A stretch of DNA of 64,000 nt from Rhodocollybia butyracea (Eukaryota; Basidiomycota; Agaricomycetes; Agaricales; Omphalotaceae): assembly GCA_015501585.1 (NCBI GenBank), contig JADNRY010000243.1, positions 29,994-93,993 on the forward strand, written 5' to 3'. The notes below the pieces were generated by a model. It was not told where the DNA came from. It searched no databases and saw only the letters and a program-made list of their open reading frames with translations. Both the position numbers and the translations under genes were made by a program. Each line of letters opens with the position of its first letter. The first letter of the stretch is position 1. Positions 1 through 64,000 of the stretch are shown here, one piece after another.

Positions 1-2
1 TA

Positions 3-548
3 CTGAATACGCTAGACTACTGCATCATCTACCGGCACCCTCGTACTAGGAGTATTGAGCCGGGCATGGGACTCAAGCCACGGGGCTTTTCGGACTCTGA
101 CCATGCGGGCTGCAGGGATACGTATCGATCCACATCTGGGTACGTGTTCTTCATGGCAGGCGCACCAGTTACATGGAGTTCAAGGAGACAGGTGACGGTT
201 GCACTCTCCACGACTGAGGCGGAATACATCAGCCTATCAAAAGCAGCCCAGCAGGCTATCTGGTTGTCATTGTTCTTATCTGAGGTTGGATTGAAGCAGG
301 AGGGGCCGATTGAGTTGCAGGGGGATAACTTTGGATCCGTGAGCTTGACAGAAAACGCTACACGCCATGCCCTGGTGAAGCACATAGAGATGAGGCACCA
401 CTACGTGCGGGAGAAGGTGGCAAAAGGTCAGGTTACGGTGGTGAGGATTAGATCCGGGGAGAACGTCGCAGATTTACTTACAAAGGCGCTGAATGGGCCG
501 ACACACGCAAAGCTGGTCTCGATGTTGGGGATAGATCGTACGGAGTAG
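3..548 (+). CDS. Ty1/copia polyprotein, C-terminal RNase H part (5' end outside window)
   Basis: The open frame enters from the left edge and stops at TAG 546-548. It encodes the RNase H end of a Ty1/copia Pol protein. Visible family motifs are FSDSDHAGC near the start, STSGYVFF, the WSSRRQ...VALSTTEAEYISLS block with the catalytic E, LQGDN with a catalytic D, KHIEMRHHYVREKV, and ADLLTKAL near the end. In an intact element this enzyme removes RNA from the RNA/DNA hybrid during reverse transcription in the virus-like particle. The frame is unbroken over about 180 codons, so this copy may be young. A G-rich polypurine tract and an LTR follow at once. The rest of gag-pol lies outside the window. 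Confidence 0.9.
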   Translation: MNTLDYCIIYRHPRTRSIEPGMGLKPRGFSDSDHAGCRDTYRSTSGYVFFMAGAPVTWSSRRQVTVALSTTEAEYISLSKAAQQAIWLSLFLSEVGLKQEGPIELQGDNFGSVSLTENATRHALVKHIEMRHHYVREKVAKGQVTVVRIRSGENVADLLTKALNGPTHAKLVSMLGIDRTE

Positions 549-554
549 GGGGGG

Positions 555-828
555 TGTTGGAGTTACTCCGTACGTACTGGGAGGATATACACAGCTTTGA
601 CATTCCCCATTCCGTACACGAGATGCTTACTAGATACTATACAGCTGGTTATTTACTTCCATGCCAGCACCTCTGACTCCCTCAGTTGTTTTTACTATCA
701 ACTGAGGTGAGATCGATTCTACTTACACATACATTCTTTTGCTAACATAGTTACATAGATTGATTTACCTTAACAGGTACCTAATACAGTTGTTTTACTA
801 TCAACTGAGATTGATTTACCTTAACATT
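555..828 (+). repeat. 3' LTR of the copia element (right end uncertain)
   Basis: The LTR begins TGTTGGAG at 555, directly after a purine tract (GGAGTAGGGGGGG) that overlaps the pol stop codon, which is the normal copia arrangement. It contains a CTCCCTCAG...CTGAGGTGAG hairpin near 678-705 and a second CAG...CTGAG hairpin near 788-809. A direct repeat, GATTGATTTACCTTAACA, occurs twice. Possible ends are the TAACA words near 745, 776 and 828; I chose the last because both repeats then lie inside. A target duplication cannot be tested because the 5' LTR is outside the window. Confidence 0.6.
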
Positions 829-1628
829 ATCTAGCCCAAAATCCCGATGCGCATCCATTGCAGCTACCTTTACCTCGGGACTAGTAGCAGATGACAGTGT
901 CCTGCCAGCTCAGTCGGAGACGTGTCATGGAGATAGAGATAGTACTGCAACTAACGGATCCAATTGTCGGCAGGAAACAGTCACCTTGTAGGGTGGTGCT
1001 AGTACCTAGGTATCCATTAACATGTGTGCATCTGTCTGTGTTGAGAGATCTCGCCTATGATTTGAGTCGTTATAAGCTAGAGTACTGAAAGTCGTGGGAG
1101 TCAATACACTATAAGCCAGCTGGTTCCCATATCTAGGTGTGTTAATACCTGAGCTATAGCTTGTGGTAGGCTATGGGACTGGCAAGTTACTCAAGAACCG
1201 TGGCGCAGAATTTTGGGTCGTTTTGGGTGTCTGGCCCAAAATGGGACTTTGAACGAACAGACATGAAGGCTTATTGAGATGTACAGGGGCTCCATTAGCA
1301 TGGAAGTTTGTAGCCTGCTGCTGAGCAACTGGAGACTCGGTGGACGAAAGGTAGGCTAACAACTATACGCAGCAGAATGAGTAGACTCTGAGTGCTGAGG
1401 GACCAAGTAGTCTGGGTGAAAGCAGGCCTGAGGATGCTAAATTTGATCATGAAAGCCGTGGCAAGGTCGACTGCCAATGAGAGTTATTTTTGTCTGCAAG
1501 CTGGTGAGAGAAAAAGTTGACATTTTTTTTGAAGACAGTGAGCCACGGAGGATGGTACACGAGGTATTATGGGCAGGCCTTCTCACGTGCAGGTTTCATC
1601 TCTCTTCCCCGCTGTTAGTAGTGTAGCA
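829..1628. other. Spacer without recognised gene
   Basis: There are short open frames on both strands, but none has splice-compatible neighbours or a known motif. A GGGTCGTTTTGGGTGTCTGG-like stretch and a run of T at 1524-1531 are the only local oddities. The stretch just before 1629 may hold the promoter of the next gene; I see no clear TATA box. Confidence 0.4.
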
Positions 1629-2852
1629 ATGGCTGGTACGTTTTCAGCTTCTCTTCTTACCTTTTGCTCATATTCTTTACTAGTAATCGATTCAGACAAA
1701 GAAAAAATTCCGCCTCCATCACCGCGAACCTCCCACGCTCTTGCTTATGCCAAAAGAGAGCTCCAAATGGCGTTGTTCAGTAAAGATGCAGAAGGTATGA
1801 TTATCTATCACTTACATCGATTCTACTGATTTCAAGGCAGATTTATTGGCGGTCAACGCCGAGCTTAAAGCAGTTGAAGATTTGTACGCCACCACCACTG
1901 AGAGCTTTGAAAGTCAGCTGGCGTTGACCCAAGAGAATCTAAGTAAGTGAAAAACTGTCTTCAGTTGACCAGTTAACAACCGTGCCATTAGGCAAACTGT
2001 CGACGACTCCTATAGGCTCCCCTCCCTCACGAAAGGTCAAAACTTGCAAACCAACGGTTTATCCACCCCCATTGTCTTCTGTTATCCTGAAGGCAACCGC
2101 GGCAAAGTCCGTTGACTCTCCTAAGTTGGACCGTTCAAGCCCAGTTGATACAGATTCTCGCTCCACTCCTTCTAAACCAGCGACTCGGCGCAAAGCTGTA
2201 CCCGAAATTCTTGCCTCCGGTGATACAACTAGTGTCGCCTCCAGCACTGCTTCTACCCCGAATTCCTTTACTTATGTCCCTGGGGGCATCTATCAAGCTT
2301 TTGGGGCGGGGAATAATAAAACATTCTGACTCATTGATGATTTTCAGGCGCCTGTGATTCAACCTGCGAATGTTATGTCAATGGATGGAGATAAACTCTA
2401 TGTAGTCTACTGGGGTCACAATGATATGGACTTGATTACTTCCAACTGGCATGGAATAGCTGGCGCTAAAAATGCTATGCATGGTTTGACCAATGCCATC
2501 CACCGGCGTTTTCTTGGACCAAAATTGGGAGCAGCTGCATACGAGGAATGTCGTACAACAGGCATTCTTGCCGCGCTGAAGGACAAGATGGCAAACGAGC
2601 ATTTTATTGTGGTCAAGGGTGAGAACCCTGGCGTTTACGTTCGCCAGTAAGCAACCGTTTCTTGTTTGTCTTATTCTATTACATTCTGAGTTTGTTGGCA
2701 GAACGGTTGTAAGCAAAGGTCTGAAGTGGCATGGCGGTGAAATCATCCGTCTTATTGGGAACGCGAAAGATGCCCAGGATCTCTTCAAGCATCTGGAGAG
2801 GGAGTGCATGACCGTTTCACTTCCGCAGGATCTTCATTGGGGAATCGCTTGA
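1629..2852 (+). CDS. Six-exon gene, unknown protein with RNase H1 N-terminal (viroplasmin-like) fold at the C-terminus
   Basis: Exons fit as 1629-1635, 1684-1794, 1841-1942, 1992-about 2274, about 2348-2646 and 2702-2852, with GT...AG introns of 46-55 bases that keep the frame. The start ATG at 1629 was chosen because its 7-base exon splices in phase to VIDSDKEK. The protein has a charged helical N-terminal part (AELKAVEDLYATTTESFESQ), a Ser/Thr/Pro-rich middle (SSPVDTDSRSTPSKPATRRK), and two globular blocks. The last block, FIVVKGENPGVYVRQ...SKGLKWHGGE, resembles the small RNA/DNA-hybrid-binding domain at the N-terminus of RNase H1 and of caulimovirus viroplasmin. The fourth intron has no good GT donor and an in-frame TGA lies at 2327-2329, so that intron may use a poor donor or the gene may be decaying. 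Function unknown. Confidence 0.55.
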
Positions 2853-3859
2853 GATCTAAATACCTCATTCTGCATGTATTTACAAACAACAAAATTTTGT
2901 ACCAGTCTATGCATAAATTGATATGCTCACTTGCTTGTTCTGACTGCGAACGTTCATTAGTTCAACATAGAATCCGTTTACAGTGACCTTGGAGTCCTTG
3001 AGCCAAAACATCAATTATGCCTTGCGGCTTTTGTCACGCCCAATATTGAGCTGAACTAGGTGTTTGAGAACTTCTTTAAGATACTTTAGAACATTTTTAT
3101 ATACTCACAATATATCCAAACAGAGGGCAGGACGTTACACAAAAAGATTGAGAAAATGGTATTATTTCCCACGTTTTGGAGTCCTTGAGCCACGCCAAAT
3201 GTGGCGCATCAAGGTATATGGCTGAATCAATTTTGCTTAACCAAAGCACAAGGGGCTCCCTTGCTCATAGTAAGTATCTCAATATCAACTGTTAGTGAAT
3301 ATTCAAATTTTCAGCAACTTTATTTTTCCCCAAAGCCTCAGAATCATGTTCCAGATGAGAAATATATGTTTTTGTCCAAAAATATGCAGAAAAACATCAA
3401 AGTGTTATCCACATCTCTGCAACAATGTGAGATATCACCTTATAAATTTTTGAGAAAATGTATCATATGTATACATTGGTTTTTAGATACTTAGTTCACC
3501 CAGAAGAGTCCAATGGAAAATTTTTTACGGTTAGTGTCTCAAGGACTCCAAGAACACTGTATTTGAGTTCAAAAATCAAGCCTGGGCTCATTGATGCACT
3601 TGCCTGCACCTTCTTCAATGTAATCACTATGGCAATGATAAGGACAATACCAGTTGGCCTCTTTGTCTCTGGTCTTCTCGACAAATGCTGCAATGCGTTC
3701 ATTCTGGCCCGTTCAGACAATTATGTTACGGTTTCTATAAGAAACGGTGCTTGAGAGGGACAGATCAAAATGATCATCGTGGTTGAATAAGCTGCAGTGG
3801 CTCCGGCCCGGAACCCTCGCTAAAACCAAACAGGGGTGCTTCATTGGTTTCTAACTTAC
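2853..3859. other. AT-rich spacer with three copies of a 15-base motif and a gene scrap
   Basis: The motif TTGGAGTCCTTGAG occurs at about 2989-3002 and 3176-3189 on the plus strand and as its reverse complement at 3538-3552. The outer pair could be the ends of a roughly 560-base inverted-repeat element, but I found no target duplication. On the minus strand near 3720-3600 a short stretch reads like coding sequence (ERIAAFVEKTRDKEANWYC, then CPYHCHSDY); it is too short to name. No complete gene is seen. Confidence 0.35.
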
Positions 3860-4402
3860 TGTTGAAACTAGATTACTGCTTATGAGTTGTATCTAATCAG
3901 TAATGTGAGTCGACTAGACACACTTGCTATACGATCGATGAACTGTCAATATATGCTATGTTGAAACTCACCCTCAAACAATAGACACAGCCTCTATGCA
4001 GGTTCATATAGATGTAGTCAATTATGCCATTCACTATTAGTCTTATGATACATAGCTTGTATGTTGCCTTGCAGTACCTATGAACATTACCTATAGAATT
4101 ACCATATGGACTCCATCTTCTAGGGTACATTATGCACATGTATATGCACTATGTTTAGCAGTACGACTCAAGTAGACTCATACATTGTTATAGGGTTTAT
4201 TATATTCTGTAGTATAAATACTGTAGATATTTTCCTGTAACAATAACCAAGAATCCTACTATTTGTCCGGACACTTGTTCTGCTCTCAACAAGCACTCTT
4301 CTATCTCCTGTAACACCCTTACACTCTCAGGTGAGTATGCTGTTGACCTTGTGTTGACTGACTGCTGTTTCGACAAGTTATGGGCCCCGGATTGCTTCAA
4401 CA
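3860..4402 (-). repeat. LTR-like sequence, 543 bases, probably a solo copia-type LTR read on the minus strand
   Basis: The ends are TGTTGAA...TTCAACA, the inverted terminal form of copia-type LTRs. Read on the minus strand it starts TGTTGAAGCAATCCGG and contains a TATTTATA/TATAATAAA-like promoter and polyadenylation region about 210-240 bases in. The flanking five bases differ (CTTAC left, CATGT right), so no target duplication survives, and no RNase H frame lies next to it. Either a decayed solo LTR or an LTR of a truncated element. Confidence 0.5.
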
Positions 4403-4747
4403 CATGTTGTGCCCTCCATTGTGCTTACTGCACTTGGTTAGACAGTGTTCAATGAAGGTCCAACACTCATTCCTGGAGTGTACAAAGTTTGCGTGTTGTG
4501 CATAGCTGGTCATGGTACATGGTAACGTTCATGGATCGCATTTCCCTCCATTCCTGCATTGTTCAAAAATATACATGACTTTGCACACTGACACACACAT
4601 GTATTTACATAGGCACCTGATGATCGAACAAACTGTTTAAGGGCTTTGCTGTGATGGCATTCCCTTTAGGGTTTTATTCCCTGCCAGGTAGACTTGGGGT
4701 CACCGCTATATGTGCATCTGCTGGCAAACTGCAAACAATCATTGGGT
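4403..4747. other. Spacer without recognised gene
   Basis: A purine-rich word (ATGGAGGG, minus strand) lies just upstream of the LTR-like sequence and could be a remnant of a polypurine tract. Nothing else is recognised. Confidence 0.3.
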
Positions 4748-6827
4748 TCAATGCGTGTGACGGCTCTGACCATCACTTCTAATTTGGCATACTCCGGAAC
4801 AATCCCCTCGTTTGTGAGTTGCCTGATAATATTGAAGGGTAATCCCTCAATGAACCGTTTCCGCATTGTTGCATCATCCGGTGTTTGGAGCATCCGTGAT
4901 GCCCATCGTGTAAGTGAGGAATAATAATCCCTCACACCCGTATTGGGTGAATACTCAATAAGGTCAAACTGCTGTGCAGCTTGATGAATGGTCGTTGCTT
5001 GGATGCAATGATGGCGCCTTCAAATGTCCACTTAAGGACAGTGCGGTGTATACCAGCGACTTTGTCGTTATACCAGTCAAGGGCTTTGCCCTGTAGAAAC
5101 ATGCCAAGCACGGCAGTCCGTGTAGCATTGTAATCGTCACCGCACATGCGGTTGACTACCATCCATTGGAGAAGTGACATTAGCCACTGCTCAAAGACAT
5201 CGACATTCGGAGATCCATCATAGACCTCCGGAGATGGAACTTTAAGAGCTTTACGGCTCTCAATGGGAGGGATAGGATTCCCTACCTTATCTCGAATTTG
5301 TTTACGGTACACTTTGTGTACCTTGTGTTTCCATCGGGAACGACGTTCATCGTCACCTGTTGTTTCTCGCATCTTAGATGCAAGTGAACGCAGTATTTTA
5401 CGGTGCTCATTAGGAGTAATTTTACCCTTACGGGTAGCAAATTTGTCTAGCCAAGAGGCATTAGACGATGAGTCAGTATTTGACTCAGTGTCACTTGGGT
5501 CCGATGATTCATCTGACCATGGGATGCGTTTGCGGCCTTTGGATTTAGCACTCTTGTGCTTCCTCCCCCCTTCACGGGATTTTTTGCTAGGCGCTTTTGC
5601 TCCAGCATTATTGCTTGGTCCTGGAAAGGACTCAGCGGGTGGAATGTAAAATCGATCCCAGATTTCTCTGGGAGTAGTCAATTTGTCAACGGGTATTCCA
5701 TCGACATTATATCCCACCATTTGGTCGGGAAGCCCAGATGGCGCAAATCCGAAATCTCAGAGACTGGCATTATGTTGGCGTTGAATCACTATGCAACTCA
5801 CCCAATCTTTAGCTACTCCCAACGGAAGCGGCTGTGGTTGCAACTCGGCCGATACCGTTGGTACTGGCATTGAACTTGGCTCTGGCACATTGCTGGGTGG
5901 CAATTTGGGCAGTCTTACGGTAGTGTGTACTACCGGAGGGGCAACACTTTGTGTCACCGGGGTGATGGATATGGTAGTAGGAACTACCGAAAGGGTACCG
6001 TGTTCCGGTCCCATACTGGAATGATTTCCAGTAGTGTTTGGTACAACTACTGGAGGTGTAATAATATTGGGTACCATTGGCGCCCTTGCAGTAGGGAAGT
6101 ACATTGTACTTTCCTGTGGTGGTATTGCTACTACCTGATTGAAGTTACAAGGTAACTTCAGTTCACTTTTAATGTTCACTGCACTTTGTGGTGAGCAAGA
6201 TTTGGTCACCGGTAATGGCCTGGGACCTCGCAGTGTCAGAGACGCTGCCTCTGCATTGGGACTCTGTCTCATGCGGGATGTGTAGATGGGTGTCGGTATA
6301 GTTACTGACACTGGTGCGTATTCCTGTCGGAATACAGGAACATGATGGGGTGACTTGGTTATCCCTTGTGAATACTGTTTGTCCAACAGTGATTGTTGGA
6401 CTGACGGTGCCTTGGGCACAGTCTCATGCCATTGGCGTACCAAGTTATTTGCCTCGGTAGGAACAGATGGTGCTGCATTGTGCAATACTGGTGGTGTGAC
6501 GGCAGGCCGTCTTGGTGTGGGTGCAGCAATAGTGATTCTATTGCTGTTTCTTGATGAAGAAAGATCTTCTTCATCAGATCGGATGCTAGATCTCAGTTAT
6601 ATTGAGAATACAATTGAGTACTTGTGTACTCTTGTCAAGTGATGCCGCTACATCTCGTAGCGCAGAAGAAATCTCACTTAAACCCTCTCGGGTTGGCTGT
6701 TTCTTACAAATAGTCATAGACTGTTCATTAGGTGGACTTTTGTCCTGCCTGTAGTGCCGTCCTTCAGACGCATGCACAGAATGGGTTGCTGATGCGACTG
6801 AATAGATTGATTGTGGTGACATGTAAC
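4748..6827 (-). pseudogene. gag fragment of the gag-only LTR element family, without LTRs
   Basis: This is a minus-strand copy of the gag region found complete at 21978-24453. Shared blocks include PQSIYSVASATHSV, KSPPNEQ, GLSEISSALRDVAASLDKST, VPSPEVYDGSP, the Retrotrans_gag-like stretch FLQGKALDWYNDKVAGIHRT, and MRKRFIEGLPFNIIRQL. The frame is broken several times (near 6575-6485, 5757-5720 and 4990); near 4999 a 13-base stretch present in the other copy (GTGTCTTTGATCG) is missing. Similarity to the complete copy stops near 6827 on one side and 4748 on the other, and neither flank is the 253-base LTR of the family. It is a displaced fragment or a relative with different flanks. Confidence 0.75.
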
Positions 6828-6912
6828 CCAAAGATTTCTGTTCTACTTTACAGGCTGTTTGTATATCTGCACAGCGTGCGGAGGTATATTTGTTTACTTA
6901 TATACTTTGTTA

Positions 6913-7480
6913 TTTTGTAGTGACTCCCTCAGAGTGTTTCCTTATCTCTGAGGTGAGTTTACTTAGTTTACTTATACTTTCTTATACTAACGATGTCCAT
7001 AGCTTAAGCTTACTTGTACTTCGCATCAGGAAAAGCCGTTTTTGCCTAGGTGACTCCAGAGTGGCCTAAAGCAAACTAGGTGACCTATGAATCCTATGGC
7101 ATCCTAGGAATTTGGGCTCGTCCCTTGCCAGTCAAGGCTCTTGAGGATTCCCTAGGGTATCCTAGGCAAACCCAGGGCAAGCCTAGGTTTGCCCAGGTTT
7201 GCCCAGGTGTTCCCCAGGTGTTCCCCAGGAGCACCTGGGCAAACCTGGGCAAACCTAGGCTTGCCTAGGGAATCCTCAAGAGCCTTGACTGGCAAGGGAC
7301 GAGCCCAAATTCCTAGGATGCCATAGGATTCATAGGTCACCTAGTTTGCTTTAGGCCACTCTGGGGTCACCTAGGCAAAAACGGCTTTTCCTGATGCGTT
7401 AGGTATATCAATTCACTATAGAGTGTTTCCTTATCTCTGAGCTTAAGCTTACTTGTACTTCATTAGCTCTTACACTTGCA
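6913..7480 (+). repeat. Diverged relative of the 555-828 copia LTR, split by a foldback element
   Basis: The order of short hairpin motifs matches the first LTR: TGACTCCCTCAG...CTGAGGTGAGTTTACTTA at 6921-6965, a CTTATACTAAC word, then after the foldback element a second GAGTGTTTCCTTATCTCTGAG at about 7422-7442 followed by CTTAAGCTTACTTGTACTT, which also occurs before the insertion. The sequence is far enough diverged that the outer ends cannot be fixed. Confidence 0.4.
7022..7398. mobile_element. 377-base foldback MITE, almost perfect palindrome
   Basis: The sequence starts CGCATCAGGAAAAGCCG and ends with its reverse complement CGGCTTTTCCTGATGCG, and pairing continues almost to the centre through blocks such as GGTGACCTATGAATCC and CCAGTCAAGGCTCTTGAGG. 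The centre holds short direct repeats, GGTTTGCCCA and GGTGTTCCCCA, that are mirrored on the other arm. Short relatives with CATCAGGAAAA ends occur at 25174-25230 and, as one end only, near 12345-12357. No clear target duplication; TT on both sides is the only match. It has no coding capacity and would depend on a transposase elsewhere. Confidence 0.75.
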
Positions 7481-7603
7481 ATTCCTCATGGGTCAACCTT
7501 TGAGTAATCAGAACTGCGTATGTCCGAAGGAACAACCGGCAACCATGGAACATGCCTGAGATAGGTAGGTAAAAGAACCTATCCCATTGCCTGTACCATC
7601 ATT

Positions 7604-7690
7604 GCCCAGATGGCTGAGTGGTTAGGCAGTTCATGGCAGTTCATGCAAATGGGTTGTGGACTGAGGCGGGTTTGACTCCCAGTTTGGGTG
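7604..7690 (+). tRNA. tRNA-like sequence, probably a tRNA pseudogene or SINE head
   Basis: Both internal polymerase III boxes are present: TGGCTGAGTGGTTAGGC (A box) and GGTTTGACTCC (B box). GCCCAGA at the 5' end pairs with TTTGGGT at the 3' end over seven positions including G-T pairs, and a GCT/GGC D stem is possible. GTTCA/TGGAC can form the anticodon stem, but the loop between is 23 bases with a duplicated GGCAGTTCAT and no proper U33. The T stem pairs at only three of five positions. A T6 run near 7721 could end transcription. Amino acid identity cannot be assigned. Confidence 0.4.
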
Positions 7691-8100
7691 CTGCGGCTGT
7701 TATCAGGATCTACTCTTAACTTTTTTCTACTGTTTTGCTGCTCACTTCTGGCATGACATTAAGTTACAGCTGGAATGTATTGTATATGTTCTGTGAAGCT
7801 GGGGAACACAACCAGCTGGGCGGTATCTGGGCACGTAAGTCTTCTCACAGCGATGTCAAGTTCAAGTTCACTACTTAGGTGTCAATAATACATCTGGACT
7901 CCAGATCCACAGTCTAATGTACCGTTCCTTTCCAACTGTTCAATGGAAAACTGGCTATCCTAGTCATGAAGAAATCATTGATAATATAACCTCAATCTCT
8001 TTACATATTCTGAACTTTTGTTCTGGTATGTTTTCGGTGTGGTCGTCAATCCGTTCAGATGGAAGTGGGGGCTCTTTGTCTTTTTCGGACTAAGTAACAT

Positions 8101-9150
8101 GCACTGGCAGGAGAAGACATAGCTGGCCGTTTTCAGCAGACCAAAGTTCTTGGACTCAAACTTGTCCACTTCTGTCTAGTGCTTGACATTGTCGGAGAGC
8201 CACTCACGAAGTGTATATCAACACATCAGTTTGTGCAGATTATTTCTGATGCACTCCAAGGTACAGTGAATCACCCCCTATCTTAGAACATATGTGTTAA
8301 AGAATGACTATAGCTCATTACAAGGCATACCACAAAGTGGGTGTGCTCCACAGAGATATTTCCTTCAGGAACATCATCTTCTTCAAAGGTCGCAGCTACC
8401 TTATTGACTGGGAATGTTCAATAAAAGTCACTGGGATACCCCCGGCAGCAAGAACAACAGAAAGAACTGTGAGTTACCCTTCTTCTCCCTCTGTTTGAAG
8501 ATCCTCAATATCCTGTCAGGGCACATGGCAATTCATGTCCATTAAACTTTTAGAGGACCCAGATTCCCCCCACCAAGTTTGTGATGACCTCAAGTTGTTC
8601 TTTTATGTCATGTTGTTCATGGCCAACTGCTATGCATCCACTCCCTTGACTTTGATTCACATGCAAGCCTTCTGAAACAATAAGTTCTTGTGGACTGGGG
8701 CTCTCAATGCCTTCAGCAAAGGAGCTAGCGGCAAGATAGACACCATTGGCCCCAGATGCATTCTTTGGGGCTGGAGCACACTGCATTTACAGAAGCTCAT
8801 AAATGAGATAGTCATTGCTGTTTGTGTCCTATATTTTGCCCACGCAAGACTTAAACATCATGTTCAGTCCCAAGCTCCTCACTGCCAAGCAAAATTTGGA
8901 AAGCCATGAATATATGATTACTTGCTTTAGCAATGCTTTGAGGGATGAGTCATGGAGGGCAACTTCTCCTGACTGGGCTGAGCAGGAGATGGCTATCCAG
9001 TTTCAGAATACCAAGGTTATATGCAAGAAGTTGAAGATCAGTGCAGAATATGAGCATTTTGTTACCACCAGAACAGAGTACTATGACATTGACTCCAAGG
9101 AAGCTAGTGGTCATGCTGCACTCAAGGGTGCTTGCTCCTGCCTTTGGTGA
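8101..9150 (+). pseudogene. FunK1-type fungal protein kinase, fragment with decayed introns
   Basis: FunK1 kinases are large protein kinase families of mushroom-forming fungi. Here 8101-8260 encodes LKLVHFCLVLDIVGEPLTK, and 8304-8468 encodes the catalytic loop LHRDISFRNIIF (HRD...N) and LIDWECS, the position of the usual DFG aspartate. A GT...AG intron at 8469-8519 joins RTTERT in phase to GTWQFMSIKLLEDP, the next conserved FunK1 block, followed by VCDDLKLFFYVML. Pieces of the C-terminal lobe follow at 8688-9150 (WTGALNAFSKGASGKID, then NLESHEYMITCFSNALRDE). The join between the first two exons does not keep the frame, a stop follows at about 8672, and the N-terminal lobe is absent. I read it as a pseudogene. 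Confidence 0.75.
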
Positions 9151-9815
9151 AGCCCAGATCCCTGGGGATACTGTATAATTTTGACTGTAGGTTCACGTAA
9201 CACGTAACAGCCAAAAAAATCCCAAGCCGCCGGTAATTTTCTTTTGATTATTCCAATTTTTTTCGATTTAATTTTGACCCAAATTTTCCAAATTGATGAA
9301 CTTACGGTCATAATTATACAGTAATAATGATTTGGGTGGATGAAGAAGGATAGTGGGGAATGATCAGTGGTGTTGATGCTTACTGTGACTTCAGCCTCCC
9401 ACTTTATCATTCTGGAGATTATCTACATCTCCTATCACTTGCACTTCTCTTTTGCCTTCATTTTTGGAACTCCTTCATTTCAATTGTTTGTGTTTTCTGT
9501 TCAATAAATTGGAGAGACAACAGTTATATTGTCTAGTTCTACTTTTTCTCTGATATTTTGAGTTCATGTCCTAGTACTATATATTCCACAGCTTAAACAA
9601 AGGACTCAGATGATACTATCCAGACCATTGTGAGATATCCATGTTGGAAGATGACCTCTCGATTTATGATTCATGTTCATTTTCCAGCAAAATTCCGGCA
9701 ATAATTAACATCACGCCGCTAGATGACTCATTTTAAGCAATGTCTGTATCTACCAAAAGGTGAGTTCTCAGAGTTTCCTCCTCAGTACTCAAACCTGAAA
9801 GCAAATAGAACAATA
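9151..9815. other. Spacer without recognised gene
   Basis: AT-rich sequence with short unrelated open frames on both strands. No motif recognised. Confidence 0.3.
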
Positions 9816-10388
9816 AGGGTAGTCAAAAAGTCAATTCAGGGTCAATTCAGATGGTCAATTCAGTAGTCAATTTAAAATCAATAATTGATGGTTGATTCAC
9901 TCAATTCTGGTGAATCGCCGTCCCGGCTCTGGAGGCAGGACAGCCTCAGAATCGACTGTCAATTCACATACTATAGTAACCAACTATACTCTTTATATTG
10001 CTTGAAACAAATTACCAAAATAAATCCTTGTTTTTCTTTGAGCTATCTGATATTGAATCACACTCAAAACATGAAGGAATCTTGGAACCAGGTAGCTCAA
10101 GTGACTGCAGCAACTTGTTGCATATGGGAGCTCATGAGTGCCCTAATTTTAGTAGCTCATGTTCAATCTGTGGCATGTATAATAGCTTCTTCACTGATAG
10201 TTAACTATTGGTTAACTAAGGAGTAGGGTATTGCGGGAATCATGAATTGAGTAAAAATTGAGTTTGTAACATCCAAGGAATAGAAGGGTGGTCAAATTGA
10301 TCCATTGATTCTAGTCACGGTTCACCAGCTGGATCAACATCTGAATTGACCCAATGAATTGACCTTGAATCGACTTTTTGACTACCCT
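9816..10388. mobile_element. 573-base MITE with Tc1/mariner-type TA target duplication
   Basis: The ends are AGGGTAGTCAAAAAGTC and its reverse complement, with the inverted repeat running on imperfectly for about 35 bases (GTCAATTCA words on the left, TGAATTGAC on the right). TA stands directly outside each end (9814-9815 and 10389-10390). The interior has no transposase. A short frame in it has a Cys/His pattern (CSNLLHMGAHECPNF) that may be a captured scrap. The element sits between the FunK1 fragment and the Ulp1-like gene. Confidence 0.75.
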
Positions 10389-10559
10389 TAATGTATCAAG
10401 ATTTGCCTTCATTTTCCTGACTTGCAAAATCTCACAAAAATTGTCTGCCTGCCAACTTCAAACTGTTTGGACCCAGTCAAAGTTTTACACTACCAGTTGT
10501 TTGAGATATAGTCAATACCATAAAAGACTGCAAGATTTTTTTACCATCTCTCTCCCTTC

Positions 10560-11833
10560 AGCAACTCTTCAATCTGACAACTATTGACCAACTCAATGCT
10601 CTTGTCAACTCAACTTTTTCAATACCGTCCGCATCCAATAGTCAATTCTATCCAGACTCAACATTTCAAATGACCCAACCTGCATTGAAGCTGCCCTTAA
10701 TTGTCGCCTAAAGTACCACCATATCATACCTTCTGATAACACTGCTCTACATGCCCTTTGTAATTTGAAGACTCTGCGTGGGTGTATTAGTAGGAAAAGG
10801 ATAGCCATAGAAAATGCTTTGTGGAAAGGGCTCAATGAATATCCAGAGGAGGCAGAGGCCAGGCTAAGAGTTTTGCTGGACTTGGTATGCAACATGATGT
10901 TTCTCTCATCCCTTGTCTCAATCATCCTAGTCATCCTACAGCCCTGAAATAATCACCTCCAAGTTTAGCCATGTTCAGCTCTCCAACTTTCAGACACTTG
11001 GCATTAACCGCTGGATCAATGATGAAGTTGTCAACTATTTTGTCGGCAAGTGGTGCACTGAATCTGGCACTACTCTTGGGCTCTCCTCATTTTTTGCTTC
11101 TAAGTGCCTTTTTATGTCAAATGACTTTGTTCCCCCGGAGGATGGAGTCCTGACACAAACAGACAAGGAAAGGATCTCTAGGTGGTGTTGTAAAGCCATA
11201 GTAAGTGCTTTTTGTCCCAGGTGTTTGTATGAACTCTCAGTGTTTTCTGTAGCTATTGCAGGAGCTCAGGGACTGGGATAGTGTCTTCATTCCTATCAAC
11301 AATAAGCACCATTGGTACTCTGTGCGTATCAATTTCCTTGACCAGCAAATCAATATCTATGACAGTTGGAAGCCTACATGTGTTAACAATCAAAAAAAAC
11401 CACCGCTCCTTAGGAAGAATGCTAAGTTGATGATGGTACATTTTCATTCCATTCATACTACTACTCTCAAATGTTCAAGTGAACCATTAGCTTTTATTAT
11501 GGGTTACAGAAGTCTTAGGTAGTATTCAAGGCCAAGACATCAACCTTAAAAATAATGTGGACTGTGGGTGGATATTTGATCCCCACTTTGAGGTTTGTCT
11601 TAGACTTGCATCATAATTTTTACCTGCATCCATCAATTCTCAGGTTCATTTCCAGCCTAACGGGTATGATTGTGGGTTCACTTATTGTGGCATTTTCTAC
11701 ACATCTTGGAATTTTGCCAGGTCAATCTAGTGGGGATGATTGTCAGCCAAATCATCTCAAATTCACAGATAATATGGTAGGCAAATGTTTGAGGCTGGCA
11801 CATGAGATGCTCTCAGATGCTGGTCTATCCTAG
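10560..11833 (+). CDS. Ulp1-like (C48) cysteine protease gene, multi-exon, probably transposon-associated
   Basis: Exons can be followed from about 10655-10884, 10942-11200, 11253-11435, about 11508-11591 and 11641-11720 to a short last exon ending at TAG 11831-11833, with GT...AG introns between. The protein shows the order typical of Ulp1/SUMO proteases: an INDEVVNYFV block, FIPINNKHHWYSVRI with the catalytic His (about 11310), INIYDSW with the Asp (11361), and FQPNGYDCGFTYCGIF with the catalytic Cys (11671). A one-base frame change near 10670 separates an upstream piece (LFNLTTIDQLNALVNSTFS). Family members cut ubiquitin-like modifiers; in fungi many such genes travel inside DNA transposons, which fits the neighbours here. 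Catalytic residues look intact, so activity is possible if splicing works. Confidence 0.7.
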
Positions 11834-12029
11834 CAAGTACATATCTGTATATATGGCTGTACAGTGTTGTGTAAAAACAATCAAAGTGTATGTCTTGTGC
11901 AATAGATAGTAGTTGGATTTTCACTTTGGTTTATCTTGAAAGTGTTGCACTTCTCACAACATTTAGCTCACATTTTGATAATATGATGTTTGTTGTGATA
12001 CATAATTAAAGGTGTACTTATGAAGATCC

Positions 12030-12130
12030 CACTTCCCTGGGGCTTCTTGGGGCTTCTCTACGACTTCCCTGGGCCTTCTTGGGGCTTCTCTATGGCTTCT
12101 CTACAACTTTCCTATGGCTTCCCTGGGAGA
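12030..12130. repeat. Short minisatellite, CTTCCCTGGG/GGCTTCT units
   Basis: About five imperfect units of 18-22 bases built from CTTCCCTGGGGCTTCTTGGG and shorter variants. The stretch to 12357 ends in TTTTTCCTGATG, the terminal word of the CATCAGGAAAA MITE family, so it may be one end of such an element; the other end is not found. Confidence 0.5.
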
Positions 12131-12382
12131 CATAGATGACCTAATGTACATAGGATATCTGGAGAGACTAAAGAACCACAGCAACATGAGGCCCACTTAA
12201 AGCAAACCCTACACTTCCTACAGGCACTTCAAAGATATAATAAAGAGACATAGGAATTCACCTCAAAACCTAGGGTGCCAAGGTATCTTGGGCACCTTGG
12301 ATAGCCTCTGCACCATGAGAACCTTGGAAAGCCTAGGTCAGAAGTGTTTTTCCTGATGAGAAAGGTCAGCAACCCCTCTACC

Positions 12383-12673
12383 TAAGGATGGACATGAGTC
12401 CGGATCTTTACAGGTGACTCACAGGTTTGACCCGTGGGAATACCCATCTGACCTGGATCTGCCGGATCCAGGTACCCATTCCCATGGGTCCGGGTCAGGT
12501 CACAGGTCACCCTGGGGATTTCCAGACCTTGTAATGTACTATATATGTACATTATAAGTACAAATACTGCCAGGAACCTGCAGGTAGACCTGTATGACCT
12601 GGATCTGCCGGATCCAGGTACCCGTTTCCCACAGGTCCGGGTTTACTGGGATCCAGACTTGTGTCCATCCTTA
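12383..12673. mobile_element. 291-base hAT-type MITE with 8-bp target duplication CCTCTACC
   Basis: Terminal inverted repeats TAAGGATGGACA...TGTCCATCCTTA are flanked by CCTCTACC at 12375-12382 and 12674-12681. An 8-bp duplication and TAAGG-type ends are those of hAT elements. The interior is rich in GGTACC, CCTGCAGG and GGATCC palindromes arranged symmetrically (CTGCCGGATCCAGG occurs twice). There is no coding capacity. Confidence 0.85.
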
Positions 12674-12777
12674 CCTCTACCTTTGCTTGGTGAACATATG
12701 TTTTTCAATGGGTTGGAGGTTGGATAACCTTCCAAACATCGGGCAAATGGGAACAATGGACAAACAAAGTCTTCCCT

Positions 12778-13302
12778 TTGCTCATGCTGTTGTATCTCAA
12801 ACTGCAGCGTAAAACACAGCCCTTGTGGGATGAAGCTGTTGTCAATGTTGAAGGTCAAAGATGCAAGTGTTGTCATACAGCCCAGAAACTCTCAATTTGG
12901 GTTATTTGTTCTACAAGTATGTTTTTCAATGTAATGGCCTCAGCTTGGGTCGATAACATTCTGCATGAAGTTCATACAGACCTAGTACCTGGCTCCTGGC
13001 TCTTCTGTGACCGGGACCTACCAAAGCCCAGCTGCTCACTGCAGCTACCCAACTCCTACAGTTACTGAAGAGCCATTGAGTGACTCAGACACTGAAGCTG
13101 CTAGACCAAAGAGGAGAGGAGTAACTATAGAAGATGTGGTTGACAAAGAAGTGGAGGAAAGCCAGTCATGAAAGCGGAACAGGGAAAACACCAGTCATGA
13201 TGAGGAGTGGGATCCATCCACCTCAGGTGCTCAGCATACTCCTCTGGTACGGCCTGCAGAATATCTTTATACATGTTGTCCGCTTTGTTTTGGAGGAACT
13301 TT
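12778..13302 (+). pseudogene. KDZ-type transposase, N-terminal fragment
   Basis: In the frame starting near 13065 the protein reads LSDSDTEAARPKRRGVTIED, then EEWDPSTSGAQHTPLVRPAEY, and ends YTCCPLCFGGTL before a GTAAGT donor at about 13302. The CPxCFGG block after an acidic linker is what I recognise from Kyakuja-Dileera-Zisupton (KDZ) transposases of basidiomycetes, just upstream of their catalytic core. An in-frame TGA at about 13168 sits where CGA (Arg) would fit. Upstream, LWDEAVVNVEGQRCKCCH near 12820-12880 could be a BED-like finger, but that is weak. The catalytic part is missing; a hAT-type sequence begins at 13346. Confidence 0.45.
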
Positions 13303-13345
13303 GTAAGTGTTTTATCTCCCTCCTTTCCGTTTACTGATCTCAGTA

Positions 13346-13665
13346 TAAGGATGGACATGAGTCCGGATCTGGCGCGTGGGTACCTGCGCAAAATAAATGC
13401 AACCTGTGACCTGACCCGGACCCGTGGGAAACAGGTACCGGGATCCACAGGTCTGGCACAGGTCAACCTGCAGGTACCTGTGATCTGCCACTTTGTATAT
13501 TCAACAAGATTTATGTGTGTACATTTGTCTACATTATAAACTATTTAATATGTCCCTATCACAATTACATGAATAGTTGCTTGTTAGGAGGATGAAGCAA
13601 AGTTGCAGCACCTTATAGAGAGCTGCCACTGGGTGACATGACCTTGGAACAACACGAGTCTAAAG
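13346..13665 (+). mobile_element. hAT-type element, left part only
   Basis: It begins TAAGGATGGACATGAGTCC, almost the same as the end of the 12383 element. The internal part 13480-13665 recurs in inverse orientation at 17632-17806 (CCACTTTGTATATTCAACAAG and GAAGCAAAGTTGCAGCACC are shared). Its right end is not found, and F1 copy A follows. The 8 bases before it (TCTCAGTA) do not recur next to any other hAT end in the window. Confidence 0.55.
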
Positions 13666-13689
13666 AAACAGATAAAGCGAGAAACCAGA

Positions 13690-15995
13690 ACACACAAGAG
13701 CACACGATATTTGGGTATTTACATGTAGGTGTGTGAAAGGTGCTATAAAACAACCTAACAAAAAACACTACCACACCTAACCAGACTATCAATATGTAAG
13801 GGAGCAAGGGCGGGTTGTCAGAGATTCCCCGAGGGAAAGTCTTGTAATATCGGATGTACGCACGCGACTGCTCCAGGTTCAAGACTGTAGCGCTAACGTG
13901 GGTAACTAAGCTTGGACAACTCTTAGAATTGAGTCGAGGGAAGCCCAGCTGGGTGTACATATGTACGAGGGAACATCGGGATGTCCGAATCAATATAACC
14001 AAACCAAAACCAATAATGCGTATGTGTCCAAAACCAAATAATCAAAACCAAAACCAATACAACGAAACTAAGATTCTCCTAGGCAAACTCTGGCTCTAGC
14101 TAGAATAGTAATCTCGAGGTTTGTCAACAACCCTAGGCAAACTCTGGCACTAGCTGCTGTGACGCCGTAAAGTCCTCAACCAAACTCTGGGCCAAGCTAC
14201 AATATTGTGAGTGAACTTAATCACTAGGAACTTGTACCACAATCTTAGTGGCTTGCCTAACTTCACAGGGAAGTCGACTAAGGAACCCTCACTCTGGAGC
14301 CAAATAATTCCTTACTAGAAACCGTCCCCTCTAAGGAAGCAACTAGATTTAAGGTTGATCTGGAGTTTGAGGGAACTCACACGCTCAAGACTCGATCAGA
14401 TTCTCAAGTGGGCCAAAGGAAGTTTGTGAAATTCTATTACAGGCCAAATTCCGCCGAGCAAGTAATATGACAGTAAATCAAACTCGTTGAAGAAACTATC
14501 AGTCACTCCGCGGTAAAGCGTCGAGACTGGCTAACAACTTTGTGAAGCAACTAACACTTCTCCGCGGGAACACGTAGGGAGGTGACCAGCTACTTACTAG
14601 GTGAAGAAACTAACAACCAACTCGTAGTTAAGTAGAGAAGCGTCACGCTACTAGTCCCGAGGACGTTCTATGGAGCTCACTTCCTAACATACAAATCGAG
14701 GGAAAGATCCTCTGAGGTGAAGGAACACAACCAATCTCGTACAGGGGAGGTGGCAAGTAACTTCGTGAAGTTTATTACTTTCTAAAGATAACCAAGTCAG
14801 GAGGCGTCACGCTACTAGTCCCGAGGGGACGTTCTACAGAGCACTGGTCTTAGCAGTCAAGTCGAGGGCAAGAAACTTTGAGGTGAAGGAACACAAGCAA
14901 TCTCGTACAGGGGAGGTGGCAAGTAACTTTTCTTATTGAATAAATATATCTGGCTTATATACTGAGTAGAGAGAGTTTAATACAAAAAATAGATGAAACA
15001 GATACGGAGAGAGACGGAAAGAGAGTGGAACAGAGGAATCTGGCTCGGAAAGGAAACTCCAGCCTATATATGGTACACACAGTAAAGAAATAGTCCATTC
15101 TTGGGTATATATCAGAGGTAAAATATGATTTCGTGAGGATTAACATAGTTTTAGAGTGTTTTGATCCGAGCGAGGTTTCTCCGATTACTCCACAATTCTC
15201 CGGGGTCAGGAGTACCTTTACGCTTCATGATCACTCGCCGCCCGGTTTCCCTTGGGTGAGTTTCATTCTATTCCTCGGATAGTTCTGTCCATCCTGAGTG
15301 TGATTAACATTCTCTTGAGAAGACCTGTTATCTAGCTTTCCAACGACACCACTTATGATAATCTCGAGCAACTGCGCTGAGTATGTACAAGTGATTCCCG
15401 ATAGTCGGCTTTAACGGATAAGACCTTCCGTGTATGATTTCTAAGATCAAATGTTTCGATTTGCCAAGGCTATCCCGGCGCGTAGCTTTCCGTAGGACCG
15501 CTAAGCATGTTTCTACCGTCCTCACGGTTGCGACCGGTGCCGCGAATAGATCTCTACGGTTTCCTCGGGATCGTTCTGGTCCATTGTTACGGACTGTAAA
15601 GTCCACATCTTAACATAGCTTGTTGGGGGTCTTAGTGCGAGGGATGCCTTCCCTCATAATTCCTTCCCTCGAGTAACGCGTTGGCTTAGTACTTATCCCG
15701 CTTCGAGATGTCCTGTAGTTTAGAGAGTATGCACTCTTGGGTATAACTAGATTGACGATCTAGCGTTGCATCTCCGGGCAGCCCAGGTATCCTCGCTAGC
15801 TTGGCTCTAGGCTACGCTTGTGGGCGTACCTTCACGGCTCGCTGAGTATTATTGTTAAGTTCTTTGCCTCGGCAACAGCTATCACGCTCGGGCTCCGTAT
15901 AACTCTCTTATTGCCTTGTATAACACGTACAAAGTGTCAAAATGTACGGTTACACGCCTTAGGCCGATTTTAGGCCTAATAACGAGTCAAGGGGT
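13690..15995 (+). repeat. Dispersed non-coding repeat F1, copy A (edges approximate)
   Basis: Copy A shares with copy C (55863-57870) and copy B (43036-47462, minus strand) an ordered series of blocks: GTGAAAGGTGCTATAAAACA, an ACCAAAACCAATA stretch beside a GT repeat, GGCAAACTCTGGCTC, TAGGAACTTGTACCACA, TCTGGAGCCAAATAATTCC, GAAGCAACTAGATTTA, a pyrimidine-rich tract, TATATACTG, and near the right end CGGGCTCCGTATAAC. There is no long reading frame. Copy A is the most diverged and contains its own duplicated block (GAGGCGTCACGCTACTAGTC near 14640 and 14805). Confidence 0.6.
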
Positions 15996-16582
15996 TAAGC
16001 AATATTTCCAATCTACTGTACTTGACATGGTATGGAACTATATAAAGGGTACTCGAGGACCGGAGTAGCAATAAGTAATAATCCAAGAGTAGAAAAGACA
16101 AGAACAGCCAAAAGAAGTACAAGGGATGAAAAGACAATGATGGATATAAGCGGAAGCGGCGGAATGGGCATAAAGCATATGTACAATTGTAAGAATGATT
16201 GGGAATGGATTGGCGGGTTCATAGAAAGTGTCCAGTGAAGGAAAAAGTAAGACAGAAGCAAAGTGGAAGTGTATCGGAACCAGAAATGCGGCGGGAGCGG
16301 GTTATGTATTTGTAAGCGGGAAGCGTTGGCAGTCCGCATATGCCTAGGGCATGACAGTGATCAGGTGATGATCCAAGAGAGGCTGATGTGGCATGATTGT
16401 AACACCTTGCCATATGCTGGCTTCTGTAAACTAAAATTAGTGGAGTACCCAAGGTCAACCAGTTAAGAAGCACCTTGTACATGATGCAGCCCAAATCACC
16501 AAAACAAGAATGATGAACATTGTTTACATTGTCCTGAGCTTCTTCAACAAGCCCTGTGTACACAGAATTCTGCTAGAGTCTG
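15996..16582. other. Spacer without recognised gene
   Basis: Open frames on both strands here are short and lack splice-compatible neighbours. Nothing recognised. Confidence 0.3.
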
Positions 16583-16835
16583 TATAACGCGCCCTATGGG
16601 CAAAGTCCTTAAGAACACCGGTGAACACAACAAATAGGATACCATTGTGTGTATGACGGTGTAAAAGACTGACTAGACTCTTAAGTAATCATACAATACT
16701 TATGGTAATGGATTTATTATATAATTAATAATAAATAGAATGATAAGATAGACCGTTTGGTCTATCGGCAGCGTCTAGGATGACCGTATCGCCGGATACA
16801 GTCAGTGGTGATTATGGAGAGGCGGAGGCGTTACA
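16583..16835 (-). repeat. Solo LTR (253 bases) of the gag-only element family, TSD GTCTG
   Basis: The reverse complement matches the LTRs at 21571-21823 and 24795-25047 over its full length (start TGTAACGCCTCCGCC, end GGGCGCGTTATA). It is flanked by GTCTG at 16578-16582 and 16836-16840. A single LTR with a perfect target duplication means the element inserted here and then recombined between its LTRs. Confidence 0.95.
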
Positions 16836-17137
16836 GTCTGGCGGCAGCTGGGGAGAAAGAGGGAGGGTAGCAGCAAGTCTAAGCTTGCGCAGGCAATCAA
16901 GTAGGTCTGTCAATACAGCAAGGAGCCATTGACATATAGACACCTGTGTCAATGTCAAAGAGTGTCCTTGGTCATATTGGGCTTGGGAGCTTGTGGATTG
17001 TGCTTGAAGCATAGCAATTATTAATACATTCTTCTGAAGACAGTGTTAAATTGATGGACCCAGCAGTTTAATTTAACATTACATGACATACCACTTCTTT
17101 GTTTTTGATAAGATTGCTTGACATGAGTCTTGAGTGC

Positions 17138-17403
17138 CTAAGCGTTCATCTTCTTTGTCAGGAAAGGACTCTTCAGGAGATGATAAAGTGGCTGTCTTGC
17201 AGCAATCCCCATTGAGCTCTCTTTCTTGCTAACCTTTGCTTTTGCCTTAGTCAAAGCTTTCAGAGCTGTTTCCAGCTCAAGTTCCGCTGTTGCGACCTCC
17301 CACTGCTTACTTGAGATGTCAATAATCCTTCTCAGCAGCTTATCCATGTGTGCTTGCGCCGCGTCCTGAGTTTTGTATAGCTGTATAGCTTCTTCAACAA
17401 CAG
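17138..17403 (-). CDS. Exon of an unidentified coiled-coil protein
   Basis: On the minus strand, an AG acceptor before 17403 opens a frame reading VVEEAIQLYKTQDAAQAHMD, then KLLRRIIDISSKQWEV, then ATAELELETALKALTKAKAK, ending at a stop at 17138-17140. The heptad spacing of Leu/Ile/Val and the many Lys/Glu residues suggest a coiled coil. No start codon context or further exons could be fixed; on the upstream side the hAT-derived sequence 17632-17830 lies near. Possibly the tail of a transposon-borne protein. Confidence 0.4.
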
Positions 17404-17631
17404 ACTTTCCTCAAAACGTTAAAAAATCATCACAGGAGTGAGACAAAACACTTACAAGGTAATGGCTTTGTTTGGGCTTTGTGCCTCCCATTCACAACAA
17501 AGCACAGCTTCTGTAATTGGCCTTTTTGGGTATGCTGGCCTTACAAAGTTGTGGCACCTTATAGTAGTATGCTGCCACAGGGTCACACTGCCCCAGAACC
17601 TACGCCGATATGTTCTGGGTCATGTACAGGG

Positions 17632-17830
17632 TTGTTCCAAGGTCATGTCACCCAGTGGCAGCTCTCTATAAGGTGCTGCAACTTTGCTTCATCCTCCTAA
17701 CAAGCAACTATTCATGTAATTGTGATAGGGACATATTAAATAGTTTATAATGTAGACAAATGTACACACATAAATCTTGTTGAATATACAAAGTGGCAGG
17801 TCACAGGTACATGGACCTGCCATCCTTACA
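17632..17830 (-). mobile_element. hAT-type fragment, inverse copy of 13480-13665
   Basis: Read on the minus strand it begins TAAGGATGGCAGGTCC and continues as the interior of the 13346 element (CCACTTTGTATATTCAACAAG, ATTTAATATGTCCC, GAAGCAAAGTTGCAGCACC). Similarity stops at the same word (GACCTTGGAACAAC) in both copies, which may mark a real boundary of the family. Confidence 0.55.
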
Positions 17831-17949
17831 TTAGTCCCTTGGATGATCCCAACACAAGTCTTACATCCCATAGGCACTTTGGAACCATTCTACACTCACA
17901 TCCTTTCACATCTCAAATCAACTTTCCCAGTTCGGCTGAAGGATGGCAG

Positions 17950-18620
17950 TACGGAGTGTATCCGCACTTTGGTTTCCAGGTTTGTAACCCATGCTCGGAG
18001 GATTCTGCCTAGATCCTTACAATCACCTCTACTATCATTCCGGCATCATTCCAATTCCATTCCGTCTATTTCCGTCATCTTATCTCTTTTTGTTATCCTC
18101 CTATCTTATCGGTTATCTTTGTCCGATGTCGTACTGCCATTGGACCTTTTGGATTACTTTCTAATTGGTTCTTATTATCTTTTGATTATATTCCCTTCCC
18201 AAACTATTGAGTATTATTGTCTTATGATTGTATTACTTACTTTGGTCTTCTGTATACGTTTCCGACTATTGTCTTTTACCAATCCAGAAGCCCCGGACTC
18301 CTAGTATATAAGTAGTACAACCTTGTACAGAAGTCCTCAGTTTAAATATCAACTTGGATAAACCAGACCTTCTGTCCAACTAAGTTCTGCCTTAGTCTAT
18401 CCTTCTCCCTTCTTACTCGTTGGCCGATACATTGGCCGAATCTATCTTTGGCTCTTGAACTTTATCTTGGACTACTTGGCATGACGAGGGTCTAGCTAAT
18501 AGCTATACCGCATGTCCCACTTCATCTTCAATCTCTGATATTGGTCCGAGACCTACTTTGTCAATCTATACCTTTTGGGATCTGATCAGATACCTTTGGT
18601 CTTGCACGATCTTAACACAA
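17950..18620 (+). promoter_or_regulatory. LTR-like promoter region (candidate solo LTR, ends not fixed)
   Basis: A pyrimidine-rich stretch with many ATTCC/TATC words leads to TAGTATATAAGTAG at 18303-18316, a good TATA box, followed by a leader rich in CTTGG and CTTCC. This is the usual composition of fungal Ty3/gypsy LTR promoters. I could not find matching ends or a target duplication. The open frame that runs through it (17777-18304) has no protein-like composition. Confidence 0.3.
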
Positions 18621-20329
18621 GGCATCCCCAATCATTTGTTGGGATACTTCCTGTATTCCACGCGCCCTGTTAGAGTCCAACACAGAGCTGCTCTGGCTAC
18701 TATTGCACAAAATGCTCTATAGTCTCTGGGGTTCTCTTTGTACTTTAACTATTCCTTTCAAAACAAGACTCTGGACTTCAAAACTTTCAAACAAGACAAG
18801 ACTGGGACTTTAACTTTCAATCAATCAACAACAACAACAACAAGTGCAAGGTCTCTTTCTTTGTCTGTTCAAATGCAATCCAAGTTCATTCAAGTTCTGT
18901 CAGAAGCAAAAGCACTCTGAATAATTCTGTTCTTTCTTCTGCCAGAAGCACCCTATTACTACAAGCTTGACAGCAAGCTTGTTAACCTGGGGGGGGAGGG
19001 ATGCCTGCTCTTTCTGGAGGTCTCCCCTTGATTATATACCCAAGGAAGCCAAGAGTATTGGTAAAGGGAGCATGTGCTCTGCATACGAGGCTGTATGGCA
19101 TCATATGGTCAATTCTATTGTGAAATTTTACATCAGACCCGGAAACAGTGAACAGAGACCGCCCCATGAGGTCGTTTCACTCTATTCAGTTCCATTTCGG
19201 ATCATAGATGTTCAATCTTGAGTTCTTGGTATGTTCTTTTTCATTCATTCTTGATTGTCAGTACTTACAGTGACTTATGACTGTAAGTAAGTGTGAACCA
19301 GTAGTTCACAGGTTCTATAAGTGAGGGAGGACTTGAAGAACAATGTATCTCAGCTATTCTCGCTTCGATAATTGTCATCTAAGCCCTGCAACATTAAGTT
19401 TCATTCTAATCTTTGAAATACTGCTCCAAGGGGACAGATCTCAGTTCTATGCTGGAGCATCGGAAAACCACCCAGTATCGGGACGTCTTACCGTATTTCC
19501 AACTCGTATAAACTTGTTTCAAGGGTTCATAAAATTTCTAAGGTCTCTGACTGATGGGTATTGAAGTATGAGCATATCTATAGAAATATAGGTATGTCTC
19601 CTCCTAGTACCTACTCAAATCTCGTCTCTATGGTCGGGGGCCACATGGAGTATAAGGCGGGAGGGCAGGGGACGTCGACGGGACCTGTTCGGACTCGGTT
19701 TGACCCCCACTCTTGTCCTGTATCATCATGCTATGCAATTATTTGAAAATGAGGCATTTATCCCAACAACTGATGTAACCATGTTCTGGGACCGGAGAAG
19801 TACCCTGGATACCGGTATTTCGATGCCGTCGGATGCCTATGCACTGCTTTCGTTCGTTCTAGTGCTTCAGGGTCTCTGGTACATTTTATTTCTTGCCCCA
19901 GATTGCCCTTTTGCATGTTCTGAGTTTTATACCCTTAGTAAGGTATTATCATTCTGAGTAAGCATTTCCTATGGAAGGGAAAGCTTGTAATCGAGTGCTA
20001 ACTAGTGAAACGATGTAACAATCGTTCAAACGGTCTGCAACATCGAAGGTTTCATAGAAAACGGCCTCCTGGTGAGGTAGTTTCAAGTAAATCAATTATA
20101 TCAAATTCAGAGGATGGGCCGAAATGGCCAATGTTTTGATATCAATGTTAGGCCGTTGTGCGCGTGAAGCGGTGGCAATACAGGCATTGTACGAGCGTGT
20201 CTGATTTGGGTTTCAGTGAACACAGCACTGGGAGAAGTCCTCCAAGTGGTATGAACACTACGTATCATGCAAGGACTATCCAGTAGTGGGCTTTAAGTCT
20301 AGTTTTAGACTCAAAAAGTCTCGGGGCGT
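18621..20329. other. Spacer with unidentified coding scraps
   Basis: A (CAA)n run lies at 18828-18843 and a G8 run at 18990-18997. Between 18967 and 19221 a frame reads IGKGSMCSAYEAV followed by NSIVKFYIRP, faintly like a kinase glycine loop and VAIK lysine, but the rest does not support it. Two further frames at 19343-19564 and 19700-19957 show no known motif. Confidence 0.25.
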
Positions 20330-20945
20330 ATCACCGATAACTGCACCGGTGGTATATTTTTCAAATTTCAGCAAACCTTGCACTGAACTGATAAGAACCG
20401 TCTCACCGGTGCCAGTTCAGTGCAGTTATGCGGTTTTGAACCGGTTTGGCAATAACCCGGTGCAAACTGGTGCGGAACCGGTGAAAACGGCGGTTATACC
20501 AGTTTCAAAACATCATATACCCTGTAGTGTTGCCTAATAAGATAATCTCTACTTATGAACAGTCTATAAAGGTATTCTTACATTAGTATAAAGTAAATTT
20601 GATGCGGTCATCAAGATTTTGATTGTATACAGCTCACAGGTGCCCAAATCAAATGTGGCACATGGGCGCCTGTGAGCTGTATACAATTAAAAATTTGATT
20701 ACCAGATCACATCTACTTTACAATACATAAAGTCAGGCTTGAAAAACACAGTTAATAAATTATTTTCATTATGTAAATTGCACCGGTTGACCACCGGTTA
20801 CCACCGGTTTTGATCAGTTATGCAAATTCTTTAATTTCCAAGAACCGCAAACCACTGCACCAGTGCAACCTTTATTTACCCTCACCGCGGTTCAGTGCAG
20901 TGCGGTTGTCGGTTATCCAACGGTTTGTGCACCGCACTTTAAAAC
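20330..20945. repeat. ACCGGT-rich palindromic non-autonomous element with internal hairpin
   Basis: Left part 20330-20510 and right part 20780-20945 are both packed with ACCGGT, GGTGCA and CAGTGCAGTT words in opposite orientation. A related stretch lies at 42897-43035. Between the parts is the hairpin at 20622-20687. The ends are not sharp and there is no coding frame. Confidence 0.45.
20622..20687. mobile_element. Hairpin MITE, ATTGTA(T/G)ACAGCTCAC family, copy 1
   Basis: ATTGTATACAGCTCACAGG pairs with CCTGTGAGCTGTATACAAT around a short loop. Copies 3 and 4 (48196-48263, 49857-49923) share the ends; in those the centre is the palindrome GGCGCTAAAATTAGCGC or a variant. A half copy lies at 42862-42890. 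Confidence 0.7.
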
Positions 20946-21261
20946 CCTAAAAATAACCATGCAAACTAAGTGTGTTTTATTTTACTGGATTGTTAGAAAA
21001 TTAGGCACCTAGTACAACTTCTAAGTTACATCAAGTTTATATAGATACTAAGGGAAATTGTTAAAAACCATGAACTAGTTCAACTCGTGACACTTTACAT
21101 ACATACTATGCATACTGATGTCAAAGATACCCACAATATGACAAGGACTAAACTGATAGTTAGCCAGTGCTTCATGTTAGAGTGAGCTAACAATACAACA
21201 TATCTCCAAGTTGATCCAGAGAAGTAATCTACTGAGTTACTCAGGGCCCTTAACACAAGGA
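20946..21261. other. Spacer without recognised gene
   Basis: AT-rich, no frame of interest. The minisatellite starts at its right edge. Confidence 0.3.
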
Positions 21262-21570
21262 GTAGTTAGCTACCATATAGGCATGGGCAGCTACCCGACC
21301 TGAACATAGGTAGTGGGTAGCTACCATAGCCAGGGGTGGGTAGCTACCACATCAGTGTGGGCAGCTACCCAACCTTAGCAATGTAGTGTAGCTGCCATAG
21401 CAAGGGGTGTGTAGCTACCGCATAGGTGTGGACAGCTACCTGACCTTAGCATAGGTAGTGGGTAGCTACCACATAGGTGTGGGCAGCTACCCAACCTTAG
21501 CATAGGTACTGGGTAGCTACCACATAGGTGTGGGCAGCTACCTGGCCTCAGCATAGGTGGTGGGGAGCTG
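21262..21570. repeat. TAGCTACC minisatellite, left part
   Basis: Five to six degenerate units of roughly 50 bases made of GGTAGTGGGTAGCTACCACA and GTGTGGGCAGCTACCCAACC, each containing the palindrome GGTAGCTACC or a variant. The gag-only element interrupts the array after AGCTG at 21566-21570; the array resumes at 25048. Confidence 0.8.
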
Positions 21571-21823
21571 TGTAACGCCTCCGCCTCTCCATAATCACCA
21601 CTGACCGTATCCGGCGATACGGTCATCCTAGACACCGCCGATAGACCAAACGGTCTATCTTATCTTTCTGATTATTATTAATTATATAATAAATCCGTTA
21701 CTATAAGTATTGTACGATTACTTAAGAGTCTAGTTAGTCTTTTACACCGTCGTACACACAATAGTATCCTATTTGTCGTGTTCACCGGTGTTCTTAAGGA
21801 CTTTGCCCATAGGGCGCGTTATA
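21571..21823 (+). repeat. 5' LTR of the gag-only element
   Basis: Starts TGTAACGCCTCCGCC at the target site and ends GGGCGCGTTATA. It contains an AATTATATAATAAAT AT-rich box near 21690 that could serve as TATA or polyadenylation signal. Confidence 0.93.
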
Positions 21824-21977
21824 CTTTTTTGAACATCAAAAAATTACTATTGTGTGAATAACACAAAGCTATTAGTTTAACAAGCTAAAAACAGTTATAC
21901 TACCAAGTATAACAACCATTATTCCAACTCACAAACCCGCTCCATTTTTCCGTCCCGCTATATCATTTGCTGTCTCA

Positions 21978-24453
21978 ATGACCTCTCGAAATCAATCAGA
22001 GAAGTCATATCGGAGCGTGCACGATCGCGCACCTTCCATTTGTGGTGACGTGTCACCACAATCAATCTATTCAGTCGCATCAGCGACTCATTCTGTGCGT
22101 GCGTCTGAAGGACGGCACTACAGGCAGGACAAAAGTCCACCTAATGAACAGTATATGACTATTCATAAGAAACGGCCGACCCGAGAGGGTTTAAGTGAGA
22201 TTTCTTCTGCGCTACGAGATGTAGCGGCATCACTTGACAAGAGTACACAAGTACTCAATCGTATTCTCAATATAACTGAGAAATGGGATGCATCTAGCAT
22301 CCGATCTAATGAAGAAAGATCTTCTTCATCGAGAAACAGCAATAGAATCACTATTGCTGCACCCACACCGAGACGGCCTGCCGTCACACCGCCGGTATTG
22401 CACAATGCAGGCACCATCTGTTCCTACCGAGGCAAACAACTTGGTACGCCAATGGCGTGAGACTGTGCCCAAGGCACCGTCAGTCCAACAATCACTGTTG
22501 GACAAACAGTATTCACAAGGGATGACCAAGTCACCCCGTCATGTTCCTGTATTCCGACAGGAATACGCACCAGTGTCAGTAACTATACCGACACCCATCT
22601 ACACATCCCGCATGAGACAGAGTCCCAATGCGGAGGCAGCGTCTCTGACACTGCGAGGTCCCAGGCCATTACCGGTGACCAAATCTTGCTCACCACAAAG
22701 CACGGTGAACATTAAAAGTGAACCAAAGTTACCTCGTAACTTCAATCAGGTAGTAGCGATACCACCACAGGAAAGTACAATGTTACTTCCCTACTGCAAG
22801 GGCGCCAATGGTACCCAATATTATTACACCTCCAGTAGTTGTACCAAACACTACTGGAAATCATTCCAGTATGGGACCGCAACACGGTACCCTTCCGGTA
22901 GTTCCTACTACCATATCCATTGCCCCGGCGACACAAAGTGTTGCCCTCCGGTAGTACACACTACCGTAAGACTGCCCAAATTGCCGCCCAGCAATGCGCC
23001 AGAGCCAAGTTCAATGCCAGTACCAACGGTATTGGCCGAGTTGCAACCACAGCCGCTTCCGTTGGGAGTAGCTAAAGATTGGATGAGTTGCATAGCGATT
23101 CAACGCCAACATAACACCAGTCTCTGAGATTTCGGATTTGTGCCATCTGGGCTTCCCGACCAAATGGTGGGATATAATGTCGACGGAATACCCGTTGATA
23201 AATTGACTACTCCCAGAGAAATCTGGGATCAATTTTACATTCCACCCGCTGAGTCCTTTTCAGGACCAAGCAATAATGCTGGAGCAAAAGCGCCTAGCAA
23301 AAAATCCCATGAAGGGGGAGGAAGCACAAGAGTGCTAAATCCAAAGGCCGCAAACGCAGGCCATGGTCGGATGAATCATCTGACTCTAGTGATACCGAGT
23401 CAAATACTGACTCTTCGTCTGATGCCTCTTGGCTAGACAAATTTGCTACCCGTAAGGGTAAAATTACTCCTAATGAGCACCGTAAAATACTGCATCTAAG
23501 ATGCAAGAAACAACAGGTGACGACAAACGTCGTTCCCGATGGAAACACAAGGTACACAAAGTGTACCGTAAACAAATTCGAGATAAGGTAGGGAATCCTA
23601 TCCCTCCCATTGAGAGCTGTAAAGCTCTTAAAGTTCCATCTCCGGAGGTCTATGACGGATCTCCGGATGTCGATGTCTTCGAGCGGTGGCTAATGTCACT
23701 TCTCCAATGGATGGTAGTCAACCGCATGTGCGGTGACGATTACGATGCTACACAGACTGCTGTGCTTGGCATGTTTCTAAAGGGCAAAGCCCTTGACTGG
23801 TATAACGACAAAGTCGCTGGTATACACCGCACTGTCCTTAAGTGGACATTTGAAGGCGCCATCATTGGTGTCTTTGATCGTTGCATCCAAGCAACGACCA
23901 TTCATCAAGCTGCACGGCAGTTTGACCTTATTGAGTATTCACCCGATACGGGTGTGAGGGATTATTATTCCTCACTTACACAATGGGCATCACGGATGCT
24001 CCAAACACCAGATGATTTGATTGTTGCATCCAAGCAACGACCATTCATCAAGCTGCACGGCAGTTTGACCTTATTGAGTATTCACCCGATACAGGTGTGA
24101 GGGATTATTATTCCTCACTTACACGATGGGCATCACGGATGCTCCAAACACCGGATGATGCAACAATGCGGAAACGGTTCATTGAGGGATTACCCTTCAA
24201 TATTATCAGGCAACTCACAAACGAGGGGATCGTTCCGGAGGATGCCAAATTAGAAGTGATGGTCAGAGCCGTCACACGCATTGAGGACCACACGGCCCTC
24301 ACTAAATATTATGTCTCTTCTAGGAATAGAGACGATGAACTTGAATCATCAGAACACCCCGATGAGTCGGACACCGAGAACATTAAAAATGTTCTTGAGC
24401 CAATCGAGGAGGACACCTCCTTAAGTATCGGAAAGGATGAACCTTCCGAATGA
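21978..24453 (+). pseudogene. gag-like gene of the gag-only element, frameshifted
   Basis: The coding region starts at MTSRNQSEKSYRS and runs through a Ser/Arg-rich N-terminal part, a Pro/Thr/Val-rich middle (SVTIPTPIYTSRMRQSPNA), a basic stretch, and a Retrotrans_gag-like domain: VPSPEVYDGSPDVDVFERWL, FLKGKALDWYNDKVAGIHRT, YYSSLTQWASRML. Gag would package the RNA. The frame changes at about 22420, 23130, 23330-23500 and 24020. One change is explained by a 143-base tandem duplication (23880-24022 and 24023-24165), which is not a multiple of three. The C-terminus is acidic (ESSEHPDESDTENIKNV). It has no zinc knuckle. This copy is no longer translatable as one protein, although its LTRs are still nearly identical. 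Confidence 0.85.
23880..24165 (+). repeat. 143-base tandem duplication inside gag
   Basis: Both units begin GTTGCATCCAAGCAACGACC and run to CCAAACACC(A/G)GATGAT. The units differ at a few positions. The minus-strand relative at 4748-6827 has only one unit at this place. Confidence 0.9.
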
Positions 24454-24794
24454 TTTATTGGGTTATTCCGACGCCCAGGTAATATGCCTTACCTGGGCAT
24501 CACTACTTATCCTCAGCCCGGATTCTCACTGAGAATCCTCATTAAGCAATACTCGGAAACTTCCGAGTCTGCGCGTTGAACATTCGGACATTTCCGAATC
24601 AAATCATACTCTAGTGGTACGCCCCACTACCGTTTGATTCGGACAGGTCCGAAAATCTGATGCGCCGCATCAATTAAATCCCGTACTTGATGCGGGAGCA
24701 TTCTATGTTAAACCAAATTAGAAATGGTTTGGATGGTTATGATGTCATTACCATTTTCGATTCACATCCCTGATGTTAATCTGGTGGGGGAGGG

Positions 24795-25047
24795 TGTAAC
24801 GCCTCCGCCTCTCCATAATCACCACTGACCGTATCCAGCGATACGGTCATCCTAGACACCGCCGATAGACCAAACGGTCTATCTTATCTTTCTATTTATT
24901 ATTAATTATATAATAAATCTGTTACTATAAGTATTGTACGATTACTTAAGAGTCTAGTTAGTCTTTTACACCGTCGTACACACAATAGTATCCTATTTGT
25001 TGTGTTCACCGGTGTTCTTAAGGACTTTGCCCATAGGGCGCGTTATA
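24795..25047 (+). repeat. 3' LTR of the gag-only element
   Basis: Nearly identical to the 5' LTR over 253 bases and followed by the AGCTG target duplication. Confidence 0.93.
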
Positions 25048-25990
25048 AGCTGCTGCACTGCATAGGAGTGGGAAAATTGACAATGGGTGTAGCTACCCAG
25101 CTTCAGCATAATTGGTTTGTCCCAGTACATATGGTCCCATGTTAACATAGATGGTGGGTAGCTACACAACCCCCATCAGGAAAAGAACCTTTTCCTGAGT
25201 TGCTTTAAGTCTATGGTACTTTTCCTGATGCCAGCATAGCTGGGGGGAGTGGTTAGCTACACAGCCTCAGCACGGGTAGTTTGTCCCATCACAGAGGTGG
25301 TGAGTACATACTGTGGGTGCATACTCCACATGTTAGCATAGGTTGTTGGTTCTACCACATAAGCAGTATGTACATGCTAGCTGCACAACCTCAGTATAGA
25401 GGCTGAGTGGTGTGATTTTTATAATGCTGGTAGTTACCATGCTGGTAGTTACCAATGGAATATATTTTACACACAGTGCAGCTACTACATGTCAGATAGG
25501 TATGCAAGAGCCAAGATAAGGTCCCAAAATGATTTAAATTGGGCCACACAAAAAAAACTTCAAAATGGCTGGTAGCTACCAGCAGGGACCCCGGCCACCT
25601 GTGACATGTCACATCTTGGTAGCTACCATACCCCCCCCCCCTTCCCCCACACCCTTAGCTACTGCACCTCAGCATGGTATCTACCGGACACCACCATAGA
25701 AGGTGGGTAACTACCGTGCCTTAACATAGAAGAGGGTTAGCTAGCAGCCCCCACCATAGGAGGTGGTTAGCTACCGAGAATGGAGGGACCACACCTCAGC
25801 ATAGGAGAGGGGTAGCTGCCAGACCATAGGAGGTGGATACCAGACCCCACCATAGGAGGTAGCTACCTTAGCTACTGAGAATGGAGGGTGGGTAGCTACT
25901 GCACCTCAGCATAGTAGAGGGGTAGCTGCCAGACCACACCATAGGAGGCGGATAACTACTGGACCCCACCATAGGAGGTAGCTGCCTGGA
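25048..25990. repeat. TAGCTACC minisatellite, right part
   Basis: The array continues with degenerate units such as CCATAGGAGGTGGGTAGCTA and GAGGGGTAGCTGCCAGACC, with spacing from about 30 to 60 bases. Some of the sequence between 25270 and 25640 is unique and carries a C11-like run at 25631-25641. Confidence 0.7.
25174..25230. mobile_element. 57-base relic of the CATCAGGAAAA MITE family
   Basis: CATCAGGAAAAG at one end and CTTTTCCTGATG at the other, with an internal second CCTTTTCCTGAG. It sits inside the minisatellite. The terminal words equal those of the 377-base foldback element at 7022-7398. Confidence 0.6.
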
Positions 25991-26636
25991 AAGGATTTTT
26001 TCTTCTCAGATTTTAGATCTCATCTCATTTTACAGAACAGGGCCTAAACACTTTACAGCAGCAGCAACTAATTGACTCTCCAGAGGGTGTACCTACTCCA
26101 CTGCCAAATGATGTCATCCCACCACCTCCTAGAACGGTATCACTTTGTCTATTAGGAGAGGGCTAGAGCTGACAGTGCCAATAGCAGAAGTGGACACACC
26201 ATCATGCAATGGATCATTGGAGTCCAAGAGAAAATTCCCCAAACCAGAAGAGAGTATGTTAGCCATTGCTGCAACAACATTACCAGATGTTGGACTAGGG
26301 ATATGAGAGAGACACGGAGTCTATAAGAGCAGATACTATCAATATACAGATGGATAAGAGCTCCTGCCTGTGGGAATATGAAGCTATAAGGAAAATACTG
26401 ACTAAGCTAGAGGTGATATAAGATGACACTCCAACACACCCCCATGGTTGATGGTACAAAATTGGAAGTCCATGGTTATGGGAGTGTTCATATTTGTATC
26501 AAGGCAAACTGGAAGAAGGATGCTTTCGCGATTTCATTGGCATCTTGTTGGCATGTTTCTGACAGTCCATCTGATTTCTTTTCTGTGTCAAGTTCTCTTA
26601 CTCATAGCTTTTCCATTATGTTTTCTGATAGGAATC

Positions 26637-27403
26637 TATGCTGTTCAAAAGTGGGAATAATTCAACCGAGCTCCACGCGCATTGAGTTTGCTCCGCGCAA
26701 ATTCAAATCAGTGATGGCTCCGCGCGCGAATTCAGACAAGTTGACTGCTCCGCGCGTGCATTCAAGCAAGTCATTACTTCAAGTCCCAGAGGTGCCCAGT
26801 CAGGTCAACAGTAATAATATAGCATATTTACTAGGTTTACAAAGTCTTGAAACCTAAATTATTCATTATTTATTCATATATTTATCTTTTTGCTATGGAC
26901 TTGTCGAAACTGTTTCTGGGTTCCAATGGTTTGTTGCCATAATGCCATACTTAGTGCCGTATTAAAGATATGATATGATAGTAGATATGATGCGATAGTA
27001 GAGATAGTAGATATGATATGATGCAATAGTATAGATAGTAGATATGATATGATAGTAGATAATGATATGATTTGATCGACGGTGCATCAAGTGGTCAGAT
27101 GATGTCCGGAAGTCCCTGGTTCGATTCTGCAAATTGGCATTGTGATATTTTTTTTTAAGTCTCTTACTGTTTTCTGGACTATTTAATGTTTTTTGACCTA
27201 TACTTGGTTGTTCCAAGGTTTTATAAGCTTGTTGAGCTGACTGGGCACCCTGAGAAACCCCCGGGAAACAACTTGCTTGAATGCGCGCGGAGCAGTCAAC
27301 TTGTATGAATTCGCGCGCGGAGCCATCACTGATTTGAATTCGTGCGGAGCAAACTCAATGCGCGCGGAGCTCGGTTGAATTATTCCCACTTTTGAACAGC
27401 ATA
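26637..27403. mobile_element. 767-base long-inverted-repeat element with GC-rich arms, TSD GGAATC
   Basis: TATGCTGTTCAAAAGTGGG at the left matches its reverse complement at the right, and the arms pair over about 170 bases. GGAATC flanks both sides (26631-26636 and 27404-27409), or AGGAATC if the last A is not counted as part of the element. Each arm contains about four CTCCGCGCG-N-AATTCA units spaced 32-35 bases, a strong GC island in AT-rich DNA. The centre holds low-complexity GATATGATAGTA repeats (26965-27075) and a tRNA-like stretch with B-box word GGTTCGATTCTGC (27116-27128) followed by a T run. Confidence 0.8.
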
Positions 27404-27496
27404 GGAATCCTTGCTTTCTGGTACCATCTCAGATCCATAAAGAAACTCCTTCTTGGCCAATATTTCCCTTTACTTTGAGTTGGTGCGCATTTATTT

Positions 27497-28479
27497 ATGT
27501 CTTGTGAAATTATTTGCTCTTCTCCACAAACTCCACCTATGGTTGCTATGAATGCTGTTATTATCAATGATTCTCCATCTTGTTATTCACCACGCTCATC
27601 TCAACCTTCTTGTCACTCTGATGATTCCAACCTTTTGCAATCTTTTCATGAAGCTTCTAATCATTCTGTTTCTGGGGGTGATGATAGTGTATATTCCCCT
27701 TCTTTGACACCTTTTCAGATTCTTCTGTTATGTTGCCTACTGTTGATACTTTGCCTTCTTCAAACATTGCTGGGCCTGATTTTACAGATGATGAAGTTGA
27801 TTTTGTTCCTTCCTACATTCCTTATAATCCACCACCATTGTCCTATCCTGTGCCCGACTATATCTACTCTGCACCCTGTGCTCCAGTTCCCAATTTCCAG
27901 CTACATTATCCTTCTGATGTTTGGCAACAACCTCCTATACATTGTTCTCCAGCTGCCTACTCTCAACCTCAATATTGTTCACGACCTACAGTTATTCATT
28001 CCACTTACCCTTTGTCTCACCCACAGTATTTTTCTGATTCTTTGCAACCTCTTCTGCAACCTCCTTCATTCCAGTAATCATTACTCCTTGGGTCATCCTC
28101 AGACTTTACCAACTGTTTTACTTCAATTTTGCAAGTTTTTTCACCATCCCTCTCTGCATGTTTGTGATTTGGCTTGTTTTATTCCTGATTTTCACCATTC
28201 TCATTCCCCTCATTTCCCTCCTACTGAATGGTTTGATTCTACTTGTTTATACTATTGTCATTGCCCATTCACTGATTGTCATTATGGGGGTGTTCATGGG
28301 GGTATCATATTCACTTTTCCCTTTTTTGGACTGGGTTACTTATGCATGTGCCAATTATTCCATCATACAATGCTGACTCTGGTTTCACGGTGAGGTACAT
28401 AGTTATGAAAGTGAGTATGGTCATGAATGACATGACATTCCACAAAACTGTGGATGAGAAGAAACTTGGCAAGAGGTGA
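27497..28479 (+). pseudogene. Ser/Pro/Tyr-rich unidentified coding region, frameshifted
   Basis: The first frame reads SPRSSQPSCHSDDSNLLQSF and VSGGDDSVYSPSLTPF; after a one-base frame change near 27715 it continues as MLPTVDTLPSSNIAGPDFTD, DDEVDFVPSYIP and a Pro/Tyr-rich run to a stop at 28075-28077. Further scraps run to 28479. Composition resembles the disordered N-terminal parts of transposon-encoded fungal proteins, but no domain is recognised. Confidence 0.35.
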
Positions 28480-28573
28480 TTACAGATCTGTGATTAAGCG
28501 GTAAAATACCGGACACAGGATGGTCAAAGATACGAAGTGAGTTGCCCAAGATGCAGGTGAATGTATTATCCAA

Positions 28574-29221
28574 AATAATTATCTACTTGTTATAACAAGT
28601 CCAGAGATTTTACAATTATTTATTGTTAGTAGCAATTGATATGAATGACAGGTGTTCTATAGTTGAATTCCGATCAAAGATTCTCATGTGCATATGGCAG
28701 AGTAGTTCTGCTGCTGCCACGATGTTATTCTGGTGTTGATCAGGAGGTTACTGGTTCAATCCTGGCTGGTAATGTTCTATTATTTCTCTGTTTTATTAAA
28801 AGCTTGGTGGGCCTGGGTTAGCATTTGGCGCCGCCATAGGCGGCTTGCATGAAGTGCAATGTTAGGGTTAGTGGTTTGGGTTAGGGCTTGGCGCCGCCAC
28901 AGGCGGCTCGCGTGCAGCACAAAAGTTAGCAGTTAGGGTTTAGGGTTAGGCGGCTTGCACAAAGCGCAAAATTTAGCGGTTAGGGGTTAGGTATATTCTG
29001 CTAGTGTAAACAAGGCTTTAGCATGCCTGCCGACAACTTCCCGGCTTGTGGGACCCCCTCAAAGGGGAGGGGAGGGAAGCGGAGGCAGGCCCAAAGTTTA
29101 TGTGCCTGCGGGATTACAATAGAATTATTATTATGCTGTCTTGTTATAACAATAAATAATCATACAATGTAGTTACTTATAATAACAAGTAGATAATTAT
29201 TATATCTGTGTCCTGAGCTCC
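28574..29221 (+). repeat. Left inverted arm with telomere-like TTAGGG words and tRNA-like promoter
   Basis: It contains TTAGGGTTAG, GGGTTTAGGGTTAGG and GGTTAGGGGTTAGG words between three GGCGCCGCC...GGCGGC palindromes (28820-28990). Upstream is a tRNA-like stretch with A box TGGCAGAGTAGTT (28696-28708) and B box GGTTCAATCC (28751-28760). A GGACCCCCTC/GAGGGGAGGG GC-rich stem lies near 29050-29080. Confidence 0.7.
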
Positions 29222-31304
29222 AAAATTGAAGTAAGAGTTTCATAATAAAACACACACTACTTGAAACAATGAAAGGGCAGCGGATGGGAAGAATGTTTAG
29301 AATGGAGAGAAAGAAAGTGGCAAGGAAGTGTGATGATGTGGCTCTTCTGTTGTTGTTAGTTAAATGAGGTTTGCCGGGGCCAGCTGGACCCTGCCCTTAA
29401 GATCTTGTGATAACCATGTTCAAAAAGTCTCAGTGCTTGTTGGTCACTTGCTCTCGACAGTATTCGCCACTGCTGTTCAACATTCAGCCTCAGTACACAG
29501 TACTCAGGCCAACCGCTGCCACTATATATTGTTGATTAACTACCCAGCTCTCAACTTGAAGGCAACCGCCCATGCATATCCTCCCAGCCCACAACTCAAA
29601 TGGAACATCTCATTGAGGCAAGTCTGGTTGGTAGCAGCACATGGCCCTTGGGCCACATATAGGTGAGTTGCAGGCCTGCCATCACACTTTACCCACATGG
29701 TCCTTAGCTTTTGTTATAGTGAGTCTATCTACAGTTGGACTGTCTGGACTCTGAAACCCTTGACAACCACATCTACCAAGCCACTCAACAATCATTCTCA
29801 ATGACCATTCTTGACAACCATTCTTGACAATTGTTCTTGTGCTACCCCTTGTTATTGCTATTCCAACATGTATGTGTTCCAACTTTGCCCCAGCTTCAAG
29901 CCTTCTACATGCTGATGACATTTGTTATAGCTCTTTTGTAGTTCATTGTTGCTATCAAGGTACATATGTATGTGCTCGACTCTGCTCCCCACTTCTACAG
30001 ACTGATGTCGCTCTTTCTTATAGTGTCCTTCATTCCTGCTAAGATACATGCTCAACTTCTCTCCTGCTTCTACAATATGCATCAATGGCATTTACTACCA
30101 CTTTTTCTTATCTAACCGTATATTAAGCAGATGCCTCGACTTCATGTACTGCTGTTTGTCTTTGCCCCTTTTTGGTTAGTTCACTTTTATGCAGACCATG
30201 AAGACAGCAGTGTTTGTTCCCCACTACAGCACCTAACGTTTTCCCGTCTGCCGGCAATAATCAATGACTATGTGAGTCCTCAGTGCCTCAGCAATCAGTA
30301 TTCAAGTAACGCTGCATATTGAGCACAAATCAAGAGCAGAGGTTTGCTATGATTATCCATTTTTGCTGCACAGCAGCACATCATAAATGATGATGTTTTT
30401 TGTCAGTATCGCCCAAAGGTTTCACCTTCGGTTTCTCTGTCAACTCTTCTTCAAACAACCATGTCTTCTCAATCTATTCTTCCTTCTGGAGTTTACATCC
30501 ATGGACTATTCACTCTCACAGGTGGTGTCTGTCAATCCTCTCCTGTAGTCGGTCAACCTTCCAAAGTGAACTATTTTATTCATTGGGATACTGTCATCAA
30601 ATGTGGTGAAGCTAGCCAGCCTGAAACTTCATCAGCAGGAATTCCAGCTGCTATTTTTTTTATACAGCAATTGGTCTCAGAAATCAGTACCTATTCTCCC
30701 GGATGACACAATTGCTTTCATTTCTGGAAAGCTTGCTGTTTTCAGAGCAGGCCAGCCTGCTCAGATTGATGCCATTGCTGTTGTTGCTGTTCCTGGAGAT
30801 CCCAGTCTTCCTTCTTATGAAACTCAAGTTCCTCTCTTCTATCCTATTGTATGTGGTGTGGGATATGTTGTGGACCATAGTTTTCCAACTTCCCAATACT
30901 ATTCCATGTTCCTTCTTACTTGCTGTCAATGAATATGTTGGTGAGAGCACAAAATCTTTTAATATTTGGTACATTTGCCATATGCTTCATTCATTTTGAT
31001 GGATAATGTTTTTTGTAGTGGTGTATTCTCTGAAGTGAATGGATATGGCCGTTGGAAAAATACACCTCTTCCAATGTTGCGCTCTGGTATCGTGTTTGCT
31101 GGTCATTGCTATTCATTCAATTGGAATGAATACATTCTCCACCTCAACATGCACAACATCACCTTCAACATCATGCTGCCAACTTCCTTGCCTCAACAAC
31201 CTGCTTCATCAACTTCCTTGCTGAAAACTGAGGGCAGTCTTGCACGTAAGAGAAAACATCAGACAGCTCTGGATCTTGCACAGTAAGTTTTCAGATGATT
31301 AATG

Positions 31305-31579
31305 TGTTGGATAATAAAATAGAACACGATATTACCACTCGGGATAATATATAGCACAACGGCAGAATAGAGTGAAAAGCACAATATATTCCGTTTGCCC
31401 CCTGCAGCACTGAGAGAGGGGCAATCGGATGAGGTAGCGTATATCTAGCTACTGCTTATATACTGGTAATGGGGGTGATAGGAAATAAGTACGTGTAAGT
31501 ACGTGTCAATAATGAGTGTGAGATAACTATGAGCTTGATCAATCATAACAATGATACTGATATCTTGTGATATCTAACA
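31305..31579 (+). repeat. Solo copia-type LTR, 275 bases, TSD TAATG
   Basis: Ends TGTTGGATAAT...ATATCTAACA are flanked by TAATG at 31300-31304 and 31580-31584. It lies in a probable intron of the Helitron-type gene, just after a GTAAGT donor. Strand is arbitrary. Confidence 0.88.
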
Positions 31580-32009
31580 TAATGTGATACTCCACTTAAA
31601 TTTTTTTAAGTGACGAATCATCAGCAATGGTTGCTACAAGTTCATCTGGCACCTCTCAACTCACAATGCTTGGCACACCCCTCTGTATGTGCAAACAACG
31701 CCTCTCCCTTATACACAAGGATCATATCCTTACATGGGTCTTCCTCCCACTTCATATGTCCATACATAGATTATACAACACCACCTCCCTGATCCAAAAT
31801 AGTCCTGCTTCTCAGGAGTCTACTTCTGAAAGTATGATTGACACTGACGCCGGTGGTTCTACCAGTGAATCGTACGTGTATCTGCATGTTTTGTGGTGAA
31901 CATATAGTCAACCACTGCTTCTTCATAGTCCACTGCCTTCCACCACTGGCGCACTTGTTCATTGAAGAAAGCTATGTAGGTTTTGTCTATCTTTGTAACT
32001 GTACATGTA

Positions 32010-32285
32010 AAATTTCATCTTACTTTTGTAACATATTGTTGTTTCCTTACATTGTTTTCTTTTGTAACATTAGCCTACTGTTTTAGTATTATCTTACCCA
32101 CTTTTGTACTATTATTCGCTTTACTTTTGTAGTATTATCTTACCCATGTTTGTACTATTATTTGCCCCACTTTTGTACCATTATTCACCTTACTTTTGTA
32201 CCATTATTCTTTATTTTTGTACTATATTCCCGGATTTTTGTACTATTATCCTTGACTTTTGTACTATGTATTCTCGTCTTTGTAA
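32010..32285. repeat. CTTTTGTACTATTATT minisatellite
   Basis: About ten imperfect units of 20-24 bases built on CTTTTGTACTATTATTC. It lies inside the Helitron-type region, probably in an intron, and accounts for the low-complexity open frame seen there. Confidence 0.75.
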
Positions 32286-32892
32286 TATCATCGTGTTCTC
32301 AATCGACTTTGACATGCTATCAACTTGGGTGATTGGTCCCATTTCCACTCTGCATTTTACTTGGGGTGCTGTACATGGCCAACGAGAATCCAACGGCTTC
32401 TGCTGTGGTCCTAAAGGAAAATATGTGAATGCTGTCTCCTGTCTACCTCCTTTACCTTCAGAATACAATGTTTTCATCCAGCATCCTCTGATCTCCAGTC
32501 AGTCTTGGATGCTTAATCTCATTTTTTCTTTTGCGGCCCTTGAATCACTCAAGAGTTCCCTAAATTTTCACCTCACATACCAGCATTTGTGGCCATGCGA
32601 GGCAAAATTTACCATCGGGTTTGGCCTACTCATGCTAAGTCTGCTGTCTGATGGCTTCTTTACAACAGTTTCATGTCCAATGGTACTCCCCATGCTGGAT
32701 TAGCAAATTCCCTGCCTCCTTCTTGGATAGCTGCGGTCAAAGCTGCACTCGAACGTGTTAACCCGTTAGTGGTGGCACTGAAACAACTTGGGCATACCAC
32801 CACCCATGTGTTCCACCGTCTCACTTTCCATTCAGGGGTCTGACGCCAGTCCCAAAATTGCCACTATCATGAACTACAAAAACACTTCATCT

Positions 32893-33552
32893 GGAGCTCA
32901 GGACACAGATATAATAATTATCTACTTATTATTATAAGTAACTACATTGTATGATTATTTATTGTTATAACAAGACATTGCACAATAATAATTCTATTGT
33001 AATCCCGCAGGCACGTAAACTTTGGGCCTGCCCCGCTTCCCTCCCCTCCCCTTTGGGGGGTCCCCCTAGCCGGGAAGTCGTCGGCAGGCATGCTAAAGCC
33101 TTGTTTACGCTAGCAGAATATACCTAACCCCTAACCGCTAAATTTCGCGCTTCGCACAAGCCGCCTTTGGCGGCGCCTAACCCTAAACCCTAACTGCTAA
33201 CTTTTGCGCTGCGCGCGAGCCGCCTGTGGCGGCGCCAAGCCCTAACCCAAAACACTAACCCTAACATCGCACTTCGCGCAAGCCGCCTACGGCGGCGCCA
33301 AATGCTAACCCAGGCCCACCAAGCTTTTAATAAAACAGAGAAATAATAAAACATTACCAGCCAGGATTGAACCAGTAACCTCCCGATCAACACCAGAATA
33401 ACATCGTGGCAGCAGCAGAGCCACTCTGCCATATGCACATGAGAATCTTTGATCGGAATTCAACTATAGAACACCTGACATTCATATCAATTGCTACTAA
33501 CAATAAATAATTGTAAAATCTCTGGACTTGTTATAACAAGTAGATAATTATT
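32893..33552 (-). repeat. Right inverted arm of the composite element
   Basis: Reverse complement of the left arm, including AACCCTAA words, three GCGCC palindromes and the tRNA-like A and B boxes. Small length differences (660 against 648 bases) and point differences show the arms have diverged independently. Confidence 0.75.
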
Positions 33553-34734
33553 AAAAGCGTGTTGGATAATGAATTTTGGTCATGGTACTAACCCTCTTGC
33601 ATCCATAAGTATAAGTTCCAGATGAGCTCAGTATCTGAGAGTTCCAACATGATCAGAACGTGAATGAAGACATGAAATCTTTGCTTTCAGTTCTGCCAAG
33701 GTTCTGCCTTCATACCTGTGATTTTTTTAAAATGTGAGATATCTGCTAAAGTTTTGTGAAGGCATGAAAGCCTCTCAAAATTTGTCATAATTTGTCAACC
33801 TGATTTCTAAGTTTTCGTGATTTATTTTACCTGGTATTCCAATTACATGAATTATTGAAATCATGCAAATTTGTAGAATTGTTCAAATTTATATAAACTT
33901 AGTAGGCTTCTCAGTACTTTTGAAATCTCATTCAAAATTATGACATATTTTCCGGGGAGAGTTTTCCAGATGTCATAAGTCACTTAATGCCACAGATCAA
34001 CTCCCAGCCTGCCGCTCATTGTTGCTGACCGTATTTGGGTCCTAGGGGTAAAAGATGGCCTAAAGCCCACCTGCCCACAAAGTGTCTGAATTATACTTAA
34101 TTACAGGGTCATGTGGGAGCATCCTTTGTCTTATTTGTAATTCAAAGCTTGGGCCTTTGTTATTGTTCAGTGGCCAGCTGTTCGGTGGACACTGCCTTCT
34201 TTTTCTCTTGCCACCACCACCATCCATCCACTATCTCAAGTTCACCAACACCATCTGCACCTGATGAGATTGAAATATTAGGTTAGTCAGTATAATAATA
34301 CGGAGATTTCGACAACACCAGTAGAGTGGCAAGTTATCCGACTGCCTTACTACACAAGATGGACTTGCCCATATCTTTATTAATTCATATGTTCTGGCTT
34401 GAGCGTTCCTGCACGTTTAGGAATTTTTGTTTAAATAGGATTGTTTAACATCAACGTTTAAAGAATTTTTTACGGGATAGACTGCGTTTGATTTACTGGT
34501 TTAACTACCTCTTTTTAAAGTACAGTAAACAAACTACTGTACAAGAACGTGAATCTAGTCCAATTGGCAATATCTCATTTAAACAAAGTTTTTAAACATG
34601 TTCAAATGATGTTGGACATGTCCAGCTGTGTTTGAAAAAATATAGATCCGGATTCTTAATAGGTGACCAAGAGGAAGACACTGAGCATCAATTCTTGCAG
34701 TGAACGGCTATAACGGGGAAAAAACAAGAGAGTT
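33553..34734. other. AT-rich spacer without recognised gene
   Basis: Short frames only. Nothing recognised. Confidence 0.3.
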
Positions 34735-35154
34735 TAGCCCAGAAGGTCTATACAGACGGTTCGGGATGCAAAAGTAAAGTACTTCTAAACCACCCTGGAG
34801 GCTACCCTACGGTACTAACTCAGATCCTTAGGTCACCACACCACCTTTGATTCAAGGGGAATTGGAGTACTACTGGAGTTACACCTCCTTTGAAACTATG
34901 GGGATGAGCTCAGCAAAATGGATGTTTAACCAGCCTGCATGGAAAATTGGTAATTCAACCTACCAAGACACCATCTAAGATGGAATGGCATCCAAAATGT
35001 CCCGCTCTGTTCAGTAATAGCATGGGCCCCAGGGCACTGTGGTATAGTTGGACATGGGGCAAAGAAAGCCGCCCACGGAAATAGTAGCATGCAGGCGGAT
35101 CTGCTAAGTGAGGTATTCCCGGAAAGTATATCTGCACTGAAACAAGAGCTCTAG
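34735..35154 (+). pseudogene. RNase H domain remnant of a non-LTR retrotransposon
   Basis: The stretch starts QKVYTDGSGCKSKVLL, with the RNase H YTDGSG signature and first catalytic D. After a decayed middle it ends VIAWAPGHCGIVGHGAKKAA followed by ADLLSEVF, matching the W-PGH-GI-G...A...AK-AA block at the C-terminus of RNase H in LINE-type (Tad1-like) elements. The last stop is TAG 35152-35154. Frame changes in between show that it is dead. No reverse transcriptase part is seen upstream. Confidence 0.65.
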
Positions 35155-35205
35155 AAACAATTAATGGGATGTTGGGAGAGCTAATTTAGCAGGAATGGGA
35201 TTCTA

Positions 35206-36601
35206 TTTTCTTAAAGAATCAACTTTATTTATGATCGTGTACTTTAAGTACTTACTACTTATACAACTACTTATACAACTACTTAAGAACTATAAAATTC
35301 CTTAAGACAATGAAATCACTTTGGAAGAGGAGTGTTCAAAGACAGCAATCATCTTAAGAAATTTTTAAGAGAGTTGGTTCTTAAGAGTACTCTCAAAACT
35401 CACCAGTGGACACAAGAATGCCAAGGTTTGAGGTAAGATCTTAAAGGAGTGTTTAAGAACAATTTCTTAAGATTAGAAGAATATTGTGAACTCACATCAA
35501 AGACATTGACCTTAAGGAATTTTTAAGGAGGGTATTTCTTAAGAGCGCTCTAAAAACTTGCCTCTCTTGCTCTTGCCTATTTTGCTATCAGAGTCACCTG
35601 GCGCCACTACAGCACACAAGTCAATCTTGAACCGAGAAGGCGCGTCAATGATCTGTGAGTTGAACATCTGTTACTCAAGTAGTACAGACACCACACCAAG
35701 TGGTAGGCAGGGCCCAGGAGTGACAGACAGAGGATCGGTTGAGTTGATGTGGCGCAACGAGGTTGGAGGATGAAAGAAAGAAAGAAAGAGGCGAAGTGGG
35801 GTAGTGCCCATTTGCATCAACCATGTGATGGGTCAAAGCACTGGCTGTTGGACTAGGGCACTCGGAAAATACAATACTTAAGAGTCGGCATGAGCTTTGT
35901 CCGGTCTCCTTTTGTCTTTTCAAACAATAGACAGAAGTAAGTACTTTTAAATGCTTGACCACCTGCGGGCCGTCTTCTTCTCTTTCAACTCCCTGCCCAA
36001 CTCCTGCCTATGTATCATACTTGATGCTCAAAGTGTTGTTATTGGGCCCGCGTTATGGTAGCGCTTGGAAATGACATTAACCTCTTCGGCATGGGCCAGT
36101 CACACCTTTTGTCTATTGTTTGAGCACTCCTTTGTCTTTCCAAACAATAGACAACAGCACTATTAATGCTCAACCACTCATTGGATTGCTGCCGTTTCCC
36201 CCCATCCCTCTCGCCCTACTTGTGAAGATAATTCTTGGATTCAGCGCGCCAGGCTCGCATGTGGTTGGGAGCCAATGGCATGATATGTTGTGGGACAGGA
36301 AGAGGCAGTGGGCTTCTTGCTCAAAAGGTGCATACTTTTTATTGCTCTTAAGAAGGAAGTAGGATTTTTTCCTTAATGAATGTTTGCGCATGGCAAAACA
36401 ATTTGTTAACAGCATTGTTCTTAAGAATAAGTAAAGAGTGTTAAGAAATAAAGTATCTTAAGAACTATTTGGTACTACTTATATTGTACTAGGTATGAGG
36501 AAATACCATGGGAGACATTAAATACTTAAAGAATACTTATAGGTTCTCTTAAAGTATATGATCATAAATAATGTTTATTCTTTAAGAACGATTGAATCCC
36601 A
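35206..36601. mobile_element. 1.4-kb TTAAG-rich element with ~53-base inverted ends
   Basis: TGGGATTC...TTCTTAAAGAAT...ATTTATGATC at the left matches the reverse complement at the right at most of 53 positions. The interior has at least ten CTTAAGAA-type words, mainly in the outer 350 bases on each side. A block with CAAACAATAGACA occurs twice (about 35924 and 36139). No transposase and no clear target duplication. Confidence 0.6.
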
Positions 36602-37629
36602 CTGTACAATTTAGATTTAGTGCATCACCACGCTACAACAAATTATCATCCATGTCCCAATTTTGCAACACCTTGCATTTCTATGAACGGGTGAAACCTG
36701 AGGGCATACCCGTCAGAGAGGAAGTACAAATGGGACAGGCATATTGCTTTGTCTAGGGGGGCAAGGAGAGAAAGTATGGCGACAAGGTATTCTTTTTTTG
36801 AATCCTTGTTTATTGCTTTTTCCCGTAGGATATAGTAGGCATTACTCTATGACATATTTGTGTGTTAGATAAAAACATATATCTGATTCATTGGATATGA
36901 CTTCGCATGATCATGAGGCGAGACTCGATGTAGTCGCGAGATTATACACTCCATGTCATAATGCCATGGCACAGGGAGTGTAGTGGGGTGTTATAGCGGG
37001 TACTGTAGGGGGGTGTAAACAATAAAGGAAATATAATGTTTCGTACTGCCTGTACCCGTCTTCTGGTTCCTCTTTGTCTGTCTCCACTCCTTCTCTTTCA
37101 CTTCTCTTTATTGTCTTCCTTCGTGATTGGGGGAAATACCCCAAAGATATGGCAGACGTGAGACTCAAATTACAGAACTACAGGTGGGGGTAATGGAGAT
37201 GGATCCTGAGCCTCGGCAAACATCCTTGCCTTTGGAGTGAAGGTCGCCACCTCTCCATTGAGAGCACCACCATAACCAAAGTAGGGAGGGAAACCGTAAC
37301 CACACAGTATCAATTTACTTCAGCCTGGCCAAAGTATACCGTGAAATACAACCTCTCACCAGTCCACTGGAAGATATTCTTTCAGTGCCAGATAACCCAA
37401 TCAGAACTGCGAGATTCTGAACAAAAGGACATATTTTGGGCCATCTTCGAAACTAGTAATTTTGCAGCGTACTTCAATCAGTCCAAAGTAGAACAATAAG
37501 CATGGTGAACATTCATAGACCAGTCAAAATATCTTCTTTCATGGGTCGGTACCAGCGACTTGGTTTTTGATTGGCCAATCTTTCACTGAAACACATTCTT
37601 TAGATCCATAGATGAAGGAAGATAACTTC
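36602..37629. other. Spacer with one coding-like stretch
   Basis: Around 37315-37498 a plus-strand frame reads WPKYTVKYNLSPVHWKIFF and QKDIFWAIFETSNFAAYFNQ before a stop at about 37498. It looks like a decayed exon, family unknown. Otherwise nothing recognised. Confidence 0.3.
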
Positions 37630-38750
37630 ATCAATCAGCGTGGTGTCACAACAGCAACAGCTTCGGCAACGGCGCTAGTGATTCCTATGGTCAGGAATTG
37701 CATATCAGTTGATGTTCTGTTGGGCATGACCAAGCTCATTCGTTCGAAGTCAAGGAGTGTAGCTCGTCGCGGTTCTGTTCTCATTCCTGCTAGTCCTTCC
37801 CAACGCAGAACGATGAGCTGGAACAAGTCTCGTTCCGGATTTGTACCCTGTATGATTCAAGGAATAGTTCAGCACCAAAGTAAGAAGGGTAGTTAGGCGT
37901 ACTAGCAATTCGAGCAGTGATGTGAGCAGAAGCGCCGGCGGAGGCAGAAGGTGGAATTGGCTATGACAGATAAAGTCTGGTCCAGCACTCTCAAAATGCT
38001 GATCGCTCCTTCCTATCGGTGGTCTGCAGAATAAATATGTAAAAGAAAGTCCAATGCTCACGAAAGAATCACCGCACCTGAGAACCAGCATCGAACATAG
38101 GCCGGTAGCTGCACCAGAATCGGAAGTCATCATCAGACAGCAAATACATAGTGTCAAGAGGATAGGGAGCCAGACCAGCATCGATTGGTGACACTCCAGC
38201 TGAGAAAACCAAGAAGGTCCATTGGAGAGCACCGACAAAAACGACAGACTCTGAACAGGAAGTCAGAAAACAGCAAAAAAGAGATATTGTAAATTAAAGC
38301 TAGAGACCACAATGATACCGACGACAGGGTAGAAGAATAAACAAAAAGGAGCGGCGAGGCACCATCAGCACCAGAAGCGGTTACTAGCAAACCATCTCCA
38401 CTACCTGTCGTCTTTCTTGTAGATGCTTAACCGAACAGGTACGAAGAGCCTCAGCGGCCAGTTCCCGGGCCTCATAGTCGTCCCAAAGGCCCGATTCAAT
38501 GGAACGTATAAGGATAATTACAACCCGCTCGCGTACATATAATATATTACCGCTTTGTCCAACTCTTGTGCGCGGTACTCCCCTGCACTCAGGGCAACGA
38601 TCTACAGCAGCTCCCACTGAGCGGACTGCGAGCTCGGTGGTTGGGCCCCGGCCCCGGGTCAGCTTAGGCTGCCGGAGCTGGCGCCCAGTATTTGGACCAC
38701 GGCCAACTTCATTTCTTCCGGTAAATGGGGTGGCTTTTGGAAAAATCACT
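37630..38750 (-). CDS. Unidentified minus-strand coding pieces (possible host gene)
   Basis: The longest block, 38749-38384, reads TPFTGRNEVGRGPNTGRQL and VDRCPECRGVPRTRVGQ, then SIESGLWDDYEARELAAEAL. Further down, YPLDTMYLLSDDDFRFWCSY ends at a CAG|GTGCGG donor near 38075, and STPNYPSYFGAELFLESYR follows near 37900. The composition is that of real protein and no repeat relatives occur in the window, so this may be a low-copy host gene. Exon joins could not be made consistently. No domain is recognised. Confidence 0.35.
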
Positions 38751-39351
38751 GCAAAGGTTTAGCAAAGAAGGTACAGTGAATCAAACATGACATGACAAAA
38801 CTTAGCCACACTAACTTTTCTGCATCCGTCGCTGATAGCGTAGAAGATTTTTGCCTGCACCTTATGAATAAAATCTGACAATGGGATACATATCTGCAGG
38901 CATCTGGAAGTAGTTAAGGAGTACTGACAGCGGTGAAGGTTTTGTTTGAAGTATTCTGTGGAAAGAGGTGATAAGCAACATTAAGGGGTATGGAGCGAAC
39001 ATTGAATAACCTGACAGGTTATCTCGATATCCTTTTTATAGGAGAATATCACTAGAAAGATGAATTTGGAGAAGCGACTGTGAACATAATTTTCACAAGA
39101 CTGTTTGGTATGAGCCGATAAATTTAGGTGTCGTCTACACGATAAGACCGTGAGTTAAAAAGGCATAGAAGAGGATAAGACAACCGTTTGCTTTTTGACC
39201 CATATAAAAACCTTCATCCAAATGATGACCAATATCGATTTAAATTCCCTCGCTGAATCTCTAAGCAGTACACCATCGGGTCAGATCTGGATTTTTGCAG
39301 TGGTTAATGAAATTCACAGAGGAATTCAACAGCTTACATTTGGCTTTGGTC

Positions 39352-39752
39352 TCAACAACAGAAGTATAATCCTCCCCGATTTGTGCTGAGAACGAATTTT
39401 AACGGTGTTGATGCACCAATAAGTCTCACCTCCGTTTCTTCACTACTCGCTTGGCCATCGACGTTGGTACAACCAACAAAGCCGCACTGGTAATACTCAT
39501 CTTCATAAAAAAACTGGGGAAGGTGACTGTCTCTCTGCTTTTCCAGCGTCCTAGCTCTGGCAGCGGCAACAGCAACACTTTGAGATGTGAAGCGAACAAG
39601 TCGGAATCACCCTTGTCACTGTCCTTCTCCTTTGTTTCCTTGTCCTGCTTTTCAGTTTTGGGCCGCAATAAAATTGACGTGAGTGTAGAAGATAATGAGT
39701 GACGAGAAAACGCACCTTCGGCCGCTTCAATTTCCTCGACCCTGACACTCAT
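39352..39752 (-). CDS. Unidentified small minus-strand gene, 2-3 exons
   Basis: An ATG at 39752 opens MSVRVEEIEAAEG, followed by a GTGCGT donor. After an intron the frame gives VAVAAARARTLEKQRDSHL and then PQFFYEDEYYQCGFVGCTNV, ending GGLYFCC at a TGA (39352-39354). The stretch FYEDEYYQCGFVGCTN has the texture of a conserved segment, but I cannot name a family. The middle exon boundary is not settled (KETKEKDSDKGDSDLF in another frame competes). Confidence 0.4.
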
Positions 39753-39954
39753 AATGTTAAGTACCCAAGACCTTGCAATAAATGGCCACGTTGCTGGTTA
39801 GATCTCTGATAGGATTGATAGGACCCAGTTGCTTGGTATAACCATGTACTTACCAAGGAAAGTGGTTCAAAATCATGGACCATATGATTTGATTCCGATT
39901 CATTTTAAAGTCCAACTCAACCGTTTTATGGGTGGCCACACCTGAAGTAAGCAT

Positions 39955-40230
39955 TCAGTTGGCTTCCTGGACAATACTTTGTTGTCCACATTCTACTAGA
40001 GGCAATGTTAATGCCAATACAGAAATGAGTGGATCGTACGCACGAGCTGAGATTTTCTTCCGCCAAGGAAATATGAAATTGAAATCGGACGTTTGTTTCC
40101 TTGCTATTTCGGCATTCTTTATCGCACTGAGATTTTTGTACTGTGCCAAAGGATTGTAGTCATCGGCACCTGCCGCAGGTGTCACTCCAGACTCTGTTCC
40201 TGTATGAGTCTCTGCTTTCGTTCTCTCGTA
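39955..40230 (-). CDS. Unidentified minus-strand exon
   Basis: The frame reads ERTKAETHTGTESGVTPAAG, then ADDYNPLAQYKNLSAIKNAE and FNFIFPWRKKISARAYDPLI, ending QQSIVQEAN at 39955. The upstream boundary near 40230 is probably an intron acceptor. No family recognised; it could belong with the preceding pieces to one gene. Confidence 0.35.
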   Translation of the reverse strand, partial: YERTKAETHTGTESGVTPAAGADDYNPLAQYKNLSAIKNAEIARKQTSDFNFIFPWRKKISARAYDPLISVLALTLPLVECGQQSIVQEAN

Positions 40231-42857
40231 TCAACCTCCTCCGAGGCTATCGCCTTGAGCTGCCCTGGGAGTAGTAGAGACATCCCATCCGCACCACATC
40301 TAAGGCTCTGGGATTAGAATCTCATCTGACATTTGGTACCCGTACACTTGGAGTATCGATCCCTTGAGCCTTGAGCTCCAGTCGAATCGTTTCCGTACAT
40401 TGGCGTTAACAAGCCAAGCTGTTAGCAAAATTGTTTATGAAGCTTTTATTGTCTTCGACGCGAGAGCGTTCTCGTTGCTGGATCTGACGAAGCGATTAGG
40501 AGCCAAAGTCATGGAACGGTGAGTGGTGGGGAAACAACTACCGGTACTAAACAGAGATGCTCCTCTGGAAGGAGCTGAAGATGTCTTGTGGATTGGCTGG
40601 AAACACGGGGAGAGTTTTGACGCCTGGATGGATAGATGAATGAGAACACATGGTGACCACAGGTTCGTGTGTTGAATGCGCATGCGGACGTAGATACCGA
40701 ATTTATGTGACGGAAACTGTAGTAGGCGCATTGCTTTGCCCACATTGCATTTGCCTCTAATAAAATATGATCTGCGGGCCTCAACCAACTGGCTGGTATT
40801 GAATTGGATTCAGAAAGACATTTTGGATTTCGACAGAACGAAAGATCTATCACTGATTTACAAAAACAAAAAACAGCAGATGAATGGAAAGAATTCACCT
40901 ATCTCCTGGCTCAATAAAATATTTGGGTCAGCCAGGACTCAAACATGATATCTAGTGCTGTTCTCCCGGCGAACAATCTAGCGTAAGAGGTAGACTCCAG
41001 CTTCCATGACCACTTGACTCGATTTGCATGCAGCATTCAAGGCATATAGTCGGAAGTAAAAGCTTGAAAGTTGAGCCATTTGCTCCCGATTTCTCTTTGG
41101 TGTCGATGAACCAATGTTGGCCAAATTCAAACAATATAGAGAGTATATTTCCACGCAGAATGTGGTTGAGGCATAGAGGTGGACTCGATTTTCAGCCTTA
41201 AACGCATCCTCGGGTTTGACATGACCGGAATGAGATGAGTGGGGTCTGGGTTTAAAGCTTGGCCTTGAAAGGGGATGTCATACGATACATCAAGAAGTAG
41301 CATACCTAATTTTAATCCAAACCCGACCTCCAACCTCCATCTAAATGCCTAGCTTATCACATCGAGTCATCTTCAGGAGCTCCATAGGCAGAAGACATAA
41401 GGAAGAATATCACTGCAACCAAGTGTTCCCTTCGTCTGCAGAGCAACTTGAACATGTGTTAGGCAATGTAGTCCTTCATACCTTGTTAATTACTACATAT
41501 TCATCCAAACTACTTGAAGATTCTCTCCAGCGCCGATTAGATAGTCATGAATGTTTGACAACGATGTTGCTGCTTTCGCCATAGAGAATCCATCCAAGGA
41601 CGTATCTGTTACGACAGGAAGAAAAAGGGAGATACCCATAGCTAGATAACCGGCATCTTGTTGGCTTATATGACCTTGAATGAAGTCCAGACCCTCAGGC
41701 TCAACCTTGACAGCAGCATACTTTTTCATCTAGATAAGCAAGAAAAAGGACACAGAAAACTGCATCAAGACTAATTTCGAGTTTTCATATCACCTTTTGG
41801 ATACTCGGAGAGTTTGGTTGCATTGGAATCGACAACAAGAAACAACTGGGTGTTAGATATGAGTCTATTACTTGGCTTTGATCTTGACACTGGCGATCTT
41901 AACACTGGCATGATTCTACAGAGTTTGCGTATCAAATACCAACTCCAACTAGACCGTTCATCGCATTTGTAATTGCGACCTCATTAGGGCTTCGATGTAG
42001 GATGACTATCTAATTTCACCATGGAGTTTGTAAACTAAGGAGGCGAAGTTTGTCATGTTGTACATCGATAACAGAATATGCCGAGCCAAACGTCAGCCTT
42101 CAAGGTCAAGGCGCGCTGGATGTCATGATATGACGTCTGGAAAATCTGGAGATGATGCTAGTATCGAACGTTCATCTAAGATCATTTCACTCACCGGTAG
42201 AACGGTACGCGAGTGCCCTTACACTCGCACTAGGATCCTGATTCCGTTTACTTTGAAATCTTCAACATTCGATTAAACGGTTTCGCGTGGCCTATTGTGG
42301 ATGAATAATTTGATGCTGAGACATCCTAGTTCATTGGTGGTGGTGGTGCCGCGGTGTGGTCCGACATAGGAACAGTCGGGGCCCCAGCTACATGTATAGC
42401 GCCACCGAGAAACCAATTTTCTTGGATCCTTTCCAGCGCTATTCTTCAGGACAGACCAGAAGTAGGCGCCGAATGTGCTGGTACCAGTGTCCTGTCGTTG
42501 TTGACAGCAGACTCCTTGGGTCACAAGAAAAGAAGGAAAAACGGCGTACATTGATTCAAAAACATGCCCACTCCGTGCCAATGCCAATGCCAACCAAGTC
42601 ATTCCATTCAAATCTAGTAGTAGGAGCACCCAAAGTAAACAATTTGCAGGTATCACTTTGTTTCAATTGCGGTAGTGGTTAGTGGGTGCGGGAATACAGG
42701 AATACATGGGATAATAAGCGCCTTCGGCAAATATCTCGGACGTCTCGGACGGAAGAAACTGACTACCGGGCTGACTATTCTCACGTGATTTCTGTCAGTT
42801 CGTGAGTTTTATAGATACATAGCTATAAACCAAAAGCAATGCTGTAACTAACATTTT
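40231..42857. other. Region with scattered unidentified coding pieces
   Basis: On the minus strand 41729-41493 reads YAAVKVEPEGLDFIQGHISQ and QDAGYLAMGISLFLPVVTD, and 42500-42330 reads IALERIQENWFLGGAIHVAG before ending PPPPMN. These look like exons of unidentified genes. Splice sites and strand continuity between them are not clear. Other short frames are not convincing. Confidence 0.25.
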
Positions 42858-43035
42858 GATTGTGCACAGCCGCTAAGGCGCCTATTTTAGCGCTCAAAAC
42901 CACGCAACTGGACTGCACTGGTTACCACTGGTTCTGTAAATTCTAAGAGTTTACAGAACCTTGCACTGAACTGCAGTGCACCGGTGCACCGGTGCAGCAT
43001 TACATAAAGGTGCACCGTGGTTTGGTGCAGTGTGG
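42858..43035. repeat. Half hairpin MITE (copy 2) next to an ACCGGT-rich element
   Basis: TTTTGATTGTGCACAGCCGC and the GGCGCCTATTTTAGCGC centre match one arm of the hairpin family, and the second arm is missing. CTGCACTGGTTACCACTGG and GTGCACCGGTGCACCGG words follow, related to 20330-20945. The ACCGGT element is cut at 43035 by F1 copy B, and its continuation GCGGTTTGCAG... TGAACTGCACTTTC is found at 47463-47507. Confidence 0.5.
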
Positions 43036-43271
43036 TAATATGCAGATTTTGCACTTAGGCTTGTAGCCATATATTTTGACAAGGTATATGCACTATACAT
43101 ACAATAAGAGGGTTATACAGAGCCCAAATGTGATAACTGTAGCTAACACTTAGTATCTCAGTGATAATACTCAGCTAGTCATGACGATACGCCCACAAGT
43201 GTGGTCTGATACTAAACTAGCAAGGATACTTGAGGTGCCCAGAGACATCAACACTAGATTGTTAGTCTAGT

Positions 43272-45071
43272 TGTTGGAGTAAAATGATTAAGTCGCCGAA
43301 AGATCACTTCACTCCGGTCTATAGCAGAGAAGCCCTAGCAAACATGCAGGGGAAAATAATATTGAATGGTGGTTTAAATAAGCTGCAGCTACGGAGAAAT
43401 ATACGGAGAAATGTAAGATAAAACATAAGGTAAAACAGATAAGCTCCACACCGGTGTGCACTCCGGTGAGAGGTCTAAACTGGGGTGAACTTAGAAATGG
43501 CTTACACAACCACACCAAACACACACACAACTTATTACTCAGTTCGGGTTTTTAGTTCAGCCAAATAATATTTATTTAAAACTTCAATCTATTCAAGTGC
43601 TTCCTTGCTACACTGAGTGTTATTTCACTAAGTGCCTTCCCTTTCAAAGTACAGACTTATTTAAGCTGATCCCCAAGCTCTGAGCTGTCAAACAAATACT
43701 ATTCCTAAGTCCCTTGGTAAAATCACAAATTAACACAAGTCACAACTGACCAGAGGGTGTCCCTATAACTCAGACAGAGCTCTGACTGCAGCCTAACTGT
43801 GGTTTGAAAATAATATTCAAAGTCCTTTCTAAGTCTTTGTCTTAACTTCTCTGCACTCAGTTCACACTGAATCTCTTTCTGTCTCTTTACTCAAGTTCAA
43901 TTGCTTGTCAATTTCTCTCTGTAAATCCCAGTCTTTATATCAATTCAATCTTTTAGTAGTAGCCTGATAAGGAGCTGCTACACCTGGTGGGGGTAAGAAA
44001 GAATGCTTTTCTCTTCATTTCCTTGCCTTTTTATACTCCTAGGTCCTTGAAATTTTCTTAATTAAGGTACCATGGGTTGGTAAGACTCTCTTGGCTTGCC
44101 AAGAGCCAAGACGATAAATCTCATGTTGCCCTTTTAAGCCATAAGTGAGCTTATAAGTGTTCTCCTGGTTCCTACACTGTCCCCAGGGCTCTATATCATT
44201 GTCTCATGGGTCCTCTACCCATATTACACCTTTTCTACACCTTTTATTTAATAAGTAACGGAGGGGAGGGAAGAACGATGCATTCCCGATGAGTGGTTCG
44301 ACTTTGATGCGCTTTAAGCGCCGGGCGGTCCGTCCGTCCCGGGGTTCAAGTTTGCGGCGTCGTTCCGTATCTCCCCTTTTCTCTTCTCCTCCTGGGTCCT
44401 ACCGGGTACTTGTATATGTGGACCGTCCCGTAGGTCGGTCCAAATAAATTTTATTATAGGCATGTCGCTAGGACGCGCCCCGCCTTTCTTTTACTGCCGG
44501 CGCCGGGCCACTTTGATCCCCGGCGCCTAATTCATCACTAATCGTCTAGTTTCTCTCTGTGGTTCGTTCCAGGGAACCAGTGCTTCGATTCTCTTACTTT
44601 AAACGGATATGGGTTTGCATTATGCTTGCCCTCATTTGTCTCTCTTCATCTATTTTAATACTGTCTTGTATATCCCTGTATAGGACTTTTTGTAGTAGGT
44701 AGTATTAATTGAATAGACTTTAGATCTGGCAAGCCTAAATCAATCTAGGTAAATCAATTTGATTGATTTTGAGTTTGTGGGTCAACGATGCATCCTTGCA
44801 CAGTAATGTAGCCTCTTAAAACATAGTGTATCTCCCTTCAAATGGGTTTCTACATACTAGATACCTGAAGTGGACCTTCAAAGTGTCTAATACATAACGT
44901 ACCCTAGGTAGTGACATGACGTGTTTCACAGGGTCTTTTAAATGATGACATTTCGCTTGAATTTTGGCGTACAGCGTAATTCGGCGTGTCACCGGGGCAG
45001 AATAAACATCTAAAACTACTGGAGAAATATCGGCGAGCAAATCAATTGCACAGCTGATAATATTTCCAACA
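43272..45071 (+). mobile_element. 1800-base LTR-like insertion with TSD CTAGT (probably a long solo LTR)
   Basis: It starts TGTTGGAGTAAAATG and ends ATATTTCCAACA, with CTAGT at 43267-43271 and 45072-45076. It sits exactly between two parts of F1 copy B that are contiguous in copy C. No second copy of the terminal sequence lies inside, so it is not two LTRs with an interior; a long solo LTR or a non-coding LTR derivative fits. The GC-rich block 44262-44560 inside may be a nested insertion. Confidence 0.75.
44262..44560 (+). repeat. GC-rich, tRNA-like (SINE-type) block
   Basis: CGATGAGTGGTTCGACT resembles an A box, and GGGGTTCAAGTTT, about 60 bases downstream, a B box, with GGGCGGTCCGTCCGTCCCGG between. 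A second GC-rich part with GCCGGCGCCGGG follows. Base composition differs sharply from the surrounding LTR-like sequence. No clear ends. Confidence 0.35.
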
Positions 45072-45880
45072 CTAGTTTCTACCCACCCCAATGCATACAC
45101 AAATCCGCATACTTGGATGTCTCAAAGTGGGATGATTACTGGCAGCGGCATTACCCAGGAAAGGCATCAGAAGGGGAATGCAATCCTTGTACTGCGCTAG
45201 CAGAAAGACGGATGCCGGAGGATCAGATCTATGATTGCCTTATGGACCGGAAGGAAGATCTTAACATGTTACAATGACTAGTCAAGCTGCGATGCGGCAC
45301 AGCTGCTGGATGATTGAGCTAGACAAATTTGATATTTGATTATTGGCCAACTATTGACTAGGAAAGTCCTACTGCAATAAACCTGACAATCTCATGGTGG
45401 ATAGGATCTTGCCAAGCTGAAGCTCTGATGGTCCAGGAGCTCTGAGAATTGTGCTAGTGCACATAACTCTGGGATTCTTGGTATCTACTCAAAGCTAGTG
45501 AAGTGAACTATCGCTGGGAAATATTGTTATCTTAGGGGATTGAGCTAGTCTTGCTCAAGACCTGCCAGACAACTTTGAGGATAGACATACGGACATGTAC
45601 CTGTGTGGAGCCATGAAACATCTGATGGAAGGAACAGTTATTTGCGGTACAAGATTCCGTGAGGACCAGAATATGTTAACCCATTTTAATTTCTTTTACT
45701 TTGATACCCAAATCGGGACTGTACCTATTTTGGGATGGTTTTCTAGATGAATGTACAATATGTCTGGGCTAGAGTTTCCTTTCTTAGCTAAATTCCTCTC
45801 TTTCTCGATTTTCTGTCTCACTCCGTTTCTCTCCAACTCTGTTTCATCTCTTTTTGTATTAAACTAGTAAAGACCTAGTA

Positions 45881-46541
45881 TAAGGATGATCACAAGTCCA
45901 GGTCCCCCGCCGGTTCCTGCGGGTCAGACCCGTGGGAATACCTGCCGGTATCTGACCCGCGGATCCTGGTACCGGTTTCTCACGGGTCTTAACTGGTCGC
46001 AGGTCAGTAATTTGCATTTTTCTAGTGACCTGCAATGACCTGCCAGTATTTGGTGGTTAAATTTTTTACCAGGCAACCTGGTGGTTTATGGTCACTTAAA
46101 CACCATGAAATATCTATTATCTTGCAAAATACATATTGGGTATAGTACTTACAATCATCATGATTTGAACTTGATGTCACTCATAGGCACCAGAACAACA
46201 AGCCACTTTGATCCTGTATTTAATGCAGGATGATGTCATGCCAATCCTAACAGTTTTCAGTTTGGATGGTGAGGATATTATTACTTTTCCCTGATGCTTA
46301 GCCTGGTGAACAAGGGTGTACATCTTGATTGACCTAGTGTATGTGCATGAAGACCTCTGAGTATTGTAGTTTGTACTTTGTAGTGTAGTCCTTATGGACT
46401 TGTTTTCTAAAATTTATTTATAAGGAAATTAATAACCTTTTATGAATATTCAGACAGGTACCTGTATTGACCTGTGCCACAGGTACCTGCAGGTCAACCA
46501 GAGCAAATACCTGTGGTTCCTGGTTGTTATTTTCATGGGTC
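45881..46541 (+). mobile_element. hAT-type fragment inside F1 copy B
   Basis: It starts TAAGGATGATCACAAGTCC, has GGTACC/CCTGCAGG palindromes like the 12383 element, and ends near TTATTTTCATGGGTC without a matching right end. Copy C has only about 17 bases (TATAAGCGTGATGTATT region) at this place, so the insertion removed a little of F1 or lost its right terminus. Confidence 0.5.
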
Positions 46542-47651
46542 TTTTATCTCATAAATCAAGTTATCTTGCCACCTCTCATAACCACTCATTGTGACAAAGT
46601 CAAAGGTCTCTTCACCACTGGAGTCTGCTAGTCCTCTTAATTCCCCCTGGTTTAAAAGTACTGAGTCAATCAAAGACCATAACTGGGTGTTTGTTTAGGG
46701 CATGTACGGAGTCTAGCTTTCTCTTTGAAGTTAATATTATATTCTATCTTATACAGTTTGGATTGGTGTAATAAGAGCTTCGTAACAGCTTTTGTGCCTG
46801 CTTAAGATTGAGTTAGATCTTTTGCGTGAATCTAGTTGCTTCCTTAGAGGGGACAGCTTCTAGTAAGGAATTATTTGGCTCCAGAGTGAGGGTTCCTTAG
46901 CTAGCTCTTAATGAGTATTAGCAAGCCACTAAGATTGTGGTACAAGTTCCTAGTGATTAAGTTCACTCACAGTTTTGTAGCTTGACCCAGAGTTTGGTCA
47001 GGGATGTTACGGCATTACACTAGCTGGAGCCAGAGTTTGCCCAGGAGTGTTTTACAACCTTGTTTCTATTGCCTAGGTGGAGCCAGGTTTGTCCAGGAGT
47101 GTCCTAGTTGCGTTGTATTGGTTTTGGTTGGTTTTGGTTATCATTGGACTCACACACACACACACACACACACAGTTATTTGGTATTGGTTTTAGTTGGA
47201 CATACATGCTTACTTAGACAATTGTCTATGCTAGTTCAGTTCATTGAACTTACTAGACCTTGTTGCACTACGCTAGTTCAGTTGTTTCACTACACTGGCA
47301 GGTGTAGCATCTTACACTCAATATCTTAACTTCCTTTGAGGAATCTTTGACAACCCAGCCTCGCTCCCTTTAAACAAATTGATAGTCTGGTTAGGTGCGA
47401 TCTTGTATTTGTTAGGTTGTTTTATAGCACCTTTCACATACCAGTACGAACCAAGCTAATTAGCGGTTTGCAGTTTTTATCAGTTATATGAACTGCACTT
47501 TCAAACCCTACCTGTGGCCCACCAATTGATGACCTCAAAAGGCAATGTGACACATATTTTTGGGGTGTGAATCACATTCATCAAAATCAATGTGTCCTGT
47601 CGAAAGGGAGCATGTGTCGCTGGCTGAGCATCGGGTGACCCACTGAAGGGG

Positions 47652-48596
47652 TAAAGATGGACACCAGTCTGGTTCCAAGTATACTTGGAACTGGCACACA
47701 AATACTTATGGCCTAAAAGGCTTGACTTGTGACTTGTACGGGAACCATGGGAAACAAGTACTTGTGCTGTTACTTACTTATATATATATCAGTTATACAG
47801 TATAGTAATTAGAAAGACCTGTACTACACCTATTTACAACAGTTTCATACTACATTTTTGTTAAGGTGGGTATCTAAACAACGAGACACAATATAATGAG
47901 AATCTCAAATAATCGCACCACGTAGTGGTCAAAGACTGTATATAATACCTAAACAACAAGACACAATATAATGAGAACTAAGTTATAGTCAGTATGTAGT
48001 ACGAGTTGATAGGTAATATTGAACAACGTACCCTCAGATAATCACACCCCGTAGTGGTCAAAGACTGAGGGATAATAACGATGGGAGCAAACAGATGTAA
48101 GCTAACGGCACGTGATAGATATACTAAGAAAGGAACGTGATAAGATATGGCATCCAACAATTTTGAAGTAAATACATACTGACACTAAGGTTTTGGATTG
48201 TAGACAACTCACGGCACTTAGGCGCTAATTTTAGCGCCTAAGCGTCGTGAGCTGTCTACAATCTAAAGCCTGTGTGCCAGTACTTTATGACCTACATAGT
48301 AGGTATAATATGAAGAAGCATTGTAAGTTCTAAGTATTGCACAACTTTTACTAGCAAAATATGTATTCCTTTCACCTAAGTATGTATAAGTACATACAAA
48401 TACTAACTGTTGCACAAGTCACAAGTACTTGCAAGTACTTGTGAATTTTCAAAACCTTGACTTGTGACTTGTTGGTGACTTGTTGGTGACTTGTGGGAAA
48501 CAAGTATTTTGACTTGCAAGTCAGATACTTGCAAGTATTCCCACAGTTCTTACTTGTGAGTACCTGTGTAAGAACCAGACTTGTGTCCATCTTTTA
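47652..48596. mobile_element. 945-base hAT-type non-autonomous element
   Basis: TAAAGATGGACACCAGTCTG at the left matches CAGACTTGTGTCCATCTTTTA at the right with few differences. The outer 250 bases are rich in ACTTGTGACTTG and CAAGTACTTG words in both directions. A direct duplication of AACAA(C/G)(G/A)AGACACAATATAATGAG occurs at about 47880 and 47952. The hairpin MITE copy 3 lies at 48196-48263. The 8-base flanks (TGAAGGGG and GTAAGTGT) do not match. Confidence 0.65.
48196..48263. mobile_element. Hairpin MITE, copy 3
   Basis: GATTGTAGACAACTCACGGC pairs with its near reverse complement around the centre AGGCGCTAATTTTAGCGCCT. Confidence 0.75.
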
Positions 48597-48599
48597 GTA

Positions 48600-49085
48600 A
48601 GTGTTTGGACTCTCAAGACAAGGGCCACTTAGCCAACTTGTGAAGTGTTTGGACTTGCCATACTCCAGTGGGGGCATTTTGTTAGGCTCATTGCCATACC
48701 ACTAAGAGTGTGGTCCATATCCTAGGAACAAGAAGTTCCTCTCAGTTTGACAAATAGATCAAAGTGATCAATAAGCCTTACAGTGTTTGTGCTTTGGCCC
48801 AGAGTTGGTCTCACACTTACACAACCTCAAAGTCTTAATATGTGATTTTCACACCTAGGCATGTAACTATATTTTTTGACACATTGTGTAGTATATACAA
48901 TGCAACAAGCGAGCCCAAGCATGATAGTTGTAGCAGAAGCTTAGTCTTAACAATAATACTTAGCTAGCCATTACAGTACACCTACAATTGTAGCTGGAAG
49001 CCAAGCTAGTGGGGATACTTGAGGTGCCCAGAGATGTTAGCACTAGGCTAGTCAACCTAGTTCTACTCAGGAGCTTATAACTAAC
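48600..49085 (-). repeat. F1 fragment (copy E)
   Basis: Minus-strand words GAACTTCTTGTTCCTAGG, CCAACTCTGGGCC and, at the other end, GGGCACCTCAAGTATCC and GGGCTCGCTTG follow the F1 order, but the middle of the family is missing. It is more diverged than copies B and C. Confidence 0.5.
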
Positions 49086-49601
49086 AGATGTCTTGAAGTG
49101 GGATAAGAGCTAGCAGATGCACCACCCAGGGATATATTCAAAAGAGGCGAACCTCATACTTTGGAAATGGCTAGCTTGCCAGAATATTAGAGATCTTACA
49201 ATCTGTGAGAGAATCAAGATATTCCAAAGCAATGGTCTGGAATGAAGCAGAGATACTGTCTGACAGAGTCAACTAGCAAATTGGACTAAGGCTCGGTACT
49301 GTGTCACTGAAGATAACCCAAATATTATAAATCATGTGCCAAGACTAGCACAGACTGTAAGGTGGTACTCTGTAGAGATGGGCATGAATGAGGAATGACC
49401 ATGAATATGCTTGAATATATTTGCATTCCTCGTTCAAATATGAATGCCTATGCTACCACAAATGTGCATTCAGGTATATAGGTCATTCAAATGCAAATAT
49501 GAGTCCCCAGCGGACCCATATTTGTCACTTATATTCATGAATATTTGTGAATATTCCCTGACAGACTTATGATCTTGCAGCGGTGCAGCGGCCTGTGATA
49601 C

Positions 49602-51341
49602 TAGAGATGTCCACAAGTCCAGGCCTTGACAGGTACTTGCAGGTAATATATGTGGGAAAACCCACAAGTATGTGACTCATGGATCCCAGGATCCGTTTCC
49701 CACAGGTCACAAGTCAGACTTTGGGAAATTTTGGTTGACTTGCAAGTACTTGCGTGACTTGTGCAAGCAATATGAACTCATATATTTGTTAATTGGTGAT
49801 CAAAACTTACAGTAATTAATAGTATCATATTTATTATAGACAGCCACACATGTTTGAGGTTGTAGACAGCTCACAGCGATTGGGCGCTAAAATTAGCGCT
49901 CAATTGCCGTGAGCTGTCTACAATCCACTTGCGAGTGTGGGCCATCGCGCCAAGCGCGTGGCAGGTACGAGTCCTGTTGTTTTACATGTACGGAAACTTC
50001 TCATGCACTTTGAAGATCAGGGGAACTTGGAAGTTCAGGAGATAAGAGCTGATAAGAGCCATTCCACAGTGTGCAGTACAGAGCATCAAGGCTACGGCAT
50101 ATATAATCTTTGTATGCCCAACATTTGTAAAATCAAAGAGATCCGGACTAACATCATTTTGCACTCCTCAAACCTAACTTTCAATGCATCAGGGACTACT
50201 GCCGTCCTCACACAACTAAAAACTTACACAGAACGCACTACATATGCAATGGACTATACAACATCATTGACATCCCCTCAAATTCAACAATCAACTCTTT
50301 CTTCCTTTCCACCTCTACATTGATATCTAGATCAGTGTTTGTACAAGCCTGAAATACATACAGAACTACCAACCCAGGGTATCCATACCAGTGCGCATCA
50401 ATCTGACGGTGTGGCCTACTCGTGTTGGCTTTGCCCGATGACAGTAGTGTCAGAAATCACTTTGCCCAGCTCTCTCTGACAAGCACCTAGGACCAGGTGT
50501 CCATGTGAGTAAGAGATCTGATTGTGTTTTTGTTGAGGTAGATTGGATAGCAGAATTATCTAAATTAGCTCTATCTAGCGCTGATGTCCTGTTTCGGGTG
50601 TATGTGGGGGAATGCAGCTGGAGATAATTGAGTTCGGGTTGGATACAGGGTCTGATTATGTAGTTGTACTAGATCAGAGGGAGGGAAGGGAAGAGGAAGA
50701 GATTAGATATAAATGAACAGTAGGGAAGTCTTGACGTGCAAGAGAAGAAAGAATTATAAGCAAAAGCAGCAGTGTGCAAAGTAGAACACAAAGAACATTT
50801 CAACTCACAGATATTATAGCCGAAGAACAAAGAAACCACAAATTCCTGCATCCACTACATTCAGGACTCATAAAAGTTGCGCTTCCAGTAGCACACAAGG
50901 CAAAATGAGAAACGAAGTCAAATTGAATGGAATGTTGACAAGGTTGGAATGGAAACCCCGAGGTCACATGACAAACACTTTGACATCCCAAATATATCAA
51001 AACTCATCTCCTTATTAGGTCAACCCAATTTGGACAAGAGGAAGCCTATTTTAGACAAATTCTCACGCAAAACCGGCCATAAGGACGAGCCTTCATTTCA
51101 TTCAGGACTCATAAAAGCCTAACTGTCAGTACATTTTTACTTCATAACATAGTATGAAATTAGTGTAACAAGTAAAGTACAGATTTTTGATAGCATTATA
51201 CACTGTACAATTAATGTATGCAAGTAAATAGTTGTGAGTCAGTGACCTGTTTCCCACGGGTCACAAGCCAAGCCTTTTAGGCCGCAACTACTTGTGCTCC
51301 AGATCCCAAGTATAGTTGACCCGGACTTGTGGACATCTCTA
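49602..51341. mobile_element. 1740-base hAT-type non-autonomous element, TSD TGTGATAC
   Basis: TAGAGATGTCCACAAGTCC at the left matches GGACTTGTGGACATCTCTA at the right without a difference, and TGTGATAC flanks both ends (49594-49601 and 51342-51349). Subterminal regions are rich in CAAGTACTTG and GGTCACAAGTC words. The interior carries the hairpin MITE copy 4 and a frame at 49937-50323 of unknown meaning (RAKRVAGTSPVVLHVRKLLM). No transposase is seen. Confidence 0.93.
49857..49923. mobile_element. Hairpin MITE, copy 4
   Basis: GTTGTAGACAGCTCACAGCG pairs with its near reverse complement ending GAGCTGTCTACAAT; the centre is GGGCGCTAAAATTAGCGCTC. Just beyond it, GCAGGTACGAGTCCTGT (49961-49977) has the shape of a tRNA T arm. 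Confidence 0.75.
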
Positions 51342-51403
51342 TGTGATACAGCCCCGCAATATACTCAAACATGTATTATACAAAGTATTACTACTTAATT
51401 ATA

Positions 51404-51619
51404 CTGTACTTCTATGTATCAAGGCGACGGTCACATGTGTGTCACAGTCCAAACTTAGGCAACAGCCAAGAAAAAAATCAGCACTTTTGTCCATTGTTTG
51501 CCAATGTCACAGTCGGAAGTTAGGCAACAGGCCCATATTGGACTGTGACATCACGGTAATTAGGTGACACAATGGGGCCATCGTGACCGTGACCATTGCC
51601 TTGATACATGGAAGTACAG
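51404..51619. mobile_element. 216-base MITE with TA target duplication
   Basis: CTGTACTTCTATGTATCAAG pairs with CTTGATACATGGAAGTACAG; TA precedes and follows. A second inner pair, GTCACAGTCC...GGACTGTGAC, makes it strongly foldback. Confidence 0.7.
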
Positions 51620-51798
51620 TAGTAACAACTCAATAATATGACTGTCTGTACACTACATGATTGTGTGCAGCCTTTACAAGGACATACAACAACTGTTGAT
51701 ACATCTTTTAAAGATAATAAGTACCTAACTACAATAATACTAATACTTACAGTACTATACATTAGAATACATTATAATGGGTACTCTTGTAAGTTGTG

Positions 51799-51908
51799 AC
51801 TTACCTGGGAGAAAGTCCCGGTATGCCATGTGACCCATCATATGACCTTGCGGGACTTATATAAAGTCCCGCTACTTTGCTTTCATCCTCATTCCTTCCC
51901 AGGTAAGT
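51799..51908. repeat. 110-base inverted-repeat sequence
   Basis: ACTTACCTGGGA and TCCCAGGTAAGT end it, and GCGGGACTTATATAAAGTCC near the right part is itself palindromic around a TATATAA word. Possibly a small MITE. Shortly after, the 16-base palindrome CTGGTAACATTACCAG occurs twice (about 51955 and 51996). Confidence 0.45.
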
Positions 51909-52329
51909 TGTATTAATACTGTACATAGAGTGTATATCACATAGTTTTCTGGCTCTGGTAACATTACCAGTAACACCTCAAACGGGACTGGTAACATTAC
52001 CAGTAGAATACCTCGATTAACATTGCTCATTTCTATCATTATTAATAAGTTGCCGTGCTGTCAATGGTAGTCAGGCCACCTAGTTACAGCTTTTCCCTCG
52101 CTCTACTCCCCACTGGCTCACCATATCAACTTCCTTAGGCATTATCTCAGTTACTCAAGACCTTTTAGACTGGATTTTGAAGTGTTTTGAAGTGCTTTGG
52201 CTGATGTTGACTTATGGATATGGCTTAGAAAGAGTGCACAGAACTTGGTGAGTTTTAGGCTGTTTCTGTTCATCCTGAACTTACTGTTCTATGTTTAGTT
52301 ACTTGAAAGCCTGAAGCTGGCTACAGTTG

Positions 52330-53640
52330 GCCCAGGCGCCCATCGGTAGCAGCCACCGGAAGATTGTACGCTCCCGTCCTCCTTCTTGCTGCCCTTCTGA
52401 ATTTTATCAGCATTTCCACGTCCTATCGATGCTCAACAACATCTGTCACAAAATCAGTTGGACTGCTTCTCACTCAAACTAAATCAATGATTCTGCTTTG
52501 CCACCGTTGCGCTGTAGCAGCATCAGAGACACCTAAACACCAGATTCCTGCCATGCGGGACACTCATGGTTTGTATCATCATGAACACCCAGGTATCACC
52601 CAGAATGATCATATTCATTATCTTTCTGATGAAGAGCTCAAATGCTACTCTTCCATGCACTGGTTGTTGTCATCACGTCTCTTCCGCTATGCTCCTATGC
52701 TCCAGCCTTGGAAACTCCAGTTCCACGCTCTGTCTGTGAGAGAGGTTGGTGACTTCTAAATTCTGGAATGCTCGGACACTGCCGCTATAGCCAACAACTG
52801 AACTTTCTGTTGATGAGAGGAAGATCATGCATCTCACTGCAGAACAGCTCGCTTTCCTCGTGGAACAGGAGTGTCATCTTTTTGTTAAGGCAATTGACTG
52901 AGTCTTATACAAAAATGGTAACCTTGTTTGCTACTGCTCATGCCTTCTGTATCATAGTTTCTGCTCTAGGCATACCCTCACTTCTTTTGTGGGGTTGCTT
53001 TTGGTGTGTCGCATGTGCCCTTGACTTCCTCGTTGGATTTGCAGCTGACAACAAGTGTCAGGCCAAGTTTGTGAGAGATATGGAGACAGCTTCATACCAT
53101 CAAGGGATGCAGGAGATTTCTTCTACTTTACTTATTTTTTCCGTTTTGTATTATACTGTCACAAAAATCCACCAGTATTATGATAGCAGTAAGTGTATTT
53201 CACAAGTATACAATTCAAAATCTCCTTTCTTATGTCCTGAATTATGGTTAACTGGTTGTCGAGGCTATGGCTCTCATCGTTGTCGAGTATTTCACAATCA
53301 TGTGTTGTGTTCTTGTTGTACCTCTTCTTTTTACTTGACTTTTGGTTTCTCTTTGCTTCACTCATCTATTTAATTATCATTTCTTAATTCTCAACTTGCA
53401 TGTATTTTGCATCACAGTTGACTGTCAAGTCTCAAACAAAGAGGCTTGATAACCAGTCATATTTAATTAATACTTCCGATCTAACAGATTCGGGGGCTGC
53501 TCGGTAGACAATGCTTACAAGAACTTAAACGTTACGGTGTTTTGGGGGTATCTTTGTATAGAGTTGGTGTGCACTATACGGGTATTGGTGACAATAAGCG
53601 TTGGGAATACGTACCTTCAATATATGCGATATTAAAGTGA
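52330..53640 (+). pseudogene. Unidentified forward gene or gene remnant
   Basis: Coding-like blocks lie in different frames: HPGITQNDHIHYLSDEELKC and SMHWLLSSRLFRYAPMLQPW (52580-52720), TTELSVDERKIMHLTAEQLA followed by FLVEQECHLFVKAID (52795-52903), and later LLGRQCLQELKRYGVLGVSL and RVGVHYTGIGDNKRWEYVPS ending at TGA about 53638-53640. Introns or frame changes must lie between them. No family recognised. The position inside the 14-kb hAT-type block makes it a candidate cargo gene. Confidence 0.35.
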
Positions 53641-54178
53641 GTCTTGCTGTATTCACTCAGTAGATAGTTCCTCAGGTGTGGTTCACACAAAGAATCGAGA
53701 TAACAAGTGTAATTCTTGTAGGTACTGGGTTACAAAATATAGAGACTAAAGAAAAAGGGTGTATGGGTAATTCCCCCCTTTTATAGTCTTTTACATGGGA
53801 AATCATTAAGTAATTAAATATATAGTACATGTGTTAGCCTCAAGGCAAACCATGGTTTGCATGAGTAAGCCATTCTAAATAAGTACAGCCTCAATGACTC
53901 AATGTAACTCATTTGAATATACCCACATGTTCCAGCAAGTCATAGTCACATGATCAGCAGGTCTAGTCATTCCGAGTCATTTTGAGTGCCAAGTAATAGT
54001 AGTTATGATTTTAATATGACCAGGAGATGTGCTAGGTTGTTCGTTACCTTACATTGACTCTCATTTGTTTGAACCCCCTGTTTCACTGAACTTGACTGTA
54101 AGTCACTGTATAACACTCATGCTCACTTTTAAACCTATATCTTCTTTGCAGATCTGTTTGAACTCTACATGTCATTAG

Positions 54179-57100
54179 ATGGCCTCATCCTCTAAACGGT
54201 GCTTTGACCACATTCAACACCCACATCCTCACTCTCCAGCAACAAAACACACTTGGACCAACTCTAATAATCAGGACCAGGAGGAGTTTGAATTCCCTAC
54301 TTGGAAGGAAATGTTTTTAGAACCAATGCCTCTCCCTTCTCTCATGTTTGAAGACTTTGAGGTGAAGGAGCAAGCTCTAATGAGCTCTGAGCTCTTCACC
54401 TTCCCTGAAGATGTAGATGCAGCTGATGACAAGAGTATCAAGCCAGTCATTGCAACGCTGGAGGAACTGGGGGCGTGTACACATGAAACCAGCCAGGAAC
54501 TCAAACAAGCAATGCATGAAGGCAAGGGATCGGCTACTGCATATCGGCCACATTTTGGAAATTATGCTACATTCTTGGGACAAGAACATCCTACTCTTCT
54601 GGCCATCCTGGTGGCGGCTGCGGAAGTCGCTCTGTTTTTGGGGGTGGAACGGAAAAGGCCCAAGGTGAGTTTTGCATCTTCAGTTTTGCTGCACTTTTCA
54701 ATTTAATTTACAGCGCACACACAACAGACTGGATATACCAGGAACACGTGTTGGATTTGAACACTTAAAACAATGCATCAGCGCCCTTGAATATTATTGG
54801 TTCAACCACAAACATGAATTTTGTTATAAGGCTGATCCAGCCTCGCAGATTCCACTGCGTGATGATATGCAAATCAAGACTTTTCGAGAAAGCAGCTAAG
54901 GCAAATTGACCAAATGCTATTGCAAGTTCTCACTCAAGGAAAGCTGTTGGAACTTCTGCCAGTGAGTCTGTATTTAATATCCCAGTCTATACAAAAGCTA
55001 CCACACCATCTCAAATGTTATTAGCTGCTTGTAACCAGTCCATGCTCATTACATCAACATGTACGGCGGTTTGGGGGGATAACATTTGAACTGCTCTATG
55101 GTCGGACATGTTTCCGCGTGCTCTACCTGTTCCCGAGCTTGGAGCAGATGCAACAGTTGAGGTAATCACTTCAGTCAGTGAACTAACCATTTATACTTAT
55201 ATTTTAACCTAGGCTCTGGTTTTTCTTGTTGACAAAAGCAAGACAAACACCAATGGCCGACTAGACAAGCATGGGGCACTGCGCCACAGAGATGTTCTCT
55301 TGTGCTGTCTGGGTTCTCTTGCTCAGCACTTCTGGGTTCAATTTCATGTTCTGCACAAATTACACCCCGACTTTGCTCCTGACCACTCTGACCTGGAATA
55401 TGGTGAATTTGGATACTGTTCTTGGTACATGAACTATCTGTTCCCAGGTTCAGAGGGTGATGATGTGCAAATGAGCTACAAGAGTATGTGCCAACTTGTA
55501 AATATCTTTCACCCATACTGATAATATTGCTGCTATAGATCATCATGCTCAAGTTACAAAAATGCACAAAGACAAGGACATCTCCATTTCCAAGGCAACA
55601 CATGGTGGTAGATCATATGCGGCATACACATCACGTCAACATGGTGCTAGCAAAGAGTCTGTTAAAGCAATTGGGTGGTCCGCAGGAGATTCATTTAGTG
55701 CCTGCTATGACCAAGCGTTGCCTCTTGATGCTCTTATGGGAGCAGCAATGTTCAACACAAGGAATTTTGCCAGCTATTTCATTGCTTGAGCATCATTAGG
55801 TGATTTCTTTGATGGTAAGATGGTATGAAGATAGCTAAAAAAAAGTTTAGAGCCACTGCCGGTAATTGGCTTGGTTCATACTGGTATGTGAAAGGCGCTA
55901 GAAAACAACCTAACAAATACAAGACCGCGCCTAACCAGACTATCAATTTGTTTAAAGGGAGCGAGGCTGGGTTGTCAAAGATTCCCCAAAGAAAGTTAAG
56001 ATATCAAATGTAAGATGATACACCAGCCAGTGTAGTGAAACAACTGAACTAGCGTAGACTATCGTCTAAGTTGTGCACGTATGTCGGACCAAAAACCCAA
56101 ATAACCAAATAACCATGTGTGTGTGTGTGTCCAATGATAACCAAAACCAAAACCAATACAATGCGACTAGGACACTCCTGGGCAAACTCTGGCTCCAGCT
56201 AGCGTAACACCGTAACATCCCTGACCAAACTCTGGGTCAAGCTACAAAACTGTGAGTGAACTTAATCACTAGGAACTTGTACCACAATCTTAGTGGCTTG
56301 CTAATACTTGTTAAGAGCTAGCTAAGGAACCCTCACTCTGGAGCCAAATAATTCCTTACTAGAAGCCGTCCCCTCTAAGGAAGCAACTAGATTTATAAAA
56401 AGGAGAGTGAACTTAATCACTAGGAACTTGTACCACACTCTTAGTGGCTTGCTAATACTCATTAAGAGCTAGCTAAGGAACCCTCACTCTGGAGCCAAAT
56501 AATTCCTTACTAGAAGCCGTCCCCTCTAAGGAAGCAACTAGATTTACGCAAAAGATCTACTAACTCAATCTCAAGTGGGCGCAAAAGCTGTTACAAAGCT
56601 TCTATTACACCAATCCAAACTTTATAAGATAGAATATAATATTAACTTCGAAGAGAAAGCTAGACTCCGTACGCGCCCTAAACAAATGCCCAGTTATGGT
56701 GTTTGATTGACTCGGTACTTTTAAACCAGGGGGAATTAAGAGGACTAGCAGACTCCGGCGGTGAAGAGACCTTCAACTTCATCACAATGGGTGGTTATGA
56801 GAGGTGGAAAGATAACTTGATTTATGAGATAAATACATCACGCTTATATACTGGGTCTTTACTAGTTTAATACAAAAAGAGATGAAACAGAGTCGGAGAG
56901 AAACGGAGTAAGATGGAAATTCGAGAAAGAGAGGAATTTAGCTAAGAAAGGAAACTCTAGCCTGGACATATTCTACATTTATCTAGAAAACCGTCCCAAT
57001 TTGGGTATCAAAGTAAAAGAAATTAAGATGTGTTAACATATTCTGGTCCTCACGGAATCTTGTACCGCAAATAACCATTCCTTCCATTGGATGTTTCATG

Positions 57101-58626
57101 GCTCCACACAGGTACGTGTCCGCATGTTTATCCTCGAGGTTGTCTGGTAGGTTTGAGCAAGTCCAGCTCAATCCCTTTAAGATAATAACATCTCCCAGCA
57201 ATAGTTCACTTTGCTAGCTTTGAGTAGATACCAAGAACCCCAGAGATATGTGTGCTAGCACAATGCTCAGAGCTCGTGGATCATCAGAGCTGTGGCTTGG
57301 CGATAGCCTATCCACCTTAAGATCATCAGGTTTATTGTAGTAGGACTTTCCTAGTCAATAGTCGGCCGATAATCAGATATTAAATTTGCCTAGCTTAATC
57401 ATCTAGCAGCTGTGCCGCATCGCAACCCGACTAGTCATTGTAACATGTTAAGATCTTCCTTCCGGTCCATAAGGCAATTGTAGACTTTATCCTCCGGCAT
57501 CTGTCTTTCTGCTAGCGCAGTACGAGGATTGCATTCCCCTTCTGATGCCTTCCCTGGGTAATGTTGCTGCCAGTACTCATCCCACTTTGAGACATCCAAG
57601 TATGCGGATTCATGTATGCATTGGGGTGGGTAGAACTAGACTGACAATCTAGTGTTGATGTCTCTGGGCACCTCAAGTATCCTCGCTAGTTTAGTATCAG
57701 ACTATGCTTGTGGGTGTATCGTCACGACTAACTGAGTATTATTGCTGAGATACTAAGCGTTAGCTACAGTTATCATGTTTGGGCTCCGTATAACCCTCTT
57801 ATTGGTTGTGTAGCGCATATACATTATCAAAATATATGGCTACAAGCCTAAGCGCAAAATCTGCGTATTACCGGACCTTCTCAGAATGATTTTTCCTTGG
57901 GCAGAGGAAGAAAAGGATGCTTTGAAAGAACACCGCCATTGTTTAGGGTGTATCACAGATGATTTTGCGCTGGATCAATTTCTCGACCTCTTGATTTGTT
58001 TTCAATGAATCCTTCTTCAAGACTCTGCTGTTCTTTATGTTCAATTTCCGGATTGGCTAATGTGGAATTTTTCACCATTCAATCTTCCATTATTCTCCAC
58101 TTTCGCACAAACTTCAACAGAACTTATTCAAGCTGCAGAAGACCTTCATCAATCTCATCCTCTCCCAACCCCTGATGTACAGCCATCCTGCATCATACCC
58201 GCCAATTTCGAGCTGTCATCAGAGCCTGCTCTTCATTCCTGTCAAACTGAAGCAGTTAAAATCTTGAATGAAAAGTATAGTGTTGAATGAGTGCAGAATC
58301 ATACATGGGCTTGTGTTGATGGGCGTTATGTTCTGTTTTACAAGCTGCAGGAAGTGGCAAAGATTTTGACAGTCCGCAAACTATGGGATGAGCTTGAAGT
58401 TGGTGTTGATGGCCATCTATCTGTATCTGAGCTCAAGGAAGGGTGGAAGGCAAAGTGGAGACAAGGAAATTGTGGTGCAAGTGCAGATTTGAGTTGGCGG
58501 AACCAAGTAGTTGCATTGGTGAAAGATATCTCCCAGCAGCGGAATTGGACAAACCTTCAAGCATTAAATTTTCTGGAGGCACAGTTCCCTATCTCAAAAA
58601 TGTTGTCTACTGTGAACGTTGAGTAG
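54179..58626 (+). pseudogene. CryptonF-type tyrosine recombinase with GCR1_C-like tail, interrupted by F1 copy C
   Basis: Exons 54179-54664, 54714-55161, 55213-55483 and 55539-55789 join through GT...AG introns; the rest continues at 57871-58626 after the F1 insert. Family blocks follow in order: AYRPHFGNYATFLGQ, DIPGTRVGFEHLKQCISALE, NHKHEFCYKADPASQIPLRD, SDMFPRALPVPELG, KTNTNGRLDKHGALRHR, ATHGGRSYAAYTSRQHG (H-x-x-R), CYDQALPLDALMGAA (candidate catalytic Tyr, 55706-55708), LRMIFPWAEEEKDAL, DSAVLYVQFPDWL and the GCR1_C-like DNA-binding tail VRKLWDELEVGVDGHLSVSE with KWR. The first catalytic Arg appears changed to Trp (AVWGDN, 55072-55074). In-frame TGA codons lie at 54907, 55087, 55787, 58006 and 58288, and there is a one-base frame change near 54885. 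Such enzymes move Cryptons as DNA circles; this copy is dead. Confidence 0.8.
55863..57870 (+). repeat. Dispersed repeat F1, copy C, complete, TSD CCGG
   Basis: 2008 bases from TAATTGGCTTGG to TGCGTATTA, flanked by CCGG at 55859-55862 and 57871-57874. The flanks lie in the Crypton gene, and removing the insert restores an open CTG-CCG-GAC junction. The internal part includes (GT)n at 56117-56131, a TAGGAACTTGTACCAC/GAAGCAACTAGATTTA block of about 140 bases in two tandem copies (56263-56400 and 56408-56546), and an AGAGATGAAACAGAG...GGAG purine tract. No gene. Confidence 0.85.
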
Positions 58627-60306
58627 CATCAATCTTGTATAGGAATTCCGATAGGCTTTTGCGTCCCTCTGGCATCTGCCTAGCCATGCAATCTATCAGA
58701 ACAAATTTATCCAGACGAGCTACAATTTCAGGCAAAGGTTGAGGGCTATCTTTGCTGTACTTGCGCACAAGATTGGCTGCATGGATCATTGTGTTGAGAG
58801 TAGTCTCGTGAATGCCTAGAGATTGCCAAAGCATTTTCTTTGTGATTTTCACCTACCGTTAGAGCCCAATCAATCAGATGGAAACTCTGATAAGATCTGA
58901 ATAGTACTTACCTTGGCAGACACATTAGGAGCTCAAACCAACTTTGACAAGAACTCAGTGCACAAGTCCGCAACAAACAACCACAGTTGAACAATTTCAG
59001 GATTTTGCGCTTTGTCGGATCCCCGAAGTTGACTAAAGAGATTGTATCCATTGCATGCTACAACTTGATCAGTGATCCATTCCAAAACTGTTGCCTTATC
59101 ATCTGAGCATTGCTTCTTCAAATCTGGATGGACTTTGTTGAGGTTAGCATGCTTTCTTGCAATATGAAGCGGGATCGCATCCATATCCAATCCCAAGGTG
59201 GCTGGATCAGGAACCAAGCCTTCCTCATCATCTACCAACCAGTCAAAATAGATTTTATTGCAAGTACAAGGAAAGACTCACAATTAATCCCTTCTTCTTC
59301 TTCATGTTTCTGCTTAAGTGAGAGAAGGATGTTACTGACTTGATTTTTGGTGAGACCCTAAGCACCTCATGAGTCAACGAGTGGATCACAGTCATGGAAA
59401 ATCCACGGCTTGCATTTTCAACCATGATATTGATGATCCCATCACTTGCAAGCAGGTACTCAACAGATACAGGAGTGTCAGCAAGTGAAGTTGCGGGCTG
59501 GGAGAACAGAAACGGTTGATAATCTGTTGTGATTTGGTAATGAGGAGTTGAAAGTTTGATAAATCCTGATATGACAAGACTTGTTATAACTTATCTGATT
59601 ATTTAAAGTCAATACGAACCTTTAATTGTGTCGGAAGTTTCATCCAGTAACCTCATGACTTTGTTAGTCTTTACTTTACATGTCCCAAGTGGACAACCAT
59701 CTTGAGAAATATAGATAGGATTGATATGAATATTGAGTGCAATCTGTGCAGGCAGAGTCTCCCTCTTGTCCAACAAACAGACTGTAAAAAGCTGCAGAAA
59801 CTATGCACATTAGTGGGAAATAGTATGCGGCAGATATAAGTACACACTGTGTTCGATACATTCTGGCAAGGGGTGATGAGCCCTTGAGTGGAAGTCTGTA
59901 TGCCACCATCATAGGGTTTAGCAGTGTTATCAGTACCATGACTGCTATTGATACTGCCTGCACTGGTTGCACTCGGCATCATCATAGCTGACGGATTTGG
60001 GCCCAGCTTCGCTGAAGATAGACCTTGACCTCCATGTCTCTTCTGATAACCTTTATTTGATTATAAATGAGAAAAGAACATTGAGACTTACTTTAACAAC
60101 TGTTGTATCCACTGTTATGACTCGATCAATAGTCTCGTCCAAACCTTCACAGTACGTAACTCGGCAGTAAAAATGATAAGAGAAATTAATGAGATTATAG
60201 AGCAAGCCTTTCCGTTTGTTGAAACCGCTAGGCAAAAAAATATATACTCAAACAACTAGGCTCAAGTAAAGTTAGTAACTAGTTTGTAATACAAAACTCA
60301 CAGAAG

Positions 60307-60620
60307 TTATTATTTGGAGATAGCTCGACAAATAATAATAAGATTACCCTCAGAGATGGCTCAACAAGCAGTAATATGAATCAGAACTAATACTCGGAGA
60401 TGGCTCAACAAGTAGTAGTGAGTGTGGTGTCTAATACTCAGAGATAGCTCAACAAGTAATAGGAAGTTGCAACCCGGAGATAGCTCAACAAGTGGCAATT
60501 AAAGAAGTATTTACTAGGAGATAGCTCAACAGGTGAATGTTAGTGGATACAACTTGGAGTTAGCTCAACAAGATGTATAAATGTGTATTGTAGCTTGGAG
60601 ATAGCTCAACAAGATACAAT
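60307..60620 (-). repeat. Array of eight hairpins with constant loop and variable stems (LTR 1)
   Basis: Eight units share GGAGATAGCTCAAC (variants ATGG, TTAG in the tip, CGAC). Each is bounded by arms that differ between units but pair within the unit: TTATTATTT/AAATAATAA, ATTAC/GTAAT, CTA-TACT/AGTA-TAG (twice), TTGC/GCAA, ATTTACT/AGGTGAAT, ATACA-CTT/AAG-TGTAT and ATTGTA-CTT/AAG-TACAAT. Inside the loop GAG and CTC can pair around a four-base tip. Unit spacing is 36-50 bases. Confidence 0.85.
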
Positions 60621-60769
60621 GAGTTGGTCTGGTGATTCACACAAGTGATAACAGCAAACAAGTGGGGGTTTGGATTTAAGAAATAATAAGTCTACTGTAC
60701 ATTGGTAAATCTGGCTTCCTTATATACTGTTTAATATGTACTAGTTAGGAAATGCTGCAGAATGACTAG

Positions 60770-60955
60770 ATTTGAGTCATAACTGCGGAAATGCTGCGGA
60801 TCAGTCAGCATGACTGTGGAATGGTGTGCAATGACTGTTACTGAGTCATTTAAGCAGAACTGCGGATGACTGATGTTGAGTCATTCAGTAGAGTCATGGA
60901 TGACTGATATTGAGTCATTTAGTGGAACCGGAGTTGACTAATAATGAGTCAATAC
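60770..60955 (-). promoter_or_regulatory. Cluster of five AP-1/Gcn4-type sites in LTR 1
   Basis: TGAGTCA occurs five times, in most cases in the form TGACT-N5-TGAGTCA (ATTTGAGTCATAA, ACTGAGTCATTT, GTTGAGTCATTC, ATTGAGTCATTT, AATGAGTCAATA). The site is that bound by Gcn4/CPC1-class bZIP proteins. The cluster lies upstream of the TATATAAGG box on the minus strand. Confidence 0.6.
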
Positions 60956-61142
60956 TGTGTGGAAGGGTCTTTGCAGCTTCCATGGTAATGTGCAGCATTA
61001 TCCCAATTTGTGTTGAGAAGATAAGTAATGAATGTATGTGATAGTGTTAGGTAGTAAAATATTAATGATAGTCATGGTGGTGGTTGTTAATAAATGAAAA
61101 AAGAGTGTGTATATGCCTATAGTGTAGAATCGGGTCATAACA

Positions 61143-61991
61143 TCCACTGGCATAGGTGCAGTAGTAGTATACCCACTACCTTTGTCCAGAAGCACTCCTT
61201 CAAGTGTCTTGACTAGAGTCTTGCTGCCTAGTGATCCTGCACTGCTAGGCCACAGGTGTGGCTGAGCTTGTGCAATCTCCAGAAGCTTTATTCATGTCAT
61301 ACAACTGCAAAAGAAATTAAATAAATAGTACTAAGCTTTAATGGTGTACAGCAGCAATCCAAGCACGTACTGGATCTCTGACAGGCAAAACTTCCTCTCA
61401 GCAACTCCCGGGGCTTGCTGGGCTTGTTCAGACATGATAACTATGCAGCAGGATGATGAGAGTTCAAAGTTAAGACTTAAGACTCAGACCCCTCAAATGG
61501 AGGCAGATCACTTGAGAGATTAGTCGCCATGCCTCGTTTGAGAGCTAGAGTCAAAAAGAAAAAAAACCCTCAATCAATGCTACCAGGAGCATGTCTGGCA
61601 TCAATTGAGGTAAGTGCAAATTATATTATTGCCCATCAATTGAGGGTTGGTACAAGTGACTTTGCCTCAATCAAGGGTTCTCAATTTTGTGCCCCTCCAA
61701 TCAAGGATTCTCAATTCTAGACCCCTCAATTGAGCCTGTGGCATCCCCATTTGATGGTTCATCATTCTGCTGAACTCCCTTCACCTTTGAACAAGGCTTT
61801 CCATGCTCACTCAGGTCAGATTAAGATTGTAAAAGTCATCATAGCCCTGGTATCACTCAATTGAGGTGATAAAGGATCTTGTAAAAGCTCAAATGGCCAA
61901 ACGACAGGTCAAAAAAGCCTCAAAGACCATGAACGATCCAAACGAGGGATAGTCAAAAGCCTCGATTGGCGCTATTGCCAAAACGGGATAG
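61143..61991. other. Spacer between the two solo LTRs with CTCAATTGAGG palindromes
   Basis: The left part contains the first exons of the reverse-strand gene. From about 61565 to 61870 the word CCTCAATTGAGG or a degenerate form (TCAATTGAGG, CTCAATCAAGG) recurs seven or eight times at irregular spacing. No gene of its own. Confidence 0.4.
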
Positions 61992-62192
61992 TGTTATGAC
62001 TCGATCAATAGTCTCGTCCAAACCTTCACAGTACGTAACTCGGTGGTAACAATGATAAGAGAAATTAATGGATAATGGAGATTATAGAGCAAGCCTTTCC
62101 GTTTGATGAAACCACTAGGCAAAAAATATATACTCAAACAACTAGGCTCAAGTAAAGTTAGTAACTAGTTTGTAATACAAAACTCACAGAAG

Positions 62193-62550
62193 TTATTATT
62201 TGGAGATAGCTCGACAAATAATAATAAGATTACCCTTGGAGATGGCTCAACAAGCAGTAATATGAATCAGAACTAATACTCGGAGATGGCTCGACAAGTA
62301 GTAGTGAGTGTGGTGTCTAATACTCGGAGATAGCTCAACAAGTAATAGTGAGTGTGATGTCTAATACTCGGAGATAGCTCAACAAGTAATAGGAAGTTGC
62401 AACTCGGAGATAGCTCAACAAGTGGCAATTAAAGAAGTATTCACTAGGAGATAGCTCAACAGGTGAATATTAGTGGATACAACTTGGAGTTAGCTCAACA
62501 AGATGTATAAATGTGTATTGTAGCTTGGAGGTAGCTCAACAAGATACAAT
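62193..62550 (-). repeat. Array of nine hairpins with constant loop and variable stems (LTR 2)
   Basis: Same order of hairpins as in LTR 1, with one more CTAATACTC...AGTAATAG unit. Differences from LTR 1 often improve or keep pairing, for example ATTCACT/AGGTGAAT here against ATTTACT/AGGTGAAT, and CCCTT/AAG here against CCCTC/AAG. Confidence 0.85.
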
Positions 62551-62684
62551 GAGTTGGTCTGGTGATTCACACAAGTGATAACAGCAAACAAGTGGGGGTT
62601 TGGATTTAAGAAAAATAATACGTCTACTATACATTGGTAAATCTAGCCTCCTTATATACTGTTGAGTATGTATTATTTAGGAAA

Positions 62685-62860
62685 TGCTGCGGAATGACAT
62701 CATAACTGTGGAGCACTGGAATGATGTCATAACTGCGGAGCACTGGAATGATATCATAACTGTGGAGCTGGAATGATGTCATAACTGCGGAGCAGTAAGA
62801 TGACATCATAACTGTGGAGCATCAGAACTGCGGAGTAGTAGAATGATGTCATGGTGTAAC
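62685..62860 (-). promoter_or_regulatory. Cluster of six CRE-like bZIP sites in LTR 2
   Basis: TGACATCA, TGATGTCA and TGATATCA words occur six times in tandem units of about 30 bases (AATGATGTCATAACTGCGGAG type). They occupy the position where LTR 1 has TGAGTCA words. TGATGTCA is one CpG transition away from the palindromic CRE TGACGTCA. Confidence 0.5.
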
Positions 62861-63078
62861 ATGCAGTGACTGGTGTTCAATCATTCTAGTGGAACCGAAG
62901 TTGATTAACAGTATGTTCATGTGTGCAACATTATGCCAAATAATGTAGAGAAAATGAGTAATGAACGTAAAATGTATATGATAAGTAGAAATCTTAATGA
63001 TAGTAGTAGTAGTTGGTTAATAATAATAAAAAAAGATGTGTATATGCTTATAGTTTGGGTATGGGTCATAACAGATAG

Positions 63079-63409
63079 TGTGAAACCTGCAAGACAACGC
63101 AGGTGTTACCAGCAATCAAGCGCCTGCACAAAGAAAAGTGGGCCGCCGCCAAAAGTCTCGCCCGTGACGGCTACCAGCGGTTCCCAGTAACGGCTTCCAA
63201 TTCCGATACATCAATGTACAATTCATGTAAGTGTTAATATTAGTCTACTTGTTATTATAGTTACTATACTTTGTTGTATGAAAGGCTGGTGTGAGACCTT
63301 GTAAAAGGTTGCATGCAGGCCTGTAGTGTACAAATTCTTCTCTTTTAATGTTGTTACTATAATTATGTAGCTATATTTATGGTGCTGCTACCCTATAGTA
63401 AATATTTAC
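63079..63409. other. Continuation of the region interrupted by solo LTR 2
   Basis: A GC-richer stretch at 63085-63190 reads VKPARQRRCYQQSSACTKK in one frame and ends at a stop at 63188-63190. It may be the scrap of an exon. The rest is AT-rich. Confidence 0.3.
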
Positions 63410-63599
63410 TGACATTTGTGCATATTCACACAAATATGCATGAATGTATGCACTTGGACATTCAAATGCCCATTCTTGTGAATGCATTTGTCCAATGGAA
63501 GGTCATTCAAATGTGAATACAGTCTTCCGCAGGTCCATATTTGTGCCATGAATGCTGAATGCATTTGAGTGCACATTTGTGCCCACCTCTAGTACTCTG

Positions 63600-64000
63600 G
63601 TATGAGGAGGTCCACCATATCTGATGGTGTCTCTAGCAAGTAAAATAACTTATAGACACTGGGCTAGCCCACACAGCTACCATAATCATTGCAGTGTTGT
63701 TAGAAAGCTAGCGCACAGGGCTAGTTATTCTGAATACTGCTAACTGGAGGAGTACAACATCTGCAAAACCTGGGTTTTGATCAAAGCAGTTCCATTCGGT
63801 TGCTATTCAGTCCAAAGCATCTCAGAGCAAGGGTACTTGCTGTAGAGCACTCTGAGCTGCTCAGGGTTGCTTTGACAGCTTTGGAGCGCTCCAGAGTGCT
63901 CCAGAGCAGCCAAAGCTCATCCCAGGTTTTGCAGATGAACAAAGCTATCCAATACCACTATAATACCATGAGTAAGACAGAGGGTAAGCAAGTATGGAAG
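63600..64000. other. Right edge, no recognised gene
   Basis: GCTCCAGAGTGCTCCAGAGC and CAGAGTGCTC-type words near 63835-63915 form short imperfect repeats. Nothing else is seen. Confidence 0.3.

Follow-up and report, generated by a model that had tools for sequence, protein, structure and literature searches.

The closest described systems are the self-priming chromoviruses of the Tf1/sushi group (the Tf1, Tj1, Tcn1 and marY1 clade), in which a site behind the LTR is complementary to the 5′ end of the element's RNA. As far as the available parts of these papers describe it, the same self-priming arrangement has been proposed for Tj1 (PMC4600332), and marY1 is counted among the Tf1/Sushi-related clades (PMC6317226). 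For Ty1, the accessible parts of the literature report that one 5′ leader serves all three of its tasks through RNA structure (PMC5454406) and that a tRNA is used as primer (PMC4974528). For RNA viruses and hepatitis B virus, again in the parts of the papers available to us, sets of stem-loops have been described that have a short loop motif in common, which is read by the capsid protein (PMC7612645, PMC6281560).

The family analyzed here shares with the Tf1/sushi group the reverse transcriptase, RNase H, integrase, Tf2-1-like SH3 domain and chromodomain, as well as a site behind the LTR that matches, as its complement, the predicted 5′ end of the RNA. Unlike in the accessible Tf1/sushi descriptions, primer and site are separated by a loop of 500 to 700 nt with 5 to 11 repeated hairpins. 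A single structured leader with multiple tasks, as we propose below, would liken it to Ty1, but the Ty1 leader, in the available descriptions, has a pseudoknot plus two hairpins whose apices are complementary to each other, whereas here like hairpins are repeated and combined with a self-primer. The viral packaging signals, as portrayed in those same sources, are dispersed over the genome, whereas these hairpins stand head to tail in one leader. Iron-responsive elements, which are bound by IRP, occur as clusters in which several bulged hairpins of one UTR share their apex and differ in their stems; the hairpins here are likewise bulged with a constant apex but differ in sequence and organism, and, in contrast to both the viral signals and the iron-responsive elements, their protein partner is a proposed one. 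A search of titles and abstract openings of open-licence papers found no LTR with such a hairpin-array layout, in agreement with the preliminary description of this DNA, whose author knew of no such LTR family.

Results

Two solo LTRs carry arrays of units with a constant core

The window, the whole 64,000-nucleotide stretch of Rhodocollybia butyracea DNA that was analyzed, contains two solo LTRs, both with the minus strand as sense strand. LTR1 (60113..61142, 1030 bp) has TGTTATGAC..GTCATAACA ends and is flanked by the 5-bp target-site duplication TCCAC (60108-60112 and 61143-61147); LTR2 (61992..63073, 1082 bp) has the same ends and is flanked by GATAG, also 5 bp (61987-61991 and 63074-63078). 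Both thus show the TG..CA ends and target-site duplications that define LTR retrotransposons and their solo LTRs, and they lie where they had been placed. A TATA box (sense-strand sequence TATATAAGG) is found at 60718..60726 in LTR1 and at 62650..62658 in LTR2, on the minus strand as previously noted and, in the sense direction, upstream of the array. The U3 of LTR1 (60773..60951, no strand assigned) holds five TGAGTCA sites, which we take to be bZIP-like (0.094 expected, shuffle maximum 1 in 500 shuffles); in the U3 of LTR2 (62694..62852, no strand assigned), these are replaced by five TGATGTCAT / ATGACATCA sites (0.026 expected, shuffle maximum 1 in 500 shuffles).

The hairpin arrays, both on the minus strand, span 60303..60623 in LTR1 (8 units) and 62189..62553 in LTR2 (9 units). 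In plus-strand coordinates, the LTR1 cores start at 60597 (unit A), 60556 (B), 60517 (C), 60476 (D), 60440 (E), 60396 (G), 60352 (H) and 60316 (I), and the LTR2 cores start at 62527 (A), 62486 (B), 62447 (C), 62406 (D), 62370 (E), 62326 (F), 62282 (G), 62238 (H) and 62202 (I). Across the whole window, 17 cores with at most 2 mismatches were found, all within the two LTRs, versus 0.39 expected by shuffling. The unit numbers agree with the 8 to 9 per LTR counted earlier, and all four arm pairs quoted at that time are present, so that the observation of hairpin arrays in both LTRs is confirmed.

Between the seven unit classes of LTR2, the core was 92% identical on average and the arms were 48 to 54% identical, which bears out the contrast between constant core and changing arms drawn in the preliminary description. 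The constant loop proposed there holds for the conservation of the core; the 14-base core itself is not a plain loop but contains, in the sense RNA, a GAG/CUC stem of 3 bp, the four loop bases C-Y-A-N and a bulge of 2 bases. Likewise, the argument against simple tandem duplication stands for the diverged arms but not for units E, F and G, which are plain tandem duplicates with near-identical arms. Mismatches are retained within the arms of 8 of the 9 unit classes, class I alone being fully paired. Furthermore, some copies contain fused units whose arms come from two classes (A/B in L201 and L202, H/I in L203 and B/C in one copy), and a unit D with an E/F-type arm occurs in L200 and L201. The existence of fused units indicates that not every hairpin is needed; fused and mispaired units count against the multivalent protein-binding leader that we favor below.

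Arms pair within their own unit

For each LTR, we compared all 5040 ways of matching left with right arms among the seven arm classes. Over arm positions 4 to 10, matching every arm with its own partner gave the single best Watson-Crick pairing of these permutations in both LTRs. When G-U pairs were counted, 4 of the 5040 assignments were as good in each LTR, and by duplex energy 9 and 2 were as good in the two LTRs. In an alignment of 17 rows representing 15 distinct units, 83.3% of the cells of the named structure were paired, versus 73.2% after shuffling of the 3′ letters (0 of 500 shuffles reached 83.3%), and paired cells fell to 32 to 49% when the partners were slid. For the same 15 units, pairs changed on both sides and further pair types were unexceptional (reached by 97 and 460 of 500 shuffles, respectively). 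Own pairing therefore beats both re-paired (5040) and shuffled (500) units, as expected from the complementarity within each unit that had been claimed; pairing no better than in shuffled units, named beforehand as the refuting outcome, did not occur.

Among copies, no compensated change was found inside a unit class. The covariation lies between unit classes and represents an old, shared set of events; selection on structure, the earlier interpretation, is upheld by the exceptional arm pairing between unit classes but not by change within a class. None of 54 apical-stem sites varied in at least two copies, versus 19 of 108 linker sites. With CpG-type changes excluded, 18 stem variants broke pairing and 8 kept it, which counts against the protein-binding leader; some loci in these counts overlap and some LTRs are counted twice. 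Of the 18 stem changes that kept pairing, 10 resembled CpG transitions, as did 10 of the 11 that were present in at least three copies, so we do not use the kept changes as support.

The LTR2 array folded better than most shuffles (z = −2.72, 1 of 100 shuffles as good), and its minimum-energy fold holds nine unit hairpins. The LTR1 array (z = −1.28, 11 of 100 shuffles as good) and that of copy L063 (z = −0.15) count against the protein-binding leader. Over 25 arrays, the mean z was −2.85 for the sense and −1.51 for the antisense strand. Wobble pairs gave no asymmetry as a strand test (13 G-U versus 13 A-C cells). RNA is favored over single-stranded DNA on the leader evidence and the better folding of the sense strand, not on wobble pairs. 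In the Rfam 15 search that had been suggested, positions 60000-63200 gave no match at or above a family's gathering score; the three matches up to an E value of 5 were all far below, and one of them, overlapping LTR1 units H and I, is to a snoRNA model (16.4 bits versus a gathering score of 75).

The arrays lie in the predicted leader of a chromovirus

The coding strand of gene-bearing copies makes the window's minus strand the sense strand. Judged by its predicted domains, the family is a Ty3/gypsy chromovirus: in one copy, a single 1204-aa frame matches RVT_1, RT_RNaseH, RT_RNaseH_2, H2C2, rve, SH3_Tf2-1 and Chromo, in this order and over cut-offs, and the frame upstream matches two aspartic protease models below cut-offs (E values of 1.6e-4 and 3.5e-4). 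The LTR pairs of two full copies are 100% and 99.8% identical. An array of 5 to 11 cores lies upstream of gag in all 30 gag loci examined (77 gag matches in total). A 749-aa Gag variant lacks a Retrotrans_gag match and retains a CCHC-like motif and the array; of 6315 candidate relatives among 5.8 billion proteins, none had an E value of ≤0.001. The best 120 of 7557 similar proteins include those of Lentinula edodes (73%), Termitomyces (66%) and others (up to 77%).

Between copies, the leader was 98 to 99% identical, with gag down to 67% and U3 down to 56%. L046 and L067 are 100% identical over the array and over 350 nt of U3 and 67% identical in gag, so LTR exchange rather than constraint may account for the identity of the leader. 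Since copies with an identical array have Gag proteins that differ by one third, a Gag-specific site would have to be read by a conserved part of the protein. For other gag families, no array was recognized in five 2-kb upstream pieces; these also show no LTR end and are thus not decisive for arrays in other families. Two pieces of another LTR family have only about their first 105 bases in common and no 10-mer occurring three times. In IMG/VR, the 14-base core matched at least 120 stretches, and the 80 listed had one match each, as chance predicts.

The predicted transcript 5′ end, which would act as self-primer, lies on the minus strand at 60682..60693 in LTR1 (one mismatch to the family's post-LTR site, as read from gene-bearing copies) and at 62614..62625 in LTR2 (12 nt complementary). 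This complementarity was 12 to 13 nt long in 24 of 28 leaders, 11 nt in one and 6 to 7 nt in the remaining three. It begins 32 to 34 bases after the TATA box, at the predicted transcript start; as in Tf1/sushi elements, the primer-binding site is thus the complement of the predicted RNA 5′ end. TGG, the one sign of a tRNA-type primer-binding site looked for, directly followed the LTR in 0 of 28 leaders. The array sits between self-primer and primer-binding site, which are 500 to 700 nt apart. In 5 of 7 folded leaders, the central primer positions paired with the site at a probability of ≥0.99; in the other two, the primer was paired at 0.35 or unpaired, which counts against the protein-binding leader. 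Moreover, ATG is absent from 21 of 28 leaders (shuffles average 8 to 11 ATGs), and six of the other seven hold a single ATG, 4 nt before gag. The self-primer and the ATG-free leader are firmer evidence for a position of the array in the 5′ leader than the TATA box is by itself. Together with the coding strand, by which transcription should run through the array and not start on the other side and exclude it, they bear out its proposed position. The earlier reading of structure-selected arrays in a transcribed leader is supported.

Discussion

The sense strand, TATA box, primer complementarity, ATG-free leader and the covarying constant-apex hairpins in between can all be read in the DNA itself, and the array looks like a working RNA leader. 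We give a probability of roughly 0.45 to the reading that it belongs to the R-U5 leader of a fungal Ty3/gypsy chromovirus that primes itself, with multivalent protein binding for packaging and self-priming. The hairpins would be repeated binding sites for one RNA-binding protein, which would read the apex (U bulge, GAG/CUC stem and C-Y-A-N loop), the stems merely holding it up. The likeliest candidate is the element's own Gag, acting through its CCHC knuckle. Many weak sites could mark the RNA for packaging and compact the 500 to 700 nt separating primer and primer-binding site, and this compaction would help self-priming. Unit-specific arms may prevent mispairing of neighbors. Ribosomes would scan across the weak, A+U-rich hairpins to gag, which we propose as the reason why ATGs were purged from the leader.

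Other explanations share part of this evidence. The hairpins might bind a host RNA-binding protein and tune gag translation, not packaging; an array within an ATG-free leader, a constant bulged apex on free stems and conservation of the array while gag diverges would all suit host control, which we consider unlikely, the absence of an Rfam family at gathering score over the region speaking against it. It is quite unlikely that the array is a pure structural spacer whose hairpins shorten the distance from the RNA 5′ end to the site for annealing, with the core a remnant of tandem duplication. Such a spacer would explain why, in 5 of 7 predicted folds, the array lies within the loop that the self-primer closes, why the core number varies and why fused units are tolerated, but it needs no constant apex, and arms about 50% identical between classes beside a 92% identical core do not fit it.

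Arm complementarity could also arise by mutation without selection. In quasipalindrome correction, a polymerase or reverse transcriptase switches strands within an imperfect palindrome, so that one arm is rewritten from the other and the arms stay complementary by mechanism. An element of this type is routinely reverse-transcribed from a template rich in hairpins, and the lack of compensated changes within classes agrees with this origin. Nevertheless, the arm mismatches that such copying would erase are kept in all classes except I, and the invariant apical stem and ATG-free leader are left unexplained; we regard a purely mutational origin as very unlikely. Highly improbable, finally, is a DNA-level element of repeated transcription factor sites with incidental palindromic arms or cruciform DNA. 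The plus-strand core does contain AGATAG, presumably a GATA-type site, and is a short motif repeated near a promoter; U3 carries other factor-like arrays, and wobble pairs do not favor the sense strand. Against this, the motif is altered in nearly all class B units and most G and H units while the apical stem is kept, sense RNA outfolds antisense relative to shuffles, and arm pairing and the ATG purge go unexplained.

Returning to the protein-binding leader, we put forward more tentatively, and with some doubt, a broader version: a modular leader of head-to-tail bulged hairpins, with a protein-read apex and unit-specific covarying stems inside the loop between self-primer and primer-binding site, would be an exchangeable cassette among elements with different gag and enhancers and would act as a multivalent translation/packaging switch with self-primed reverse transcription, of a kind so far undescribed. 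In our view, what decides whether the RNA of an LTR retrotransposon is translated or packaged is still poorly defined, and it is an open question by what means a self-primer reaches a site hundreds of bases away. The compact repeated unit, with its constant apex and free stems, is a directly testable RNA in which structure can be separated from sequence, and the ATG-free leader is an example of a long stretch of structured RNA through which ribosomes have to pass.

Hairpin units with a constant apex and self-complementary arms

Written as sense RNA, the typical unit of the LTR leader array consists of CUUG, a UU bulge, the GAG stem, the loop C-Y-A-N, CUC and CAAG, in that order, with a variable arm at either end. 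The units fall into nine classes (A to I) whose order is fixed, with 64 distinct unit sequences among 297 units from 33 LTR copies. Between the seven classes of solo LTR2 (61992-63073), identity was 92% in the core and 48 to 54% in the arms. By Watson-Crick count, pairing of arms with their own partners was better than all 5039 alternative assignments, both in LTR2 and in solo LTR1 (60113-61142); it was equalled or exceeded by 3 other assignments in each LTR when G-U pairs were included, and by 8 and 1 other assignments in the two LTRs when duplex energy was used. Across 15 distinct units, 83.3% of cells were paired versus 73.2% after shuffling, and the covariation score was 0.306 versus 0.154 (each reached by 0 of 500 shuffles). 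Two other measures on the same units were unexceptional: the number of doubly changed pairs was reached by 97 of 500 shuffles, and that of further pair types by 460 of 500. RNAalifold predicted 11 pairs from this 15-unit alignment, 5 of them with double changes.

The predicted fold of the LTR2 array contained nine unit hairpins (z = -2.72); for the LTR1 array, z was -1.28, and 11 of 100 shuffles were equally good. We also folded 25 distinct arrays (the 28 leaders of gag-bearing copies minus three identical arrays; 40 shuffles each) and obtained a mean z of -2.85 on the sense strand versus -1.51 on the antisense strand, with 189 of 225 units forming their own hairpin in the sense minimum-energy folds. 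Copies L063 (z = -0.15) and L064 (z = -1.03) were weak folders.

Variation among copies and fused units

Variation was counted across 578 units, part of which derive from overlapping fetches, and a site was called variable when changed in at least two copies. Variable sites numbered 0 of 54 in the apical stem, 2 of 36 in the loop, 2 of 18 in the bulge, 19 of 158 at paired and 8 of 40 at unpaired arm positions, and 19 of 108 in the linker. No compensated double change within a unit class was found among these units. Pairing was kept in 18 and broken in 19 of 37 stem variants; in variants present in at least three copies it was kept in 11, of which 10 resemble CpG transitions, and broken in 3, and with CpG types removed, 8 variants keep and 18 break pairing; because solo copies are free to decay, these counts neither prove nor refute selection.

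Units joined through the core, with arms of two classes, were found in L200 to L203, which come from five pieces chosen for odd-looking unit spacing. L201 and L202 share an A-left/B-right fusion, L200 and L201 combine the left arm of D with a right arm of E/F type, and L203 has an H-left/I-right unit. One copy among the 33 LTR copies carried a B-left/C-right unit. In the arm-assignment scores of the two window LTRs, such combinations had weaker duplex energies than native units. The fused units indicate that recombinational unit loss happens and can be tolerated.

The window LTRs and their family

LTR1 and LTR2 share one orientation, TG..CA ends and a 9-base terminal inverted repeat, and each is flanked by a different 5-base target duplication (TCCAC and GATAG, respectively). 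The U3 of LTR1 carries an enhancer-like array of five TGAGTCA sites (60773-60951) and that of LTR2 one of five TGATGTCAT-type sites (62694-62852), each at least 50 times the shuffled mean; these arrays differ between the LTRs, and the R-U5 downstream is of the same kind. The window contains 17 cores, with up to 2 mismatches allowed, versus 0.39 expected. The genome (95.6 Mb) contains 1837 exact cores, 850 in one orientation and 987 in the other; at about 10 units per copy maximum, we infer hundreds of family LTRs. An LTR search of the genome yielded 381 initial candidates, and 40 of these were scored. A pattern that runs from the LTR end into the internal part has exactly 50 occurrences. Of the 11 stop-to-stop frames of at least 170 aa in the window overall, 10 were scanned against Pfam without a match; genes at window positions 1-60000 are likely to be degenerate or interrupted by introns.

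The two LTRs of the gene-bearing copy L039 are 100% identical (1252 bases compared) and those of L040 99.8% (1170 bases); in both copies the gag frames lie on the strand equivalent to the window minus strand. The L039 gag consists of two overlapping frames, with a Retrotrans_gag domain in the second. L040 encodes a 749-aa Gag variant (4236-6485, minus strand) with no Retrotrans_gag match and a CCHC-like motif identified by eye; this variant is present in many copies and is probably a capsid-less, non-autonomous family. No frame of at least 150 aa beyond gag lies between the LTRs of L039 or L040. A CHAT-domain protein frame occurs near L040 (8567-9355, minus strand). In the copy on contig C1012, the LTRs are 10.5 kb apart, and a 1204-aa frame contains reverse transcriptase, two RNase H models, integrase, a Tf2-1-like SH3 and a chromodomain, preceded by a protease-like frame scoring under curated cut-offs. 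When the best 120 of 7557 proteins similar to its reverse transcriptase were listed, the named mushroom entries belonged to Lentinula edodes (73%) and to Termitomyces (66%), so that the host is probably a mushroom-forming fungus.

Leader conservation and LTR exchange

In seven nine-unit copies picked from the 28, pairwise identity averaged 74% over 350 nt of U3, with a minimum of 56%, and 79% over the first 1000 bases of gag, with a minimum of 67%. The mean was 89% for the TATA stretch, 98% for the array and 95% for the segment between the LTR and gag; it was 99% both between start and array and in the remainder of the LTR. Copies L046 and L067 are identical in the array and 350 nt of U3, while their gag genes are 67% identical. 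This difference of one third in gag points to exchange of LTRs between element families, and template switching between co-packaged RNAs would fit such exchange. Arguments from leader identity alone are therefore weakened; LTR exchange cannot account for an apex that stays constant from one unit class to the next.

Position of the array in the transcript

All 30 loci fetched, from 77 gag matches, had 5 to 11 cores upstream of gag. In 28 leaders, where LTR end and gag start motif were both found, we compared the 20 bases after the LTR with the TATA box-to-array stretch. Complementarity expected of a self-primer spanned 12 to 13 nt in 24 leaders, 11 nt in 1 and 6 to 7 nt in 3; in the 25 with 11 to 13 nt it began 32 to 34 bases from the TATA box start, where the transcript would be expected to begin. 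In predicted folds of seven leaders, central primer positions paired with the site at a probability of at least 0.99 in five; the probability was 0.35 in L043, and the pairing was absent from L054, whose primer is changed. Self-priming is described for Tf1/sushi elements (PMC6317226, PMC4600332, PMC7175516); LTR structure has been surveyed (PMC3601003), and the Ty1 leader has been treated (PMC5454406). Searches of open-licence PubMed Central for hairpin arrays in LTR elements turned up no title or abstract opening that describes this layout.

The leaders are 539 to 743 nt long, and 21 of 28 lack ATG entirely. In L065 to L070 (all six 749-aa-type leaders read) the sole ATG is out of frame, 4 nt before the gag ATG, and the single ATG of L052 lies 133 nt upstream of gag. 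Dinucleotide shuffles averaged 7.6 to 10.7 ATGs, and 0 of 200 per leader reached zero. CAT occurs 10 to 14 times in the leaders, the preceding 650 nt, made up of U3 plus some flanking sequence, contain 10 to 22 ATGs, and both window LTRs have none after TATA+33. Since a spliced-out array would have no need to lose ATGs, the array appears to lie within translated mRNA scanned by ribosomes.

A sequence-constant bulged apex, structure-only stems and repetition are what would be expected of multivalent protein-binding sites, the putative role of the array. We rank a host translation factor second as candidate reader of the hairpins, and mere compaction third. The first candidate is the element's own Gag machinery, because the array lies between the predicted self-primer and the primer-binding site in RNA for packaging, and because copies without a pol frame or a recognisable capsid domain retain it.
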